A stretch of 64,000 nt of DNA from positions 124,001 to 188,000 of the forward strand of contig JAQWQC010000025.1 in the NCBI GenBank assembly GCA_029245025.1. The letters are read 5' to 3'. Origin of the DNA: Rhodospirillaceae bacterium. Lineage in GTDB: Bacteria > Pseudomonadota > Alphaproteobacteria > Rhodospirillales > Rhodospirillaceae. Shown one piece after another: positions 1-64,000 of this stretch (position 1 is the stretch's first letter; each line of letters begins with the position of its first letter). Below the pieces are notes generated by a model. The model searched no databases. It was not told where the DNA came from and saw only the letters and a program-made list of their open reading frames with translations. A program made the position numbers and the translations under genes.

Positions 1-448
1 GGTGGCTGTGGACCCATCCTCGATTTGGCGCAACGTTGCGGGCCTGGCACGTGCACCGTGTCATTCCACCTCCAGCCAAGGCGGCAGCGGTGGTTATGAT
101 GATGATCAGTGTGGCTGTTGTTGCCGCCTCATCTTCTTCGTGGCCAGTGCCGACGATTTTAGCAGCAATTCTGATGCCAATCGCGGTATGGATTGTGACC
201 CGCCGGAGCGCGCCACCTAGTGAGACCTCTTCATTGGCAGGTCAAGAAATTCGTTAATCTGTATGCGGTTCTGGTGACGGAAAACCACTAAGGAACTTTT
301 TCGAGCGTGCAAAGCGTCATACAAGAACTTCTGAGGTTCGAGCAGCCCGGATCCATCATAAGTTTTTAACTCAGATTCAGAAATTAAAACAGTCTTAGGC
401 GCCGTAATATGGTCGGCCTGCCAGCCCGGCATTAACATAATTGTCATC
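1..448. other. left-edge stretch without a supported gene
   Basis: No convincing gene is seen. A minus-strand frame of 76 codons starts two bases after the flhG stop (447 down to 217) and could be translationally coupled, but its product matches no family I know. A second minus-strand frame, rich in Ala, Thr and Ile, runs off the left edge and has no clear start. Small plus-strand frames here look like chance. Because the neighbouring flagellar genes are decaying, this may be the remnant of another member of the same operon, but that is inference only. Confidence 0.4.
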
Positions 449-1240
449 TCAGCTTGCTATCAGCCTTTCGGCGACAGCCGCAACATCCATCGCTGCTTCT
501 GAATTAGGTGAGCGGATCAAAATGGGTGTTTGGTTGCGAATGGTCTCTCGTACTCTAGCGTCCCGACGTATGATACCAGCTAAGGGCGGTGATGTTTTTA
601 GGAACCCTTGGCACGCTTTGAATAACGTTTGATAGGCGCGTTCACCTTCGCGCGTTGAATTAGATGTATTCACAACAATCCGGATATCTAAGTTTGGACG
701 TTCCAATGCGGTGACTTTGATAAAGGCGTAGGCATCCGTTAGCGAAGTTGGCTCATCACTAGTGACAACAAGCACGGTGTCAGCGGTACGGACCAATTGC
801 CGCACGGATTTTTCAACACCCGCGCCGAGGTCTAGGATAACCCGGTCATATCGCGCGGCGATCAAGGCCAGGTCTTCACCCAAGATCTGCAAGCGATAAA
901 TAGGAATGTTAGCCAGGCTGCCTGAGCCTGATCTACCGGCAATAACATCAAAGCCGCCCTGTTCGTAATGCATAGACGCCTGATTGAGAGAGAGCCTCCC
1001 TGCGATCACGCTGCTTAAGTCGTGGTGGGGCATAAGACCAAGTTGGATATCGACGTTGGCATGGCCGAGATCGCCGTCAAAAAGTAAAATGCGATCCCCA
1101 CGCATAGACAGCGCATGGCTGAGCGTGATTGAGAAAAACGTTTTCCCAACGCCGCCCTTGCCCGACGCCACAGCAATGATGTGGCCGCGCTTGGCAGAAG
1201 CTGGTGGCTGGGCAGACGGGGGTAAATCGGAGTTCATCAA
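449..1240 (-). CDS. flhG: FlhG/MinD-like ATPase (flagellar number regulator)
   Basis: A 263-residue ParA/MinD-family ATPase. A deviant Walker A motif, GKGGVGKT, lies at residues 27-34, followed by a MinD-like DLG motif and a switch region. In polarly flagellated bacteria FlhG partners the SRP-type GTPase FlhF to set the number and place of flagella. The start codon overlaps the flhF stop in an ATGA, so the two are translationally coupled. The frame is intact although flhA and flbD upstream are destroyed. It could have been re-used as a general polar or septal positioning ATPase. The assignment rests on the fold, the length and the flhF neighbour. Confidence 0.88.
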   Translation of the reverse strand: MMNSDLPPSAQPPASAKRGHIIAVASGKGGVGKTFFSITLSHALSMRGDRILLFDGDLGHANVDIQLGLMPHHDLSSVIAGRLSLNQASMHYEQGGFDVIAGRSGSGSLANIPIYRLQILGEDLALIAARYDRVILDLGAGVEKSVRQLVRTADTVLVVTSDEPTSLTDAYAFIKVTALERPNLDIRIVVNTSNSTREGERAYQTLFKACQGFLKTSPPLAGIIRRDARVRETIRNQTPILIRSPNSEAAMDVAAVAERLIAS

Positions 1241-2259
1241 AATACCTCAGTTCTGGGCCCTGCAGGCCGTTCTGGTGTTCCTGTTTCCTTGAACCGCGCC
1301 GGTTGAAGGTCTTCGTCGGGCGGGAGAATCATGCGCGCCATCGATACGGGGTTTATGGCACGTAGACCGTTTGCGACATGAGGATTGAGGCTCACCTCAG
1401 AGAACATCAATTGCCCTGCATCTGCGGCTGCTAAGATAGACCCGAGCCGTCGTGTCATATCAAGGCGGGTGGCCAGTATCCGTGTCGCCCCACACATAGA
1501 AAAGGACTCGCCAATATCGGCAGCCTCTCCGGCATCACTGCCAGCGGCGAGGACCAAGATCGATTCAACGTTGGACATGCGTGTTAGCGCCTTAAGATAA
1601 TCCATGTCGTGATGGCTGAACGGGTTTAAGCCCGGGCTATCGATAAATACCAGGTCGAACTGTTCCGTCATTGTAGCGACCGCTTGCGGTAGGGTCTCAG
1701 GTCCTCGAACCTGATGTATCTCAACTTCTAGGATTTTGGTGAAGGCTGTTAATTGTTCGACGGCGCCTGCTCGAATTGTATCTGTTGTGATGACACCTAC
1801 AGGACGTCCAGCGAGTCGGGCTCGGGCGGCCAGTTTTGCAACGGTGATCGTTTTTCCAGACCCTGGTGGGCCGACCAACATAAAGGGTCTCGGTGCTTTT
1901 CGTTCTGGCAACGGCGCAAAATCAAAGTGGCCCTCTAGTGCCGCAGCGCAGGCCATGGTTGGAGAGCCAACTTCAACCGATCGCGCGGTCATGACAAGTT
2001 TCTCGATCAGACGGGCTGGCACCCCGTGATAGGCGAGAGCTTCCGATACAACTTCTGAGAAAGATGTTGCGTCATCACTGGCGAGGGCGCGGGCAATGTC
2101 CTCTTCGCCGTCCGGTTCTTCTAAAGCTGCCGTAATGCGCACGCCTTGACCGTCAGAAGACCGCTGGGTTGAGACGATAATTGCGTCTTCTCCCAGTTCT
2201 TCGCGAACCAAATTCATGGCTTCGGCCATGGTGGCGGCTGTGTAAGACTTCAGGCGCAT
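1237..2259 (-). CDS. flhF: FlhF, SRP-family GTPase of flagellar placement
   Basis: A 340-residue protein with the FlhF start MRLKSYTAATMAEAM and an NG-type GTPase domain. The P-loop GPPGSGKT is at residues 130-137, followed by DTIRAGA, DSPG and TRLD motifs in the usual order. FlhF recruits the first flagellar parts to the pole and is regulated by FlhG. No frameshift or missing motif is visible. Its normal upstream partner flhA is reduced to an N-terminal stub ending 71 bases before this start. The gene may therefore have lost its original client, or be too recently orphaned to have decayed. Confidence 0.92.
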   Translation of the reverse strand: MRLKSYTAATMAEAMNLVREELGEDAIIVSTQRSSDGQGVRITAALEEPDGEEDIARALASDDATSFSEVVSEALAYHGVPARLIEKLVMTARSVEVGSPTMACAAALEGHFDFAPLPERKAPRPFMLVGPPGSGKTITVAKLAARARLAGRPVGVITTDTIRAGAVEQLTAFTKILEVEIHQVRGPETLPQAVATMTEQFDLVFIDSPGLNPFSHHDMDYLKALTRMSNVESILVLAAGSDAGEAADIGESFSMCGATRILATRLDMTRRLGSILAAADAGQLMFSEVSLNPHVANGLRAINPVSMARMILPPDEDLQPARFKETGTPERPAGPRTEVF

Positions 2260-2330
2260 TGTTTATGAACTATGGCGCTCCCAATCGGTGTTAGCGTGAT
2301 CCCAAGTGCTCGGCTCGGTGTTACTATAGG

Positions 2331-2684
2331 TCAGATTCGGCAGACTGTTTTGATTTTTGCCATCGGATAAACTTCGTTTTGAGACATTACAACGGTCATC
2401 AAGATGAGGACCGAAAGCGTAATTGAAAGATCCAGGGCGATATCGAGTAGGCACGGTGTCATGGGCATGATCAGGACGACGAGAATCGCGACCAGTCCGA
2501 GCGCGAAACCGAGGTCGACATGCTTAGCAGCAGCGCCGACTCGGTTCAGTACGCCATCGAAATTAAATCCAGCGTCAAACGCTGGTTCTCCACTTGGTGC
2601 GAGTGCCAAGTGGTCTGCCGCAGGTTCTGCCGCCCGAGGGGCTGCCTCAGCTGCTTCCCCGCCGTCTTGGGTGTCTTCCGCCAT
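2331..2684 (-). pseudogene. flhA: flhA remnant, N-terminal ~100 residues only
   Basis: The 117-codon frame encodes an Ala/Glu-rich leader and then the first two membrane segments of FlhA, recognised by the stretch LGFALGLVAILVVLIMPM and the following LLDIALDLSITLSVLILMTV. FlhA is normally near 700 residues. Here the match stops at about residue 100, about 17 unrelated residues follow, then a stop codon. Only 71 bases separate this stop from flhF, so roughly 1.8 kb of flhA must have been deleted. FlhA is the essential export-gate subunit of the flagellar type III secretion system, so this remnant cannot work. Confidence 0.88.
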
Positions 2685-2869
2685 ACGCGTCCCAGAGTCC
2701 CAAAGTAACCGTTAAATCTTAATATTCAGCGGTTCCCAAGCCCGTCCCGGGGCGCGACGGAAATCCGCATCTCAAAGACCTACTGTGCCCTAATGACCGT
2801 TAACAAGGTGTTTAGATAGGCAAGAAATGCCTAGCAAGTTTGCGTTTTTCGGAGGCCGTCGGTGGCGAC

Positions 2870-3840
2870 TTAGGCTTCGCCGGGAGAGGGTGCCGGGACA
2901 CCCCCTTCGACATTGGTGTTACGCTTATTCCGGAGGGTTCTGATAGATATCCCAAGAATCTTAGCCGCGTGGGTGCAGTTGCAGGTCGTATGCTTGAGAT
3001 TATCGATGATAAGGTCGCGTTCAGAATCGGCGATGGTTTGACCCACAAGACTACCTGCACCTTGATTGTCGTCGCTTCGGTCTACTCCGCCGGTAAGCAA
3101 AGCACCTGCATCAATAATGTCACTAAATGCCAAAAGCACTTCGGGTACATGGTGTTTTCGAGCTCGCGGACATTGCCAGGCCAGGTGTGACCCTCAAGAG
3201 AAGCTATCGCCTCATCGTTGATAGATTGGAACGCGATATCATTTTCTTCAGAGTATTTTTCAGTGAAGTGTTTATCGAGAACCGTCCATCTCTCGGTCGG
3301 TCTCGAAGAGATGGAATTGCGATACTGACGACGTTCAGCCGGAAATATAAATCTTCACAGAAATTGCCTGCTTTCACTTCGGCTTCCATATTCCGGTTTG
3401 ACGTCGTGAGGATGCCAGCGTTCACTTACATTGCTGTGTCGGAGCCGACCCGCTGTATTTTCTTATCCTGAATGGCCAGAGATTTTTTCTACCATCTCTG
3501 CCCATTTCTTCATGACCGGATTTGCACAGATAAGAGCGTCTTGGTCTTCGCTGATCGCTTCATAGACAGCTGCTATGAGATCGGCGTCAGGAGGAATTGG
3601 GAGGTATTCCTTAGCCCCAAACTTGATGGCGGCAACTGCGGCTGCAGAGTCGGTTTCAAAGCCGCACGCAATAACTGGATAGTGAAGGTGTTCGGCAGTC
3701 ATTGCCGCAATGAGCTAATTAATATACGAGTGATCTTTAATCATGACCAAGTGTACGTCTTGTCCGCTGCGCACAACTTGAAGGCCATTGTAGAGCAGAT
3801 GAAATTTAGTTCCGGACAGCTCTATTTGCCTAACGATCTC
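2870..3840 (-). pseudogene. flbD: flbD pseudogene (sigma-54 flagellar regulator)
   Basis: Pieces of a FlbD-type response regulator lie in the right order on the minus strand but in different frames. They are: a receiver (VIACGFETDSAAAVAAIKFG, near 3660), the sensor part of the AAA+ domain (TSNRNMEAEVKAGNF, near 3390), then RFSINTSL in one frame and GHTWPGNVRELENTM in another (near 3170). Last comes a Fis-type helix-turn-helix (THAAKILGISIRTLRNK, near 2960). Stops interrupt the receiver near 3717 and the AAA+ piece near 3430. About 100 residues, including Walker A and B, are missing at the junction near 3465. FlbD normally drives late flagellar genes and lies upstream of flhA, as it does here. 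The 5' end is uncertain. Confidence 0.88.
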
Positions 3841-4187
3841 AAGCGACTCCTATTGGCTCAGTCTGCCATAGACCAGGTTCATAGGAGACGAAGAGAAACG
3901 CGTCGCCAAAAAGATGATGAACGAGATTAACCTAACTGCTGCGCCTGCCATGGCTGCGAGCTAGGTAAGCCCATGATTTTTGAGCTGCTGTAGAACGGAT
4001 TCACGATCGACCTACCTCCCGATTGACCCGTATCCTCATCCGCCCTGGGATTTATTGAGGATTTAGGTCAAAAAGCTTTTGTTGCCTCTAGGTTTGGACC
4101 TTAAGAGGGCTGTGCGAAGAAGACGGAAACACCCGACAAGATTTGCCGGGTTGACCCCAATCCAGAAACATCGCCCACTGCACTTCC
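3841..4187. other. non-coding stretch between flbD remnant and nrtR
   Basis: I see no credible gene. In related bacteria the genes upstream of flbD are fliN and other flagellar motor genes, but I found no FliN motif on the minus strand. The stretch is either the scar of that deletion or the 5' region of nrtR. Confidence 0.4.
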
Positions 4188-5183
4188 ATGAACAAAAAAC
4201 CAAAATCAGACACAAACCAGGCTGTTGTTCTCGATCTTGGCGCCGTTATTGCGACCGTAGATGCTGACCAGCCAAAGGTTTTATTGGTCGGTGCCGATGG
4301 TTCAGACGCTAGGCCGAGCCTACCGTCTGGCCCATTTGATCCAGAGGGCGACCGAACAATGGAGGAGGGGCTGCGCCGCTGGGTTGAGGAGCAGACGGGC
4401 CTAACCGTTGGATTTGTGGAACAGCTTTATACCTTCGGAGACCTGTTTCGCGATCCAGATGCTTTAGCCGGGGGGCCAAGATCTATTTCCGTCGGATATG
4501 TCGCCTTAATCCGCCAATCTGCGGCTAAGCGCCCGGCCAAGTCGGACTGGTTTGATTGGTACCGGCTGTTTCCCTGGGAAGACTGGCGCAATGGCCGGCC
4601 AGCCGTGCTGGATGAGGTTCTGAAACCAAAAATCAGCTCTTGGATTGACGAAGCTGCAGATGCCAAGGCGAAACGGGCGCGTCGCGGCCGAGCTGACGTC
4701 GCGTTTGGCTTCAGTGATGCCGGTTGGGATGCGGACCGCGTACTCGAGCGTTACGAATTACTATATGAGGCGGGTTTAGTCGTCGAAACAGTGATTGATG
4801 GGCGCATTAAGACCAGGCAGAACCAGTCTGATACCCTTGCCTGGACAGGGCTTCCGCTCCATCAGGATCACCGGCGTATACTCGCCACTGCGTTGGGCCG
4901 CTTGAGGGGTAAAATTCGCTATCGGCCCGTCATTTTTGAAGTTATGCCGATAGAATTTACATTATTACAGTTGCAAAGGGCAGTGGAGGCTCTTGCGGGA
5001 GCTCCCCTGCACAAACAGAATTTTAGGCGCTTGGTGGCCGCAGAGGGGCTGGTGGAGCCGACTGGGCGAGTCTCATCAGAAACAGGCGGTCGACCTGCTG
5101 AGCTATTCAGTTTTCGGCCTGACGTAGTGCGAGAGCGTCCCGCACCAGGTGTTCGCATGCCCCGTGGCCGGCGCACGCGATAG
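4188..5183 (+). CDS. nrtR: NrtR-type transcriptional regulator of NAD synthesis
   Basis: A 331-residue protein with an N-terminal Nudix fold (about residues 10-150) and a C-terminal winged-helix DNA-binding part (about 215-300). The Nudix box is degenerate: it reads LRRWVEEQTGL where a catalytic enzyme would have R-E-U-x-E-E. This is typical of NrtR, which uses the fold to sense ADP-ribose or NAD-related ligands rather than to hydrolyse them. NrtR proteins repress NAD synthesis and salvage genes. nadA and nadC follow directly on the same strand, which supports the assignment. Three candidate operators lie between nrtR and nadA. The C-terminal tail is rich in Arg and Pro. Confidence 0.8.
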   Translation: MNKKPKSDTNQAVVLDLGAVIATVDADQPKVLLVGADGSDARPSLPSGPFDPEGDRTMEEGLRRWVEEQTGLTVGFVEQLYTFGDLFRDPDALAGGPRSISVGYVALIRQSAAKRPAKSDWFDWYRLFPWEDWRNGRPAVLDEVLKPKISSWIDEAADAKAKRARRGRADVAFGFSDAGWDADRVLERYELLYEAGLVVETVIDGRIKTRQNQSDTLAWTGLPLHQDHRRILATALGRLRGKIRYRPVIFEVMPIEFTLLQLQRAVEALAGAPLHKQNFRRLVAAEGLVEPTGRVSSETGGRPAELFSFRPDVVRERPAPGVRMPRGRRTR

Positions 5184-5224
5184 CGGAATATAGACGATTT
5201 TGGGAGTTGTGACTGCACTTGGAC

Positions 5225-5237
5225 GCTCAGTGTGAGG
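5225..5237. promoter_or_regulatory. candidate NrtR operator, site 1
   Basis: The inverted repeat GCTCA-GTG-TGAGg lies 135 bases before the nadA start. It shares the layout GCTCA-N3-T(G/A)AG with two further sites downstream. The operator role is inferred from position and repetition. Confidence 0.45.
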
Positions 5238-5278
5238 TCGCGATTTCTTGACTTGTGACACCCGCGTGACTAGCTTCC

Positions 5279-5291
5279 GCTCAGCGTGAGC
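5279..5291. promoter_or_regulatory. candidate NrtR operator, site 2
   Basis: The perfect inverted repeat GCTCA-GCG-TGAGC starts 54 bases after site 1, about five helical turns, so a regulator could bind both on the same face of the helix. It lies just before the AT-rich stretch likely to hold the nadA promoter. Confidence 0.5.
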
Positions 5292-5321
5292 ATAAGGGCG
5301 TCTTTTTTATATACCCCACAT

Positions 5322-5338
5322 ATGCTCAAAATAAGTAT
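5322..5338. promoter_or_regulatory. candidate NrtR operator, site 3
   Basis: The imperfect inverted repeat ATGCTCA-AAA-TAAGTAT lies 33 bases before the nadA start, close to the likely transcription start. It keeps the GCTCA half-site of sites 1 and 2 but is more AT-rich, as known NrtR operators tend to be. Confidence 0.45.
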
Positions 5339-5371
5339 AAGTGTCACGTAATTGTGTGAAAGATTGGCGGT

Positions 5372-6400
5372 ATGAACGCTTCAAACATTGCTCCAGCTGA
5401 CTTGATGTTTAGCGAAGAGATCCAGAGCCGCACAGCCCCATTGTATGACCGGGTGAAAAAAGTCATTCCAGAGATCGAGTGGGCCGTTCACGCACCCAAG
5501 ATAGATGCCATCAATAAACTGAAGGCAGAACGCAATGCCGTGATTCTCGGGCATAACTATATGACACCCGAAATCTACCATTGCGTTGCGGATATCGTTG
5601 GCGATTCTCTGGCCCTAGCGCGTCACGCTGTCGATACGGATGCTGATGTCATTGTGATGGCTGGTGTGCATTTCATGGCGGAAACCACCAAGTTGATTAA
5701 CCCAAATAAGACCGTTGTGATTCCTGATCTTCACGCTGGGTGTTCTCTGGCAGCTTCGATTACGGGAGCTGACGTGCGCTTGATGAAAGAAAAATATCCT
5801 GGCGCACCGGTGGTAACTTATGTGAACACGTCTGCAGAAGTAAAAGCAGAATCAGACATTTGCTGCACCTCTGGTAACGCCAAGCAGATTATTGAGTCTC
5901 TTGGTGTAGATCAGGTCATTATGTTGCCGGATGAATATCTCGCGCAGAATGTCGCACGTGAAACAAATGTGAACATCGTCACTTGGAAGGGGCGGTGTGA
6001 AGTTCATGAACAATTCACCCCGCAAGACATTCGTGATTTCCGCGAGAGTTATCCGGGTGTTGTAGTTTTGGCCCATCCGGAATGCCCACCCAATGTCATC
6101 GATGAGGCGGATTACTCCGGTTCAACGGCAGGTATGGCTGGCTATGTCGGTGAATACAATCCAGCTCGAGTTGTGTTGGTTACGGAATGCTCTATGAGCG
6201 ACAATGTGTCAGCTCAATACCCAGACATCGAATTTGTAAAGCCATGCAACTTATGTCCACATATGAAGCGGATCGAGCTTGATAATATTTTGACAGCGCT
6301 CCAGAACATGGAACACGAAGTGACGATCGATCCTGCAATCGCTGAAAGCGCAAGGCGGTCTGTGGATCGCATGCTTAATGGATGGCAGCCCGGTCAATAA
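5372..6400 (+). CDS. nadA: quinolinate synthase A
   Basis: NadA condenses iminoaspartate with dihydroxyacetone phosphate to quinolinate on a [4Fe-4S] cluster. The 342-residue frame has the family motifs [11 protein letters not shown] near residue 60, the CCTSGN stretch near 164, HPECPP near 234, ECSMSDN near 274 and the PCNLCPHMK cysteines near the C-terminus. nadC follows 37 bases later, so the two form an operon. The usual third gene, nadB (L-aspartate oxidase), is not in the window. It may be elsewhere, or aspartate dehydrogenase may replace it. Three inverted repeats upstream suggest control by NrtR. Confidence 0.96.
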
Positions 6401-6437
6401 AGGCCAATATTTTCTATCCCTATCTTTGGGTGTTGCC

Positions 6438-7295
6438 ATGACGACGACTAACTTTCCTTTAGCGCCAGCAACACTTGAGCGCATCGTTCTCAATGCTCTT
6501 GATGAAGACCTTGGTGCTGCAGGAGACATTACGTCTAGCACGACAGTCTCTAAAGACGTTTCCGCGACGGCGGAATTGGTGGCCCGCAAGTCTGGTGTCA
6601 TTGCGGGGCTTGATGCGGCCAATCATGCATTTTCCCTGGTCGACGCATCGCTCAATATCGAGGATCTCGCGGCTGATGGAGATCAGCTCCTTGCAGGTGA
6701 TGCCGTTTTGCGTGTGTCTGGGAACGCGCGCGCAATTCTTGCGGCGGAACGTACAGCGCTTAATTTTCTCGGGCATCTCTCTGGTATTGCGACAGAGACC
6801 AGAATAATGGTCAACGCTGTGGCTCACACAAAAGCGCGTATTTGCTGCACCCGAAAGACTACCCCTGGTCTTCGTGCCCTAGAAAAATATGCGGTACGCT
6901 GTGGCGGTGGTTTCAATCATCGATTTGGTCTTGGTGACGGGGTGCTCATAAAGGACAACCACATTATTGCTGCTGAGGGTATCGCGATAGCATTGCGAAA
7001 TGCGAAGGCGACCGCAGGCCACATGGTCAAAATTGAGGCCGAGGTCGATCGTATTGACCAAATCGAAGAAGCTCTTGATGGTGGAGCAGATGTAATCATG
7101 CTCGATAACATGAATCCTAACGCTATGGCGGAAGCGGTTGCGCTGATAGATGGCAGGGCAGTTGTTGAGGCCTCAGGTTCGATCACGATTGACACGGTGG
7201 GGGTGGTGGCCGAAAGCGGTGTGGATGTCATTTCCGTTGGGTGGATTACCCATTCGGCGCCATGCTTGGACGTAGGCCTAGACTTCAGGGAATAG
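6438..7295 (+). CDS. nadC: nicotinate-nucleotide pyrophosphorylase (carboxylating)
   Basis: This 285-residue protein converts quinolinate and PRPP to nicotinate mononucleotide, the step after NadA. Motifs include ERTALNFLGHLSGIAT, the substrate-binding CCTRKTTPGLR, and VIMLDNM followed by EASGSI near the C-terminus. The frame is open from 6378, overlapping nadA, but I chose the ATG at 6438 because MTTTNFPLAP is where family members begin. It ends convergently with waaA, with only 68 bases between the stops. Confidence 0.95.
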   Translation: MTTTNFPLAPATLERIVLNALDEDLGAAGDITSSTTVSKDVSATAELVARKSGVIAGLDAANHAFSLVDASLNIEDLAADGDQLLAGDAVLRVSGNARAILAAERTALNFLGHLSGIATETRIMVNAVAHTKARICCTRKTTPGLRALEKYAVRCGGGFNHRFGLGDGVLIKDNHIIAAEGIAIALRNAKATAGHMVKIEAEVDRIDQIEEALDGGADVIMLDNMNPNAMAEAVALIDGRAVVEASGSITIDTVGVVAESGVDVISVGWITHSAPCLDVGLDFRE

Positions 7296-7363
7296 TGGGC
7301 GGTCTAATAAAAGGTCCTGGAGTTCGTATCCCCAGGGCTTAGCCGTGGCTTTTGCATCTAGTC

Positions 7364-8638
7364 TTAACACTTTATTCGAAGCGGTTCGTCGAGCATGTCT
7401 GAGATTGCTTTGCACGTTTTTTCAAGGCTTGCATCTGCCGACATGGTTATGGTCTTTGCGTTATGAGACAGCCGTTGCCGTTCGTCTGGGCTATGTAACA
7501 GGCAGGAAACAGCCGCAATCAAAGACTCGGTCGAATTGACTTGCAGTGCCATGTGTTCTTTGACCATTGCTTCCGCTATGTCTTTGAAGTTTTCCATGTT
7601 CGGTCCAAACATTATTGCACAGTCAAAGTGACATGGCTCGATCGGGTTCTGCCCCCCATGTGCTTTAAGGCTCTTTCCCATGAAGACGATCGGTGCAATA
7701 GAGAAAAGAGCGCCTAGCTCACCCAGGGTGTCGGCGATGTAAATGGACGTCATGTCAGTGATGGGTTCGTTCTTGCTTCGACGGGCAACGTTTAAGCCTT
7801 GCGATTTGGCGCTATCCGATATTGCAGATCCACGCTCAGGGTGGCGAGGGGTGATTATAGTCAGGAGTTTAGGAAATGTATCGCGAAGCCGCTTATGAGC
7901 AGTGAAACAGATTTTTTCCTCCCCTATATGCGTACTTGCGGCCAACCAGACTGGTCGAGAACCAATCATTCCAGAGAGTTTTCCATGTGCGTTAGTGTCT
8001 ATGGGGAGGGGGGCAGCTGCAAGTTTGATGTTTCCTGTGATTTTAATACATTTGGCGCCGAGTGTTTTGAAGTGATCAGCAAATTCCACCGATTGTGCAA
8101 GGACAACATCAACACAATCCATAATGTCCTGGGCGAAGGAAGAAAAGTGCTTCCATCCCTGAAAGGTTTTCTCTGACAGACGAGCGTTAACAATAACTGA
8201 CGGTATGCTGCGCTCGCGCAGTGCTAGAAGCGTATTAGGCCAAAGTTCGGACTCCATCCGGAGGGAAAGGTCGGGCTGCCATAAATCCAAAAATCGGGTA
8301 ATCCATGCGCGGCGATCCCAGGGCGCAAACTGATGAATGGCTCTGGTGGGGAGGCGCTCCGCCAATATACGGGCACTTGTTACTGTTCCGGTGGTGACAA
8401 GGATGCTTACCTCTGAATCTTTGAGGAGGTTCTCAGCGATGGGTAATACGGCGATGGCCTCACCAACACTCGCGGCGTGACACCATATCAAACGGCCTAG
8501 TGGACGTTTAGAAGAGGGAATCCCCCGTCGCTCTGGTAACCGCAGCGGTTCCTCTTTTCCGCGCCATGCGCGCACACGTAAAAAGACGCGCAACGGCCAA
8601 GCAGCGATATCAGTTAAAAAGCGATAGAGAGACAGCAT
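7364..8638 (-). CDS. waaA: Kdo transferase (3-deoxy-D-manno-octulosonate transferase)
   Basis: A 424-residue WaaA/KdtA enzyme that attaches Kdo from CMP-Kdo to lipid A precursor at the cytoplasmic face of the inner membrane. An N-terminal membrane anchor is followed by the acceptor-side motif HAASVGEAIA with the catalytic Glu. The C-terminal GT-B half includes APIVFMGKS and the GGQNPIEP motif. The usual neighbours lpxK and a DUF374 acyltransferase are not recognisable here, so the gene appears to stand alone. Confidence 0.93.
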   Translation of the reverse strand: MLSLYRFLTDIAAWPLRVFLRVRAWRGKEEPLRLPERRGIPSSKRPLGRLIWCHAASVGEAIAVLPIAENLLKDSEVSILVTTGTVTSARILAERLPTRAIHQFAPWDRRAWITRFLDLWQPDLSLRMESELWPNTLLALRERSIPSVIVNARLSEKTFQGWKHFSSFAQDIMDCVDVVLAQSVEFADHFKTLGAKCIKITGNIKLAAAPLPIDTNAHGKLSGMIGSRPVWLAASTHIGEEKICFTAHKRLRDTFPKLLTIITPRHPERGSAISDSAKSQGLNVARRSKNEPITDMTSIYIADTLGELGALFSIAPIVFMGKSLKAHGGQNPIEPCHFDCAIMFGPNMENFKDIAEAMVKEHMALQVNSTESLIAAVSCLLHSPDERQRLSHNAKTITMSADASLEKTCKAISDMLDEPLRIKC

Positions 8639-9336
8639 GTTCCGTCACCCAGCCATAAACCTAGGGTCCGGCGCAGGGCACCGGCGTGGCCAATAGTATG
8701 ACGTGAAACGGCAGAGATGGTTAGGGTTTGTCAGTGATAAGGTGATCGACCATGGTTTCGGATTTTGTAGCTTCCCGGACGGCAACAAGGAAAAGGCAAG
8801 AAAGTATCGAGAACCAGGCAAACTTAACTCCAAGTTGCGCCATGCCGACTCCCAGCCGGGCTAGTAAATCGCGCCAGCAGAACAGGGCTCCACTACTGTG
8901 GGCCTGGTCGGTTTTTGGCTGCTCAGGCGACGGATTCATACGCGACCTAACCCGAATACCAGGAGCGCAAGGGGAGTGCGCACCGCGGAGAGGGCATTCT
9001 TTATCGTTTGGAGGAGGTCCGTAATGGGTTGCTACTCTGCAAATTTCTTAAGCACCGCCCCAGACCCATAGCCTGCCTGGTGCGAGAAAAAGGCATAAAC
9101 CCGCCGATTTCCGAGATTCTAGACGAGATTGAATTACGGGCGGAGGTCGAGCTGCCCAAAATACACCAGAGTTGAAGCCTAGATTTTGCAATTATTCCAA
9201 TGCTTTGCCCTTATGCTGCTAGCGGCTCAGGCCTGAGATCATAAGCTTTTGAAATAGAGTCTTTCTCTATTGCGGCGGAAAATCCCTATCCCTATAGTCC
9301 CGCGCCATTAATACAGACACCCACGGTTAGGGGCCT
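8639..9336. other. gene-poor 0.7-kb stretch before dksA
   Basis: No gene is supported. A 72-codon minus-strand frame (8721-8939) has one hydrophobic segment but no ribosome site or family match. It might be the remains of a gene once paired with waaA. Near the dksA end are a perfect 12-base palindrome at 9226-9237 (CTCAGGCCTGAG) and a hairpin AATAGAG-TCTTT-CTCTATT at 9253-9271. Either could belong to the dksA promoter region. Confidence 0.4.
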
Positions 9337-9753
9337 ATGACCATTAATCTTCCACCAGATTACAAGCCGACAAAAAAAGAAGAGTTCATGAACCCGAACC
9401 AACAGGAGTACTTCCGTCAGAAGTTACTCGGTTGGCGTACTGAACTTATGAAGGAAACTGAGGAAACTCTTGAGAGCCTTCAAGATGGCGGTTTGCAAGA
9501 ACCTGACATAGCCGACCGAGCCACCGCTGAGATGGAACGGTCTTTGGAGCTGCGGACCCGGGACCGGGCGCGTAAACTGATATCCAAGATTGATGCTGCT
9601 CTCCAGCGGATTGATGATGGGACTTATGGCTATTGTGAAGAAACTGATGAACCCATCAGTTTGAAAAGATTAGAAGCACGTCCAATCGCGACTCTCAGTC
9701 TCGAGGCGCAAGAAGCCCATGAGCGCATGGAACGGACGCATCGGTCCGACTAG
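9337..9753 (+). CDS. dksA: RNA polymerase-binding protein DksA
   Basis: A 138-residue DksA/TraR protein. A coiled-coil region (about residues 25-105), rich in Glu, Arg and Leu, leads to the degenerate zinc-finger stretch DGTYGYCEETDEPISLKRL. Only one cysteine of the four-Cys finger remains, as in many alphaproteobacterial DksA proteins, and the ending ARPIATLSLEAQEAHERME is characteristic. DksA inserts into the RNA polymerase secondary channel and works with ppGpp to adjust rRNA and amino-acid promoters. The ATG at 9337 gives the family's usual start. The gene is monocistronic and convergent with the operon to its right. Confidence 0.93.
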   Translation: MTINLPPDYKPTKKEEFMNPNQQEYFRQKLLGWRTELMKETEETLESLQDGGLQEPDIADRATAEMERSLELRTRDRARKLISKIDAALQRIDDGTYGYCEETDEPISLKRLEARPIATLSLEAQEAHERMERTHRSD

Positions 9754-9781
9754 TCGCCTCGCGCAAGGGCGAATCTAAGGC

Positions 9782-11293
9782 TCAATCTTCCAGCGATAAT
9801 GTGTGATAGCGAATAAAGCCGAAGGGTGCGTCATAGGTTTTGACGCGGCTGGCGATGCCATCAACGTGAATGTTTTCGTAAAGATAGATTCCTGGCGGAT
9901 CATCGTGCAGATCTTTCAATATGCCTCGCACCATGTCTCGACGGATGTTTGGGTTGAACTCTTGATCGGCCTCAAGGGTGCGTTGGGCAATGTCTTCGCG
10001 GCAGATCCATGGCCATGGCCAGAGGCAAGAGTGAAACCCCATGGAAGCGAGGGGGTCGAGCGATGGCAGTGATCCGTAATTCATATTGAAGGCTTTGCCA
10101 TCCCAAGGGGCGCCGTAGACACTTTGCACCTGTTTGGTGAAGGGTACCCGGATGAGTTCGACGTCCACACCAACTTGTCTCAAGTCTTGTGCGACTTGAA
10201 CATAAACGGACTCTTCTTCTGAGCTGGCGGACACAACTTGAAACGGAATAGTAAAGCCGTTTGGGTATCCAGCTTCGGCCAACAAAGCGCGCGCTTTATC
10301 TGGATCGTATGGGTAAGGTTTGATGTTGGGGTCGTATCCAAACGTGCCGCGGGCCGCGACTTGTCCGACTGCAACGGTGATGCCCTGCATCAAGGCGTCG
10401 ACGATGACCTCGATATTCACGGCATAGTTCAACGCTTGTCGTACACGCTTATCTTGCAGCGGACTTTCGACCTCGGTAACGAATTGCCACATCTGCACCG
10501 CGGCTCGGGTGCGATAGTCAATGCGAGCGCCTGACGCTTCGATTAGGAGGATGTCGGTAGACCCCAAGTCATAGGCAATATCCACTGCGCCTGAAACCAG
10601 CGCTTGCACTCTGGAGGTGGATTCGGGTGCTGCCGTGTAGTCGATCCGGTCAATTTGTCCTGGCCGCCATGCATGGGGGTTCTTAACCAGGCTGGCGCGA
10701 CCGGTTTCCCAGCGGTCCACCATGAAAGATCCTGTGCCGTATGGTTGCAGCGCGAAGGCACTGGCACCAACATCAGCAAAGTATTTCGGCGGCAACATGC
10801 GGATTCCCGCAAGCCGCCCTGGGATCAAGCTATCGGGCTGCGTGGTCTTTACTTCGAGCGTGAGCGTGTCTCGCGCTGTTGCTTGGGCAACGTTGCGCAC
10901 TTCTCGATGGACTGAGAAGACGCGTCCTTCATCGGTCAACAGGTAATTGATCGTCTTTGCGGCCGCTTCAGCGTCGAAGGGTTCGCCGTTGGAGAACAGA
11001 ATGCCTTCTTTGAGGGTAAAGACCCATGTTGTGTCATTTTCGTTGTGCCAGGAGTCTGCAAGGACTGGCTTCAGGTCGCCGTTTTCATCGATGCCGGTCA
11101 GGGCATCAAACAGCGCGGGCCAAATGAGCAATGGAGGCCAACCCCCAGAGGTGTGTGGGTTAGCGTTCCCGGGGGGCATGGTGCGCAAAGTAATCCGCAG
11201 ATTTTTCGTTTCCTCTGCGGAAGGTTCATTGGTCACCGTGAGAAGAAGTGACAATACGAAGGTGAAAAGTGTAATCAGTGTCATGACTCGCAC
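9782..11293 (-). CDS. ABC transporter substrate-binding protein, peptide/opine type
   Basis: A 503-residue SBP_bac_5 family protein with an N-terminal signal peptide likely cleaved near residue 26. Family landmarks include LADSWHNENDTTWVFTLKEG, FSNGEPFDAEAAAKTI, and the C-lobe pattern LNYAVNIEVIVDAL. Relatives capture oligopeptides, opines, nickel chelates or other small molecules in the periplasm. No permease or ATPase genes lie nearby, so it must use a transporter encoded elsewhere or act as a sensor. It is the last gene of a four-gene operon, 23 bases after the VOC-hydrolase gene, which suggests that it binds that enzyme's substrate or product. Confidence 0.85.
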   Translation of the reverse strand: MRVMTLITLFTFVLSLLLTVTNEPSAEETKNLRITLRTMPPGNANPHTSGGWPPLLIWPALFDALTGIDENGDLKPVLADSWHNENDTTWVFTLKEGILFSNGEPFDAEAAAKTINYLLTDEGRVFSVHREVRNVAQATARDTLTLEVKTTQPDSLIPGRLAGIRMLPPKYFADVGASAFALQPYGTGSFMVDRWETGRASLVKNPHAWRPGQIDRIDYTAAPESTSRVQALVSGAVDIAYDLGSTDILLIEASGARIDYRTRAAVQMWQFVTEVESPLQDKRVRQALNYAVNIEVIVDALMQGITVAVGQVAARGTFGYDPNIKPYPYDPDKARALLAEAGYPNGFTIPFQVVSASSEEESVYVQVAQDLRQVGVDVELIRVPFTKQVQSVYGAPWDGKAFNMNYGSLPSLDPLASMGFHSCLWPWPWICREDIAQRTLEADQEFNPNIRRDMVRGILKDLHDDPPGIYLYENIHVDGIASRVKTYDAPFGFIRYHTLSLED

Positions 11294-11316
11294 AGTGCCA
11301 TATCTGTGACCGCGTT

Positions 11317-13065
11317 TCAGGGCTTATATGCTACGTAAGGCTCAACAGGTTCGTCTAGAAAGACAGCTATAATTTCTGCCAATTCGTCGGCATGCAACTC
11401 GTAGATCCCAAGTTTCATGTGATCCAGCATGCGGTAATCAGAATTTTTCAAGAATGCATTTGCATTGGCTGTAGGCTCGGTGAGCATGGAGTCCGTATTG
11501 ATCACCAAGGTCCGTTGCCGGATTCGTGGTAGGCGATCCTCCGCCGCATAGGTAAAGACCGATTCAAACCCATGCCAAAAGTTTGCGCCGCTCTTGAGGT
11601 CTTCAACAAGGTTTTCTACTCCACGGCTGAGTGGAACGCCTTCAGCGCGTCGCCCAATATTGGTGGACCACTTTCCCTCAAGGGAATTCAAATTGTCGGT
11701 CAACCAAGATCCACTCCTTATCCCCTCCAGGTGTTCCTTGCGGTCTTCGGGTTTTCGATAGGGGTAAGTCACGAAAGCCAGTTTGGCGACTAGGTCTGCT
11801 CGCAGGATCGCGAGTTCGCCGGCAAAGGTAGAGCCGCTGTGATAGCCCATTACATCTACTCGTCCTGAATGGCTAACTCCAAAGCCCATATCATCCAGAG
11901 CATCGCCTATAGCCATGGCGTGCTCAGGCGTTGTCAATGGTTCGTCCTGCTTTACTGAATTGCCATAGCCGATGTGATCAAGGGCGATAACATCGCGGCT
12001 TTCATCGCAGGCCTGCATAAACGTACGAAAGTAAGCGCCAGAGTACGGAGAAGGATGAAGACAAATTAAAGGGCGCTTGGTCGGGTCAGTGCCACGCTTC
12101 CTGGTATAATGCATAGCGCCGTAACGGGTCGCTGCGTAGCCAACATCAAATCCGTCTGGGGTGTTGCCATCGCGCTGACCGGCTGTCTGGCGCCATCGAC
12201 GGTCAGCTTCTAGATCTTCTTCAAACGGGTCGCGGGGTGTGCCGTATTCGTGGGGTTCGAAACGTTCTTCAAATCCCATGATATGCCCTTCAGGCTCAAT
12301 GCAGACACTCATGTCGGCACTGTTCCAGCGGAAAGAGTCATTGCAAAAGGGAACGTCATTAGCCTTTAGGGCAGCGTTGAAGGCATCGTGGTCTTCAACG
12401 CGGACAATGAACTGGTTGCTAATTTCTGCCCTATCTTTCGGAGGTTTTTGTTGTTCTCCCCCGGAGGTAAGTTCCAAGTGCACGCCTTCGCCAAGGTCAA
12501 AAAGATGCCGACCGTTGTGCTTTCCAAGGTCTTTGAATCCGACAGTATCGCCATAGAACGAAGACATTGTGCCGATGTCTACGACAGGCCGTAGAATCGA
12601 GCGTAGTCCGATCACGTCTTCTGGCAATGGCGCACACCCCGGATTGTAGGATGATACATTCGAACGTCCGATGGCGAGTTCTCCATCTTTAGGTTGGCGA
12701 ATCCCAACGATTTGTTGGTCTGGGTCCAGGACAAAGGCTTCCGGGCCGAAGGCTGTGTCACTTCGGGAGATAAGCGACGCGCCATTGTTGAGCAAACGGT
12801 CAACGGTGACCTGTAAATCACGGCTATGAAAGATCGGCGTGCACGGATGTAGCGCAGGAGCAGTTACGCGTTCTCCCCTCAGGCTTCCATCTGCTTTCAG
12901 TTCAATGATGAAGGTTTCGCCAGCCCATAAAAAGTAGACTGGCTCTGCACCACGAATGACCGATGTTCCTAAAGCATCCCGGTAAAAGGGTAGTAGCGCT
13001 GTGGCGTTTGCGGTCCGGCGCATGTACCAGCCCGGGCCCATATGCAGCGCATTGGTAAGAGGCAT
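11317..13065 (-). CDS. fusion of two VOC domains and an alpha/beta hydrolase
   Basis: A 582-residue protein in three parts. Residues ~5-125 and ~150-275 each look like a vicinal-oxygen-chelate (glyoxalase/dioxygenase) module, with PFYRDALG and SSFYGDTVGF as the typical helix signatures. Residues ~330-575 are an alpha/beta hydrolase with ICLHPSPYSG as oxyanion segment and a late YELHADELAE histidine. Where most hydrolases have G-x-S-x-G, this one reads G-Y-H-S-G-S, so the classical serine is not at its normal place. No signal peptide is seen. The start lies five bases after the lipoprotein gene. Ring- or ester-cleaving catabolism is possible but unproven. Confidence 0.8.
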   Translation of the reverse strand: MPLTNALHMGPGWYMRRTANATALLPFYRDALGTSVIRGAEPVYFLWAGETFIIELKADGSLRGERVTAPALHPCTPIFHSRDLQVTVDRLLNNGASLISRSDTAFGPEAFVLDPDQQIVGIRQPKDGELAIGRSNVSSYNPGCAPLPEDVIGLRSILRPVVDIGTMSSFYGDTVGFKDLGKHNGRHLFDLGEGVHLELTSGGEQQKPPKDRAEISNQFIVRVEDHDAFNAALKANDVPFCNDSFRWNSADMSVCIEPEGHIMGFEERFEPHEYGTPRDPFEEDLEADRRWRQTAGQRDGNTPDGFDVGYAATRYGAMHYTRKRGTDPTKRPLICLHPSPYSGAYFRTFMQACDESRDVIALDHIGYGNSVKQDEPLTTPEHAMAIGDALDDMGFGVSHSGRVDVMGYHSGSTFAGELAILRADLVAKLAFVTYPYRKPEDRKEHLEGIRSGSWLTDNLNSLEGKWSTNIGRRAEGVPLSRGVENLVEDLKSGANFWHGFESVFTYAAEDRLPRIRQRTLVINTDSMLTEPTANANAFLKNSDYRMLDHMKLGIYELHADELAEIIAVFLDEPVEPYVAYKP

Positions 13066-13070
13066 AGAAC

Positions 13071-13607
13071 TCAGTCTTGCTCTGCCTTTGGCTTAAACCG
13101 CCATTCGCGCCAGCGTTTACCATCACGATGCTCAAAGACCACAAGGGTTTTGACGGAGCGTTGACCATCATCATCCGTAGAGAAAAAATCCTCTTCAATT
13201 TGGACTAAGGTGTTGTCCGTTAGACCCCACTTGTAGACATTGGCGCCGAGCCATTTGCCGGTGCCAAAGGACATGCCTACAGCTTTGCGAACTTCGTCAA
13301 CACCGCGCACACGCTCTTCGACACCCTCAGGGGTGATCTCATACATGGTGAAATCGTCGTCGAGACTTAGAATTGCGCCTTCAATATTCCGGTCATTGAA
13401 AAACTCTTCTGATTCTTCAATGACTGTGACGTAGCGATTGTCCCGCTCATAAAACTTGCTAAAGCCGCGCTCGAAGCCATCGTCAGAAATGTGGTCTCCG
13501 GTATTCGACGTGTTGCAACCAGACAACATGAGGCCAGCGGTTGTAGCGATGGCAATCACGAATGTGCGGCTACGGGCTGCTTGGGTGATCATCGACATGT
13601 GACTCAT
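13071..13607 (-). CDS. SnoaL/NTF2-like lipoprotein
   Basis: A 178-residue protein with a lipoprotein signal: a basic start, a hydrophobic stretch and the lipobox LSGC, giving a lipidated Cys at about residue 31. The remainder resembles a SnoaL/NTF2-fold domain, with an N-terminal helical part, SLDDDFTMYEITPEG and a C-terminal WREWRFKP strand. Such domains bind or isomerise small hydrophobic molecules. The start overlaps the stop of the upstream Tat-exported gene (ATGA), so both products probably act together in the cell envelope. The specific function is unknown. Confidence 0.7.
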   Translation of the reverse strand: MSHMSMITQAARSRTFVIAIATTAGLMLSGCNTSNTGDHISDDGFERGFSKFYERDNRYVTVIEESEEFFNDRNIEGAILSLDDDFTMYEITPEGVEERVRGVDEVRKAVGMSFGTGKWLGANVYKWGLTDNTLVQIEEDFFSTDDDGQRSVKTLVVFEHRDGKRWREWRFKPKAEQD

Positions 13608-14419
13608 CCCTTATTTTTCTTTTGTTGGGCCAAGAACTTTTCGATCTCAGCCTGTGGGTTCATCACCGTGTCGGAGTACATACCGATGGCGGTGTTTTTG
13701 TATTCTTCACCTCCCAAGTGATCGAGGATGAAGGCTGCGAAGTCTTCATAGGTAATCACCCGGGCACCCGGAGTGTCATTGGTGGTGTTGAACTTCATGT
13801 CGTTGCGGGCTGGCTCTTCGACCATAAATCCAGGACGCAGGAGAATGTAATCGAGCCCACTTTCGATGATCATTTTCTCCATCTCGTGCATATCGTTATA
13901 GAGATACCGTGCGTTCCAGCGCCAAAAGGCCGTCATATCGCCTGGCGGTGGTCGCGGGGCATTCACATCGGACTTGTGTTCGACACCAGTTGAGCTCGCC
14001 ATGATCAGGCGCTTGTTGCCCTTGGCTTTCATCGCGCCAATCAGATTCTCGGCCATCACCGTATAAATGTCGACTTCGCCAATCTCGGCCATTGGGTCTG
14101 CCTGTGGACCGCGTCCGACCATAGAGACGACTACTTCATCACCGGCGAGGATCGCATCGATCGACGTCCGGTCCCGAATGTCACCTTTGAACATTTGAAG
14201 GTTCTCGTGCTCGACCTCCAACTTCGACGGGGTGCGAGCCATGCCCTTAATTTTATATCCTTCGGCCAGACCTTGGCGGATGATCTCCCGCCCTGATCGC
14301 GCAGTTGCACCCATTAGGGCGATGGTGGGTTTCTTATGGCCATCCGCCAAGCTGAAGCGTGAGGTCAGCGCTGTGACCGCACCAGCCGCCGTCGTCGCCA
14401 TAAAATGTCTGCGGTTCAT
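13604..14419 (-). CDS. Tat-exported NAD(P)-binding protein (atypical SDR/NmrA-like)
   Basis: A 271-residue protein that begins with a twin-arginine-type signal (RRHFMATTAAG). A Rossmann fold follows, with the nucleotide loop as ALMGATARSGREI, in place of the usual GxxGxxG. It lacks the YxxxK pair of classical short-chain dehydrogenases and resembles NmrA/atypical SDR proteins (RLIMASSTGVEH, then LLRPGFM). Export of a folded protein with its cofactor would explain the Tat signal. I chose the ATG at 14419 over 14434 because it directly precedes the twin arginines. First gene of a four-gene operon. Confidence 0.78.
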   Translation of the reverse strand: MNRRHFMATTAAGAVTALTSRFSLADGHKKPTIALMGATARSGREIIRQGLAEGYKIKGMARTPSKLEVEHENLQMFKGDIRDRTSIDAILAGDEVVVSMVGRGPQADPMAEIGEVDIYTVMAENLIGAMKAKGNKRLIMASSTGVEHKSDVNAPRPPPGDMTAFWRWNARYLYNDMHEMEKMIIESGLDYILLRPGFMVEEPARNDMKFNTTNDTPGARVITYEDFAAFILDHLGGEEYKNTAIGMYSDTVMNPQAEIEKFLAQQKKNKG

Positions 14420-14434
14420 CTGTGTGCTCCCCAA

Positions 14435-14760
14435 GGTGTTTGCTTAATTTCAATGGGAAGATACTAGGGGAAGGAGAGGGGGGATGACGAGGCCAGGATG
14501 GCCACCTACTGGCCGCCCAGGCATGGCAATGGGTTACCGTGAAACTTACAACGCGCATTAAAAAAGGCGGCTCCGCGCGAAAGCGCCTTTTAAGAGAGGT
14601 TCGCGGACCTGCGCGTTGAACGATTTACTTCTTTAGGAGGGTCCGTTCGCAGCCAGACAACGAGCGCTGATTAGGCGCTTTTGCCTTCAAGCAAGCTCTC
14701 GGCGCTTTGGAGGTTGGTGTTGGCCAGTGCCTCTAGGGTTTTGTCGTTAGACCCATCCTG
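14435..14760. other. intergenic stretch between the SDR operon and fliL remnant
   Basis: This should contain the promoter of the minus-strand SDR operon and whatever remains of the fliL 5' end. I see no full gene. A 63-codon minus-strand frame (14671-14862) lies opposite the fliL remnant and has no recognisable family. A hairpin at 14562-14591 is listed separately. Confidence 0.4.
14562..14591. terminator. terminator-like hairpin
   Basis: The arms AAAAGGCG and CGCCTTTT, with 14 bases between them, form a hairpin flanked by A and T runs, which could stop transcription from either side. No intact gene ends just before it, so it may have belonged to genes now lost. Confidence 0.4.
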
Positions 14761-14764
14761 CATT

Positions 14765-15170
14765 TCGAAGGTCTTGCGGGCGACAAAATGGCGGAAGGTG
14801 AAGGCCTCGGTGAGGATGCAGACTTGGCTCCTGGTGCCTGCGAAGCCCTCGTCGGCTCGCAATCTTTTATGATTTTCCTGAAATGCTGTTCAATCTCAAA
14901 ACGCCGGGGCACAGGTGAAACTTCCTGAAAAAGCGGGTCAGCCTCGAGTTGGCCAACATGGCGGATATCACCACGATATACACTAATCTGCCCCGTATTA
15001 TCGACAATTTCCAAGTCTACCTTCGCGAGTTGTGTATGGAAAATTTGCAAGTAGGGGCCGTAATGTATCGTTTGCGTGAGGAAATCCGTAACAAAGTTAA
15101 CGCGGCTGTCAGAGCAGCCCGCGTCAATGACGGGCTTTTCAAGGAAATGATCGTTCAACAAATGCTTTAA
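14765..15170 (+). pseudogene. fliL: fliL pseudogene
   Basis: The C-terminal two thirds of FliL can be read on the plus strand: FYDFPEMLFNLKTPGHR, then a TGA stop at 14916-14918. In the same frame, KKRVSLELANMADI, LPRIIDNFQVYLREL and LREEIRNKVNAAV follow, and the frame ends FKEMIVQ. Just upstream an acidic linker (EGEGLGEDADLAPG) is in another frame, so there is also a frameshift near 14860. FliL is a single-pass membrane protein of the flagellar stator region. The signal-anchor end is not recognisable, so the left boundary is approximate. Confidence 0.85.
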
Positions 15171-15369
15171 GAACAGTGGGTTGTGGATAATTTACCCGCA
15201 TTCTTAAGACGTGTGGGAAGATGGGCACTGAGACTTTTATAGGCCAAGGATTTAACCCTTTATTATTGGCTTTGAACTAGGTTTGAGATGGGATGAATCT
15301 GGTTCCTGAACCGCAGAGACGCAAGCGTCGAAGTTCGTGGGGCCAGCAAGGAAAGAAAGAGGCTGACGA
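15171..15369 (+). other. gap where fliM would be expected
   Basis: In related alphaproteobacteria fliM (about 1 kb) sits between fliL and the DUF6468 gene. Here only about 200 bases lie between them and no FliM motif is visible. A 26-codon frame (15293-15373) ending KKEADE overlaps the DUF6468 start by four bases and could be the last codons of fliM, but it is too short to prove. Confidence 0.35.
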
Positions 15370-16029
15370 ATGATGGATATGCCACTCGATACGATTATGG
15401 ATTTAGCCATCATTCTCTTGATTGTTCCTACAATCATTTATGCCGTCATTCTTAACCGCCACCTCTCAGCTCTTCGTAATTCTCGCGATGAACTTGCTAA
15501 GGTCGTGGGAAGCTTTAACAAAGCCACCATGCGCGCGGAGGCGGGTATACCCAAGCTCAAAAAAGCGACCGTTGAGGCGAACAATGCGTTGCAAGCACGG
15601 GTAGAGAAGGCCCACTCCTTGCGTGACGATCTTGCCTTCATGATTCAGCGCGCTGAAGAAATGGCAGATAAACTGGATGGTGCTGTTAAATCCGGAAGAG
15701 TGATTGGTGGTGCTCAACAAGCGGCACCTTTGGCTCCGTTTACCCCTGCTCGCCGAGCACAATCTCGTCCAGCACCGCCAATGATTGACGCACCCGCGCC
15801 GTCACGAACACTGGCTGGCGCCGCCATTGCGGCGACAGACGAAGAGGATGATCTGGACCTTCGGGCGGCGATTGGTGCAGCCCGCGCTGAGGCTAAACTC
15901 AGTGGTCAGCGGGAAACTGGTCCTGTTTTTGGACTATCCCGACCGATAGCGGCGGCAGCTGCGTCTTTTGAAGACGAACGGTCTGAAGCGGAGCGTGAGC
16001 TTCTAAAAGCCCTGCAGTCAGCCCGCTAA
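15370..16029 (+). CDS. DUF6468 flagellar-locus membrane protein
   Basis: A 219-residue protein with an N-terminal membrane segment (about residues 10-28), a coiled-coil region (about 30-110: HLSALRNSRDELAKVVGSF) and an Ala/Pro-rich, charged tail. The layout matches the DUF6468 family, which sits in fliL-fliM loci of Rhodospirillales; its function is not established. The frame is intact, with the ribosome site AAAGAGG before ATGATG. This is odd because fliL is dead and fliM appears deleted. Either it has another role or it has not yet accumulated mutations. Confidence 0.7.
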   Translation: MMDMPLDTIMDLAIILLIVPTIIYAVILNRHLSALRNSRDELAKVVGSFNKATMRAEAGIPKLKKATVEANNALQARVEKAHSLRDDLAFMIQRAEEMADKLDGAVKSGRVIGGAQQAAPLAPFTPARRAQSRPAPPMIDAPAPSRTLAGAAIAATDEEDDLDLRAAIGAARAEAKLSGQRETGPVFGLSRPIAAAAASFEDERSEAERELLKALQSAR

Positions 16030-16062
16030 AATCAATAATAACTGTGGTAATCTAATGCGGTC

Positions 16063-16188
16063 ATGACCCAAAAAAACACCACCCTAGACCTCAGATTTCT
16101 CGGAGTCATTGTAAAGCCAGCCCGCGCAAATTGGTTAGCAACACATCTTGCCTCTGCGGTCCCATGGTCCGGGTTTTACCGATGATGA
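16063..16188 (+). other. short frame, possible remnant after DUF6468
   Basis: A 41-codon frame begins at the ATG at 16063 (MTQKNTTLDLRFLGVIV) and ends in TGA. In related flagellar clusters a motE-like gene follows at this place. The fragment shows no firm MotE similarity, so it may be a stub of that gene or chance. Confidence 0.25.
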
Positions 16189-16270
16189 TCTTGATATTAA
16201 TCGGTCGCTAACCAATGACCCCTAACACCAAAGATGCGGTCCGTCTGTCTGGATTAGACGAGAGCAGGCC

Positions 16271-16663
16271 GTGACGAGCGACGTACACCATAAATCGGCC
16301 CTTGTGGTCGATGATATAGACGTGATGCGCCGCTCAGTCGCCAACGTTCTCCGTAAGCAGGGGTTTAGCCCCGTGGACGAAGTGTCCTCGGTTTCTGAAG
16401 CTTTGGAAAAGATGGCGGATGATGGTGGTTACGACCTGATTCTGTCGGATTGGAATATGGATTCGCAAAATGGTCTAGACCTGTTGATCTCGGTTCGAGC
16501 CGATGCGTCATGCGAAAAATCTATTTTCGTTTTGATGACGGCAGAGCCGACCGACGAGAAACAGGCAGCGGCCGAAGCTGCCGGAGCCTCGGGATTCTTG
16601 GTCAAGCCTTTTGGGGTGGAGACCTTGGTTTCTGAGGTTGAAAAGTTTTTTAGTTTGGAGTGA
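16271..16663 (+). CDS. CheY-like single-domain response regulator
   Basis: A 130-residue receiver domain with no output domain. The acidic pair is in LVVDDID, the phospho-acceptor Asp is in LILSDWNMD near residue 57, the switch Thr is in LMTAE, and the Lys is in FLVKPF near residue 115. Translation probably starts at GTG 16271. Such CheY-like genes lie within fliM-to-flhB clusters and may control motor switching. Here the fliM target and flhB are gone, but the receiver has all its key residues. It could serve another kinase, for instance the neighbouring CckA, though that is speculation. Confidence 0.88.
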   Translation: MTSDVHHKSALVVDDIDVMRRSVANVLRKQGFSPVDEVSSVSEALEKMADDGGYDLILSDWNMDSQNGLDLLISVRADASCEKSIFVLMTAEPTDEKQAAAEAAGASGFLVKPFGVETLVSEVEKFFSLE

Positions 16664-16688
16664 AAGGGGTTCGCTTTTGAACTCGTGA

Positions 16689-16910
16689 AGAGAAAGGCAG
16701 AGGCACAATGGCGTTAAATATTTGGCTAGCCGCATTCTTCAGATCGCCGAAGACAATGATGTTCCGCTAATGGAGAATCCGCCATTAGCTCGTGCTTTAT
16801 ATGCCTCAGTTGAGGTTGATCAAGAGATTCCTCCAGAGCACTATAAGGTTGTCGCCGACATCATCGGCTACGTCATGCAGGTCGATGGGCAGGGTCAGGT
16901 TGCAAGCTAA
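16689..16910 (+). pseudogene. flhB: flhB remnant, C-terminal ~65 codons only
   Basis: The frame GVKYLASRILQIAEDNDVP continues into MENPPLARALYASVEV, DQEIPPEHYKVV and IIGYVMQ, the conserved C-terminal end of FlhB, the export-switch protein of the flagellar secretion system. The four-helix membrane domain and the NPTH autocleavage site (about 290 residues) are absent. The piece has no good start codon. The likely start of cckA (16885) lies inside its last codons, which may explain why this end is preserved. Short free-standing FlhB-like proteins exist, but this one lacks their N-terminal part. Confidence 0.85.
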
Positions 16911-19419
16911 GCTAAGATCTAACGTCGCGCTGGTCCTCAGCGTACTGGTGCTTGTCGGGTTTTTATTAAACATTGCCCTGGAGGCACTGCCATGGGTGTG
17001 GGTGGTTGCCGGAGGCAGTGTAATCTGGCTGGTTGCGGTTGTTTTGGTTTGTTCTGCCTTAGCCAAACCTGATGCCGCGCGACAAAGATTAGACACCATG
17101 ACCGCATTATCTGACTCCGCTCCTGGACCCAGGTTTGTTACAGAAGTAGAAGGTTCTGTCGTTTATGCAAATCCGTCTGGGGCCGACTGGCTTGATGGTG
17201 CGTTGCCTCTTGAGCGGCTCGAAGCTTTAGCGGCACCAGAATATGACGGCGATCAACCTGTTGCCCGACTTGGACTTGCGGCAAAGGCAGGTCTTGCTGA
17301 TCAGGCAGAGATCCCTTTGACCGGAGATATGCCAGAACCTGACTGGTTTCAGGTCTCAATCCGTCCCTTGGAATCCCCTCCTAACCACCTCATTTGGTCG
17401 CTTGAAGACATTACAGCGCGCAAGGCAATCAACGATATATTGAGTCAAGAACGACAAGAACTCGCCGATTTTTTAGATTTCATGCCAACTGGTATTTATT
17501 CCGTTGATGTCGAAGGGGTCTTCCATTACGTCAATCAACGTTTCGCAGAATGGCTTGGCCGGACGCCAGATGAGCTTGTTGATATGGCTTTGGATGACGT
17601 CATTGAAGGGGCGTCGCGTCCTGAGCTAGATGGAGAATGGCAAGGCCGGGTTCGTTTCAAAACGGCTGTCAGTGACTCTTTTGACGCGCTCGTATTCCAA
17701 AGTACTTACGATGATGCGGGAGCGACACGCACACGTTCTCTGGTGATCCGTGACATTAAATCAGATTCTGCACAGTCAGCAGGAGCCGGTCGGACGGGCT
17801 TCCGAGTTCTATTCGACTCAGCGCCGGTCGCTATTGCGATTACAGAAACCGATGGGTCAGTCGTGGACTGTAACCAAGCCTTCGCGAAATTGGTCGATCG
17901 CTCTCGTGATTCGCTGATTGGTGACTTTCTTTCTGATTTTCTCGTTGATGATGATCGCCGTGCTATGCGCAGTGAATTCGAGCGCGTTATGACAGGGGCG
18001 GCGGATAGTGTACAAGTTGATGTACGTCTCGCAGGCGATAAAGTTGGCGGGATTGCGGTGCAAGCATCAGTATTTCTGGGGCCTTTGTCTGGACCAGCGG
18101 CTGCAGCTGAAGGAGAAATCGAAGGAGCGGTTGCCCACGTCATCGATACGACTGAACAGAAGAGCATAGAAGTTCAATTCGCCCAGGCACAGAAAATGCA
18201 GGCTATGGGGCAACTCGCGGGTGGCGTAGCGCATGATTTTAATAACCTGCTAACTGCAATGATCGGTTTCTGCGATTTATTGCTGCAGCGTCATGCAGCG
18301 GGTGACCCGTCCTTCTCCGACATAATGCAGATCAAGCAGAACGCGAACCGGGCTGCCAACCTTGTCCGGCAACTTCTCGCGTTCTCAAGAAAACAGCCGC
18401 TTCAGCCTAAGGAGCTTAACTGTACAGACCATTTGACAGAATTATCTCATTTGCTGACCCGACTTATTGGTGAGTCTATTGAATTCAAATTGATACACGG
18501 TCGAGATTTAGGGGCGGTTCGGGTTGATCCGGGACAATTTGATCAGATCATTATCAATTTGGCTGTCAATGCGCGTGACGCAATGGCTGGAGGTGGCACT
18601 CTCACGATTGCGACCGGTACCAAGACTTTTGACAATCCGACTCAACTGGGCGCGGAACAGGTGCCTGCTGGTCGTTACGTCACCATTTCTGTAACTGATA
18701 CAGGAAAAGGAATCGCAAGCGAGGACATAGGTAGAATTTTCGAGCCGTTTTTCTCAACCAAACAAGAGACGCCTGGTGCAGGCACTGGATTAGGTTTGGC
18801 AACGGTTTACGGAATTGTTCGTCAAACAGGTGGTTTCATTCTCGTCAATTCAGCTCCGGGTGAAGGTGCGAAGTTTACAATTTACTTACCGCGTTTGGAC
18901 CCTGAAACGGGAGAGACCAGCGCGCCTAAGATTGAGGAGCAAGAAGAGTCTGTCGTTCAAACCCAAGAGGATGAAGATCCAGAGGCAATGGCCGGCAAAA
19001 TTGGTGCTGCTCTGGCGAAGAGCCCAACCAAAGGTGATCTGTCGGGTAGTGGCACAATCATGCTGGTAGAAGATGAAGATGCGGTTCGTGTGTTTGCGGC
19101 GCGGGCTCTAAAAAACAAAGGATATAAAGTTTTGGAGGCGCGCACGGGCGAGCAAGCCATGGACATGCTGCATGACGCGGACGATCTCGAACTTCTCATT
19201 ACCGACATGATGATGCCCGGCATGGATGGCGGTGCGCTCGCTAGATTTGTAAAAGTCGAACGCCCTGACGTTAGGGTCATTCTTATTTCTGGATATTCTG
19301 AAGAAGTGGCGCGTGGGGATGTTCTCGACAGCCCCGACATTCACTTCTTACCTAAGCCGTTTAGTCTTGGACAATTGGTCAGCAAGGTGAAAGGCGTGTT
19401 GGCTATACCAGTGGATTAA
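16885..19419 (+). CDS. cckA: CckA-type hybrid sensor kinase of cell-cycle control
   Basis: About 844 residues. Two N-terminal membrane segments (about residues 12-58) are followed by three PAS-like domains (about 75-170, 190-300 and 305-420). The HisKA box GGVAHDFNNLLTA (about 448) and the ATP-binding lid (NLAVNARDAM, DTGKGI, GTGLGLATVYGIV) come next. A C-terminal receiver carries its Asp in LLITDMMMPGMDG. CckA phosphorylates CtrA and CpdR through ChpT, and in many alphaproteobacteria it follows flhB. The frame is open from 16792. I favour the ATG at 16885 because the following residues lead straight into the first membrane segment. Confidence 0.9.
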   Translation: MGRVRLQAKLRSNVALVLSVLVLVGFLLNIALEALPWVWVVAGGSVIWLVAVVLVCSALAKPDAARQRLDTMTALSDSAPGPRFVTEVEGSVVYANPSGADWLDGALPLERLEALAAPEYDGDQPVARLGLAAKAGLADQAEIPLTGDMPEPDWFQVSIRPLESPPNHLIWSLEDITARKAINDILSQERQELADFLDFMPTGIYSVDVEGVFHYVNQRFAEWLGRTPDELVDMALDDVIEGASRPELDGEWQGRVRFKTAVSDSFDALVFQSTYDDAGATRTRSLVIRDIKSDSAQSAGAGRTGFRVLFDSAPVAIAITETDGSVVDCNQAFAKLVDRSRDSLIGDFLSDFLVDDDRRAMRSEFERVMTGAADSVQVDVRLAGDKVGGIAVQASVFLGPLSGPAAAAEGEIEGAVAHVIDTTEQKSIEVQFAQAQKMQAMGQLAGGVAHDFNNLLTAMIGFCDLLLQRHAAGDPSFSDIMQIKQNANRAANLVRQLLAFSRKQPLQPKELNCTDHLTELSHLLTRLIGESIEFKLIHGRDLGAVRVDPGQFDQIIINLAVNARDAMAGGGTLTIATGTKTFDNPTQLGAEQVPAGRYVTISVTDTGKGIASEDIGRIFEPFFSTKQETPGAGTGLGLATVYGIVRQTGGFILVNSAPGEGAKFTIYLPRLDPETGETSAPKIEEQEESVVQTQEDEDPEAMAGKIGAALAKSPTKGDLSGSGTIMLVEDEDAVRVFAARALKNKGYKVLEARTGEQAMDMLHDADDLELLITDMMMPGMDGGALARFVKVERPDVRVILISGYSEEVARGDVLDSPDIHFLPKPFSLGQLVSKVKGVLAIPVD

Positions 19420-19428
19420 TAGATACGG

Positions 19429-19569
19429 TTAGTCCGCTGAGTCTTCGATTTTCTCTCCCGCTTTCTGAATATCTTTACCCATTCCTTCAATGGTATTGCA
19501 GCCGGCGAGGCTGAGTAGAAAGCCGGTTGCAAGGGGTTAATCCAGTAAACGTAGCCAAGACATCGCCAT
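19429..19569 (-). pseudogene. entericidin-like lipoprotein gene with an in-frame stop
   Basis: Read from the ATG at 19569, after the ribosome site GAGGAG, the frame gives MAMSWLRLLD, then TAA (19537-19539). In the same frame it continues PLATGFLLSLAGC, NTIEGMGKDIQ and KAGEKIEDSAD, then a stop. The second part is the signature of entericidin A/B-family small lipoproteins, with lipobox LAGC and a short amphipathic tail. A single codon change would restore a complete 46-residue protein. It is therefore a very recent pseudogene, or the stop is a sequencing error or is read through. No second start lies close after the stop. Confidence 0.72.
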
Positions 19570-19758
19570 AACTCCTCTTCAACATATGCTCGCAAAATAC
19601 GGGGACTGTTGCCGATATCCCATATGTTTGATTGCGTGAAGTTGTCCAAATATCCATTCTTTAGACTCGCCGTCTTGGCACTTTTTGTGTGATTTCACCT
19701 AATATGTGCCCATCTACCTTAATGTAACCAGCTGTTTTTATTATAATAATTAATTTTT

Positions 19759-19773
19759 GTTCTATTATTGTTC
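19759..19773 (+). promoter_or_regulatory. LexA box (alphaproteobacterial type) before recA
   Basis: GTTC-TATTATT-GTTC matches the direct-repeat LexA site GTTC-N7-GTTC of alphaproteobacteria. It lies 88 bases before the recA start, in an AT-rich stretch suited to a promoter. This predicts SOS induction of recA. Confidence 0.85.
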
Positions 19774-19860
19774 TTTTTTCTGGACAGTGAGAACAAAACA
19801 CGTACGTTAGTGACCATTGCACAGGGTGCATGAGCACACTAAACACGGAGGGACGCAGAC

Positions 19861-20934
19861 ATGGCAGAGGCAAACTTGAGGGTCGTGGAAAACAAGAACA
19901 CTACGGATAAGTCTAAAGCACTGGATGCCGCTCTCTCACAGATTGAGCGCTCGTTCGGTAAAGGTTCCATCATGCGGCTTGGTCAACGTGACACTGCCGT
20001 AGATATTGAAGCCATTCCGACCGGTTGCCTAAGTTTGGATTTGGCCCTCGGTATTGGTGGCCTGCCAAAAGGTCGGGTTATTGAAATTTATGGTCCGGAA
20101 AGCTCTGGAAAAACGACTCTCGCCTTACATGTCATTGCTGAAGCGCAAAAATTGGGCGGTGTATGTGCGTTCGTTGATGCAGAGCATGCCCTTGACCCTG
20201 GTTATGCCCGTAAGCTTGGTGTTGACCTTGATGATTTGCTTATTTCCCAACCTGATGCCGGTGAACAAGCATTAGAGATTTCAGATACTTTGGTTCGTTC
20301 TGGTGCCATTGATGTGTTGGTAGTTGATTCAGTTGCCGCATTGACTCCACGAGCAGAACTAGAAGGTGAAATGGGTGACCATCATGTTGGGTTGCAGGCT
20401 CGTTTAATGAGTCAGGCTTTGCGTAAGCTGACGGCGTCTGTCTCTAAATCAAACACCATGATTATTTTCATTAATCAGATCCGCATGAAAATTGGTGTAA
20501 TGTTCGGTAATCCTGAAACCACAACAGGGGGTAATGCTCTTAAGTTTTATTCCTCTGTGCGTTTGGATATCCGCCGCATTGGTCAGATCAAGGATCGTGA
20601 CGATGTGGTGGGTAATCAGACTCGTATTAAGGTCGTTAAGAACAAAGTAGCGCCTCCGTTTAAGCAGGTTGAGTTTGATATCATGTACGGCGAAGGCGTC
20701 TCTAAGATGGGCGAGCTTCTTGATCTTGGTGTAAAAGCCGGAATCGTAGAGAAATCTGGCTCTTGGTTCTCATGCAATTCAGAACGTATTGGGCAGGGCC
20801 GAGAAAATGCGAAGACTTTCCTAAAAGAGCACCCGGACATGGCAAATGAGATTGAGCGTCAAATTCGCGTTAATGCTGGTCTGATTGCAGACACCATGAT
20901 TGGTGAAGATACGCCCCCTGCAAAAGAAGATTAA
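19861..20934 (+). CDS. recA: recombinase A
   Basis: A 357-residue RecA. It forms the nucleoprotein filament on single-stranded DNA for homologous pairing and triggers LexA self-cleavage. Motifs include the Walker A GPESSGKT near residue 78, the DNA-binding loop region around [18 protein letters not shown], and loop 2 around [14 protein letters not shown]. The ATG at 19861 follows the ribosome site GGAGGGA. The LexA box upstream implies SOS control, and a GC-rich hairpin follows the gene. Confidence 0.98.
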
Positions 20935-20983
20935 GCAGAGGTTCCTGCCGCCCAATAAATTCCCCGATCCCCTCGGGCCTTTA

Positions 20984-21020
20984 CAGCGGCGGCGCTTCCC
21001 CTCAGCCCGCCGCTGCTTCT
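20984..21020 (+). terminator. recA terminator hairpin
   Basis: CAGCGGCGG (20984-20992) pairs perfectly with CCGCCGCTG (21007-21015), and the short pyrimidine run CTTCTATTT follows. A smaller hairpin, CCCGA/TCGGG, lies just before it. Confidence 0.65.
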
Positions 21021-21146
21021 ATTTGAGCTATTCATTCTGTTTTTTGACTGTTTCGTATTCTGCGCCTTGTCTGAGACGCCGACTTAGCTAACATTGCATT
21101 CTTAATGTCGGTTAAGTCCGTCAAAGCTAATGAAGGAAAATCCGTT

Positions 21147-21623
21147 ATGTCGACCTATGATCGCGCACATTACGTTAACTTGGTTGAACAGGGATACTTC
21201 GGCAATGTGATGAAAGAAGATATTGCGGCCGCCTGTGCGTGTTTCACAGATGATGCAGAGGTTGTCATTTACCATGGTGATAATGAAGTGCGACGCTTCC
21301 ACGGAAGCCCTGAGGGTGATCAGCTTCCTCTAGAGGCATTCTACGATCACCTACTTGGGAACTATGATGCTTTGTTCGAGCACTTTGAGCATACGATTGA
21401 CGTGGAATCTGAGAGGTGTGCGGCAAATTTTATTGTTACTTTGACGCCAAAACCAGGGTCCGCCTATGAGGAGACCGGGACCCTAACCCTCAATAACTCC
21501 AACTTCTTTCGTTGTCGGGATGGCAAAATCTATTACATGGTCATTTACTACGCGAACCCCACATTGGGGGTAAAATTGGGAACCCAATCGGCAAGTCCCA
21601 CTGGATTTCCGAAATCAAGCTGA
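21147..21623 (+). CDS. SnoaL/NTF2-like protein
   Basis: About 158 residues of a nuclear-transport-factor-2 fold protein: an N-terminal helix (YVNLVEQGYFGNVM), a stretch DIAAACACFTDDAEVVIYHG, then strands ending FFRCRDGKIYYMVIYYAN. The fold serves as an isomerase, hydratase or ligand-binding pocket, and no catalytic set can be assigned. The frame is open from 21105. I prefer the ATG at 21147 because GAAGGA lies a suitable distance upstream. It has no signal peptide and sits alone between recA and alaS, which are often close neighbours, so it is probably an inserted accessory gene. Confidence 0.68.
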   Translation: MSTYDRAHYVNLVEQGYFGNVMKEDIAAACACFTDDAEVVIYHGDNEVRRFHGSPEGDQLPLEAFYDHLLGNYDALFEHFEHTIDVESERCAANFIVTLTPKPGSAYEETGTLTLNNSNFFRCRDGKIYYMVIYYANPTLGVKLGTQSASPTGFPKSS

Positions 21624-21753
21624 TCTGCCGCTTTCTGGACAGCCTCACAAGGAACCGTTAGAAACCACGTTTTCCGGCATGCGCTGGGCTGAGCGGTAGA
21701 TAGGCGCTTAAAAACTGGTCTTTTAATTACGCTTTTCAATCACGACGGGTGTC

Positions 21754-24417
21754 ATGAGCACGACGAGCGATATTCGCGCAACCTTTTTGGATTATTTTGC
21801 AAGCAACGGCCATGAGCGCGTGGCATCCAGCCCTCTTGTGCCGCGCAATGATCCCACGTTGATGTTTACTAATGCGGGAATGGTTCAGTTTAAGGATGTT
21901 TTCACAGGAAATGAGTCTTCCCCCTATTCGCGTGCGACCTCCTCCCAGAAATGTGTCCGAGCCGGCGGTAAACACAACGACTTAGACAATGTTGGCTACA
22001 CCGTCCGACACCATACCTTTTTTGAAATGCTAGGTAATTTTTCATTCGGCGACTATTTCAAACAAGAAGCTATCAAACTGGCATGGGATCTTGTTACTCG
22101 AGAGTATGGCCTCGCGACTGACAGGCTTTTGGTCACCGTTCACTCTTCAGATGAAGAAGCCGCAGCTCTTTGGAGCAAGATATCTGGATTTTCTGACGAC
22201 AAGATCATCCGTATTCCAACATCAGATAACTTCTGGGCGATGGGTGAGACAGGTCCGTGTGGACCGTGCACTGAGATTTTTTATGATCATGGGGATCATA
22301 TTCCTGGTGGACCTCCCGGTTCTCCTGATGAAGATGGTGACCGTTTCGTAGAGATTTGGAATCTCGTGTTTATGCAATACGAGCAGATCTCAGCAGACGA
22401 GCGTGTAGACCTTCCAAAACCCTCTGTTGACACAGGAATGGGGCTAGAACGCACGGCAGCTATTCTTCAGGGGACAAATGACAACTACGCCATAGATCTG
22501 ATGCGATCACTGATTGATGCGACAGCGGAAGCGGCGGGCACTGATGCGGACGGCGATGATGCGGTGTCGCATCGTGTTATTGCAGATCATCTAAGAGCCA
22601 CAGGATTTCTTATTGCGGACGGCGTACTTCCGTCTAACGAAGGGCGCGGTTACGTTCTCCGGCGCATTATGCGTCGCGCTATGCGTCATGCCCACCTCAT
22701 GGGCTGTGGAGACCCCCTGTTGTGCCGTTTGGTCCCCGCATTGGTCGAGCAGATGGGTAAGCAATATCCAGAATTAGAGCGCGCGCAGTCGGTGGTGACG
22801 GAAACACTACTTCTTGAGGAAACACGCTTTAAATCAATGCTGGACCGGGGGCTTAAGCTCTTAGATGAAGAAGCTAAAGACTTAACATCTGGCGGCCAAT
22901 TATCCGGTGACGTGGCGTTTAAACTCTACGACACCTATGGCTTTCCTCTAGATCTGACACAGGATGCGCTTAGACCCCGTGGCATAGATGTGGACACGGC
23001 TGCTTTCGCTTCTGCGATGGAGCGTCAAAAAGAAGAGGCGCGCAAGGCCTGGTCCGGCTCAGGAGATGCGGCTACGGATAAGGTTTGGTTTGATCTTCGA
23101 GACAGCGTTGGTGCCTCAGACTTCCTCGGATACGCAACTGAATCAGCGCAAGGTAAGATCGTCGCCTTGTTGAGCGATGGGCAGCCACAGCAAACGTCGC
23201 AATCTGGGCAAGACGTTGCGGTTCTGGCAAACCAGACTCCGTTTTATGGCGAGTCAGGCGGTCAGGTCGGTGATACAGGCACGATCGTCACTTCGGGTGG
23301 AGCGACGATTAAGATATCGGATACTCAAAAGAAGCTCGACGATTTGTATGTGCATTTGGGAACGATTACGAAGGGCAGCGTTTCGGTTGGTGATGAAGCA
23401 ACCTTTGTTGTTGATAGTGCGCGGCGAAGTGCGGTTCGCGGCCATCACTCTGCCACTCATATTCTTCATGCCGCTTTGCGCCAAACATTGGGATACCATG
23501 TAACTCAGAAAGGTTCTCTCGTTGCAGCGGAGCGCCTACGTTTTGACATTAGCCACCCTAAGCCTATTTCGCGTAAAGAAATCTTAACCGTCGAGACGAT
23601 TGTTAATGACCAGATCCGCGCAAACGTTACTGTTTCGACGCAGCTCATGGATCCAGAAGGCGCCATACAAGCGGGTGCCATGGCTCTGTTTGGTGAAAAG
23701 TATGGTGACGAAGTCCGTGTTGTCTCCATGGGTACCCAAGTTGAAACCGATCAGCACCAGTATTCTGTTGAACTTTGTGGTGGCACCCATGTCGGGCGTA
23801 CGGGTGATATCGGTTTGTTTAAGATCGTGGATGAATCAGCTGTCGCGTCAGGCGTACGCCGCATCGAAGCGGTCACAGGCTTGGCTGCTGAGCAATGGGT
23901 CCATGAACAGCAGGTATTGTTTGGTCAAACAGCTGAGGCCCTAAAGGTTGCGCCACGCGATATACCTGGTCGCATTGCGGCCTTACTGAAGGATCGGCGC
24001 AAACTTGAGCGCGAAGTCTCTGATCTTCGCAAAAAACTAGTGACCTCAGGCGGCGGAGGACCTGCCAAGCCCGAGGTTAAGTCAGTTGGTGGTATAGCGT
24101 TCTCGGGTCGTATATTAGACGGAGTACCGGCAAAAGACCTCAAAGGTCTAGCCGACGAGATAAAGCAAACTCAAGGTAGCGGCGTTGTCGCTTTGCTGTC
24201 GGTCGACGAGGGCAAGGCGTCGCTTGTGGTGAGCGTTAGTGACGATCTGACAGACCGTATTGATGCAGTCGCGCTTGTCCGTGTCGGATCTGCCGCTGTA
24301 GGCGGAAAGGGCGGCGGGGGCCGTCCTAATATGGCCCAAGCAGGTGGGCCAGATGGGGCAAAGGCACCGGAGGCGCTGGCAGCCATAGAATCCACTCTTC
24401 TAGCGCACGAAGGCTAA
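21754..24417 (+). CDS. alaS: alanine-tRNA ligase
   Basis: A full-length 887-residue AlaRS. The class II catalytic core has [13 protein letters not shown] and [14 protein letters not shown]. The editing domain has the zinc ligands HHSATH (about residue 564) and CGGTHV (about 675), which clear mischarged Ser and Gly. The C-terminal DHHA1-type C-Ala part contains a Gly-rich stretch ([16 protein letters not shown]). An 18-bp hairpin followed by eight T residues ends the transcript. Confidence 0.98.
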
Positions 24418-24448
24418 AAACCCCAATTTACCATTAAATTAAGGGATA

Positions 24449-24459
24449 TTGCACCGCAA
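24449..24459. promoter_or_regulatory. PhaR-like motif, site 1
   Basis: TTGC-ACC-GCAA, the same type as TGC-N3-GCA motifs reported for polyhydroxyalkanoate regulators (PhaR/PhbF family). It lies upstream of the phasin promoter. The regulator itself is not in the window. Confidence 0.45.
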
Positions 24460-24470
24460 TATATAATATA

Positions 24471-24481
24471 TTGCGATGCAA
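24471..24481. promoter_or_regulatory. PhaR-like motif, site 2
   Basis: TTGC-GAT-GCAA, 22 bases (two helical turns) after site 1 and just before the likely -35 element of the phasin promoter. Same-face spacing favours cooperative binding. Confidence 0.5.
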
Positions 24482-24489
24482 TATTTTTT

Positions 24490-24518
24490 TTGACTTATAC
24501 CTAATTTCCCCTATTATA
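24490..24518 (+). promoter_or_regulatory. likely sigma-70 promoter of the phasin gene
   Basis: TTGACT at 24490-24495 and an AT-rich -10 region (TATTAT at 24512-24517) are separated by 16 bases. Transcription should start near 24524, leaving about a 110-base leader before the phasin ATG. Confidence 0.6.
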
Positions 24519-24520
24519 TA

Positions 24521-24531
24521 CTGCACTGCAA
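24521..24531. promoter_or_regulatory. PhaR-like motif, site 3, over the start site
   Basis: CTGC-ACT-GCAA overlaps the predicted transcription start of the phasin gene, where a bound repressor would block RNA polymerase. It lies 50 bases after site 2. Confidence 0.5.
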
Positions 24532-24636
24532 CAAACTTATTCGCTGGCCAGAAATTTGTATGGCGCTACGCTTGTTGAGATTGGTAGCGCGGGCCTGAAC
24601 CGGCAAAATAACAAAAGACCGAAAAGGACACTCGAA

Positions 24637-25017
24637 ATGAAATCTTATGATGATGTGGTTGCTTTCAACCAAAACAACTTCGACGCCATTGTTGCTAGCG
24701 GTACCGTTTTTGCTAAAGGCTTTGAGCAATTGACCAAGCAATACGTTGCGTTCTCTAGCGAAAGCTTTGAAAGCGCTGTCGCGGCCAGCAAGAAGATCGT
24801 AGCTGCCAAGACGGTTAACGAAGCTGTCGATATGCAGACCAAGATCGCCAAAACCGCCTGGGAAAAAGCGGTCGCGGAAGGCCAGAAAATGTCCGATCTT
24901 TCGACCGGCATCATCAAAGAAGCCTTTGCTCCGATCGCTGACCGCGTTCAAGCGACCGTAGACGTCGCGACTGAAACGGCCAAGAAAGCCACAAAGGCGA
25001 CAAAGAAGGCTGCATAA
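24637..25017 (+). CDS. phasin (polyhydroxyalkanoate granule protein)
   Basis: A 126-residue phasin-family protein. Helical segments include DDVVAFNQNNFDAIVAS, FAKGFEQLTKQYVAF and a repeated heptad-like stretch. The C-terminal tail alternates Lys, Ala and Thr (AKKATKATKKAA), like histone-type tails that bind DNA. Phasins coat polyhydroxybutyrate granules and set their number and size. I chose the ATG at 24637 because AAAGGA precedes it and the family begins here. Three TGC-N3-GCA-type motifs around the promoter suggest PhaR control. Confidence 0.85.
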   Translation: MKSYDDVVAFNQNNFDAIVASGTVFAKGFEQLTKQYVAFSSESFESAVAASKKIVAAKTVNEAVDMQTKIAKTAWEKAVAEGQKMSDLSTGIIKEAFAPIADRVQATVDVATETAKKATKATKKAA

Positions 25018-25050
25018 TTCTTCTTTTTAAGCTGACTAAACGATCAGGAG

Positions 25051-25074
25051 GGCCCGGTTTTACCGGGCCTTTCG
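25051..25074 (+). terminator. phasin terminator
   Basis: GGCCCGG (25051-25057) and CCGGGCC (25063-25069) form a strong stem with a short loop, followed by TTTCGT. Confidence 0.8.
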
Positions 25075-25253
25075 TCGTTACGGGGCGTGAATCAACAATC
25101 CCGTTCTATTTCTCATGTTACACTTCCTTACAGAGAACAGTGCTTTTGACACACTGCTGATACCGGCGCTGTTTATGATTGCGATCTGTAAATTGGTATA
25201 GGCCTGCGAACCCAATCGATGCATTGGCCAAACGATCAGGTGTGGAACATACA

Positions 25254-26564
25254 ATGAATGAACAAGCAGACCCAGTTCACTCCCCAAGTCCGAGTGCCGA
25301 AATGGCTGATACCCTAGGATTGAATGAAGGGCAACGTAACTTCTTAGCTCGATACAAATGGTATCTCGCCGGCCCGGTCGCTCTTGTCGTGTTCGGTTTC
25401 ATTGGTCTTCCACCTGGATCTGGAACACCAGACCTCAACTTTCGCACGGCTGCTGTAACCCGCGGTGATTTGACCGTGACGGTGACAGCGACCGGAACGA
25501 TTCAGCCGCTCAATCAAGTTGATATAGGGGCTGAAATCTCCGGCCTTATCGAAGCTGTTAATGTCGATTTCAATGACCGGGTTGCACTCGGCCAGACTTT
25601 GGCAGTGTTGGATAAGGATCAATTGTCCGCGAGAGTGCGTCAAACTGAGGCGCAACTCATTTCAGCGCTGGCAAAAGTAGAAGAGGCGAAGGCCAGCGAA
25701 TTTGAAGCGCGTAATAACCTTCAGAGAGCCGAAAGCCTTCACAAGAAGGGTAATGTTTCAGAACAGTCACTAGACAACGCAAGTGCTGCTCATGCCCGCG
25801 CTATAGCGGTTTTGGCGAGTGTCAGAGCGCAAGTGACCGTCGCTGAGGCCAATTTGGCAGCTGATCAAACCAATCTGGCCAAGACGGACATTACGGCTCC
25901 GATCGACGGCATCGTGCTCACTCGGCAAGTCGAGCCAGGGCAAACAGTAGCGGCCTCACTACAAACTCCGGTACTGTTTACGCTCGCGGAAGATCTATCA
26001 GACATGAAATTGGTGGTGGATATCGATGAGGCAGATATAGGGCAGGTTCAAGAAGGGCAGGGGGCCGCGTTTTCTGTCGACGCCTATGCTGGTCGCTTAT
26101 TCCCCGCAACAATCACATCGGTTCGGTTTGCGCCGAAGAACGAGGGTGGCGTAGTGACCTATGAGGCTCTTCTGTCAGTCGACAATGCTGACCTGGCGTT
26201 GCGCCCAGGTATGACAGCGACGGCGACGATAACCACCGCAAACCGTTCAGGCGCTGTCATGGTGCCCTATGCAGCCTTGCGTTTCACGCCTCCAATGCCC
26301 GCGGAAGATGAAGACGAGCCTTCTACGCGCCGAGGGCCCCCGGGTCTAATGGGCATGATGATGCCACGATTCAATCGCAATCGGAGTGCGCGCCAAACAC
26401 CTTTGCAGGTAGGCGCTCCTGGTCGTGTCTGGATTATGGACGACGGGCGTCCCCGGGCCATCACGGTTGAGGTTGGGCTGTTAGACGGTCAGCGTGCTGA
26501 AGTCATTGCTGACGGTATTGAGGAAGGCACTGACGTTATCATCGGCATACAGGCCGCTGGCTAA
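25254..26564 (+). CDS. macA: MacA-type membrane fusion protein
   Basis: A 436-residue periplasmic adaptor. A cytoplasmic N-terminal tail and one membrane segment (about residues 36-55) lead to a barrel-sandwich hybrid domain (TGTIQPLNQVDIGAEISG). A long coiled-coil hairpin and a beta-barrel follow. A proline- and methionine-rich insert, GPPGLMGMMMPRF, lies near residue 365. It should link the ABC transporter genes just downstream to an outer-membrane TolC-type channel. I took the ATG at 25254. The next gene starts inside its stop codon (TAATG). Confidence 0.85.
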   Translation: MNEQADPVHSPSPSAEMADTLGLNEGQRNFLARYKWYLAGPVALVVFGFIGLPPGSGTPDLNFRTAAVTRGDLTVTVTATGTIQPLNQVDIGAEISGLIEAVNVDFNDRVALGQTLAVLDKDQLSARVRQTEAQLISALAKVEEAKASEFEARNNLQRAESLHKKGNVSEQSLDNASAAHARAIAVLASVRAQVTVAEANLAADQTNLAKTDITAPIDGIVLTRQVEPGQTVAASLQTPVLFTLAEDLSDMKLVVDIDEADIGQVQEGQGAAFSVDAYAGRLFPATITSVRFAPKNEGGVVTYEALLSVDNADLALRPGMTATATITTANRSGAVMVPYAALRFTPPMPAEDEDEPSTRRGPPGLMGMMMPRFNRNRSARQTPLQVGAPGRVWIMDDGRPRAITVEVGLLDGQRAEVIADGIEEGTDVIIGIQAAG

Positions 26565-27292
26565 TGCCTGAAAGCGATCTCTCAGCAAAAGCCCACGAAG
26601 GTCCAGTTGTTTCCTTCGAGCATGTCGCAAAAGTGTATGGCGGAGGGGAGATGGCCGTTCGTGCGCTCGACGACGTGAGCTTTGATATCTACGAAGGAGA
26701 ATTTGTCGCCATTATGGGATCAAGCGGGTCTGGAAAATCGACCACCATGAATATTCTGGGCTGCCTCGATACGCCGACGCACGGTCGATATCTCTTTAAA
26801 GGTGTGGATGTGAAAACACTGACCCGAGATCAACGCGCCCTGCTCAGGCGGCACTATCTCGGCTTCGTTTTTCAAGGCTTTAATCTCTTGTCTCGAACGA
26901 CTGCTCTAGAGAACTTGGAGTTGCCCCTCATTTATCGTCGCATTTCTAAGTCTGATCGCCGGGACATGGCGATTGAAGCACTGCACGCGGTCGGGCTTGA
27001 GAATCGCGAGCATCACACGGCGGCAGAACTGTCTGGAGGGCAACAGCAACGCGTTGCGATCGCAAGAGCTATGGTCACTAATCCATCACTTCTACTGGCC
27101 GACGAACCGACCGGTAATTTGGATACGGCACGAAGCCAGGAAATTATGGACTTGTTGGCCAAACTGAATACAGAAAACGGCTTGACCATTGTATTGGTGA
27201 CCCATGAAGAAGACATGGCCGCTTTTGCTGGCCGTCGGTTAGTGTTCCGTGACGGGAACATTGTTCACGAATCAACATCCCAGGCGGCATAG
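26564..27292 (+). CDS. MacB-type ABC transporter ATP-binding protein
   Basis: A 242-residue ABC ATPase of the MacB/LolD/FtsE class. Walker A is GSSGSGKS, the Q-loop region FVFQGFNLL, the signature LSGGQQQRVAIARAM, and Walker B LLLADEPTGNLD. In classical MacB this domain is fused to the permease, but here the permease is a separate gene ten bases downstream. The system probably exports a peptide, lipid or toxin through a TolC-like channel; the substrate is unknown. Confidence 0.92.
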   Translation: MPESDLSAKAHEGPVVSFEHVAKVYGGGEMAVRALDDVSFDIYEGEFVAIMGSSGSGKSTTMNILGCLDTPTHGRYLFKGVDVKTLTRDQRALLRRHYLGFVFQGFNLLSRTTALENLELPLIYRRISKSDRRDMAIEALHAVGLENREHHTAAELSGGQQQRVAIARAMVTNPSLLLADEPTGNLDTARSQEIMDLLAKLNTENGLTIVLVTHEEDMAAFAGRRLVFRDGNIVHESTSQAA

Positions 27293-27301
27293 GTAACGGG
27301 C

Positions 27302-28507
27302 ATGATTGGCAATATCTTACTGCTGTCTATGAGGGAAATCCGGCGCAACGTTTTGCGTTCCATCCTTACTACTCTGGGGATTGTGATTGGCGTCGCCGCG
27401 GTCATTGTGGTTGTCACTCTCGGGGCTGGAACGAAGGCGCAGGTCCAAACTGAGATCTCTAAGCTTGGCAGCACTATGCTGACAGTATTTCCTGGTCAGC
27501 GCCGCATGCGAGGTGCGGCACAGGCAGCGCCACCTTTTGAGATTCAGGATGTCAGTGCGCTTCGACGTGAAACAGCCATGCTGTCTAGCGTCGCTCCAAT
27601 GTCAATCCAACGACAAATGGTTGTCTACGGGAATGGAAACAGGCGATCTCAGATTGTCGGGACAGACCGCGAGTTTGTAAACGTACGAAATTGGGACATG
27701 GAAGCAGGTCGCCTATTCTCTGCTGCCGAGGAGCAAACAGGGAAGTCTGTTTGCATTATAGGCCAAACCGTCAAAACAGAACTATTTAAAGACGAGCCTT
27801 ACATGGGCAATGTTTTGCGGATTGGCAAAGCTTCGTGTGAGGTCATAGGTCTTCTTGAGCCAAAAGGGCAGGTGATGTTCTCTGGCGATCAAGACGATGT
27901 TGTTGTGGTGCCCATTAAGTATTTTCAGCGTCGGATTGCTGGCAATACCAATATCGACCAGATATACGTTGCGGCGCTTGACGATTCATTGGTTGACGCT
28001 GCACAAGCCGAAGTTGAAATGATCATGAGGGAGCGGCGGCCTTCACAGCCTGGTGCAGAGGACTTGTTTTCTGTTCGCGGCGTGCAGGAGATGTCCAACG
28101 CTTTTCAAAGCTCTACAGCCGTGATGACGGGGTTTTTGTCGGCGATTGCGGCTATAAGCCTATTGGTCGGTGGAATAGGCATTATGAATATTATGCTGGT
28201 CTCTGTGACGGAGCGAACGCGGGAGATTGGCATCCGCATGGCTATCGGCGCCCGTGAAAAAGAGGTGCTGCTTCAGTTCCTGGTCGAGGCAGCGATGCTT
28301 GCCGGATTTGGTGGCTTGGTCGGTATCATTATCGGATTAACAGGTGCTATGGCGCTCGCACCGCTTTTAAACGTCCCGTTCATCATTCAGCCTGATATGA
28401 TGATTATGGCTTTTGTGTTTTCAGCTTTGGTTGGCGTTGTGTTCGGCTACATGCCAGCCCGTAGCGCTGCTCGTTTAGATCCGATTGACGCCTTGCGGCA
28501 CGAATAA
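27302..28507 (+). CDS. MacB-type ABC transporter permease
   Basis: A 401-residue MacB/FtsX-type permease. The first membrane segment (STLGIVIGVAAV-like, about residues 20-42) precedes a large periplasmic domain (about 45-270). Three further segments follow, with the GGIGIMNIMLVSVTERTREIG motif that couples to the ATPase, and the ending ARLDPIDALRHE. It completes the three-gene export operon. Confidence 0.9.
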   Translation: MIGNILLLSMREIRRNVLRSILTTLGIVIGVAAVIVVVTLGAGTKAQVQTEISKLGSTMLTVFPGQRRMRGAAQAAPPFEIQDVSALRRETAMLSSVAPMSIQRQMVVYGNGNRRSQIVGTDREFVNVRNWDMEAGRLFSAAEEQTGKSVCIIGQTVKTELFKDEPYMGNVLRIGKASCEVIGLLEPKGQVMFSGDQDDVVVVPIKYFQRRIAGNTNIDQIYVAALDDSLVDAAQAEVEMIMRERRPSQPGAEDLFSVRGVQEMSNAFQSSTAVMTGFLSAIAAISLLVGGIGIMNIMLVSVTERTREIGIRMAIGAREKEVLLQFLVEAAMLAGFGGLVGIIIGLTGAMALAPLLNVPFIIQPDMMIMAFVFSALVGVVFGYMPARSAARLDPIDALRHE

Positions 28508-28515
28508 ACGCTCAC

Positions 28516-28976
28516 TTATCCCCACTTAGGCAGATACTCATCTGGGTAAGGTGTTCCGTCGTTATGCAGAAAACGTGACCCTTTTTCATCTGAGACGAGT
28601 TGTATATCAATATCAGGATAGGTGACGTGCTCAGGGTGAGTCCGATCCCCAACACATAAGCAGACCGTTACTTCTGTGCTGTTGTTCACCAGCATATGCC
28701 CGTCAGGAATACCGGCCTTAAAGCCGACGCTCTGGCCAGCCGTGAATCGCGTCTCGCCAGATTCATTTACTATCGTCAGCGTGCCGCTAATGACGCAAAC
28801 GAATTCGTCTTGCGCTTTGTGCCAATGGCGCTCGGCTGAGCGGCCGCCTAAGGGGAGAGCCACAATATTGACGCCGAAATTGGTTAGCCTAAACACCGCG
28901 CCAATCGGACTTCACAAAATATCGGGCCTGAAGCCGTCGTTGTACGTTGAGGGGTAAGGGCTTTTTGCAGGACGCG
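28516..28976 (-). pseudogene. cupin protein gene interrupted near its 5' end
   Basis: The core encodes an intact single-domain cupin: metal-binding RHWHKAQDEFV then GIPDGHML, a CENP-C-like lid and a HYPDIDI-type end (HVTYPDIDIQL). In this family about 30 more residues precede the core. They can be read upstream in the same frame (AKSPYPSTYNDGF), but a TGA at 28912-28914 separates them and no start is seen before another stop. A GTG at 28896 could start a shortened protein of 126 residues. The function is unknown; relatives are small metal-binding cupins of uncertain substrate. Confidence 0.6.
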
Positions 28977-29060
28977 ATGGCCCTCATTGTGACCGATTGG
29001 GCGCGCCTTCCCGTTAGTCCGTATCCTCAGGCATTTTTACTTGATCCTTCACTCTTGAGG

Positions 29061-29561
29061 TTAGTCTTCGCTGGAGGGGTCTCGTTCAATCAGGTTCACC
29101 ATTACGCCGTTAGGGTCACGAAAGGTCATTTCTCTTTGACCTCGATCGGCGGCTTTGATGGCACCTCCTTCGATATCCACTTCTAGATGTGTAGGTGGGC
29201 ACAGCACCAAGTGATTGCCCGAGATAAGGCGATCATGAACGACGTCTAGGTCTCCGCAATAGAAAACGAGACACGCTTCTCCGATGTTGCAGCTTTGCGA
29301 TTGTTTATCGAATACTGGTGGGGCTGGGTCTGAAAGTTCGAACAACCCCACCATTCCCTTGTTCATGGTTGTGGCCCGCAGAATACTATATCGCGTTTTA
29401 GTCTCGGGCGGCATCCCTAACAATTTTGCAGCTGTGGCATGGGTCAGGCCACCCTCCGCATAAACGTCATCTAACTCAAATATGTCCTTGTAGAAGGCAG
29501 TAGATTGCTCGAGGTCTCGTACAATGATGGCGGTGCGTACCATTGGGCTAACTAGGGACAT
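29061..29561 (-). CDS. VOC family protein (glyoxalase/bleomycin-resistance fold)
   Basis: A 166-residue single VOC protein. It starts MVRTAIIVRDLEQSTAFYK, typical of the first beta-alpha unit, and ends with MTFRDPNGVMVNLIE, the last metal-binding strand. Such proteins include lyases, dioxygenases and antibiotic-binding proteins, and the sequence does not allow a choice. It lies alone on the minus strand between two decayed genes. Confidence 0.8.
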   Translation of the reverse strand: MSLVSPMVRTAIIVRDLEQSTAFYKDIFELDDVYAEGGLTHATAAKLLGMPPETKTRYSILRATTMNKGMVGLFELSDPAPPVFDKQSQSCNIGEACLVFYCGDLDVVHDRLISGNHLVLCPPTHLEVDIEGGAIKAADRGQREMTFRDPNGVMVNLIERDPSSED

Positions 29562-29627
29562 TTAGGCCTCTCTGTTCAATAAACTGACTTTCAGCATGCG
29601 GGTAACCCGGTATAGGAGAAAGGGGGC

Positions 29628-30181
29628 ATGGCACTCTCATATGCAGATACTCGTTGGCGAATAGCCTCCGAGTTTCTGCACTGGACGATCATCCTCACAC
29701 AATTCATCACGGGCTTTCTACGCTATTTTAAAATTGTGTCAGCTGACACCTGGGCATAGTTTTATAACTACTGGCATATGCCCGCAGGAATCGTTGTATT
29801 CGTCTTAGTGTTTTTCGGTTGGCCTGGAGATTTTCTCAGCCTCACCCCGAATTGCCGGATCACATGAGATGTTGGGAGCGGCTGGCCGCCAATGGTGTCC
29901 GCACTTATTTGTATGTAGCGATGATCCTGATGCTGTTAACTGGCTGGATCAGCTGCAATGCACTTAAGGTTGCAGTAAATCCGTGTGGCATCAATTTACC
30001 GCACCTGTTTTGGGTTATTCGGCCCTTGTCTTTTATTATGGCGGACATCCATCTGTACATCTAAATTGGTATGGTAGGTGTGGTTCTGTTGCATGTTGTC
30101 GGTGTCCTCAAACATCACTTAATGGATCGAGATGATGGTCTCCGCAGAATGATGCCTAAGGGGTGGCTGAAAGCCGAATAG
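29628..30181 (+). pseudogene. cytochrome b561 pseudogene
   Basis: A good ribosome site (AGGAGAAAGGGGG) precedes an ATG. The frame reads LHWTIILTQFITGF, then a TAG at 29757. It then gives YWHMPAGIVVFVLVF, shifts frame near 29815 into LAWRFSQPHPELP and TYLYVAMILMLLTGW, and meets a TAA at 30062. It finally continues LLHVVGVLKHHLMDRDDGL. Together these make a di-haem cytochrome b561 of about 180 residues with two stops and one frameshift. Conserved histidines remain, so the decay is recent. Confidence 0.82.
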
Positions 30182-30226
30182 GACGCTATACCCCCGAGAA
30201 ACATTCACGTTCTGGGACGATGAGGC

Positions 30227-31630
30227 ATGGGCCGGACACTCATACAGAAATTATGGGACGCTCACATAGTCGCCGATCTCGGTGACGATGCGGCACTGTT
30301 GTACATGGATCGCGTATTCCTCCATGAGCGGACTGGTTCAGTATCCCTCAAGGGGTTGGAGTCCGCTGGACGCAAAGTTCGTAATCCAGAGCAGGTATTT
30401 TGCACGATGGATCATATTGTCGACACGCTCCCTGGTAGGGGCGACGAGACGACTATGCCGTCTGGGAAGAACTTCATCACGACCACACGAGATGCGGCGA
30501 ATGCGGCGGGTATCACCCTATTTGATATTGGCGACGACCGACAAGGCATCGTGCATGTTGTGTCTGCCGAACAAGGAATCACGCTGCCCGGTCTCACCCA
30601 AGTCTGTCCTGACAGTCACACTTGTACTTTGGGGGCGTTAGGCGCACTGGCCTGGGGGATTGGATCCACCGAAGGCGAGCATGCATTGGCAACCAAGACG
30701 CTCGCCGTGAATACGCCGAAATCGATGCGGGTTTCGTTTAACGGTGAGCTTGGCTTTGGTGTCAGTGCGAAAGATATGATCTTGCATCTCATTGGCGAAT
30801 ATACCGCTGCTGGCGGTGTTGGTCATGCGATCGAATTTACAGGCTCCGCGATCAGAGCCTTGCCGCAAGAGAATCGTTTCACCGTTTGCAACATGGCTGT
30901 CGAGTTCGCAGCTTTCACAGGCGTTATTCCACCTGACGACACCACGATAGAATATGTGCAAGGTCGACCTTATGCGCCAACCGGGAAATCCTGGGATGTG
31001 GCAGTTGCGTATTGGCAAACATTGAAGGCTGATGAGGACGCGACCTACGATAAAGATATCTCCATCGACTGCGGAGATATAGTTCCCAAAATAACTTGGG
31101 GGACGAGTCCGGGTCACGCAAGTCAGATTGACGGCGTAGTGCCAGATCCCTCTGATGCACCAGATGCGAATGCTAAGACGTCATGGGAACGTGCGCTTGA
31201 GTATATGGATCTAAAACCAGGCCAGCCTATTGAAGGCGTGCCAATTGATGCAGCTTTCATAGGGTCGTGTACCAATTCACGACTGTCTGACCTGAGAGAG
31301 GTTGTTAAGGTTGTGAAAGGTCACCGGGTTGCCGAAAGCGTCAAGGCCATCGTTGTGCCGGGGTCAAGTCAGGTCAAATTGGCTGCTGAAGCAGAGGGGA
31401 TCGATAAAGCGCTGGTCGAAGCGGGCTTTGAGTGGCGAGAGAGTGGCTGTTCTATGTGTTTCTATGCAGGTGGCGAGAGCTTTGGGGAGCAGGAACGCGT
31501 TATCAGTTCAACCAATCGCAATTTCGAGAACCGTCAAGGCCCAAAAACACGCACCCACTTGGCCAGTCCGACTTCAGTAGCAGCATCAGCGATTGCTGGA
31601 AAGATCGCAGATGTTAGAAAATTAGGGTAG
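30227..31630 (+). CDS. leuC: 3-isopropylmalate dehydratase large subunit
   Basis: A 467-residue aconitase-family protein that interconverts 2- and 3-isopropylmalate in leucine synthesis. The [4Fe-4S] cysteines are at about residues 347 (SCTNSR), 407 and 410 (CSMCF). Substrate motifs include PDSHTCTLGALGALAWGIGS and NRNFENRQGPKTRTHLASP. leuD follows after eight bases. leuB is not in the window. Confidence 0.97.
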   Translation: MGRTLIQKLWDAHIVADLGDDAALLYMDRVFLHERTGSVSLKGLESAGRKVRNPEQVFCTMDHIVDTLPGRGDETTMPSGKNFITTTRDAANAAGITLFDIGDDRQGIVHVVSAEQGITLPGLTQVCPDSHTCTLGALGALAWGIGSTEGEHALATKTLAVNTPKSMRVSFNGELGFGVSAKDMILHLIGEYTAAGGVGHAIEFTGSAIRALPQENRFTVCNMAVEFAAFTGVIPPDDTTIEYVQGRPYAPTGKSWDVAVAYWQTLKADEDATYDKDISIDCGDIVPKITWGTSPGHASQIDGVVPDPSDAPDANAKTSWERALEYMDLKPGQPIEGVPIDAAFIGSCTNSRLSDLREVVKVVKGHRVAESVKAIVVPGSSQVKLAAEAEGIDKALVEAGFEWRESGCSMCFYAGGESFGEQERVISSTNRNFENRQGPKTRTHLASPTSVAASAIAGKIADVRKLG

Positions 31631-31638
31631 GGGGCGTC

Positions 31639-32271
31639 ATGACACTCACGATGCAGAAGTTCACAACGTTGTCATCGGTCGCTGCACCCATCATGCGCGT
31701 GAATATCGATACGGACGCAATCATTCCGAGTCGGGAAATGAAAGGTGTTACGAAAGACGGTTTGTCTGTCGGCATGTTCGCCAACTGGAGATATACCGAT
31801 GTCGACGCCCGGGTTGAGAACCCCGACTTTATCTTAAACAAAGCACAGTTTCGTGATGCTGAGATATTGTTATCCGGTGAGAATTTTGGCTGTGGCTCAT
31901 CCCGGGAACATGCTGTTTGGGCGTTGAAAGAATGGGGGATTCGTTGCGTCATCGCACCAAGCTTCGGTACCATTTTTCATGGGAACTGCGTTCGCAACGG
32001 TATTCTTCCGATAGTTCTATCAGAAGATAACGTCAAAGCCTTTGCTGTCGTTGCGGAGCAAGAGGTCGATGGGGCTTTATTTACAGTAGACCTTCTCGCG
32101 CAAACTGTAACCAGCCCGGAGGGAGACGCGCATGCTTTTGAAATCGCTCCTGCCGACAAGGAAATGTTGGTTGAGGGTCTAGATCCCATTGGTCTAACGC
32201 TCAAGCAGGATGACGCGATCCTTGCATTCCGTGAGAAAGATATGGCGCAGCGCCCATGGGTCTATCTGTAG
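31639..32271 (+). CDS. leuD: 3-isopropylmalate dehydratase small subunit
   Basis: A 210-residue swivel-domain subunit that completes the LeuC active site. The family motifs NIDTDAIIPSREMKG, ENFGCGSSREHAVWAL and FGTIFHGNCVRNGILPI are present in order. Confidence 0.96.
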   Translation: MTLTMQKFTTLSSVAAPIMRVNIDTDAIIPSREMKGVTKDGLSVGMFANWRYTDVDARVENPDFILNKAQFRDAEILLSGENFGCGSSREHAVWALKEWGIRCVIAPSFGTIFHGNCVRNGILPIVLSEDNVKAFAVVAEQEVDGALFTVDLLAQTVTSPEGDAHAFEIAPADKEMLVEGLDPIGLTLKQDDAILAFREKDMAQRPWVYL

Positions 32272-32291
32272 ACCGACTGGCGATCTAGAAC

Positions 32292-33197
32292 ATGGAAATA
32301 TGGATTCTGCTGACCATCGCTGCTGCTGGAGTTCAAGCGGTACGTACGGCGTTACAGAAACACCTGACAGAACGGTTGACGGTCTTTGGAGCGACCTTCG
32401 CTCGGTTCCTTTTTGGGCTTCCGCTGATATTGGGCGCCCTAACTGCGTTGTCGGTTATGACGCAACAGGGCATACCGTCACCTAGTCCAGTATTCTTTGT
32501 ATACGCTTGGGCAGGTGGGCTGGTACAGCTTCTCGGCAACGCCTTGCTTCTGCATCTTCTGGGTCTCAGCACCTTTACTGTTGGCATGACCTATACCAAG
32601 ACGGAGGTCATACAAACGGTTGCCGTATCATTCGTTGTTTTAGGTGAACGCGTCGGGCCATTCGGTTTTTTAGGAATTATTGTTGCCTTTATTGGTGTTG
32701 TACTTATGGCCACAGGGCGCGCGGGCCTCTCAATTTCTAGTGTTGTGGCGGCCCTCCGACATAAACCTGCGTTGTATGGACTTGGCGTGGGGACGTTGTA
32801 CGCTATGGCAGCCGTGTTCTATCGGGCAGCTGCTTTGTATTTAGACAGTGGTGACTTCGTAATGCGGGCATTTACAACGCTTGCCTGGGTTACGGTGGCT
32901 CAAGCGGTTGCGATGGGTATTTATTTGCAATGGCGCACACCAGAGGTCGCCTTAAGTGTGGTGCGTGCCTGGCCTATGGGTGCTATGGTTGGCTTGACTG
33001 GGATCGTTGCGTCGGCCTTTTGGTATTGTGCTTTCACGTTGCAAAACGCGGCTTACGTTATGGCCGTTGGCCAGGTTGAACTTTTGTTTGCCTATGTCGC
33101 GTCGCGGTTTTTATTTCACGAGCGGATGGCCAAACAGGAAGTGTTGGGTGTCGTTGCCACGGCGGCTGGCATTGTTGTCATCGTGCTCTATCGATGA
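32292..33197 (+). CDS. EamA/DMT superfamily transporter
   Basis: A 301-residue membrane protein with about ten hydrophobic segments arranged as two EamA repeats. VQTVAVSFVVLGERVGPFGFLGI in the first half and LLFAYVASRFLFHERM in the second are the repeat-end signatures. Such carriers export amino acids or metabolites; the substrate is unknown. It starts 20 bases after leuD and may be co-transcribed with it. Confidence 0.88.
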   Translation: MEIWILLTIAAAGVQAVRTALQKHLTERLTVFGATFARFLFGLPLILGALTALSVMTQQGIPSPSPVFFVYAWAGGLVQLLGNALLLHLLGLSTFTVGMTYTKTEVIQTVAVSFVVLGERVGPFGFLGIIVAFIGVVLMATGRAGLSISSVVAALRHKPALYGLGVGTLYAMAAVFYRAAALYLDSGDFVMRAFTTLAWVTVAQAVAMGIYLQWRTPEVALSVVRAWPMGAMVGLTGIVASAFWYCAFTLQNAAYVMAVGQVELLFAYVASRFLFHERMAKQEVLGVVATAAGIVVIVLYR

Positions 33198-33268
33198 CCT
33201 CTGCGCAGTTTTTACTTGTGATTTTCTACTAATCCAACTTTGGTTTCTGTTCAAAGACGTGAGGATTC

Positions 33269-34201
33269 ATGGACAAGAAAAAACCCAAGATCCTAATTGC
33301 TAATGATGAGCAACTATTTGTCCAGCTCATGGAAGCGACATTACAAGACGAATATGACCTTTTCTTCGCTTTTAACAGCGATGAAGCGTTTGAGATAGCC
33401 AATCGTGAGGCTCCAGATCTAGTGTTATTGGATGTGGTGATGGCCCCTAAAAGCGGCTTCGATATTTGCCACCTTCTCAAGAGCGAACGCAGGACCCGCG
33501 ATATCCCCATACTCTTTGTTACTTCGTCAACCACGGCTGAAGACGAGGTCAAGGGCCTTGAAATGGGGGCTGTCGACTACATTACGAAGCCCGTGAGTCC
33601 ACCGATCGTGAAGGCTCGTGTGCGTAATCACATGGAACTCAAACAGTACAAAGATAAGCTTGAACGTATTGCAGCGGAGGATGTTTTAACCGGTTTAGCA
33701 ACTCGTCGTCGATTTGAAGATGTTTTTCAATCGGAATGGCGGCGGTGTCGTCGCCACGAATCACCGCTTTCAATCGCGATGCTAGATATTGATTATTTCA
33801 AACCTTTTAATGATAACTATGGCCATGGAGCTGGGGACGAGTGTCTTCGCAAAGTGGGGCGGGCTTTGGGCGGAGAGGTTAAACGCGCCGCTGATCTCGT
33901 GGCTCGATACGGCGGTGAAGAATTTGTCTGTCTCATGCCTGACACAGACTTAGAAGGGGCAAGTGCCTTTGGTCATGTGATGCGGAAGGCTGTTTCCGAC
34001 CTTCAGGTAAGGCACGAATATTCTAATGTGAATCACCACGTTACAATGAGCATTGGCATTGCGACGTGCACGCCTGACGAAAATATTGAGCCGTATGATC
34101 TGGTTCGTCGGGCAGATAGAAAACTCTATGAGGCAAAAAAGGGCGGTCGCAACAGAGTCGAGTCCGCCAACTACGAGAAAAAGCTGGAGGTGCACCGATG
34201 A
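33269..34201 (+). CDS. REC-GGDEF response regulator (diguanylate cyclase)
   Basis: A 310-residue protein. The N-terminal receiver (1-125) has its Asp in LLLDVVMAPKSG and Lys in YITKPV. The C-terminal GGDEF domain (about 145-305) has the active-site motif RYGGEEF. An allosteric I-site RxxD (RAAD) sits five residues before GGEEF, so product inhibition by cyclic di-GMP is expected. The layout is a shortened PleD with one receiver. The stop overlaps the start of the next gene in an ATGA. No cognate kinase lies beside it. Confidence 0.92.
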   Translation: MDKKKPKILIANDEQLFVQLMEATLQDEYDLFFAFNSDEAFEIANREAPDLVLLDVVMAPKSGFDICHLLKSERRTRDIPILFVTSSTTAEDEVKGLEMGAVDYITKPVSPPIVKARVRNHMELKQYKDKLERIAAEDVLTGLATRRRFEDVFQSEWRRCRRHESPLSIAMLDIDYFKPFNDNYGHGAGDECLRKVGRALGGEVKRAADLVARYGGEEFVCLMPDTDLEGASAFGHVMRKAVSDLQVRHEYSNVNHHVTMSIGIATCTPDENIEPYDLVRRADRKLYEAKKGGRNRVESANYEKKLEVHR

Positions 34202-35226
34202 AGTGGTTGCTCAGGATTGGGTATGTGTTAAGCGCAGTATCCTTGGCGCAAAACACAGTTGCGGCGGCGCCTAGATATGATCAAGGTCGGGCCGATCTTG
34301 AGTGGGTCATGGAGTACCTCGTCAAGTGGTTGCCGGGTGTTTGGGATTCTGCGCCCCAAGTTTGGTTTGAACGTAAAATTCGCATGCCGAGTTATGGAGG
34401 TGAGCACGAGCATTGGCACCGAACCTTTGCCCGTATTGATGCGCCCCAAATCGGTGAGGTCGTATTTTATGGCCAAATCAATAACGGTGGCCGTGATGGA
34501 GCAATCATTGGCGGCAGCCAAGTGCTTTACCATGCCGTAATTGATGAAGACTTGCGCGCGGTCAATATTTTTGGTCAAGGTCCCTTAAATCCTGAGGACT
34601 ATGAAAACTTACACGAGCGCCCTGACCTTTGGGGCAAAGTACAGTTTCGTGAACGCAGCGCCATCAATTGCGATTGGATCTGGCGTCGCGACGGGGACCA
34701 AATCTTTGGTGTGCTTCAGGGCAATACTGAAGATAAGAAGATTTACGGGCCTGGCACATGCTCCTTCATTTCCAAGCGCACCGACGAAGAATTTCGTGCT
34801 GACGCCGAGTGGGTTCTAACGCCCGAGCAGCTCTGGTTGTATGATAACAACTGGTCAGCGGGCATGTTATTTTTGGGTCGGGAAGATCAAACCCATATTC
34901 GTCTCCATCGCGCGCGTCCTTATGTTTGTGAAATTAAGGGTCTCGTTGACAGAGAGTACATAGGTCACGATAGAGGCCATGTCATGAATGCTGGGACCGC
35001 AGCGGGACGCGAGCTCGAAGCGACGTTATTAAGGGCGGAATATCCCGCGGCAGATGGCTTTGGTCGAGACGATAGATTGCGCCTATGGGTAGGCGACCCA
35101 TCGACAGGTGAGACGCTCGCACAGAAGGATTCTGAGCCGCTTAGCGATCAAATTGAAGTCGAGTTTGAAGGTGTCGAAATCGAATGCCAGCGAACCGATG
35201 AGTTTGCACCATTGTCTGGCAGATAG
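34198..35226 (+). CDS. exported CpcT/CpeT-like protein of unknown function
   Basis: A 342-residue protein with a signal peptide (about residues 1-23, ending AAA-P). The mature part recalls the CpcT/CpeT (DUF1001) beta-barrel fold: an early WLPGVWDSAPQVWFE, a central NCDWIWRRDGDQIFGV with a paired downstream Cys (PGTCSF), and LTPEQLWLYDNNW. In cyanobacteria that family attaches bilins to phycobiliproteins; elsewhere its role is unknown. Translational coupling to a diguanylate cyclase is unusual and suggests that its output is controlled together with c-di-GMP synthesis. The family call is moderate. Confidence 0.55.
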   Translation: MKWLLRIGYVLSAVSLAQNTVAAAPRYDQGRADLEWVMEYLVKWLPGVWDSAPQVWFERKIRMPSYGGEHEHWHRTFARIDAPQIGEVVFYGQINNGGRDGAIIGGSQVLYHAVIDEDLRAVNIFGQGPLNPEDYENLHERPDLWGKVQFRERSAINCDWIWRRDGDQIFGVLQGNTEDKKIYGPGTCSFISKRTDEEFRADAEWVLTPEQLWLYDNNWSAGMLFLGREDQTHIRLHRARPYVCEIKGLVDREYIGHDRGHVMNAGTAAGRELEATLLRAEYPAADGFGRDDRLRLWVGDPSTGETLAQKDSEPLSDQIEVEFEGVEIECQRTDEFAPLSGR

Positions 35227-35240
35227 AGTAGACTAGACGG

Positions 35241-36008
35241 CTACTCAGTGCGTTCAAGTTCTGTCAATATGTGTTCACGGTCAATAGCGTCAAAGCGCCA
35301 CTTCACAAGAATGGCGTCGGGTCCATGCACGTACATATCGACCGCGTCTTCTATGCGATAATGATCGACCGCAAATGTTCCGGCTGGGACAGTGATTGAT
35401 GTTTCACACTTATATTGAAAACGCTGAGTCGTAAGTTTTCCGAGAATACCGTCGGGGCCATCAGCTAAGGGGCTCAGGTCATACATCTTTAGGGCCTGCG
35501 CACCACCAATCGACTTATCGTAATGGAAAACGCGCCAGGCATCAGGGCTGAGTTGATGCGTCAAAATAGCGAAATTATCACTGATTTCTATGTCATGTTT
35601 GCTATTGCCTAGCGGGCTTCGGCTGGCGGTTTGCAGGCCCCTCTCATCCACAGTGATTAATCCCGATGCTCGCCATGTCCCCTCAATCCAATATTGGACA
35701 GTGGCGTCAATTGGTCGCAGTACACCGTCGATTCTGTATAGGGAATGCCGTTGGATGTCTCGCGGACCATACCGGCTAATTGTCGACACCGTGCGTGAGC
35801 CATCGGGGTGGGCCGAAATATGGAAGCGTTCCTCACCTCGCACCTGACCTGTGCTGATGGCGCGGTAGGCGATAACCCCTCGCGTCTCGCGGACAACATT
35901 GGTGTTGAGGGGAAGTGAATCTTCCGCGGCAACGGTCCCGGCAGAGGCCCACAACAGGAGCCCCACCAGTCCGATTCGTGTTCGTGAGAGCACCGTGCTC
36001 CTATTCAC
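35241..36008 (-). CDS. exported protein of unknown function
   Basis: A 255-residue protein with a clear signal peptide (about residues 1-28, ending TVAAED). The rest is rich in beta-strand patterns (VIAYRAISTGQVRGEERFH; HDIEISDNFAILTHQL), recalling barrel or lipocalin-like periplasmic proteins such as DUF3108, but I cannot name the family. Its start overlaps the end of the CoA-transferase gene by eight bases, so the two are made together. Link to CoA metabolism is inferred only from that overlap. Confidence 0.7.
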   Translation of the reverse strand: MNRSTVLSRTRIGLVGLLLWASAGTVAAEDSLPLNTNVVRETRGVIAYRAISTGQVRGEERFHISAHPDGSRTVSTISRYGPRDIQRHSLYRIDGVLRPIDATVQYWIEGTWRASGLITVDERGLQTASRSPLGNSKHDIEISDNFAILTHQLSPDAWRVFHYDKSIGGAQALKMYDLSPLADGPDGILGKLTTQRFQYKCETSITVPAGTFAVDHYRIEDAVDMYVHGPDAILVKWRFDAIDREHILTELERTE

Positions 36009-37203
36009 CAGCGGCGATGCCTTCCTCGAGCATCTTGGCTACGGCAGCTTCGTCGTGGCCCATGTCTGCTAGAACTTCTCGGGTGTGCTGTCCCTCGCGC
36101 GGTAAATTACGACGTACACCGAGGCGGTCACCACCGATGGACAACGGCATGTTTGGCAGCTTGATTTTGCGGCCCGCGCCGTCTCCATCTGTCAAGGTGA
36201 CCTCTGAAAGCCCGTCGCCAGCGTTAAGGTGCGGATCGTCGAATAACTCATGGGGTTTGGCAATCGGAGCAAAGGGCATGCCGGTTGCTTCTAGCTTTGC
36301 CATGAGATCGGCTTTGGTGTAGCGCTTAAATAGTTCGTCGATCTGCGGTTTGAGCCAGGGTCGAGCATCAACCCGGCCGTTGTTGAGCTTCAGCTCCTCC
36401 TCCGCCCAAAGATCGTCCAGTTCGAATGCCTCGCAGAAGTTTTTCCATTGTGTGTCAGAGACGACACCGACAAAAACTTTGTCATCGTCTTTGGTTTCAA
36501 AAACGTCGTAAATTGCCCAGGCCGAAACCCGCGCCGGCATGGGGTTTGCCGGAGAGCCGGTCACCCCGTACTGCGCCATGTGTTGACCAACAAGATAGAC
36601 AGATGTTTCGTAAAGACTCGCAACAACATGTTGCCCTTCGCCGTTTTGGTTTCTGCCGACCAGCGCAGAGAGAACCCCGATAACCCCAAACATGCCGCCA
36701 GTGATGTCGATGACAGACGCGCCAGCGCGCAAAGGCTGTCCGGGAGGGCCTGTCATGTAGGCAAGGCCACCCATCATCTGAGCCACTTCGTCAAGAGCTG
36801 TCCGGTGTTCGTATGGTCCTGAAAGGAAGCCTTTCTCCGAGCAATATATGAGACCCTTGTTGAGTTTCTTCAGATCCTCATAACCAAAACCCAGTTTATC
36901 CATCGCGCCGGGGCGGAAGTTTTCAATCACAATGTCTGCTTGTTTGATGAGGTCCAACGCGATGCCATGGCCGGTTTCATTCTTAAGGTCGAGACATATC
37001 GAGCGCTTGTTCCGGTTAAACATTGGGAAGTACCCAGACCCGGATCCTTTAAGGCGGCGTGTGTTGTCTCCCTTGAGCGGTTCAATTTTGATTACGTCTG
37101 CACCTAGATCGGCAAGAATGCAGCCAACAGTGGGACCCATCACCATGTGAGTGAACTCAACCACTTTGGTTCCAGACAATGGGAGGTTTTGCGCGTCCGC
37201 CAT
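36001..37203 (-). CDS. CaiB/BaiF family CoA-transferase (class III)
   Basis: A 400-residue class III CoA-transferase. Landmarks are KVVEFTHMVMGPTVGCILADLGADVIKIE at the start, NRNKRSICLDLK, and GASVIDITGGMFGVIG, which carries the catalytic Asp. It moves CoA between carboxylic acids; the substrates cannot be read from the sequence. I chose the ATG at 37203, preceded by GAAGGAAA. An HMG-CoA-lyase-like gene is divergent to it, hinting at acyl-CoA degradation. Confidence 0.9.
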   Translation of the reverse strand: MADAQNLPLSGTKVVEFTHMVMGPTVGCILADLGADVIKIEPLKGDNTRRLKGSGSGYFPMFNRNKRSICLDLKNETGHGIALDLIKQADIVIENFRPGAMDKLGFGYEDLKKLNKGLIYCSEKGFLSGPYEHRTALDEVAQMMGGLAYMTGPPGQPLRAGASVIDITGGMFGVIGVLSALVGRNQNGEGQHVVASLYETSVYLVGQHMAQYGVTGSPANPMPARVSAWAIYDVFETKDDDKVFVGVVSDTQWKNFCEAFELDDLWAEEELKLNNGRVDARPWLKPQIDELFKRYTKADLMAKLEATGMPFAPIAKPHELFDDPHLNAGDGLSEVTLTDGDGAGRKIKLPNMPLSIGGDRLGVRRNLPREGQHTREVLADMGHDEAAVAKMLEEGIAAGE

Positions 37204-37429
37204 CAAATATTTCCTTCATTATTCATATACTTAAGTCTAATTCCCCGTGTCCGATACTGGACCGAACAAGGTACAGATCATATATCTTAAGAGGTGCACG
37301 GCAAGCGAATGCAGCCTGGTATGAAAGCTTTATGACTAAAAAACGCTACCCTTTTGCCAAAGAGATTTAGTGCTGCCCTGTGCGAAAAAACGTATGCGCG
37401 TCTACGGGCTATCAATACTGAACCTAGTT

Positions 37430-37604
37430 TTTGCAACAACTATTGCCTAACGTCCGTTTGGAAAACCTTGGCGCTGTCGCCGACCTTGAAAAGCTCGATA
37501 AAGTTTATCGTGACGCCGCCCCGGAATACGGTTCACCAAAGACCGGGTGCTACCTTGTCGCCACCGCTATCCAATCGGTGACAGACGGGGTGCGAATGTC
37601 CTAA
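37430..37604 (+). pseudogene. C-terminal remnant of an unidentified gene
   Basis: A frame free of stops gives PNVRLENLGAVADLEKL and VYRDAAPEYGSPKTG, then CYLVATAIQSVTDGVRMS, and has protein-like composition. No start is present: TGA and TAG lie just upstream in frame. It is best read as the tail of a lost gene in the 430-base gap between the CoA-transferase and lyase genes. I do not recognise the family. Confidence 0.35.
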
Positions 37605-37635
37605 TACAGGCGCATCGGATTAAAGGATAATACCA

Positions 37636-38610
37636 ATGACAGATATAATGGACGGCATCGATATTCTCATCAGTGAAGTTGGTCCTCGTGACGGCCTCCA
37701 ATCAGTGGACTCGATCATGCCAACCGACGCCAAGAAGGCGTGGATTAAAGCAGAGGCCGATGCTGGCGTGCGCGAGATTGAGGTCGGTTCATTTGTTCCG
37801 CCAAAACTGTTGCCCCAACTAGCGGACACTGGCGAGATAGTTGAATACGCGCGAACCATACCCGGTTTGCAGGTTGCTGCACTCGTACCCAACTTCAAGG
37901 GTGCTGAGAATGCAATCAAAGCAGGGGCTCACAAGATCACCCTACCGTTGTCTGTTTCTGAGACTCATTCACAAGCCAATCTGCGTAAAACGCACGCGCA
38001 AGTTCTTGAAGAGGTCGAGAAGATTGTCGCCTTGATCAAAACTATTCCTGAGGGTGATAAGCCGCATTTCGAGGGAGGGCTTTCGACGGCCTTCGGATGC
38101 ACGTTAGAAGGGCACGTGTCGCAATCGAAGGTCATTGAAATGGCTGAGAAGCTAGTAGCGCTCGGCTGCGATGAAGTGGGCCTGGCGGACACGACGGGTT
38201 ATGCCAACCCGGTGCAAGTGAAGGAACTCGTGATAGGTATTTGGGCTGCAGTAGGTCGGGATAAACTCACTGGCATTCATCTGCACAACACACGTGGTCA
38301 AGGTCTCGCCAACGTCATGGCTGCACTTGATGTCGGGCTTGATACTTTGGATAGCTCCCTCGGTGGTATCGGGGGCTGTCCTTTCGCGCCTGGTGCTTCG
38401 GGCAATATCATTACTGAAGATTTAGTATTCCTGCTCGATAGCATGGGACTAAAGACGGGCATCGATCTTGAAAAGCTGCTGGCTGTGCGCAGTACCTTGG
38501 CCGAGGCGATTCCCAAGGAGGCCCTTTACGGCTTCACGCCTGATGCGGGTCTTCCAAAGGGCTATGTTCAAATGGTCAATGGTGGGGCCGGTTGGGGAAG
38601 AGGCGACTAA
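37636..38610 (+). CDS. hydroxymethylglutaryl-CoA lyase-like enzyme
   Basis: A 324-residue DRE-TIM metallolyase. The metal-site motif EVGPRDGLQ is near residue 15, the barrel histidines are in GIHLHNTRGQG, and the lid motif GGIGGCPFAPGASGN contains the active-site Cys of HMG-CoA lyases. It should cleave 3-hydroxy-3-methylglutaryl-CoA, or a related 3-hydroxyacyl-CoA, to acetyl-CoA. With the neighbouring CoA-transferase this suggests degradation of leucine or of another branched acid. Confidence 0.9.
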   Translation: MTDIMDGIDILISEVGPRDGLQSVDSIMPTDAKKAWIKAEADAGVREIEVGSFVPPKLLPQLADTGEIVEYARTIPGLQVAALVPNFKGAENAIKAGAHKITLPLSVSETHSQANLRKTHAQVLEEVEKIVALIKTIPEGDKPHFEGGLSTAFGCTLEGHVSQSKVIEMAEKLVALGCDEVGLADTTGYANPVQVKELVIGIWAAVGRDKLTGIHLHNTRGQGLANVMAALDVGLDTLDSSLGGIGGCPFAPGASGNIITEDLVFLLDSMGLKTGIDLEKLLAVRSTLAEAIPKEALYGFTPDAGLPKGYVQMVNGGAGWGRGD

Positions 38611-38637
38611 AAGGTTGAGTTAATACCGCGCGGGCGT

Positions 38638-38658
38638 CAAACCATCGCTAACGGTTTG
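38638..38658. terminator. short convergent terminator
   Basis: CAAACC and GGTTTG pair around a nine-base loop, between the lyase gene and the MFS gene, which face each other. The stem is short, so this is tentative. Confidence 0.4.
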
Positions 38659-38659
38659 C

Positions 38660-40006
38660 CTAATTCGTTCCCGCTGGTCTCCAGGTTACCCGGCTGAGAC
38701 TTTCCCTATAGGCTTTGAGGCCATATGCGATTAGGAGTGATCCCAGTGATCCCATCACAATGGTGACTAGCGCCATAGAGAAATGAATTTGATCGGGGTC
38801 GCCGAACACGTTGTCGGTCACCCAGCCCATGGCAAAGGGACCTAAACCTGCACCGCCAATGCCGATGACTAGAATGTAAACTGAAGTTACAACGCCACGC
38901 AGTTGGTTGGGGGTCATGTCGTTAACGGCAGCCAACGCTTGAGCAGGTGGCCAATTTGAGAAAATGCCTGCGATGGCAAACATTGCAAGGCAAAGCTCTG
39001 GCGTTGGCATCAGTGGGGCGATTGATGTGCCGATAGTGAGACCCACGCCACCCCAAAGAACGGTGCGCATGGCGCCATCGGAGTTGCCTTTGTCCTTGAA
39101 CCATACAGTTATATAGCCGCTAGAAACTGCAGATAAAATTCCAAACATACCGCCGAAAATACCGTACCAAATGCTGAACTGCGGAATTGACCACCCATGA
39201 ACGCGATCAAACAAAGACGGTAGCCAGTTCACCCAACCGTAGACGGCCATCAGAATGAAGGCGACGCCGAAATGGTGGCAGATCAGGGTTGTTTTGTTTT
39301 GATTCAGGAACGCAAAAATCTCAGCCCACGAAGGCTTCTCACTTTTGTCTTTTGCTATTTCTTTGCGCTTCGGTTCACGCACAGTGAAGATCATAAGAAG
39401 CGCCGGAATAAGGCCCGCAAGGCCGATGATGATAAATACCGCCTGCCAGCCAGGGACGAGGCCTAAGAACGGCATGTTGACGCCCTGCATGGTGAACGCG
39501 ATCAGTAATCCGCCGAAAACATACACCAGGCCTGTGCCAAAGGCGGTAGCCATTGTGTAAATACCGAACGCTTTCGGTCGGTCGCGAGGTTCGAATAGGT
39601 CGCCAATAAGCGACGATGTGCAGGGGTTCAAAGTTGCTTCGCCAATACCAACTCCGACGCGCATGCCGAACAGACCTCCAAAGCTACGAACTAGGCCGCA
39701 TCCTGCCGTAAATAGACTCCAGATCGCTGTGCCTGCACTCAGAATGCGAACGCGATTGAACCTGTCGGCGGCCCAGCCAATGGGTATGACGAAAAGGGAA
39801 TAGAAGACGGCGAACGCCAGGCCCTGAATCTGACCCATCTGCGTGTCGCTGAAACCCAAATCTGCTTGGATGGCCGGAGTTAGCAAACCGACAATAAGGC
39901 GGTCCATAAAGCCAAAGAAATAGGCGAAGACGATAACCCCGAGGCAATACCAAGAGTAGCGCGGACTAGACCCCGCTGATTCAGGTGCTTGGTTTGCTTC
40001 AGCCAT
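38660..40006 (-). CDS. MFS transporter, spinster-like
   Basis: A 448-residue twelve-helix carrier. MDRLIVGLLTPAIQADLGFSDTQMGQ and the loop GWAADRFNRVRIL between helices 2 and 3 are typical of the spinster-like MFS group, and ATLNPCTSSLIGDLFEPRDRPKA follows. The substrate is unknown. It runs convergent to the HMG-CoA-lyase-like gene; a link to uptake of that pathway's substrate is possible. Confidence 0.88.
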   Translation of the reverse strand: MAEANQAPESAGSSPRYSWYCLGVIVFAYFFGFMDRLIVGLLTPAIQADLGFSDTQMGQIQGLAFAVFYSLFVIPIGWAADRFNRVRILSAGTAIWSLFTAGCGLVRSFGGLFGMRVGVGIGEATLNPCTSSLIGDLFEPRDRPKAFGIYTMATAFGTGLVYVFGGLLIAFTMQGVNMPFLGLVPGWQAVFIIIGLAGLIPALLMIFTVREPKRKEIAKDKSEKPSWAEIFAFLNQNKTTLICHHFGVAFILMAVYGWVNWLPSLFDRVHGWSIPQFSIWYGIFGGMFGILSAVSSGYITVWFKDKGNSDGAMRTVLWGGVGLTIGTSIAPLMPTPELCLAMFAIAGIFSNWPPAQALAAVNDMTPNQLRGVVTSVYILVIGIGGAGLGPFAMGWVTDNVFGDPDQIHFSMALVTIVMGSLGSLLIAYGLKAYRESLSRVTWRPAGTN

Positions 40007-40390
40007 TGATAATATCCCCCAGGAAAAAAAGCTGATTGTCTGTAGCAGGACTGGGTTCGATTCGCCAGCGGCCAGGTCCTCAAAGAGGGTTTTCTGCCTC
40101 CAAATGGGTGCCTACGGAGGGCAAAACCGTTAATCGCTGTGGGGCCGCGACATGCATGCACTCAACCATTTCCGCACACTTGGCCGACCAAACCTTCGTG
40201 TCTCCCCTCTGTGTTTCGGGACGATGACGATGGGGTAGCACCGGGAGTGTGCGACGCCACCGGACGAGTGCCGCTGAATTATTGATATTGGCTAACCACA
40301 CGATATTTTTCAACGCACGCAATTCATGCGTGGCTATGTGGATTGTGGTCATGACTTAGAAGGTGGTCGGGACGTTGATTATCGCTCGAC
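40007..40390. other. intergenic stretch between MFS and methyltransferase genes
   Basis: No gene is supported. A 90-codon minus-strand frame (40080-40352) has no family match or ribosome site. It should hold the MFS promoter near 40020-40060. Confidence 0.4.
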
Positions 40391-41518
40391 CTAAGCCTCG
40401 GGTTTTTGTGCAACCGGCACAAACCATTTCATGGTTCCGTCAGGCTGATCGACAAGGCCGCTCCAAATATTCTCTTTGGGAAATCCTGCCTGCAAGAATA
40501 GATCATCCGGATCATTGGTAGCGTAGGTCACCAAATACGGCTCGTTGTTGTGCAGTTGGTCCCAGCGGAAATCGAACTGTTCAAACAAGGGAAAATCGTT
40601 AAATCGTAGACGGAGGTCTTGGTGCACGGCAATGCCACCCGGTTTGAGAATGCGATAGCTCTCTTTGAACATGCCCTCCGTAACTTTTTGCGGCATTTCG
40701 TGCATGGCGTTGTGCGACACCACCAAGTCAAAATAGTTGTCTGGAAACTTGGTGCTGTCTGCGCTTCGCTGGTGAAAATGGACAGTAACACCAAGACTTT
40801 CTGCGCGGGCGTGGGCATAGCGGAGAAGGCCAGGTGCGACATCAATGGCATGGACTTCTGAGTCAGGGTAGGCCATGGCGTAGGGTGTTGAAGAGGACCC
40901 TGCAGAGCAGCCGATATCCAAAATGCGTTTGGGTTCAAATCCGGGGTATCGATTCTTCAGAAACGCCTGGATGATTTCGCCTTTGCTGTACCCGGTGCCA
41001 ACGCCCATGCCCATGGAATAGATGTTGCCGCCGCCTTCGTATAGCGCCCCAGCTGTAACATCCCCTTCGCCACGGTCATAAGCATAGGTGCCGACTTGCC
41101 TATGGATCGCTACTTCTTTGATTCCGTTGGGCACCTCGAAGTCAGGGTCTAGCTCTAGTGAGCCTTTTTTGTCGGGGGAACTGGTTAGCCGCCGATAGGA
41201 CGCACCTAGGGTGTCGATATTTCGATAGATTGGGTCTGCGACTGACTCCCACATTAAATCCTGGGCCATAGTGTTAAGCGCGATAGACATCTGGTAGTCG
41301 GGATCTGACAACATCACATGGCCAATTTCTCGCCAGCTTTCTGGAGCTCGTCCGCGGGTTTTTTCAAACGCTGGCTTTCCACGCTGCTCATAGATATCCT
41401 TTTTGCGGGGCTGAATTTGCTGGCCGACGTGATGCTTTAGGGAAATTACATATTGCTGGAGTGCCAACTCATCGTGGTTGGGCGGGCTCAGCATTTCGTG
41501 GCTGGGATTGCGGACCAT
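40391..41518 (-). CDS. SAM-dependent methyltransferase (class I)
   Basis: A 375-residue protein. The N-terminal 185 residues have no recognisable motif. A class I methyltransferase domain follows, with motif I ILDIGCSAGSSS, an acidic residue in VHAIDVAPGL, and late ESYRILKPGGIAVHQD. A substrate-clasp ending FFRWDQLHNNEPYL-type sequence comes after. The substrate is unknown. The long N-terminal region suggests a dedicated small-molecule or lipid substrate. It faces the same way as the ArsM-like gene upstream. Confidence 0.82.
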   Translation of the reverse strand: MVRNPSHEMLSPPNHDELALQQYVISLKHHVGQQIQPRKKDIYEQRGKPAFEKTRGRAPESWREIGHVMLSDPDYQMSIALNTMAQDLMWESVADPIYRNIDTLGASYRRLTSSPDKKGSLELDPDFEVPNGIKEVAIHRQVGTYAYDRGEGDVTAGALYEGGGNIYSMGMGVGTGYSKGEIIQAFLKNRYPGFEPKRILDIGCSAGSSSTPYAMAYPDSEVHAIDVAPGLLRYAHARAESLGVTVHFHQRSADSTKFPDNYFDLVVSHNAMHEMPQKVTEGMFKESYRILKPGGIAVHQDLRLRFNDFPLFEQFDFRWDQLHNNEPYLVTYATNDPDDLFLQAGFPKENIWSGLVDQPDGTMKWFVPVAQKPEA

Positions 41519-41608
41519 GGGCGACCTCTAGGCGCGAATTGAAATCGTGAGGGCAGTATACTAGTTCTAATCGTTACCCCAATGCCCGCTAATTATCTTC
41601 GACTATAA

Positions 41609-42760
41609 TCAACAGCAATCTGTCTCTGGAGCGCAGCGGGGGTCTTCATTGATGTGTGTTGCTGGGGCCACGCCAGCTTTGGTTTCCGATGGCGCGCGGA
41701 GGGCGTCTCGTGTGCAATCAAAAGGAATTTGCTCGGCAACCTCAGTTTGCGCAGGTACCGCGTAGAAATTCGACGCATAGGGCTCTGACGTAAGAATTTT
41801 GTATGTCTTCTCGCATACGGCCATCGGCTGGCCCCGAAGATAAGTGTGACCATCATCATCTGCGACGCTGGAGAAAGGCCCTTTATAGATGACCGCTTCA
41901 TTCTTATCCCAGCATGGACCTTCTTTCCCTTTCCAGGCGAGAACCGTAACCGAACGATATTCGATACCGTCGACCACTTGCCACGGAGCAGAATCACGCT
42001 TGTCGAGTGTGATGCCATAAAATCCAACCTCTTCCAGTAGAGCGACAAACTCGTGCTCCTGAAGCGCACCAGAAATACACCCGCTCCAAAGGTCATCGTC
42101 ACTCTTGAGATGCTCGGGGGAGGTTTCATCTGACACTATGTCTGAAATGGCGATGCGTCCGCCCTTTTTTAACACACGAAAAATTTCTCTAAACAGCGCT
42201 GGTTTGTCTGTGTCTGATACGAGATTAAGGACGCAGTTTGATACGATGACGTCTACAGAATTATCTTCTACGAGTGGGTTGGTCGTCCGTTGCTTGGCAC
42301 GTGCCTTTTCAAAATCTGCTAAAGCGGAGGCTGAATTTAGAGGGGTCTTAGCAAGAAGCCGGTTCATTTCTGTCAGGTCGGTTGCCAGATCTTCAATGTT
42401 CCCTTTGCGAAACTCGACGTTAGCGTACCCAGTACGCTCTGCAACGATGGGTGCGTTACGTCTTGCGACGTCGAGCATTTCGTCGGTCATATCGATACCA
42501 ATGACCTTGCCCTCCGGCCCGACGACCTGGGAGGCAATAAAACAGATTTTCCCCGTGCCAGAGCCAAGGTCGAGCACGGTTTCGCCCCTTCGCACATATT
42601 GGGACGGGTCTCCGCAACCGTAGTCTCTCTCGATGACTTCTTCTGGAATGATCTTCAGATATTGCGGGTTATAGTCGACCGGGCAGCATAACGCGTCTTC
42701 CCGCTCTTGTGCGCCCGCGCCATAGCGCGCTTTGACAACGTCTTGGACCATATCTTGCAT
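41609..42760 (-). CDS. arsM: arsenite methyltransferase-like protein (ArsM family)
   Basis: A 383-residue methyltransferase. Motif I is VLDLGSGTGK. The cysteines expected for arsenite binding are present: CCPV near residue 26, IVSNCVLNLV near 168, and WSGCISGAL near 218. A C-terminal domain (250-383) ends in a double Cys (ETDCC). ArsM makes mono-, di- and trimethylated arsenicals with SAM and thiols. No arsR, arsB or arsC lies near, which is unusual for a resistance gene and leaves room for another thiophilic substrate. I chose the ATG at 42760 over 42826 because MQDMVQDVVKARYG is the family start. Confidence 0.8.
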   Translation of the reverse strand: MQDMVQDVVKARYGAGAQEREDALCCPVDYNPQYLKIIPEEVIERDYGCGDPSQYVRRGETVLDLGSGTGKICFIASQVVGPEGKVIGIDMTDEMLDVARRNAPIVAERTGYANVEFRKGNIEDLATDLTEMNRLLAKTPLNSASALADFEKARAKQRTTNPLVEDNSVDVIVSNCVLNLVSDTDKPALFREIFRVLKKGGRIAISDIVSDETSPEHLKSDDDLWSGCISGALQEHEFVALLEEVGFYGITLDKRDSAPWQVVDGIEYRSVTVLAWKGKEGPCWDKNEAVIYKGPFSSVADDDGHTYLRGQPMAVCEKTYKILTSEPYASNFYAVPAQTEVAEQIPFDCTRDALRAPSETKAGVAPATHINEDPRCAPETDCC

Positions 42761-42897
42761 CGGTGGAAATCCCCTAGTAGGTCGCCTAAGTTTCGATCTG
42801 CGAACTGAGAGTCTGAGTCTTATCATAGTTCCTCATTTGGCACTCAAGCCGGGCTCCTCTACCCCTTCACGATTACGTGTGGTTTGTTAAGGTTATG

Positions 42898-43917
42898 ATT
42901 ACAAAGCAGTTGGTTTACGTGCATAGCGTTGTTTTGGTCGTCTTTGGCCTGTTCAGCGCGTCAGAGGCCGCGGTGGCTGAGCCGCCTAAGGTAGCGGGAT
43001 TCGCAGCGCCTGGGACCGCGGGTGAAATCTACTGGCAAAAATTTGAAGATGCCGTAGACGCCCTAAGTGATGGCCGTCTGGGTGTGACCCTGATGGTTCA
43101 GGGTGAGGCAGGGCCCGAAGAAACCCAATTTGCTGGGTTACGCCGCAATCGGCTGCAAATGGCCGGTATTTCAACAGGCACTCTTGGGCTTGCTTTGTCT
43201 GAATTGGCGGTCCTAAGGGCGCCGTTTCTTTTCGAGTCCATTGAAGAAGCGTCATACGTGCTCGATACGCATCTTCTTAGGTCCATGGAGGCTCGATTTG
43301 CCGAGAAGAACTTAGTGCTTTTGTCTTGGATGATGGACGGATGGATGGATTTGTACACAAAATTTCCGGTCCGTATTCCTGCCGATTTAAGTGCCCGAAA
43401 AATACGGGTTTCTACAGATGATTCAGCTTTACTATACATGGCCGCGCTTGATGCCGATGTTATCCAAATTCCGTTGAGCGACGTCATACCGGGAATGCAG
43501 ACTGGGTTGGTCGAAGGAGGGGAGCAAAGCACCCAGATTTTTGCATTGGCAGGGCTTGATGCAACTGCCAATCACTTCACCTTAACCCACCATGCGTATT
43601 CGACAGCAGGCGTCGTCGCAAATAAAACGTGGTGGGACAGTTTGTCAATTGAAGAGCAGAAGGTGTATCGCGGTGCTATACCGGATGCCAATTGGTATCG
43701 TGATTTGGTACTCGACCGGAACGCTCTCTATTTGAAAAGAGCACAAGAAGACGGTCTAAATGTTGTTTATCCCTCAGCAGAAGAGCGCGCACTTTGGCAA
43801 CAGCTGGGTCAGAATATTTATAATGACTTGATTCGAGACATCGGCGGTAACGCAGCTGAGCTGTACGCAGAAATTATGCGGACTAAGGAAGAATTTGCGT
43901 CCCTGCGCGTCAACTAA
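42898..43917 (+). CDS. TRAP transporter substrate-binding protein (DctP type)
   Basis: About 339 residues with a signal peptide (ending AVA-EP). DctP-family landmarks are PGTAGEIYWQKFEDAVDALS, ELAVLRAPFLF, and ARKIRVSTDDSALLYMAALD around the ligand Arg. Such proteins deliver carboxylates to a DctQ-DctM membrane pair, but neither gene is nearby. It diverges from the ArsM-like gene. The start could also be 42877. Confidence 0.88.
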   Translation: MTKQLVYVHSVVLVVFGLFSASEAAVAEPPKVAGFAAPGTAGEIYWQKFEDAVDALSDGRLGVTLMVQGEAGPEETQFAGLRRNRLQMAGISTGTLGLALSELAVLRAPFLFESIEEASYVLDTHLLRSMEARFAEKNLVLLSWMMDGWMDLYTKFPVRIPADLSARKIRVSTDDSALLYMAALDADVIQIPLSDVIPGMQTGLVEGGEQSTQIFALAGLDATANHFTLTHHAYSTAGVVANKTWWDSLSIEEQKVYRGAIPDANWYRDLVLDRNALYLKRAQEDGLNVVYPSAEERALWQQLGQNIYNDLIRDIGGNAAELYAEIMRTKEEFASLRVN

Positions 43918-44026
43918 CCCCGCGTACTCAGTAATTTAACCATCTAACGAATGGGCGATATCCCTAAGTATTTGGCAAAGCAGGAAAACCTGCATAATAC
44001 GGAATGAATGGTGTCCAGGGGGAAGT

Positions 44027-45406
44027 ATGAACGATTCACCAAATGTGGATATTAAGATTCCGTTGGCTGTGGCCATCGGTTGGGGCGTCGGCACGGTCGT
44101 ACCTTCGATCATGTTCAACATCACGAACATCTGGTTAATGCCCTACATGACCAATTTCTTGGGAATCGCGGCGGCCGCAGCTGGAAGTATCTTTTTCTTG
44201 TCAAAAATTTATGACGCTGTCACAGATCCCCTGATGGGTGTGATCAGTGACAAGACACGCACACGGTGGGGTCGCCATCGGCCGTACCTTGTGTTGGGTG
44301 CAATTATTAGCGCGCTATCGATACTGGCTCTTTTCGCGCCTCCGAGCGCTGTCAGTGCCGATATAGCTGTGTGGTACATGCTATTTGCCCTGATCCTGTA
44401 TTCTACCGGCTATACGATCTTTAATGTTCCTTATTTGGCCATGCCGGCTGAGATGACGCAGAACTTCCATGATCGTTCATTTTTGATGTCGTGGCGCGTT
44501 ACCGCGATCCAGGTGGCTCAGATCGGTGCGTTGATCGGTTCGTCATTTCTCCTGTCCATTTTTGGCGATGACCGTCAGGGTTACGCGCTTGTCGCGTGGA
44601 TCATGGCTGGTCTTATTGTTTTAGCAGGCTTTACCAGCTTTGGCATGACCGCCAAGGCCCGCTTTCATCAGGTGCCGCATGGTCCAACTCCGCCATTCCG
44701 TGAGCAGCTTCGAACAGTTGCTGGCAACAAACCGTTCCTTCAGCTGGTCGGCATCAAATTCCTGATGCTATTGGCGAACTCCTTCAGCTTTGGCGCGTAC
44801 GCCTATTTTGTGCTTCGCGTACTCCAAGAAAACACAGATACCATGGGCTACATGTTTATCGCATCGACGTCATCTGCTCTCCTCGCCATACCGATCTGGC
44901 TTCGCATCTCAAAGATTATTGGCAAGCAAAAGTCTTTGATGATCGCGTGTGGCATACTTACTTTGACCAGTGCGTCTTGGTTGTTAGCTGGGCCCGGTGA
45001 TCCATTGTTTATGATTTTACTCCGACCCCTTGGAACCGGCATTGCGGCCGCCGGTATGCTGATGATCGGACAGTCTATGCTGCCAGACACGATAGAGTAC
45101 GACCGGCGGCGAACAGGTCTGGAGCGTGCCGGTATATTTGCAGGAATCTATACCACAGCCGAGAAAATGGCCTACGCGTTTGGACCTGCTTTGACCGGCT
45201 TCTTGCTGAGTTCTATGGGGTACGTGTCTGGCACTGAAGGGATGGCAATAGAACAGCCAGAAAGTGCCATTACGGCTATCTATATTGCAATCGGTATTGC
45301 ACCGGGAGTCTGTCTGCTAGGGGCAATTTCTCTCACTAAGTTTTACAAACTCGATGAAGAAAAATTAAAGGCAACGACGCTAGAAGAGGTGGTCCCTGCT
45401 CAGTAA
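44027..45406 (+). CDS. GPH/MelB-type sodium-sugar symporter (MFS)
   Basis: A 459-residue twelve-helix protein of the glycoside-pentoside-hexuronide group. DAVTDPLMGVISDKTRTRWGRHRPYL is the MelB signature with cation-site Asp residues. A mid-protein repeat, MLPDTIEYDRRRTGLERAG, follows. It should import a sugar or related compound with Na+ or H+. The ribosome site GGGGGAAG precedes the ATG. Confidence 0.92.
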   Translation: MNDSPNVDIKIPLAVAIGWGVGTVVPSIMFNITNIWLMPYMTNFLGIAAAAAGSIFFLSKIYDAVTDPLMGVISDKTRTRWGRHRPYLVLGAIISALSILALFAPPSAVSADIAVWYMLFALILYSTGYTIFNVPYLAMPAEMTQNFHDRSFLMSWRVTAIQVAQIGALIGSSFLLSIFGDDRQGYALVAWIMAGLIVLAGFTSFGMTAKARFHQVPHGPTPPFREQLRTVAGNKPFLQLVGIKFLMLLANSFSFGAYAYFVLRVLQENTDTMGYMFIASTSSALLAIPIWLRISKIIGKQKSLMIACGILTLTSASWLLAGPGDPLFMILLRPLGTGIAAAGMLMIGQSMLPDTIEYDRRRTGLERAGIFAGIYTTAEKMAYAFGPALTGFLLSSMGYVSGTEGMAIEQPESAITAIYIAIGIAPGVCLLGAISLTKFYKLDEEKLKATTLEEVVPAQ

Positions 45407-45432
45407 GGCGGGCGGTCTCAATACTCGGCTAA

Positions 45433-45465
45433 AAAACGGCGCCACTCAGAAGAGGGCGCCGTTTT
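45433..45465. terminator. bidirectional terminator
   Basis: AAAACGGCGCC and GGCGCCGTTTT pair perfectly over 11 bases with an 11-base loop. The A and T runs on each side let it stop both the symporter gene and the convergent icd gene. Confidence 0.88.
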
Positions 45466-45487
45466 AATGGGATCTAAATGCTTGTGA

Positions 45488-46702
45488 TCACCCCATCTCA
45501 GCCTGAAGCATTTCATCAAGCTTCTCTAGGAATTGGCTGGTGGTCATCCACGCCTGTTCTGGCCCAATGAGGATTGCGAGATCCTTAGTCATAAAGCCAG
45601 ATTCAACGGCATCAATACACACCTTCTCAAGCGTTTCTGCAAAATCGACAACCTCAGGTGTGCCATCAAATTCACCTCGATACTTAAGGCCTCGTGTCCA
45701 GGCGAAGATGGATGCGATCGGGTTGGTTGATGTTTCTTTACCTTCCTGATGAAGGCGATAGTGGCGCGTTACAGTACCGTGTGCTGCTTCCGCTTCCACA
45801 GTCTTGCCATCGGGCGTCATGAGAACTGAGGTCATAAGGCCAAGTGATCCGAAGCCCTGCGCAACAGTATCTGACTGCACGTCACCATCGTAGTTCTTGC
45901 AAGCCCAAACGTAACCGCCAGACCATTTCATGGCACAGGCAACCATGTCGTCAATGAGCCGGTGCTCATAGGTCAAGCCTTTGGCGTCGAACTGACCTTT
46001 AAACTCGCTATCGAACACTTCTTGGAACAAGTCTTTGAAACGACCGTCGTAGGCTTTAAGAATGGTATTCTTTGTCGATAGATACACCGGATAGTTCCGT
46101 TGTAGGCCGTAATTCATGCAGGCCCGAGCAAAGCCCCGGATTGATTCATCAAGGTTGTACATACCCATCGCGATACCTGACTCTGGAAATTCGTAAACTT
46201 CCAAGTCGATCGCGTCACTGCCGTCAGCCGGCTGAAACTTCATGGTAAGTGTGCCAGCACCGGGGACCTTAAAATCTGTTGCGCGGTATTGATCACCGAA
46301 AGCATGACGTCCGATTACAATAGGTTCCGTCCACCCCGGAACGTATCGCGGAACGTTAGAGCAAATAATTGGTTCACGGAAAACGGTGCCGCCGAGAATG
46401 TTTCTGATCGTCCCATTTGGAGAGCGCCACATTTTCTTTAGGCTGAACTCTTCAACCCGCTGTTCGTCAGGTGTGATCGTCGCGCATTTAACGCCGACAC
46501 CATATTCTTTAATGGCGTTGGCTGCATCGATGGTAATTTGATCATCAGTGGCATCCCGGGCTTCAACGCCCAGATCGAAGTACTTCAAGTCTACGTCGAG
46601 GTACGGCAGAATAAGTTTGCCCTTAATGAACTCCCAAATGATTCGTGTCATCTCATCGCCGTCGAGTTCGACGATGGGGTTCTTAACTTTGATCTTACTC
46701 AC
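45488..46702 (-). CDS. icd: NADP-dependent isocitrate dehydrogenase
   Basis: A 404-residue eukaryotic-type (dimeric, type II) isocitrate dehydrogenase of the TCA cycle. Motifs are [13 protein letters not shown] near the start, [24 protein letters not shown] for substrate binding, and [13 protein letters not shown] for NADP. I chose the GTG at 46702 because [12 protein letters not shown] is the family start and AAGGGGG precedes it. A perfect hairpin lies just upstream of that ribosome site. Confidence 0.96.
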
Positions 46703-46718
46703 TGATGGCCCCCTTCCG

Positions 46719-46737
46719 AAGCGGGATTGTCCCGCTT
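46719..46737 (-). promoter_or_regulatory. perfect hairpin in the icd leader
   Basis: On the minus strand AAGCGGGA-CAA-TCCCGCTT forms an 8-bp stem with a three-base loop, ending about 9 bases before the ribosome site of icd. It could stabilise the messenger or modulate ribosome access. There is no T run, so a terminator is unlikely. Confidence 0.5.
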
Positions 46738-46828
46738 GATCTTTTGAGGCTATGCCTCGTGTTTGAGTGCCGGGAAAGTAGGGCAATGGGGCGTTTGGGC
46801 GCAAGCCCGGAGGCGTGTCAGTTCAGGT

Positions 46829-47440
46829 TTATGACAGATCGGGATGCCCAGGACCGGAATTCGGCTCTAAATCGGCCAATTTCCGGCCAATCGTGGGTAA
46901 AATTTCGGCCACAGACCGGACGACAGTGAACAAGCTATCCGTCGGGCCATAGGAAAACCCACCTTTATCCATCTTTTCGGTCATCGAGATCAGGTCATCC
47001 CAATATCCATTCCAATTGGCGAGGACGACCGGCTTATTGTGTACGGACAGTTGCCGCCAGGTGATGATCTCAAAAAATTCTTCTAGTGTTCCAATACCAC
47101 CAGGTAATACGCAAAACGCGTCTGACCGCTCGAACATCGTCTTTTTTCTGGTGTGCATGCTAGGGACAACGACCATCTCGGCGGATTGATGGCTGATTTC
47201 CCTATCGTTTAGAAAATCCGGTATGATGCCGGTTGCCTGCCCACCTCGAGTTAATACAGCGTCACAGACCGCGCCCATTAGGCCAACGGACCCGCCACCA
47301 AAAACGAGCCGTACCTGTGAGTCTGCCATATCCTCGCCAAGTTCTTTGGCAAAGCTTAAGAAATCGGGGTCTTCTCCTGCACGGGACCCGCAAAAAATAC
47401 AGAGACTAAAACCAACTTCTTGAGAATGGTTCTTGAGCAT
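46829..47440 (-). CDS. LOG family protein (cytokinin riboside 5'-monophosphate phosphoribohydrolase type)
   Basis: A 203-residue Rossmann-like protein of the TIGR00730/LOG family. IFCGSRAG at the N-terminus, LVFGGGSVGLMG, and the catalytic PGGIGTLEEFFEIITWRQ are all present. Bacterial members cleave AMP-type nucleotides to base and ribose 5-phosphate, and some make cytokinin-like bases. It lies upstream of icd on the same strand. Confidence 0.93.
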   Translation of the reverse strand: MLKNHSQEVGFSLCIFCGSRAGEDPDFLSFAKELGEDMADSQVRLVFGGGSVGLMGAVCDAVLTRGGQATGIIPDFLNDREISHQSAEMVVVPSMHTRKKTMFERSDAFCVLPGGIGTLEEFFEIITWRQLSVHNKPVVLANWNGYWDDLISMTEKMDKGGFSYGPTDSLFTVVRSVAEILPTIGRKLADLEPNSGPGHPDLS

Positions 47441-47567
47441 GGTTTCGTGCCATAACGCTTTTGAAGCTCGGGTTGCCAGTATGAACGGAACTATGTACTT
47501 CTAATCCGTACGCTTTATCTATAGACGATAAACGACACAGACAAATAGGGATTGGTCGGAGGAAAAT

Positions 47568-48005
47568 ATGACGGTGAAGGCTCTTTCTATCGTGCTTGCG
47601 GCAGCAGTTTTTTCAGTTGGGCTGTCGTCAGCTCAAGCGGCTGACAAGGACGTTATCGATTATCGTCAGAATTTGATGAAATCGCTGGGCGCGCATGCGT
47701 CTGGTTTGGGCGCTATTGCTCAAAATAAAGTTCCTTATGCGGATAACTTGGCTCATCACGCAGATGCGATTGCAGCGGCGGCCGACGCTGCCCTATTAGC
47801 ATTTGAGCAAAATCTCCCTGGCGGAACGTCTGCCGCCAACATCTGGGAAGACTGGGATGATTTTGAGGCACGTTTTATGAGTCTTGCTAGTGCGGCCCGA
47901 GAAGTTGCGGCTGCGGCCCGGAGCGGTGGCATGGCAGAGGCAGGTCCAAAAATGGGTGGCCTGTTTATTTGCAAGTCCTGCCACGATACGTATCGAACTA
48001 AATAA
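47568..48005 (+). CDS. cytochrome c' (class II c-type)
   Basis: A 145-residue periplasmic four-helix cytochrome. A signal peptide (ending AQAAD) is followed by a helical domain, and the haem motif CKSCHDTYR lies seven residues before the C-terminus, as in cytochromes c'. These proteins bind NO or CO, or carry electrons. A cytochrome b561 gene ends convergently next to it, a pairing common in this family. Confidence 0.92.
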   Translation: MTVKALSIVLAAAVFSVGLSSAQAADKDVIDYRQNLMKSLGAHASGLGAIAQNKVPYADNLAHHADAIAAAADAALLAFEQNLPGGTSAANIWEDWDDFEARFMSLASAAREVAAAARSGGMAEAGPKMGGLFICKSCHDTYRTK

Positions 48006-48031
48006 GACCTTTCGGAAAATCTCTGAATTTA

Positions 48032-48069
48032 GCCGCCGGTGCCTTGATTGAGACCGGCGGCTTTTTCTT
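48032..48069. terminator. terminator after cytochrome c'
   Basis: GCCGCCGGT and ACCGGCGGC pair perfectly with a 12-base loop, followed by TTTTTC. Confidence 0.85.
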
Positions 48070-48081
48070 TATTTCTGGCTC

Positions 48082-48828
48082 TTAGAACCCTTCAATGTTC
48101 ATTAAGGCCCACATCAGAATCGCTACACCGACAGCTATAGCAAGGCCAAGTATCGCGGAAGCAAAGGTCAACTTCGGATCTGATTCCCGATCAGGAAGCC
48201 GCCGACGCCCGGTAAACATAGCCAAAATCAAATCTTGTTTTTTGATCAGCCAATAAAACAGGTTCGCTGCGATGTGTAGGGCAACCAGGGTGACCACGGC
48301 GTATTCCCACCATTTCTTATGAAAACCTGTGATCTCTTTGCTGGTTTCGTCAGCGACAAGAAACGTCAACGGGCCCTTTGTAGCAAAGAACGAATCATCT
48401 TGTGCAAATAATCCCGTGACAGCTTGTACGAAGAGTGCAGCGAGAATGATCATTACTACCAAGCCGCCAGCGGGATTGTGTCCCGCAAAGAACCCGACTG
48501 GACCTTTTAGAACGGATCTGACGTAGCCGAGAATAACCGACGGACCGTTGAGAAAATTCTTGAATCGGGCGGTTGTAGAGCCAGCGAAGCCCCAGATGAT
48601 CCGAAAGGTTACCAAGCCAAGGATCACGATACCGCTCAGAACATGAAGGTTCATATTGGATATGAAGCGATCAGTACCCGGGACAGTAAAACCTAGGCTG
48701 CCAATCTCACCTGTTAGGTAGCTCAATGCGATAAATGCCACCAGAAACCAGTGAAATAGTCTGACCCAAATATCCCAAACTTTGACCATTAGTGGTTTGG
48801 GCGCCTCCGTATCTTGATTGTCTGACAT
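48082..48828 (-). CDS. cytochrome b561-type membrane protein
   Basis: A 248-residue cytochrome b of the Ni/Fe-hydrogenase b-subunit type. Membrane segments carry the haem histidines in WVRLFHWFLV (about residue 29), NLHVLSG (about 63), FHKKWWEYAVVTLVALHIAANLFYW (about 170-190). It would take electrons from quinol and pass them to a periplasmic partner such as the neighbouring cytochrome c'. I favour the ATG at 48828 over 48849. Confidence 0.9.
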   Translation of the reverse strand: MSDNQDTEAPKPLMVKVWDIWVRLFHWFLVAFIALSYLTGEIGSLGFTVPGTDRFISNMNLHVLSGIVILGLVTFRIIWGFAGSTTARFKNFLNGPSVILGYVRSVLKGPVGFFAGHNPAGGLVVMIILAALFVQAVTGLFAQDDSFFATKGPLTFLVADETSKEITGFHKKWWEYAVVTLVALHIAANLFYWLIKKQDLILAMFTGRRRLPDRESDPKLTFASAILGLAIAVGVAILMWALMNIEGF

Positions 48829-48953
48829 AGGTAGTCCTTTCTCAGCCATGCTTGACCGCCTTAAAGGCGGGCTGCTATTCGCTTTATTGCATAATAAAGT
48901 GCGGGCCTCGGTCGGAGCAATCGTATGCGCCTTCTATGGTCCCAAAAAGTTGA

Positions 48954-49790
48954 TTGGCTGGTCTATTGCTTCCGTATTTCATCCCGTTTGGAGTGGCGTT
49001 GGCCACGGCAGGTGTTTTGCGCCTGATTGCTGGACCAGAGCGCGGCGCAATGGTTGCAGGCCTTAGCATTCTGTTTGGTCTAGCGGCGGCTTGGCATTGG
49101 CTGTTGTTGGGCCCATGGGTGCCCATCGACTCCCTGAGCCGGGTTATCCATGTTGCAATTGGCGGATTCGTTCTTGGGTTCATTTTTGACCTGGCACAGC
49201 CGCGCCGTTTGTGGGCCATTGCCGCCACCTCAATCTATGTTTTTGGTAGTGTTTGGAGCACGATTTCTGGGGGATTGCTTGGTCCCGCGCCAGAGGAAGC
49301 TGGGGGTTGGATAAGACTGGTGCTCTATCTTTTAATTTGGGCTGGGTTGATGTCTCGCCTCAACACCATGAAGGCAGAAGGGCCATCTGGCTTGGTCATC
49401 TGCGCCATGTTGGCCATTGGGTTGGGTCTGATTGGACAAATGTCTGGTGAGGGAGCGATCGCTGCGGTCGCATACTGCCTGGCTGCAGCTTTTGGGGGAT
49501 ACCTGGCTTTATCTTGGATTCTTGCTCTAGCCATTGGAAATGCTGTGATTCTCGGCGGTGGTGGAGCTGTATTGGCCGTGTCCATGGCTATGGCCCATCC
49601 GGCGTCCCAAGCCTCCGCGACCGCGCTTTTGCTGCTTATTTTGGTGCCATTCGCAGATGGCACGGCCAAGCGCATTCCTCTGGGGCCAGCCGCGGTCCGG
49701 CCAGCCATCTACCCGCTAGTTTTGATTGGTGTTGCTCTTCTACCGGTTTCCCTGGCCGCTATTACGGCATTTCTATTTGCTGGGCGTTAA
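48954..49790 (+). CDS. polytopic membrane protein of unknown function
   Basis: About 278 residues with roughly eight or nine hydrophobic segments and few charges. I recognise no family; some parts recall DUF2339-type proteins but not enough to assign. The start is unclear: the frame opens after a TGA with TTG at 48954, and a GTG at 48995 in another position is not in the right frame. The gene may be shortened at its 5' end. It lies between the divergent cytochrome b561 gene and the LysM gene. Confidence 0.6.
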   Translation: MAGLLLPYFIPFGVALATAGVLRLIAGPERGAMVAGLSILFGLAAAWHWLLLGPWVPIDSLSRVIHVAIGGFVLGFIFDLAQPRRLWAIAATSIYVFGSVWSTISGGLLGPAPEEAGGWIRLVLYLLIWAGLMSRLNTMKAEGPSGLVICAMLAIGLGLIGQMSGEGAIAAVAYCLAAAFGGYLALSWILALAIGNAVILGGGGAVLAVSMAMAHPASQASATALLLLILVPFADGTAKRIPLGPAAVRPAIYPLVLIGVALLPVSLAAITAFLFAGR

Positions 49791-49892
49791 TCTGCCGAAC
49801 TTCCCAGGCCACCAAACAATTACGTATGGCCCGTTGCTTCGCCGCCCTCAATCCCTTACTAAAGAAAAATATCGTCCTGGCTGAGAGGCGCT

Positions 49893-50864
49893 GTGAACCG
49901 TCCGCTTCTGGTTGCGATAATCGGCGTCTTGGTCGTCATCGCTGCCATAGTTTTGAACTTTACTCTTGAAGACCAGGGCACATCTGCGCCCGACAGAGCT
50001 GTGGTTTTTCCCGGTGATGGTGCGTCTGAGGACTCGGCGTCTGGTGACGCGTCTGCAATAGACGGCTTGGTGCTGCCAACTTTTGACGTAGTCCGCATTG
50101 ATCCTCAGGGCAACACAGTAATGGCAGGGCGCGCTAAGCCGCTTGCCACTGTTGTTATTTTGGACGGCGAAGTAGACATTGGCAAAGTTGCGGCAGATGG
50201 TCGCGGCGAATGGGTTTTCATTCCTCCCGAACCACTTGAGCCAGGAACCCACGAACTTTCTCTGCGCGTCGATCAAGATAATGCCGGTCCGCTAATTTCG
50301 GAGAATGTCGTTGTGATGTCCATTCCTAAGCAGGATGGTGACGTTCTTATTATTGAGACGGCGCGCGATGGTGGCACCAGTCGTGTCCTGCAGGCGCCAT
50401 CACAATCAAGTCCAATTGAGTTGAGTTTAGAAACCGTAGACTACGATGATCAAGGTCGTGTTTTCTTAAGCGGCCAAGCTTTAGCAGGCAACAACATTCA
50501 AATTTACTTAGACAATGTGTTTGCTGGCAGAGCCGTTGTCGATAGCACCGGCTACTGGTCTGTCGAATCCAGCAAGCGTGCATCGCCCGGTCAGCACACC
50601 ATGCGCGCCGATGAACTGGATTTAGAAAGCAACGTGGTTTCACGCGTTGAGGTGCCGTTTAACCGGCAGGCGCCTCAGCCCGGGTCAGAAACCGGCGCGA
50701 TAACTGTGGTTAAGGGCAATAGCTTGTGGCGGATCGCGCGCCGGGTGTATGGCGAAGGTGTCATGTTTACCTTGATCTACGAGGCCAATCAGGACCAGAT
50801 CAAGGACCCAGACCTGATTTATCCGGGTCAGGTCTTTACCCTACCGGTGCGAGACCGGCTTTAG
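49893..50864 (+). CDS. LysM-domain protein with N-terminal membrane anchor
   Basis: A 323-residue protein starting at GTG. It has a signal anchor (about residues 5-24), an acidic linker, and two Ig-like or Big-type beta modules (about 60-130 and 165-255: GRVFLSGQALAGNNIQIYLDN). A C-terminal LysM follows (about 268-320: VVKGNSLWRIARRVYGEG), which binds peptidoglycan. Such proteins act in cell-wall assembly or as envelope spacers. psd and pssA follow on the same strand. Confidence 0.86.
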   Translation: MNRPLLVAIIGVLVVIAAIVLNFTLEDQGTSAPDRAVVFPGDGASEDSASGDASAIDGLVLPTFDVVRIDPQGNTVMAGRAKPLATVVILDGEVDIGKVAADGRGEWVFIPPEPLEPGTHELSLRVDQDNAGPLISENVVVMSIPKQDGDVLIIETARDGGTSRVLQAPSQSSPIELSLETVDYDDQGRVFLSGQALAGNNIQIYLDNVFAGRAVVDSTGYWSVESSKRASPGQHTMRADELDLESNVVSRVEVPFNRQAPQPGSETGAITVVKGNSLWRIARRVYGEGVMFTLIYEANQDQIKDPDLIYPGQVFTLPVRDRL

Positions 50865-50955
50865 CCAAGCCCAGTGTTTGTTTTGGTCACACTGAAAAAA
50901 CCGCTAAACTCTGTTCCAATCAATAAAACAAAAGTACAACCACCGGGGATGGCCA

Positions 50956-51663
50956 GTGAATAGTCGCGAAATTACATGGAAAGATTACATGTTTCCGCCT
51001 TTGCATCCTGAGGGTCCTGGGTTTCTTGCTCTTTTTGCATTTGGGACATTTATCCTTTGGTTGATCTGGTCACCACTCGGGGTGATTAGTTTGGCCCTGA
51101 CGGTGTGGTGTTTTTATTTCTTTCGTGACCCTGACAGGGTTACGCCGACCAGAGAGGGGCTGGTGATTAGTCCTGCTGATGGGGTCGTCCAATCTATCAT
51201 AGAGACAAACGGCCCGCCCGAACTCGATTTGGCGCAGAAAAAATTCACCCGTGTCAGCGTGTTCATGAGTGTGTTCGATTGCCACGTGAATCGCATCCCC
51301 ATTGCTGGCGAGATTATAAAAGAAGCTTATGTCCCAGGCTTATTCCTGAATGCCACGTTGGATAAGGCCAGCGCGGACAATGAGCGACAGTGCTTACAGG
51401 TTAAGTCAAATGTCGGTAAAGAACTGGCCGTTGTTCAAATCGCTGGCTTGGTGGCGCGGCGCATTCGTTGTGATGTACAGGCCAATCAATATCTCGATAC
51501 CGGCGAAAGAATTGGATTGATCCGGTTTGGTTCTCGGGTCGATGTTTATTTGCCGCACGATTCGCACCCTTTGGTGTCTGTGGGTCAAAAAATGGTTGCC
51601 GGAGAAACGGTCATCGCTGACTTCAAGTCAGAGGAAGCCCAGCGAGAAGGCAAGGTGCGATAA
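50956..51663 (+). CDS. psd: phosphatidylserine decarboxylase
   Basis: A 235-residue proenzyme that makes phosphatidylethanolamine. Two N-terminal membrane segments are followed by [27 protein letters not shown], and the self-cleavage site [11 protein letters not shown]. Cleavage between Gly and Ser gives the pyruvoyl group. The FGSR form is usual for short-type enzymes of alphaproteobacteria. The start is GTG. pssA begins two bases after the stop. Confidence 0.95.
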
Positions 51664-51664
51664 G

Positions 51665-52486
51665 ATGACCGCTAACACCGGCGGCAATCACCATAGTCAG
51701 ACGGATCAACGTCCTCGTCGAACTATGTCGTTCAATAAGTTGTTTCCGAATATGCTCACAGTCTTGGCGTTGTGCAGCGGTTTAACGGCGATTCGGTTTT
51801 CTATCAGTGCAGATTGGGAACATGCCGTCATCGCATTGGTCATAGCGTGTTTTCTCGATGGCATTGATGGTTTAGCCGCTCGGCTACTGCGCGGAACGAC
51901 CAAATTCGGCGCCGAGTTGGATTCTTTATCCGACGCCATCAGTTTTGGAATGGTGCCCTCGATCATGCTCTACCTCTGGGCAATGCAGGACGCGGGGACA
52001 TTGGGGTGGGCTCTATGCTTACTCTATGCCGTCTGCTGTGTATTGCGGTTGGCCCGGTTCAACACCATGGTTGGTGATCCAGGCCTTCCCAGTTGGGCGC
52101 ACAATTACTTTACAGGAGTGCCATCTCCTGCCGCCGCAGGCCTGGCTATTTTGCCGATGATTTTGTCGTTCTACTTTGATGCTGGCGTATTCAATACGCC
52201 AACGATTGTGGGGCTTTTTCTCGCCACCGTGTCGTTTCTAATGGTGAGCAAAGTTCCCACTTTCTCTGTGAAGAAGCTCCGTGTGCCAAGGCAATTTGCA
52301 TTGCCCATGATGATTTTTATCGCGTTGTTCGCCGGATTTATGGTGACGGAGACTTGGGCTACGCTCGGGCTTATGGGACTTTTCTACCTTGGGAGCATTC
52401 CGTTTAGTGTTTTTACTTTTATGCGGCTGTCAAAACGTGGCGGCCCAACGGAAGAAGAGCTTGCAGAGGCTGAGGCGGAAGACTAG
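51665..52486 (+). CDS. pssA: CDP-diacylglycerol-serine O-phosphatidyltransferase
   Basis: A 273-residue membrane enzyme that makes phosphatidylserine, the substrate of Psd. The CDP-alcohol phosphotransferase motif DGLAAR-x8-G-x3-D-x3-D is complete (DGLAARLLRGTTKFGAELD, then SLSD). About seven membrane segments follow. The start at 51665 gives tight coupling to psd. It ends convergently with the RND pump gene. Confidence 0.95.
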   Translation: MTANTGGNHHSQTDQRPRRTMSFNKLFPNMLTVLALCSGLTAIRFSISADWEHAVIALVIACFLDGIDGLAARLLRGTTKFGAELDSLSDAISFGMVPSIMLYLWAMQDAGTLGWALCLLYAVCCVLRLARFNTMVGDPGLPSWAHNYFTGVPSPAAAGLAILPMILSFYFDAGVFNTPTIVGLFLATVSFLMVSKVPTFSVKKLRVPRQFALPMMIFIALFAGFMVTETWATLGLMGLFYLGSIPFSVFTFMRLSKRGGPTEEELAEAEAED

Positions 52487-52503
52487 CGCTGATCTACTCA
52501 GCG
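52487..52503. terminator. compact convergent hairpin
   Basis: CGCTGA-TCTAC-TCAGCG overlaps the stop codon of the RND gene and follows the pssA stop directly. With only seven bases between the genes it may serve both. Confidence 0.45.
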
Positions 52504-55500
52504 GGTTCTTTCGCAAAATTAGCATTCGATGATCGCCTGCGTGCTAACTTCGATTGGATATCCGTGCGGAGTTTTAGGGCGCAAGGTGTGACCACCAAGG
52601 TCAGAACGGTCGCAAAACTCAGTCCGCAAACAATGGCGATGGACAATTGCTGCCACCACTGCAGCGACGGTGCCCCAACGTGCACTATGCGCTGGACGAA
52701 ATCCACGTTGACCTGGAACATCATTGGCATCAAGCCAAGCACCGTGGTGACAGTTGTAAGAAGCACTGGGCGCAAACGCTGAACACCTGTTTGCATGATG
52801 GCCTGGAGCGGGTCTGTGCAACCTTTCTTGAGTCTGTCGTAGGTATCAATCAGCACGATGTTATTATTAACGACGATTCCCGCAAGCGAGATCACGCCGA
52901 CGCCCGACATGACCACGCCGAACGGTTGTTGGAAGACCAATAGTCCCAAAAACACACCGATCGTTGACATTATAACGGCGCTTAAGATGAGGAAGGCTGA
53001 GTAGAAGCTATTAAACTGGGTAACGAGAATAACGCCCATTAGGAATAACGCGACGACGAAAGCGCGTTGTAGGAATGCAGCCGACGCCTGTTGTTCTTCA
53101 TCCTCGCCTTTGAATTCCCACCTTATGTCGGGACTCCAATTTTCATTCCTATTGAGCCATTGCTCAACCAGCCGTACTTTTTGGTCTGGCAAGATACCGT
53201 CTTCAACGCTGGCGATAACCGAAATCACACGTCGGCTATCTATGCGGTTAATCTCACCTGAATCTTGCTTCGCCACACGTTTTACAAAGCTGGATACGGG
53301 AACTTGCCCAGCTGGCGTCATGACCCGAATCCCGTCTAATTCATCGAGGGTCCGGTACTCTTCAGGAAACCGAACGACGATATCGATTTCATCTTCGGCA
53401 TCATCGGGGCGGTAGTCGGACAATTTGAGTCCTTCGGTAACAAGCTGAACCATGTCGCCGATCCCGCCAATGTCGACACCAAACTTAGCCGCTTGGGCGC
53501 GGTCAACGTCCAACTCCCATTCGATACCGGGGAGGGGGAGGGTGTCTTCAATGTCTACAAAGCCGCCGAGCCGATCCATTTCGGTGCGGACCATCGCGAC
53601 ATGCTCCGCCAGTACGTCAAAGTCTTGTCCCATAAGATTGAGATGAAACTGCTTGCCCGTGGGTGGGCCCATTTTTTCTTCCCAAACCTCAATCTTGACG
53701 CCGGCAAGATCAGCCAGGCGTTCACGCATTTCTGCGACGACTTCAGTTGAAGGGCGACGGGTCTCCCAATTCTTGTATTCAAATTGCACCGCCCCAACGA
53801 TGTCAGCAGACCCACCGTCACGATATCGGGCGCCTGCAGCTGAGCGGGCGTACACGGTGCTGAATTCGGGTAAGTCGAAAATCCGTTCTTCAACCAAGCG
53901 GGTCAAACGGTCCTTGTCATCAACAGAGAGGTTGCCTCGGGCATGAACATAAACCGCGCCACGTTCCGGTTCTGAGTCGGGCATAAATTCCACGCCCTTG
54001 CCAAAGTTCCAGTATAGAATTTGTGCTGAAACGAGGAGAGCTAAGGCGCCAAGGAGTACGGTGCCGGAGTTGTTCAAGGCGCGTTTCAATAGCCGGGCAT
54101 AGGTCCCCGTGAACCCTGGAAGTGTTGTCAATTCACTGCTGTTACCAGCCGCCACAGCACGCATAACATAGGGATTGCCAACGCCAGGACGTCCCACGCG
54201 AGAGCCCAATGTTGGTACAAAAATCAAAGCCATGAGAAGTGATGCCGACAAGGTGGAAATCAACGTAATTGGCAGATACTTCATGTATTCGCCGAAGAGT
54301 CCTGTCCAAAACAGCAACGGCGTGAAGGCCGCCAACGTTGTCGCGGTAGATGCAGTCACCGGCCACGCCATGCGCTTAGCCGCAAGTCCGTAAGCCTCTT
54401 TTCGATCCAGACCTTCGGTCATTTTCCGATCTGCGTATTCTGTAACAACAATCGCGCCATCAACCAGCATGCCAACGGACAAGATGAGACCGAACAGGAC
54501 GACCATGTTGATGGTCATGGCAGCCGAATAGAGGACGAGAATACCGATCAAGAAAGAGCCGGGAATGGCAATCCCAACCAGAAGACCAGTGCGCAGACCA
54601 AGGGCAGCGACGACGACAATCATGACAAGAAGAACGGCAGTGACGACGTTATTCTGTAACTCAGTCAACATGTCCCTGATCATTTTTGATTTGTCTTGGA
54701 AATAGTTGACCTGGATTCCAGGCGGCCAGGATTTTCTATCCTCTTCAACGATGTCACGGACTACATCGACCGTGTCGAGAATGTTTTCACCGACACGCTT
54801 TGATATCTCTAAAGTCAAAGACGACTGACCGTTGACGCGGGCATACCCGTCCGCATCTTTAAACGTTCTGCGACCTTGAGCCACGTCGCCGACTTTTATG
54901 GAAGCGTCACGATTGACGACTACGGGTAATTCTAGGACGTCTTCGACGCCCTCAATGAGACCAGGAACGTTAATAGCAAAGCGACCGGTCCCGGTATCTA
55001 ACTCTCCTGCGGCAACGACAGTATTGTTACGCTTCAAAAAGTTGGTGAATTCGTTGGCGTTAATCCCATGCGACATCAAGAGGGCGGGATCGATAATAAC
55101 TTCCATCTGTTCTTCGCGGTCGCCGGCTATGTCGGCCTCAAGAACGCTTGGGACATCCTCAATCTTATCTTTCAATCGTTTTGCGATGGTGAATAAGGTC
55201 CGTTCTGGAACGTCACCGGAGAGACTGACGGCCAAGATCGGCAGTAGGCTCATGTTGACTTCATTAACAGTCGGTTCCTCTGCGCCTGCCGGGAGTTCCG
55301 CCTTGGCAATATCTACCGCTTCGCGGATGTCTTGCAGTGCCTTATCAACCTCAAATCCAGCTTCAAACTCCAGGGTGACGTTGGCGCCATTGGGATAAGA
55401 CTGGCCTTTGATTTCTTTGACACCCTCAACAGACCGCATTTCCCGTTCCATAGGCCGGACGAGCAACCGCTCTCCATCTTCAGGAGAAATACCGCGATAC

Positions 55501-55652
55501 ACCATGCTGACGTATATCGTCGGCACTGGGATATCTGGTTCGGCCTCTTTCGGGATGTCGATTAAGGCAGTCACACCTGCAACGAGGATCATGGCAAGGA
55601 GAGACAGGATCGTGCGCGAACGACCCAGTGCTGCTTCTATGAGTGCGGTCAT
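52494..55652 (-). CDS. RND family efflux transporter, inner-membrane pump
   Basis: A 1052-residue HAE1/AcrB-type proton-driven pump. Twelve membrane helices and two large periplasmic parts are evident. Helix 4 has the proton-relay motif GLILSVGMLVDGAIVV with Asp, and GVISLAGIVVNNNIVLID gives the second-half counterpart. The N-terminus reads like others of the family, without a cleaved signal. It forms an operon with a membrane fusion protein and a PadR regulator, each joined by an ATGA overlap. No outer-membrane channel gene is present, so it would borrow a TolC homologue. Confidence 0.94.
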   Translation of the reverse strand: MTALIEAALGRSRTILSLLAMILVAGVTALIDIPKEAEPDIPVPTIYVSMVYRGISPEDGERLLVRPMEREMRSVEGVKEIKGQSYPNGANVTLEFEAGFEVDKALQDIREAVDIAKAELPAGAEEPTVNEVNMSLLPILAVSLSGDVPERTLFTIAKRLKDKIEDVPSVLEADIAGDREEQMEVIIDPALLMSHGINANEFTNFLKRNNTVVAAGELDTGTGRFAINVPGLIEGVEDVLELPVVVNRDASIKVGDVAQGRRTFKDADGYARVNGQSSLTLEISKRVGENILDTVDVVRDIVEEDRKSWPPGIQVNYFQDKSKMIRDMLTELQNNVVTAVLLVMIVVVAALGLRTGLLVGIAIPGSFLIGILVLYSAAMTINMVVLFGLILSVGMLVDGAIVVTEYADRKMTEGLDRKEAYGLAAKRMAWPVTASTATTLAAFTPLLFWTGLFGEYMKYLPITLISTLSASLLMALIFVPTLGSRVGRPGVGNPYVMRAVAAGNSSELTTLPGFTGTYARLLKRALNNSGTVLLGALALLVSAQILYWNFGKGVEFMPDSEPERGAVYVHARGNLSVDDKDRLTRLVEERIFDLPEFSTVYARSAAGARYRDGGSADIVGAVQFEYKNWETRRPSTEVVAEMRERLADLAGVKIEVWEEKMGPPTGKQFHLNLMGQDFDVLAEHVAMVRTEMDRLGGFVDIEDTLPLPGIEWELDVDRAQAAKFGVDIGGIGDMVQLVTEGLKLSDYRPDDAEDEIDIVVRFPEEYRTLDELDGIRVMTPAGQVPVSSFVKRVAKQDSGEINRIDSRRVISVIASVEDGILPDQKVRLVEQWLNRNENWSPDIRWEFKGEDEEQQASAAFLQRAFVVALFLMGVILVTQFNSFYSAFLILSAVIMSTIGVFLGLLVFQQPFGVVMSGVGVISLAGIVVNNNIVLIDTYDRLKKGCTDPLQAIMQTGVQRLRPVLLTTVTTVLGLMPMMFQVNVDFVQRIVHVGAPSLQWWQQLSIAIVCGLSFATVLTLVVTPCALKLRTDIQSKLARRRSSNANFAKEPAE

Positions 55653-56806
55653 TGTTGCCCACCTTGGTTTTGCGCCAGCCGTGTCTGACTTGGGTCGACA
55701 AGCCGTGCGCCGCCGACTGGACCAACAAGGCTGGGGTCAATCAGGACGGGGTCTACTTTTTGGCCTACAGTAACGAACTCCTGGCCAACTGTAATGACGT
55801 CTACAGTGGCCGGTAGGTCTGTCAACCAGACGCTGTCCGTCGACGCAGAAGAGGTGGTGACCTCCGCGAACAGTACTCTCCCGTCGCTATCAACAAGTTT
55901 AACACCAACGGCGCCACTGTCATTGAGGGTCAAAGCGGCAGGCGGCACGCTGTGGGCCATCACTTCCTGAGCAGGTAGCCTTAATGTCGCGGTCATCCCA
56001 TCAATAACAGTGCCGTCAGGGTTGGGAACCGATATTTCAACGGAGAATGTTCGCGTCTCTGGCGAGGCTATGCTGGATACAAAAGTAATCTCACCCTTGA
56101 TATTGCGCCCATCAATCAGGTCCGCTTCAGCCATGGTGCCGGGACGCACGTCTCCGACCGTAAGCTCAGCCAGTTCTCCAATTACCAGGATGGGATCGAG
56201 GTCGACCATGTCAGCCACTTCATCGCCGAGGCGGAGGTAGTCGCCGACTTCAGCGTGGTTCCGGTTGAAAACACCGTCAAAAGGGGCGCGGATTGTCGTA
56301 CGGGCGAGGTCCAGTTCCGCAGCTTCTAGGTCTGCGCGGGCTGACTCGAATTCAGCTTTTGCATTGGCTAGCGAGACCTCGGAAGTGAAAGACTTCTCGG
56401 ACAAATTCTCCGCAGCGCTAAATTCCATTTTTCTTTTCGCCACCAATGCCTGAGCCTTGGTCAGTAAGGCTTTGCGATCGTCGATGGAGAACCGAATTAA
56501 AGGGTCACCCTTCTTCACGACGCTGCCGCGCGGCACGACCAGTTCTATAACCGTTCCCTCAATTTCTGAACGCATGGTGATTTGGCGAGATGCTTCTGTC
56601 CGGCCTGCCACCTTGATCTCCCGGATGCGGGGGACGGCACGCGAACGAATGACCTGAACCTTTTGGAGGCCCTCTGGCTTATTCAAGTTCGCCTGTTCAG
56701 CTGCGGATAGTTCCACTTCTTTGTCAGCCGAAAAAATGGCTCCAGAGGCGACCCATAGAGTAGCGGATGCCGCTATGGCTCCGGCGATGAGGTATGACTT
56801 GTTCAT
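55649..56806 (-). CDS. RND efflux membrane fusion protein
   Basis: A 385-residue periplasmic adaptor with an N-terminal signal or anchor. The lipoyl-like motif GRTEASRQITMRSEIEG and a coiled-coil hairpin are followed by ARTTIRAPFDGVFNRNHAEVGDYL and a beta-barrel. The C-terminal tail is Gln/Gly-rich. It links the pump to the outer-membrane channel. Confidence 0.92.
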   Translation of the reverse strand: MNKSYLIAGAIAASATLWVASGAIFSADKEVELSAAEQANLNKPEGLQKVQVIRSRAVPRIREIKVAGRTEASRQITMRSEIEGTVIELVVPRGSVVKKGDPLIRFSIDDRKALLTKAQALVAKRKMEFSAAENLSEKSFTSEVSLANAKAEFESARADLEAAELDLARTTIRAPFDGVFNRNHAEVGDYLRLGDEVADMVDLDPILVIGELAELTVGDVRPGTMAEADLIDGRNIKGEITFVSSIASPETRTFSVEISVPNPDGTVIDGMTATLRLPAQEVMAHSVPPAALTLNDSGAVGVKLVDSDGRVLFAEVTTSSASTDSVWLTDLPATVDVITVGQEFVTVGQKVDPVLIDPSLVGPVGGARLVDPSQTRLAQNQGGQQ

Positions 56807-57396
56807 TGCATACCTCCAGTGGTTATGACGTGTTCTTCTTGTTGGTCTTCGTGGTCTCTTGGCGATAATTCTGTTGCTGCAAGGTCATCACGGTGGGTAC
56901 GGAGATATTCAAGCGCTGTTTCGTACATCGTAATTCCAAAGTTATGAACAAAACGCCTGACTGGTGGTAACCCCGAATCATCGCAGCGATCGTCTATGGC
57001 AGAGAGGCGTTCTTCGTAGTCGCCGATGTAGCGATCGACCAAATCCAAGACAGATGAGCGTGGGAGATGATCGCCGAATGACAAAATAAACAGCATTTCT
57101 GATCGCATTTTGTCCGGTGCAGGCGCCGTTGCGAGCGCATCCAGAAATGCGGCGCGACCAGCTGGCGTAATGCTGTAAACTTTCTTATCGGGGCGTCCGT
57201 CTTGTTCTTCGACAGAACATGTTGCCCACTCTCGATCCAGCAGCACAGTTAAGGCTGGGTAGATGGAGCCAAAACTAACATCGTAAATGGCACTGAAAGG
57301 GCCGCCTTCGAACAGTTTGCGAATTTCGTAGCCAGACGCTTCGCTGTGCATCAGCGCGCCTAGGCAGAGTGTTTTTGCGTCCACGTCTGACCTCAT
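56803..57396 (-). CDS. PadR family transcriptional regulator
   Basis: About 197 residues. An N-terminal winged helix (ALMHSEASGYEIRKLFEGGPF, FGSIYPALTVLLDREWA, KKVYSITPAGRAAFLDAL) matches PadR, and the C-terminal helical part (about 100-175) is the dimerisation arm. PadR proteins repress neighbouring efflux or detoxification genes until a ligand binds. It is the first gene of the efflux operon, so it probably controls its own transcription. I prefer the ATG at 57396; 57426 is also possible. Confidence 0.88.
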   Translation of the reverse strand: MRSDVDAKTLCLGALMHSEASGYEIRKLFEGGPFSAIYDVSFGSIYPALTVLLDREWATCSVEEQDGRPDKKVYSITPAGRAAFLDALATAPAPDKMRSEMLFILSFGDHLPRSSVLDLVDRYIGDYEERLSAIDDRCDDSGLPPVRRFVHNFGITMYETALEYLRTHRDDLAATELSPRDHEDQQEEHVITTGGMQ

Positions 57397-57452
57397 TTGT
57401 GGGTTGCGAGGGTCTTTTAACCGCAACCGGTGATGAGCCCAGTTTGTATCGG

Positions 57453-57468
57453 CCTGATATATATCGGG
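57453..57468. promoter_or_regulatory. candidate operator of the padR-efflux operon
   Basis: CCTGATATATATCGGG is a 16-base inverted repeat with one mismatched pair, 57 bases before the padR start, in a likely promoter. Its position suits autoregulation by the PadR protein. Confidence 0.5.
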
Positions 57469-57553
57469 TCAACATACAATAGCTTGGTAGCAGCCATGCG
57501 TAGATTGAATGGCAAGGTCCGTAAAACCGATTAATAATAATGCATTGTGAGGT

Positions 57554-59716
57554 TTATGGGCCTTTGCGGCGGCGTGATTTCTGCCGTTTCCGGACGGCTC
57601 GTCCTTTGGCTTTGCGACCAGGTTCTGTCACGCGACTGCGCTTTTCGTCAGCTTCGGCCTCAGGTCCCGATAGGGCGTCAGGAGCCATTTCAAGCTCGAG
57701 GTCTTCAAGCCGCCTAATTTCGTCGCGCAATCTGGCCGCTTCCTCAAATTCTAGGTCCGCAGCCGCATTCTGCATTTTCTTATCAAGATCGACGATAACG
57801 GCGCGCAGGTTATGACCCACGAGCTCAGTTTCCTCAGCAAGCCCAGTGTCCACCGTCACGCGATCTTGCTCGTACACACTTTCCAATAGGTCAGCGATGT
57901 CTTTGCGTATGCCCTCGGGTGTGATGCCGTTGGCGACGTTGAAGGCCTGCTGTTTTTCACGGCGGCGATTGGTTTCACTGATCGCCTTTTCCAAACTCCC
58001 GGTCATATTGTTGGCGTAGAGGATGACCTTGCCATCAATATTGCGTGCCGCGCGTCCAATGGTTTGGATCAACGAACGGGCAGACCGTAAAAAGCCTTCT
58101 TTATCTGCGTCTAGAATGGCAACCAAACTGCATTCGGGAATATCAAGTCCTTCGCGCAACAGGTTGATTCCGACCAAAACGTCGAATGCACCTAGTCGAA
58201 GGTCGCGAATAATCTCGATGCGTTCCAGCGTGTCGACATCCGAGTGCATATAACGCACGCGGACCCCTTGTTCGGTTAAGTATTCGGTTAAGTCTTCCGC
58301 CATGCGTTTGGTGAGTGTGGTGACCAGGGCGCGCATGCCTTTGGCGGCGACGTCACGCACTTCAGCGAGGAGGTCATCGACCTGCCTGTCGGCGGGTCGA
58401 ATGTGGCAAATAGGGTCAATCAAACCTGTCGGTCGAATGATTTGTTCGACAAAAACGCCACCCGTGCGCTCCATTTCCCAGTCGCCCGGCGTTGCGGAAA
58501 CAAACACGGTTTGCGGTCGCATGGACTCCCATTCTTCAAACTTCAGTGGCCGATTGTCGCAGCAGGATGGCAACCTGAAACCGAAATTGGATAAATTGGA
58601 TTTGCGTTGGAAGTCGCCGCGATACATGCCCCCAATTTGAGGAACAGCAACGTGGCTTTCGTCCACAAAAAGAAGCGCATCTTCAGGTATGTATTCGAAA
58701 AGTGTTGGCGGCGGCTCACCCGGGGCCCGACCAGTTAGAAACCGTGAGTAGTTCTCGATTCCCTTGCAGTGTCCGGTGGTCTCCATCATTTCCAAATCAA
58801 ACATGGTGCGCTGCTCAAGGCGTTGGGCCTCCAGCAGCTTTCCTTGCTCATGGAACAGGTTCAGTTGGGTTTTAAGCTCTTTTTTGATGCTTTTTGCCGC
58901 CTGGGACAGAGCCGGGCGGGGAGTGACGTAGTGGCTGCTGGGATAAACCGTAATCCGTTGCAGAGCGGCTGTTTTCTCGCCAGTGAGCGGGTCAAACTCA
59001 TGAATAGACTCAACCTCATCTCCGAACAGAGATAGGCGCCACGCCCGATCTGCATAGTGGGCGGGAAAAATTTCAACGGCGTCGCCACGCACGCGAAAGG
59101 TGCCGCGTACGAAAGACATATCGTTGCGTTTATATTGCAAAGCGACCAGTTGCTTAATTAGGTCCGCTCGCGGAAACGATTTACCTTCTTCAATCACGAA
59201 GGTCATGCGTGAATACGATTCAACAGAGCCAAGGCCGTACAGGCAGGACACTGATGAGACAATTATGACGTCTCGGCGTTCCAGGATCGCCCGCGTCGCT
59301 GAGTGGCGCATTCGGTCGATTTGCTCGTTAATGCTGGCGTCTTTCTCGATATACGTATCAGTTCGAGGCACGTATGCCTCAGGCTGATAGTAGTCGTAAT
59401 AGGACACGAAATACTCGACCGCGTTGTCAGGAAAGAACGCTTTGAATTCCCCATAAAGCTGAGCGGCGAGTGTTTTGTTGGGTGCCAGAATGAGGGCAGG
59501 CCGTCCGGTGCGTGCTATGAGTTGCGCCATGGTGAAGGTCTTGCCCGACCCAGTAACACCGAGGAGTACCTGATCACGCTCTTGTTCGTTTAGCCCTTTT
59601 TCAAGGTCAGCAATGGCTGTGGGCTGGTCTCCAGCAGGCTCAAAATCGCTAACCAGTCGAAAATCGGCGGTCTCGCCAAGGTCTGGTTTTTCGATAAGGG
59701 GGAGGGCAGGCGACAT
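57554..59716 (-). CDS. uvrB: excinuclease ABC subunit B
   Basis: A 720-residue UvrB. It has helicase-type motifs ([12 protein letters not shown] as Walker A), the beta-hairpin [23 protein letters not shown]-like segments, DESHVAVPQ, and a C-terminal UvrC-binding UVR motif ([18 protein letters not shown]). A highly basic tail ([12 protein letters not shown]) follows. It verifies damage and loads UvrC in nucleotide excision repair. I found no GTTC-N7-GTTC box upstream, so SOS control is not evident. Confidence 0.97.
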
Positions 59717-59790
59717 GGCGCTAACATAGGACCAGTTTCTGGCGATCTCTAGTCGTGAAAATCGAAGAAATGGACAATATCTGCATGTGA

Positions 59791-61077
<1,287 letters not shown>

Positions 61078-61130
61078 GCACCCTAATTGGCTCTGTGCAA
61101 CACTATCCTTAGGTGTTGGGGAGACTGCTG

Positions 61131-62081
61131 ATGAAACGGGGATTGATCATAGCGCTGGGGCTTGCCGCCGTGGTGTTCGTGGTTTGGGTGATGGCCGCTA
61201 GGTCGGGTGCCTTTACTCCAACAGATGATGAACTCATTGCTCGTTACACTGACGAGCGATCACGGTTTGTCACTGTCGATGGTGTTCCCATGCACGTGGT
61301 CGAAGAAGGCGAAGGCCCGGTCCTGGTATTAATCCATGGTCATTTGGGGAGTACACGCCAATGGGAAGGGTGGGTCGAAAATCTTAAGACTGACTACCGA
61401 ATTGTCCGCTTTGATTACCCGCCATTCGGTCTGTCTGGTCCCATGCCAAATGGCCAGTACAGTTCTTCTATAGCGTACCCACTCATCGAAGGTTTACTGG
61501 ATGTTCTGGGGTATGAACGGTTCTCCATAGGCGGTACGTCGTCAGGCAGCATCCTCGCCTTGAGATACGCGGCAGACCATCCTGAACGTGTTGAGAAGCT
61601 CTTGTTGTCCACCGTGCCGGCCTATACCCCCGGAGACCGACTTCCGCCGCCTCGGACCTTCCAAGCCATGATGTGGTTCAGTGACAACGTCCTTAAGGTC
61701 TGGCGGCCTCAACTCTACTGGCAGCTGTTCATGGAGAACATTTTTGGTCACGACGACCGGATTACACCTGAAATGGTAAGTAGCTATGCGGACCTCAACA
61801 ACCGTGCAGGCTCCATTGAGAACGTGCTCAATTTTATTTTCTCTAATGCGCGAAGCACGTTTGACTTAGCTGCAGCTGCGGCAAAAATTACGACGCCGAC
61901 ACTGCTCCAATGGGCCGGTAAGTCTCCCGTATTAACGGCGGACGGTCTTAATAGAGTTGCGCCGTTGTTTACGGGTACGGATGTTAAAGTGATCCGGTAC
62001 CCTGATCTTGGCCACAAGCTAATGCTTGAGGATCCAGAGACAACTGTAGCGGATGCTCGGGCTTTTTTGGCCTCACCGTAA
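61131..62081 (+). CDS. alpha/beta hydrolase with N-terminal membrane anchor
   Basis: About 316 residues. A signal anchor (about 5-24) is followed by an alpha/beta hydrolase fold. LVLIHGHLGSTRQWEG is the oxyanion loop, IGGTSSGSILALRYA the nucleophile elbow (G-x-S-x-G with Ser), and YPDLGHKLMLEDPE carries the catalytic His. It probably acts in the periplasm or at the membrane; the substrate is unknown. The ATG at 61131 follows GGAGA. Confidence 0.86.
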   Translation: MKRGLIIALGLAAVVFVVWVMAARSGAFTPTDDELIARYTDERSRFVTVDGVPMHVVEEGEGPVLVLIHGHLGSTRQWEGWVENLKTDYRIVRFDYPPFGLSGPMPNGQYSSSIAYPLIEGLLDVLGYERFSIGGTSSGSILALRYAADHPERVEKLLLSTVPAYTPGDRLPPPRTFQAMMWFSDNVLKVWRPQLYWQLFMENIFGHDDRITPEMVSSYADLNNRAGSIENVLNFIFSNARSTFDLAAAAAKITTPTLLQWAGKSPVLTADGLNRVAPLFTGTDVKVIRYPDLGHKLMLEDPETTVADARAFLASP

Positions 62082-62086
62082 ATTCA

Positions 62087-63046
62087 TTAGCTGGCTGTCT
62101 TAATTTTATCCACATCACGGGGCACGAGCGTCAGCTGCGCACGGGCGCGCGTAATTTCTTTCAGTAAGAAATCCCGAAAGACTGTCACTCTCATAGAGTT
62201 GCGCAGTTCTTCTGGATATACGAAGTAGGCATCGATAGGTGGGCTGCTGAGTTCAGGAAGTATTTGAACCAAACCACGGCCTTCGCGGTAGAAATACTCG
62301 GGAAGTGCGCCAATCCCGATTCCACTTTTAATCGCACGATAGACGCCGTAGAGGTTGTTAACTTGAAGCGCCGGCTTAATCGTTCCGACTGTTTTTTCCA
62401 CCTGCTCAAAGTGCCAATTGACCTCTTCAAACGGCAACGCACTGCCGCCAAAGACGACCAGTTTGTGATCCTTTAGATCCTCGACGCAGGTCGGTGTTCC
62501 ATGTTCTTTGAGGTAGTCCGCTGATGCAAATACGTGCCCGAACAAGCTGCCTAAATGACGCTGAATAAGGTCCGGTTGTTTTGGCTCGTTGAATCGGATC
62601 GCGACATCACCTTCACGCATGGCTAGGTCCAGCTCTCGGTCATCCAGTCTAAGAGTGACATCAATATCGGGGTAGTCATTGATAAACTGACGTAAACGCC
62701 CTGTTAAAAAAACGGACCCAAAGGCGACAGTCGTTGTGACTGTCAATGGTCCTTCAGCCACGTCTTTGGTTTCTATCAATTGGCTCTCAACAGTCGTGAG
62801 CTGGGCAAAGACATCGTGCACGGTCTTGTAGAGAAGGTCTCCTTGCTCTGTCAAAATCAGACCTCGCGCGTGTCGATGAAACAGCATGACACCAAGGGAT
62901 GCTTCTAAAGCGCTGATTTGACGACTAACAGCAGATTGACTCAGATTCAGCGTCTCGCTGGCATGGGTAAAGCTGCCTGCCTCGGCAACAGCGTGAAATA
63001 CACGCAGCTTATCCCAGTCGAGTTTGCTGTTGCCACGGGATGGCAT
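62087..63046 (-). CDS. LysR family transcriptional regulator
   Basis: A 319-residue LysR protein. The winged helix is LRVFHAVAEAGSFTHAS with LSQSAVSRQISALEASLGV (about residues 10-65), followed by a periplasmic-binding-protein-like effector domain. It lies 46 bases downstream of trxB on the same strand, an arrangement seen in other alphaproteobacteria. Its target is unknown. Confidence 0.93.
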   Translation of the reverse strand: MPSRGNSKLDWDKLRVFHAVAEAGSFTHASETLNLSQSAVSRQISALEASLGVMLFHRHARGLILTEQGDLLYKTVHDVFAQLTTVESQLIETKDVAEGPLTVTTTVAFGSVFLTGRLRQFINDYPDIDVTLRLDDRELDLAMREGDVAIRFNEPKQPDLIQRHLGSLFGHVFASADYLKEHGTPTCVEDLKDHKLVVFGGSALPFEEVNWHFEQVEKTVGTIKPALQVNNLYGVYRAIKSGIGIGALPEYFYREGRGLVQILPELSSPPIDAYFVYPEELRNSMRVTVFRDFLLKEITRARAQLTLVPRDVDKIKTAS

Positions 63047-63092
63047 TGATCTTTCCTCCGGTTAATGCGCCGAGGCGCTATTTGTCGTTAGT

Positions 63093-64000
63093 CTATACCC
63101 CTGAGGCCGCGAGGAAGCGATCAGCTTCCAAAGCCGCCATGCACCCTGTGCCAGCAGCCGTAACGGCTTGTCTGTAAGTATGGTCCTGTACGTCGCCGGA
63201 GGCAAAGACCCCGTCGATATTGGTGCCGGTGGAATCAGGCTTGGTTAGCAGGTATCCCCCGTCATCCATATCGATCACGCCCTTAAACAACTCCGTGTTT
63301 GGAGTATGGCCGATAGCAACAAACACCCCGTCAATAGCCAGGTCCGACACAGTATCAGTTTTGATATTCCTCAGTTTCACGCCCGTTACGCCAAGGGGGT
63401 CTGTATCTCCCATGACTTTTTCCAGAACCGTATCCCATACGACTTCGACTTTTTCGTGACCAAACAATCGATCCTGGAGAATTTTCTCTGCCCGGAAGGA
63501 ATCCCGGCGATGAACTATCGTTACTTTGCTGGCGTGGTTGGTGAGGTACAACGCCTCCTCAACGGCGGTGTTTCCTCCGCCAATGACGCAAACTTCCTTG
63601 CCGCGGAAGAAAAATCCATCACAGGTGGCGCAAGCGGAAACGCCGAAGCCCATAAATTTCTCTTCTGATTCCAACCCTAGCCAGCGCGCAGAGGCGCCAG
63701 TGGAAATGATGACCGAGTCTCCAGTGTAGGTGTCTCCGCTGTCTCCTGCGCAAGAGAAGGGGCGGGACGTCAGATTAACGGACAAGATCGTGTCTTGTAT
63801 AATTCTAGTTCCTACATGCTCTGCTTGTTTTTGCATTTGTTCCATGAGCCAGGGCCCCTGTATGACATCAGCGAAACCCGGGTAATTCTCGACATCGGTC
63901 GTAATTGTCATTTGCCCGCCTGGTTGCATGCCAGCGACCAGCAACGGCTCTAAACTCGCCCGCGCGGCGTATATTGCAGCGGTAAGACCGGCTGGGCCGG
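63093..64000 (-). CDS. trxB: thioredoxin reductase (N-terminus beyond the window)
   Basis: The partial gene enters from the right edge with [20 protein letters not shown] in frame, the end of the FAD-binding motif. The redox pair CATC is in [13 protein letters not shown], followed by the NADPH motif [22 protein letters not shown], and the FAD-domain ending [14 protein letters not shown]. It uses NADPH to reduce thioredoxin. About 15-20 N-terminal residues are outside the window. Confidence 0.96.

Follow-up and report, generated by a model that had tools for sequence, protein, structure and literature searches.

Do four tightly packed genes of a Rhodospirillaceae bacterium form a single pathway, and on what might such a pathway act? 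The question is raised by a minus-strand locus at positions 9782 to 14419 of the window (the whole stretch of DNA analyzed, 64,000 nucleotides of contig JAQWQC010000025.1). Four open reading frames (ORFs) follow one another in the order A-B-C-D: gene A (13604 to 14419, 271 amino acids [aa]), encoding an NAD(P)-fold protein of the NAD_binding_10/NmrA type with a Tat-type export signal; gene B (13071 to 13607, 178 aa), encoding a SnoaL/NTF2-fold lipoprotein; gene C (11317 to 13065, 582 aa), encoding a fusion of two VOC domains with an α/β-hydrolase-fold domain; and gene D (9782 to 11293, 503 aa), encoding a family 5 extracellular solute-binding protein, SBP_bac_5. Gene A begins with ATG at 14419, with an in-frame TTG also present at 14434, and gene D with GTG at 11293, for which the ATG at 11284 is a possible alternative. 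An ORF reading of the window recovered the same four genes and, at -4, 5, and 23 bases, the same spacing between them as the original prediction, and its family assignments also held, by Pfam for A, C, and D and for B by a structure model together with SnoaL_2-matching relatives. Likewise, its three predicted exports were borne out by eye in the twin-arginine start of A, the lipobox cysteine of B, and the Sec-like signal peptide of D. The reading that we favor, and in which we have middling confidence, is that of an accessory, envelope-centered operon for the uptake and breakdown of one small organic compound.

Two other genomes preserve the order A-B-C-D beside dksA, which makes three in all, and pairwise dN/dS was below 0.4 wherever it could be estimated for the operon genes, which therefore look real and under constraint. 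A scan counted 3 sites for promoters and 7 for terminators (means after shuffling, 3.9 and 5.8), and an Rfam scan of the window gave no match at gathering scores. The claim that no described system has this set agrees with our literature search, which found no characterized cluster with these four genes.

The operon is real but dispensable, and it is so far known from one group of uncultured bacteria only. Full-length C was found in 3 of 61 genomes, its own included (E value, 1e-60), and in its own genome alone among the 385 of a class sample (E value, 1e-45); in neither set were A, B, C, and D seen together outside one genus. Two more genus members, G003 and G004, retain remnants of C, which has been deleted or broken, and the gene set is thus older and now decaying; with these remnants counted, C is or was next to B in five of the seven genomes of the genus. 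Other genus members lack A, B, or D, and the locus of G001 is without D and C. Because the set was not seen outside the genus and is being lost within it, the four may not belong to a single pathway. Rare co-occurrence had been named in advance as grounds for abandoning the four-gene operon, and for the set as a whole this is what was found, but A and B do recur together elsewhere.

Gene A belongs to NAD_binding_10 (Pfam E value, 5e-32; 111.7 bits against a cutoff of 27.2), and among solved structures it is closest to flavin reductase (NADPH)/biliverdin IX-β reductase (E value, 5e-12). The match to these enzymes and to NmrA-like proteins covers most of A, but A differs from them in its Tat-type signal and in its dinucleotide motif, GATARSG, where alanine replaces the second glycine; NAD(P) binding is predicted. 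The twin-arginine signal scores below the cutoffs of Pfam TAT_signal (17.6 against 22.7 bits) and TIGR01409 (14.6 against 16.7 bits). By eye, two arginines and a hydrophobic stretch open all seven A-type sequences compared; in the homologue from G353, an RR-type start lies upstream of the called start, in the extended open frame. The product of gene B matched no family in Pfam or NCBIfam and nothing on plasmids. Its AlphaFold2 model (mean pLDDT, 74.7) has a SnoaL/NTF2 fold and was matched by Foldseek to SnoaL-like, ketosteroid isomerase, and LEH structures. SnoaL_2 is matched by 13 of the 21 members of the B alignment, B itself not among them, and together with the modeled fold this indicates that the SnoaL family call is right. 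B shares the cone-shaped α+β fold of SnoaL/NTF2 proteins but differs in being a lipoprotein and in its own lack of a Pfam match; the five rows from the genus in the alignment all retain the lipobox cysteine.

At 17 of 26 places, an A-type gene has a B-type gene within 3.5 kb, compared with 15 of 168 background genes (overlapping neighbors included, duplicate loci removed). The two types adjoin at loci of several kinds, and homologues with 55% (A) and 38% (B) identity stand 18 bases apart in a genome from a different family. The pair is not periplasmic in every case: at two loci (L119 and L120), some A-type and B-type neighbors lack a signal sequence in their called form. This recurrence supports an alternative in which only A and B are functional, as the mostly exported NAD(P)-fold and SnoaL pair of an exported cytochrome c/GLUG-type cassette, with C and D as chance additions that are being lost. 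Related NAD-fold and SnoaL genes stand beside genes for a GLUG protein and an exported protein of 332 to 340 aa: L121 and L124 have both GLUG and cytochrome c by Pfam, L126 has genes with 78% and 85% identity, and L180, which ends at a contig end, has GLUG only. The deletions of C in G003 and G004 and the lack of D and C at the G001 locus also count in its favor. However, three species have the full set in order and closely spaced, purifying selection on C and D is seen where it is measurable, and C remnants show that C stood beside B in most of the genus. We consider this alternative possible but doubtful, and retain the uptake-and-breakdown reading.

An odd part of the operon is the hydrolase-fold half of C (11317 to 12183; residues 295 to 582), for which Pfam Abhydrolase_1 fell below its cutoff. 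Its model (pLDDT, 90.8) has an α/β hydrolase fold, with Z scores up to 28 to esterases and perhydrolases (4dgq: Z score, 28.3; root mean square deviation, 2.3; 255 residues aligned). Haloperoxidase/esterase-like α/β hydrolases and PcaD-type enol-lactonases share this fold and are the commonest weak NCBIfam matches. In contrast to the serine, aspartate, or cysteine nucleophile of those enzymes, the elbow of C (GYHSG) carries histidine, His409 (11839 to 11841), between strand 109-114 and helix 116-127 of the model, and histidine occupies the position in 17 of 17 aligned rows. The C-terminal catalytic histidine is also inconsistent in the clade of C, aligning in some members only, in a column blurred by gaps. 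This half is a member of an expanded clade whose elbow reads GxH[TS]G; among the members read in this genome, the serine position is histidine in 23 of 26, alanine in 2, and phenylalanine in 1. Ten plasmid relatives were found, and the five examined all have histidine at the elbow. Public records label GxH[TS]G relatives "alpha/beta hydrolase" or "alpha/beta fold hydrolase." Among the papers listed for GYHTG, GHHTG, GXHXG, or GFHTG, no title named a hydrolase except that of a paper on an unrelated nucleoside hydrolase, and replacement of the catalytic serine in this sense appeared nowhere among the matches listed.

The VOC-VOC half of C (12198 to 13065; residues 1 to 289) exceeds the Pfam Glyoxalase cutoff, and stand-alone relatives of about 300 aa exist. 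No signal peptide was seen by eye in C. The half shares paired VOC domains with extradiol dioxygenases, FosA, and glyoxalase I, but sequence matches are weak, and C differs from these two-domain proteins in its fusion to a hydrolase-fold domain and in having no conserved histidine column for a facial triad: in an alignment of 10 rows, no histidine stood in an invariant or 90% column, as the 2-His-1-Glu metal ligands of extradiol dioxygenases would require. Since no conserved histidine ligands were seen in this half and the elbow has no serine, a ring-cleavage fusion of extradiol dioxygenase and C-C hydrolase was rejected. Profiles of the FosA and glyoxalase types come closest to the VOC half and to its relatives, although the half in C itself had no match in NCBIfam. 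Some NmrA-like proteins act as redox sensors. A module for detoxification or stress sensing, with a FosA- or glyoxalase-like VOC half, A as a redox-sensing fold, and D as a sensor rather than a transporter, would suit these similarities, and orphan binding proteins are proposed as sensors in PMC5994714. We regard it as unlikely, because none of the four genes of the operon encodes a regulator or sensor kinase, the VOC matches are weak, and a conserved histidine column for a metal site is absent.

Uptake and breakdown of a compound would begin with D, whose sole Pfam match is SBP_bac_5 (PF00496; E value, 2e-66) and whose solved relatives are GsiB/NikA-like. D thus corresponds to the binding-protein component of family 5 ABC uptake operons (Opp/Dpp/Nik), but the linked BPD_transp_1 permease pair of those operons is missing. 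Although co-occurring permeases had been suggested as something to look for, none was linked: the 218-kb contig (C34) has no BPD_transp_1 match, compared with 21 genome-wide, and the profile found none around D or at its site in the six other genus loci read (L013, L014, and L113 to L116). A peptide ABC operon with a nearby permease was rejected on these grounds. A peptide uptake operon that has lost its permease genes is very improbable despite the clear identity of D, since the six genus loci are equally permease free, 27 of the 34 family 5 binding-protein genes in this 3.1-Mb draft genome (36 contigs) have no permease within 10 kb, and partner loss leaves unexplained why binding-protein candidates outnumber permease candidates (ratio, >1) in 10 of 41 genomes.

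Under the favored reading, D would bind the compound in the periplasm and, having no permease of its own, may pass it to one of the few Dpp/Opp-type permeases of the genome or to a neighboring periplasmic protein. A is predicted to leave folded via Tat with NAD(P) bound, and B to be a membrane-anchored SnoaL-fold protein; as a recurring pair, they might reduce, isomerize, or hydrate the compound in the periplasm. C would act in the cytoplasm on the imported product, which the VOC pair could bind, and the histidine in place of serine in its hydrolase half may serve as a general base or acid rather than in covalent serine catalysis, or in binding only; the target would be an ester-, lactone-, or enol-like intermediate. 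The original idea that a specific small molecule is captured and processed fits the parts and the company of some relatives, while the substrate remains putative.

As part of this reading, the operon would be one of many small lineage modules drawn from two expanded families, the binding proteins and the GxH[TS]G hydrolases. In a first-look count over 41 genomes, the numbers of binding proteins and of C-type hydrolases are positively correlated (Spearman coefficient, 0.72), a value that rests on related genomes, with 7 of the 10 high ones from one genus; the number of binding proteins also increases with genome size (0.44) and with the number of permeases (0.46), which argues against the reading. 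One family 5 locus in this genome contains genes for a C-N hydrolase and a Rieske oxygenase and another a TonB-receptor gene, but most scanned neighbors are of mixed families. In a clustering test of 32 binding-protein genes, the D of the window left out and profiles built from few sequences, the neighbors included a hydrolase at 3/32 (background, 57/216, inflated by loci fetched for hydrolases), an MFS transporter at 2/32 (16/234), an NAD-fold protein at 2/32 (13/234), SnoaL at 1/32 (8/231), and a TonB receptor at 4/32 (10/237), three of these four from one locus. Family 5 genes are therefore not found preferentially beside hydrolase, MFS, SnoaL, or NAD-fold genes, and the link between D and C is one case. 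Tat signals were not significantly enriched near binding proteins (18/173 against 27/377; P = 0.24) when scored with a simple pattern, which picked up some permeases as well.

The module may be comparable to the orphan Bug/TctC binding proteins, in another binding-protein family. PMC5994714 describes orphan TctC/Bug expansions in Bordetella, Cupriavidus, and Rhodoplanes, likewise with tens of binding-protein genes of one family and far fewer membrane partners; here, in contrast, the family is SBP_bac_5, with 34 genes in 3.1 Mb of an alphaproteobacterial lineage. No report of a family 5 orphan expansion was among the literature matches listed. If the comparison is right, this lineage has decoupled family 5 binding proteins from ABC permeases genome-wide, a further case of orphan binding proteins in a different protein family. 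More tentatively, GxH[TS]G hydrolases could constitute a large, widespread clade with a near-invariant histidine and either undescribed chemistry or pure ligand binding, co-expanded with permease-free family 5 proteins that feed such enzymes, some of them exported. If the favored reading is right, this hydrolase-fold clade would be unable to use the textbook serine, aspartate, or cysteine nucleophile.

The surroundings of some relatives favor uptake and breakdown. At L142, a relative of C is closely packed with genes for flavin reductase, NmrA, FAD_binding_3, MFS, and MmgE/PrpD proteins. A Variovorax plasmid provides a link to the TctC/Bug systems: there, a GxHTG hydrolase gene begins 4 bases downstream of a TctC-type binding-protein gene and is followed by genes for an amidohydrolase and an adenylate-forming enzyme.

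Response regulator and kinase genes lie about 2 kb from the operon, on the opposite strand.

Four genes (A to D) lie on the minus strand of the window at 9782 to 14419 in the order A-B-C-D, with junctions of -4 (A/B), 5 (B/C), and 23 (C/D) bases, as the original prediction of a four-gene operon had them. Gene A (14419 to 13604) encodes a NAD_binding_10/NmrA protein by Pfam, the closest solved relatives of which are flavin reductase (NADPH)/biliverdin IX-beta reductase. The Tat export proposed for this NAD(P)-fold protein agrees with a twin-arginine stretch at its start, present in all seven A-type sequences inspected, though A's start scores under the curated Tat cut-offs. Gene B (13607 to 13071) had no match to Pfam or NCBIfam models; its SnoaL fold comes from a predicted model (mean pLDDT, 74.7; residues 1 to 48 mostly unreliable), with which a structure search retrieved SnoaL-like proteins, ketosteroid isomerases, and limonene-epoxide hydrolases, and from SnoaL_2 matches within its alignment (13 of 21 members, B itself not being one of these). 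With a lipobox Cys present in five genus rows of the alignment, the description of B as a SnoaL-like lipoprotein holds. Gene C (13065 to 11317) proved to be the predicted fusion, with a pair of VOC modules ahead of an alpha/beta-hydrolase-fold domain, and shows no signal sequence by eye. Gene D (11293 to 9782) encodes a family-5 solute-binding protein by Pfam with a Sec-type start (by eye), and its closest structures are of the peptide, GsiB, and NikA type, in keeping with the peptide-type binding protein foreseen. From their signal-like starts, three of the four products (A, B, and D) are predicted to exit the cytoplasm, again as proposed.

The same prediction read the set as capture and processing of a small molecule. 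In the most likely scheme, a small organic compound would be captured by D in the periplasm and acted on there by A and B, with C acting on the imported product. While the observations behind the prediction were confirmed, this interpretation is partly supported: the parts and the neighbors of relatives fit it, and the analysis shows the genes, their order and conservation, the fold classes, the signal-like starts, the absence of a permease, and the His elbow, whereas the ligand, the direction of flow, and the reactions of A to D are what we infer. The catabolic reading derives from the neighbors of hydrolase relatives. One of these, in the window's genome, shares a run with flavin reductase, NmrA, FAD_binding_3, MFS, and MmgE/PrpD genes, and another, in Variovorax, lies 4 bases behind a TctC-type binding protein, with an amidohydrolase and an adenylate-forming enzyme after it. 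A co-occurring permease was found neither on the contig carrying D (217,677 bases; no BPD_transp_1 permeases) nor, by permease profile search, in six other genus loci at the operon site. A literature search found no characterized cluster combining the four families, consistent with the earlier remark that no described system has this set.

At an E value of 1e-60, 3 of 61 genomes (the window's own genome counted) had full-length C, all three in the window's genus, which has seven members in this set; in a class sample of 385 genomes (E value, 1e-45), it was found in the window's own genome alone. In these samples, full-length C is confined to the genus, whereas the A+B pair recurs beyond it. 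The other two full-length C records, on the alphaproteobacterial MAG contigs JAURPI010000017.1 and WLXB01000101.1, have the A-B-C-D order unchanged, adjoining dksA. The genus member G003 has A, B, and D at the corresponding site, and an initial and a final stretch of C are matched within the short B-D gap. G004 has a decayed A and a D broken across several frames; between its B and D, residues 533 to 576 of C (C-terminal part) are weakly matched (E value, 3e-5). The G004 genome is a draft, 83% complete, in which sequencing errors may contribute to the apparent decay. G001 has only A and B at the site, and G005 has only D. Since C stands beside B, present or as a remnant, in five of the seven genus genomes, the set predates its present distribution and is dispensable. 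The operon is a genus-level accessory module undergoing decay.

Pairwise dN/dS values between the window's genome and that of the genus member G006 were 0.38 for A, 0.14 for B, 0.12 for C, and 0.05 for D; against G002, A and D both gave 0.05 and the VOC half of C gave 0.06, the values for B and whole C being not estimable because synonymous sites are saturated. The dS to G006 is uneven along the operon (0.03 to 0.04 in A and B, 0.07 in the VOC half, 0.5 in the hydrolase half, and 0.45 in D), which looks like recombination between the window and G006 lineages across the A-B-VOC stretch. When window 9782 to 14419 is compared with L013, the operon-site locus of the nearest species, the dS jump from 0.03 (A and B) to about 0.5 (hydrolase half and D) suggests a recombination tract.

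The A+B pair is the recurring unit of the operon. Relatives of B were found in 9 of 41 genomes (E value, 1e-3) and in 2 of the 385 class genomes (E value, 1e-8), namely, the window's own and G353, a genome of another family, so that even the pair is uncommon. The G353 relatives of A (55% identical) and B (38% identical) are separated by 18 bases; the called start of the A relative is without a signal, and its open frame runs upstream to an RR-type signal start. The B-type places we examined number 26: two in G353 and 24 from the 41-genome search, which gave 26 matches before the second fragment of one gene and one tandem neighbor were left out. An A-type gene lies within 3.5 kb at 17 of these 26 places versus 15 of 168 background genes from the window's own genome. 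This count carries three caveats: the profile was built partly from those same neighbors, loci orthologous to one another within a genus cannot be taken as independent, and G004, with its decayed A, was scored as a miss. By our own grouping of the 26 places, the pair occurs in about six of eight locus types. The pairs at loci L119 and L120 have no signal sequences as called. In one recurring locus type, the pair is accompanied by an exported protein of 332 to 340 residues and another with GLUG repeats; GLUG plus cytochrome c occurs at L121 and L124, L126 (from the window's own genome) has genes 78% and 85% identical to those of L121, and L180 of G353 has GLUG and ends at the contig edge.

The hydrolase half of C was modeled confidently, with a mean pLDDT of 90.8 and a pTM of 0.90, and the model matches haloperoxidase/esterase-type structures (4dgq: Z, 28.3; rmsd, 2.3; 255 residues). 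The nucleophile elbow of alpha/beta-hydrolases is usually G-x-Ser-x-G, whereas that of C is GYHSG, with His where Ser is usual. All 17 members of an alignment of the hydrolase half with its relatives have this His, which in the model sits between strand 109-114 and helix 116-127, the nucleophile position. A profile of this alignment found 31 proteins (E value, 1e-4 or better) in the window and the fetched regions of its genome. The 26 with E values below 1e-40 have His (23), Ala (2), or Phe (1) at the elbow and the 5 weaker ones all have Ser, counts that describe the fetched part of the genome only and in which many of the 26 are themselves alignment rows, picked by similarity to C. Plasmid relatives comprised 10 records, and the five that were read (two from Novosphingobium and one each from Variovorax, Antarctobacter, and Rhodococcus) all have G-x-His-Thr-Gly. 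At the position of the usual C-terminal His, some members only align a His, and gaps leave this column uncertain. Among the papers listed by searches of the open-licence literature, none describes a hydrolase clade with a His elbow. Four stand-alone clade members of the window's genome (L144:5685-6638, L147:5692-6636, L158:7527-8495, and L141:6884-7777) have signal starts, three Tat-like and one Sec-like by eye; part of the His-elbow clade is therefore predicted to be periplasmic. At L163:7720-10988 (G000:C20, in the window's genome), two adjacent double-length members (559 and 525 amino acids) have Ala at the elbow.

Stand-alone VOC relatives of about 300 residues align along the entire VOC half of C at 26 to 32% identity, and this half and its relatives give weak matches to FosA and glyoxalase modules. 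No column of the VOC alignment has His at 90% or more, and the metal site of extradiol dioxygenases is therefore not kept in the VOC half.

The window's genome has 35 SBP_bac_5 matches, taken as 34 genes because two neighboring fragments seem to belong together; BPD_transp_1, the permease family, has 21 matches. Of the 34 family-5 genes, 27 are without a permease within 10 kb, although in this draft of 36 contigs a few partners may sit past contig ends. In first-look counts of candidates rather than confirmed genes (at most 36 binding proteins and 61 permeases scored per genome), binding proteins outnumber permeases in 10 of 41 genomes (all seven of the genus, G009, G011, and G022) at ratios of 1.35 to 2.09, versus a maximum of 0.68, never above 1, in the other 31. 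Candidates for the hydrolase of C number 38 to 59 in those 10 genomes and at most 26 in the other 31; G029 and G030, among the 61 genomes but outside the 41 and counted for the hydrolase alone, have 43 and 26. Across the 41 genomes, binding-protein counts correlate more strongly with the hydrolase (0.72) than with permeases (0.46) or genome size (0.44). Within the window's genome, family-5 genes show no local preference for hydrolase, MFS, NAD-fold, or SnoaL neighbors, which leaves the link between the two expansions at the genome level only; the window operon is the single tight codirectional run seen to join both families. The expanded GxH[TS]G clade alongside permease-less family-5 binding proteins is, at this level, more interesting than the operon itself. 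A bolder reading, which is rather unlikely, is that the clade exchanged its nucleophile for His and works by a chemistry new to the fold or by ligand binding alone, with the family-5 proteins carrying ligands to such enzymes.

The nearest known phenomenon is the expansion of orphan TctC/Bug proteins, which reaches up to 434 genes in Rhodoplanes and for which shared membrane partners or a sensing role are proposed (PMC5994714). The present case works alike, but its binding proteins are of family 5 and hence not members of that expansion.

Some of 20 scanned neighbors of family-5 genes are catabolic-like (C-N hydrolase, Rieske oxygenase, TonB receptor, FAD oxidoreductase, MFS, and SnoaL), and others give no clear direction (FGE-sulfatase, Bax1-I, DUF1761, DUF1499, and DUF1838). 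In the window's genome, three tandem family-5 genes at L129:4223-11224 (G000:C20) adjoin the gene of a TonB-dependent receptor, and no permease lies within 50 kb of them. Family-5 and MFS transporter genes share one run at L162:4637-7566, where they are 5 bases apart, and at L132:6180-10396; ABC-type binding proteins would not be expected to keep such company. DUF1838 proteins with Tat-like starts lie near family-5 genes at two separate loci of this genome, L160:7593-8501 (a match slightly under the Pfam cut-off) and L165:3758-4603. At window 42895 to 45406, a family-7 (DctP) binding-protein gene is followed by a transporter-like gene of 459 amino acids (by eye) rather than by a clear DctQ/DctM pair; here, too, the partner of the binding protein may be an unusual one. 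At window 4188 to 7295, a gene of 331 amino acids, NUDIX-like by eye, lies directly upstream of nadA- and nadC-like genes and presumably resembles an NrtR-type NAD regulator.
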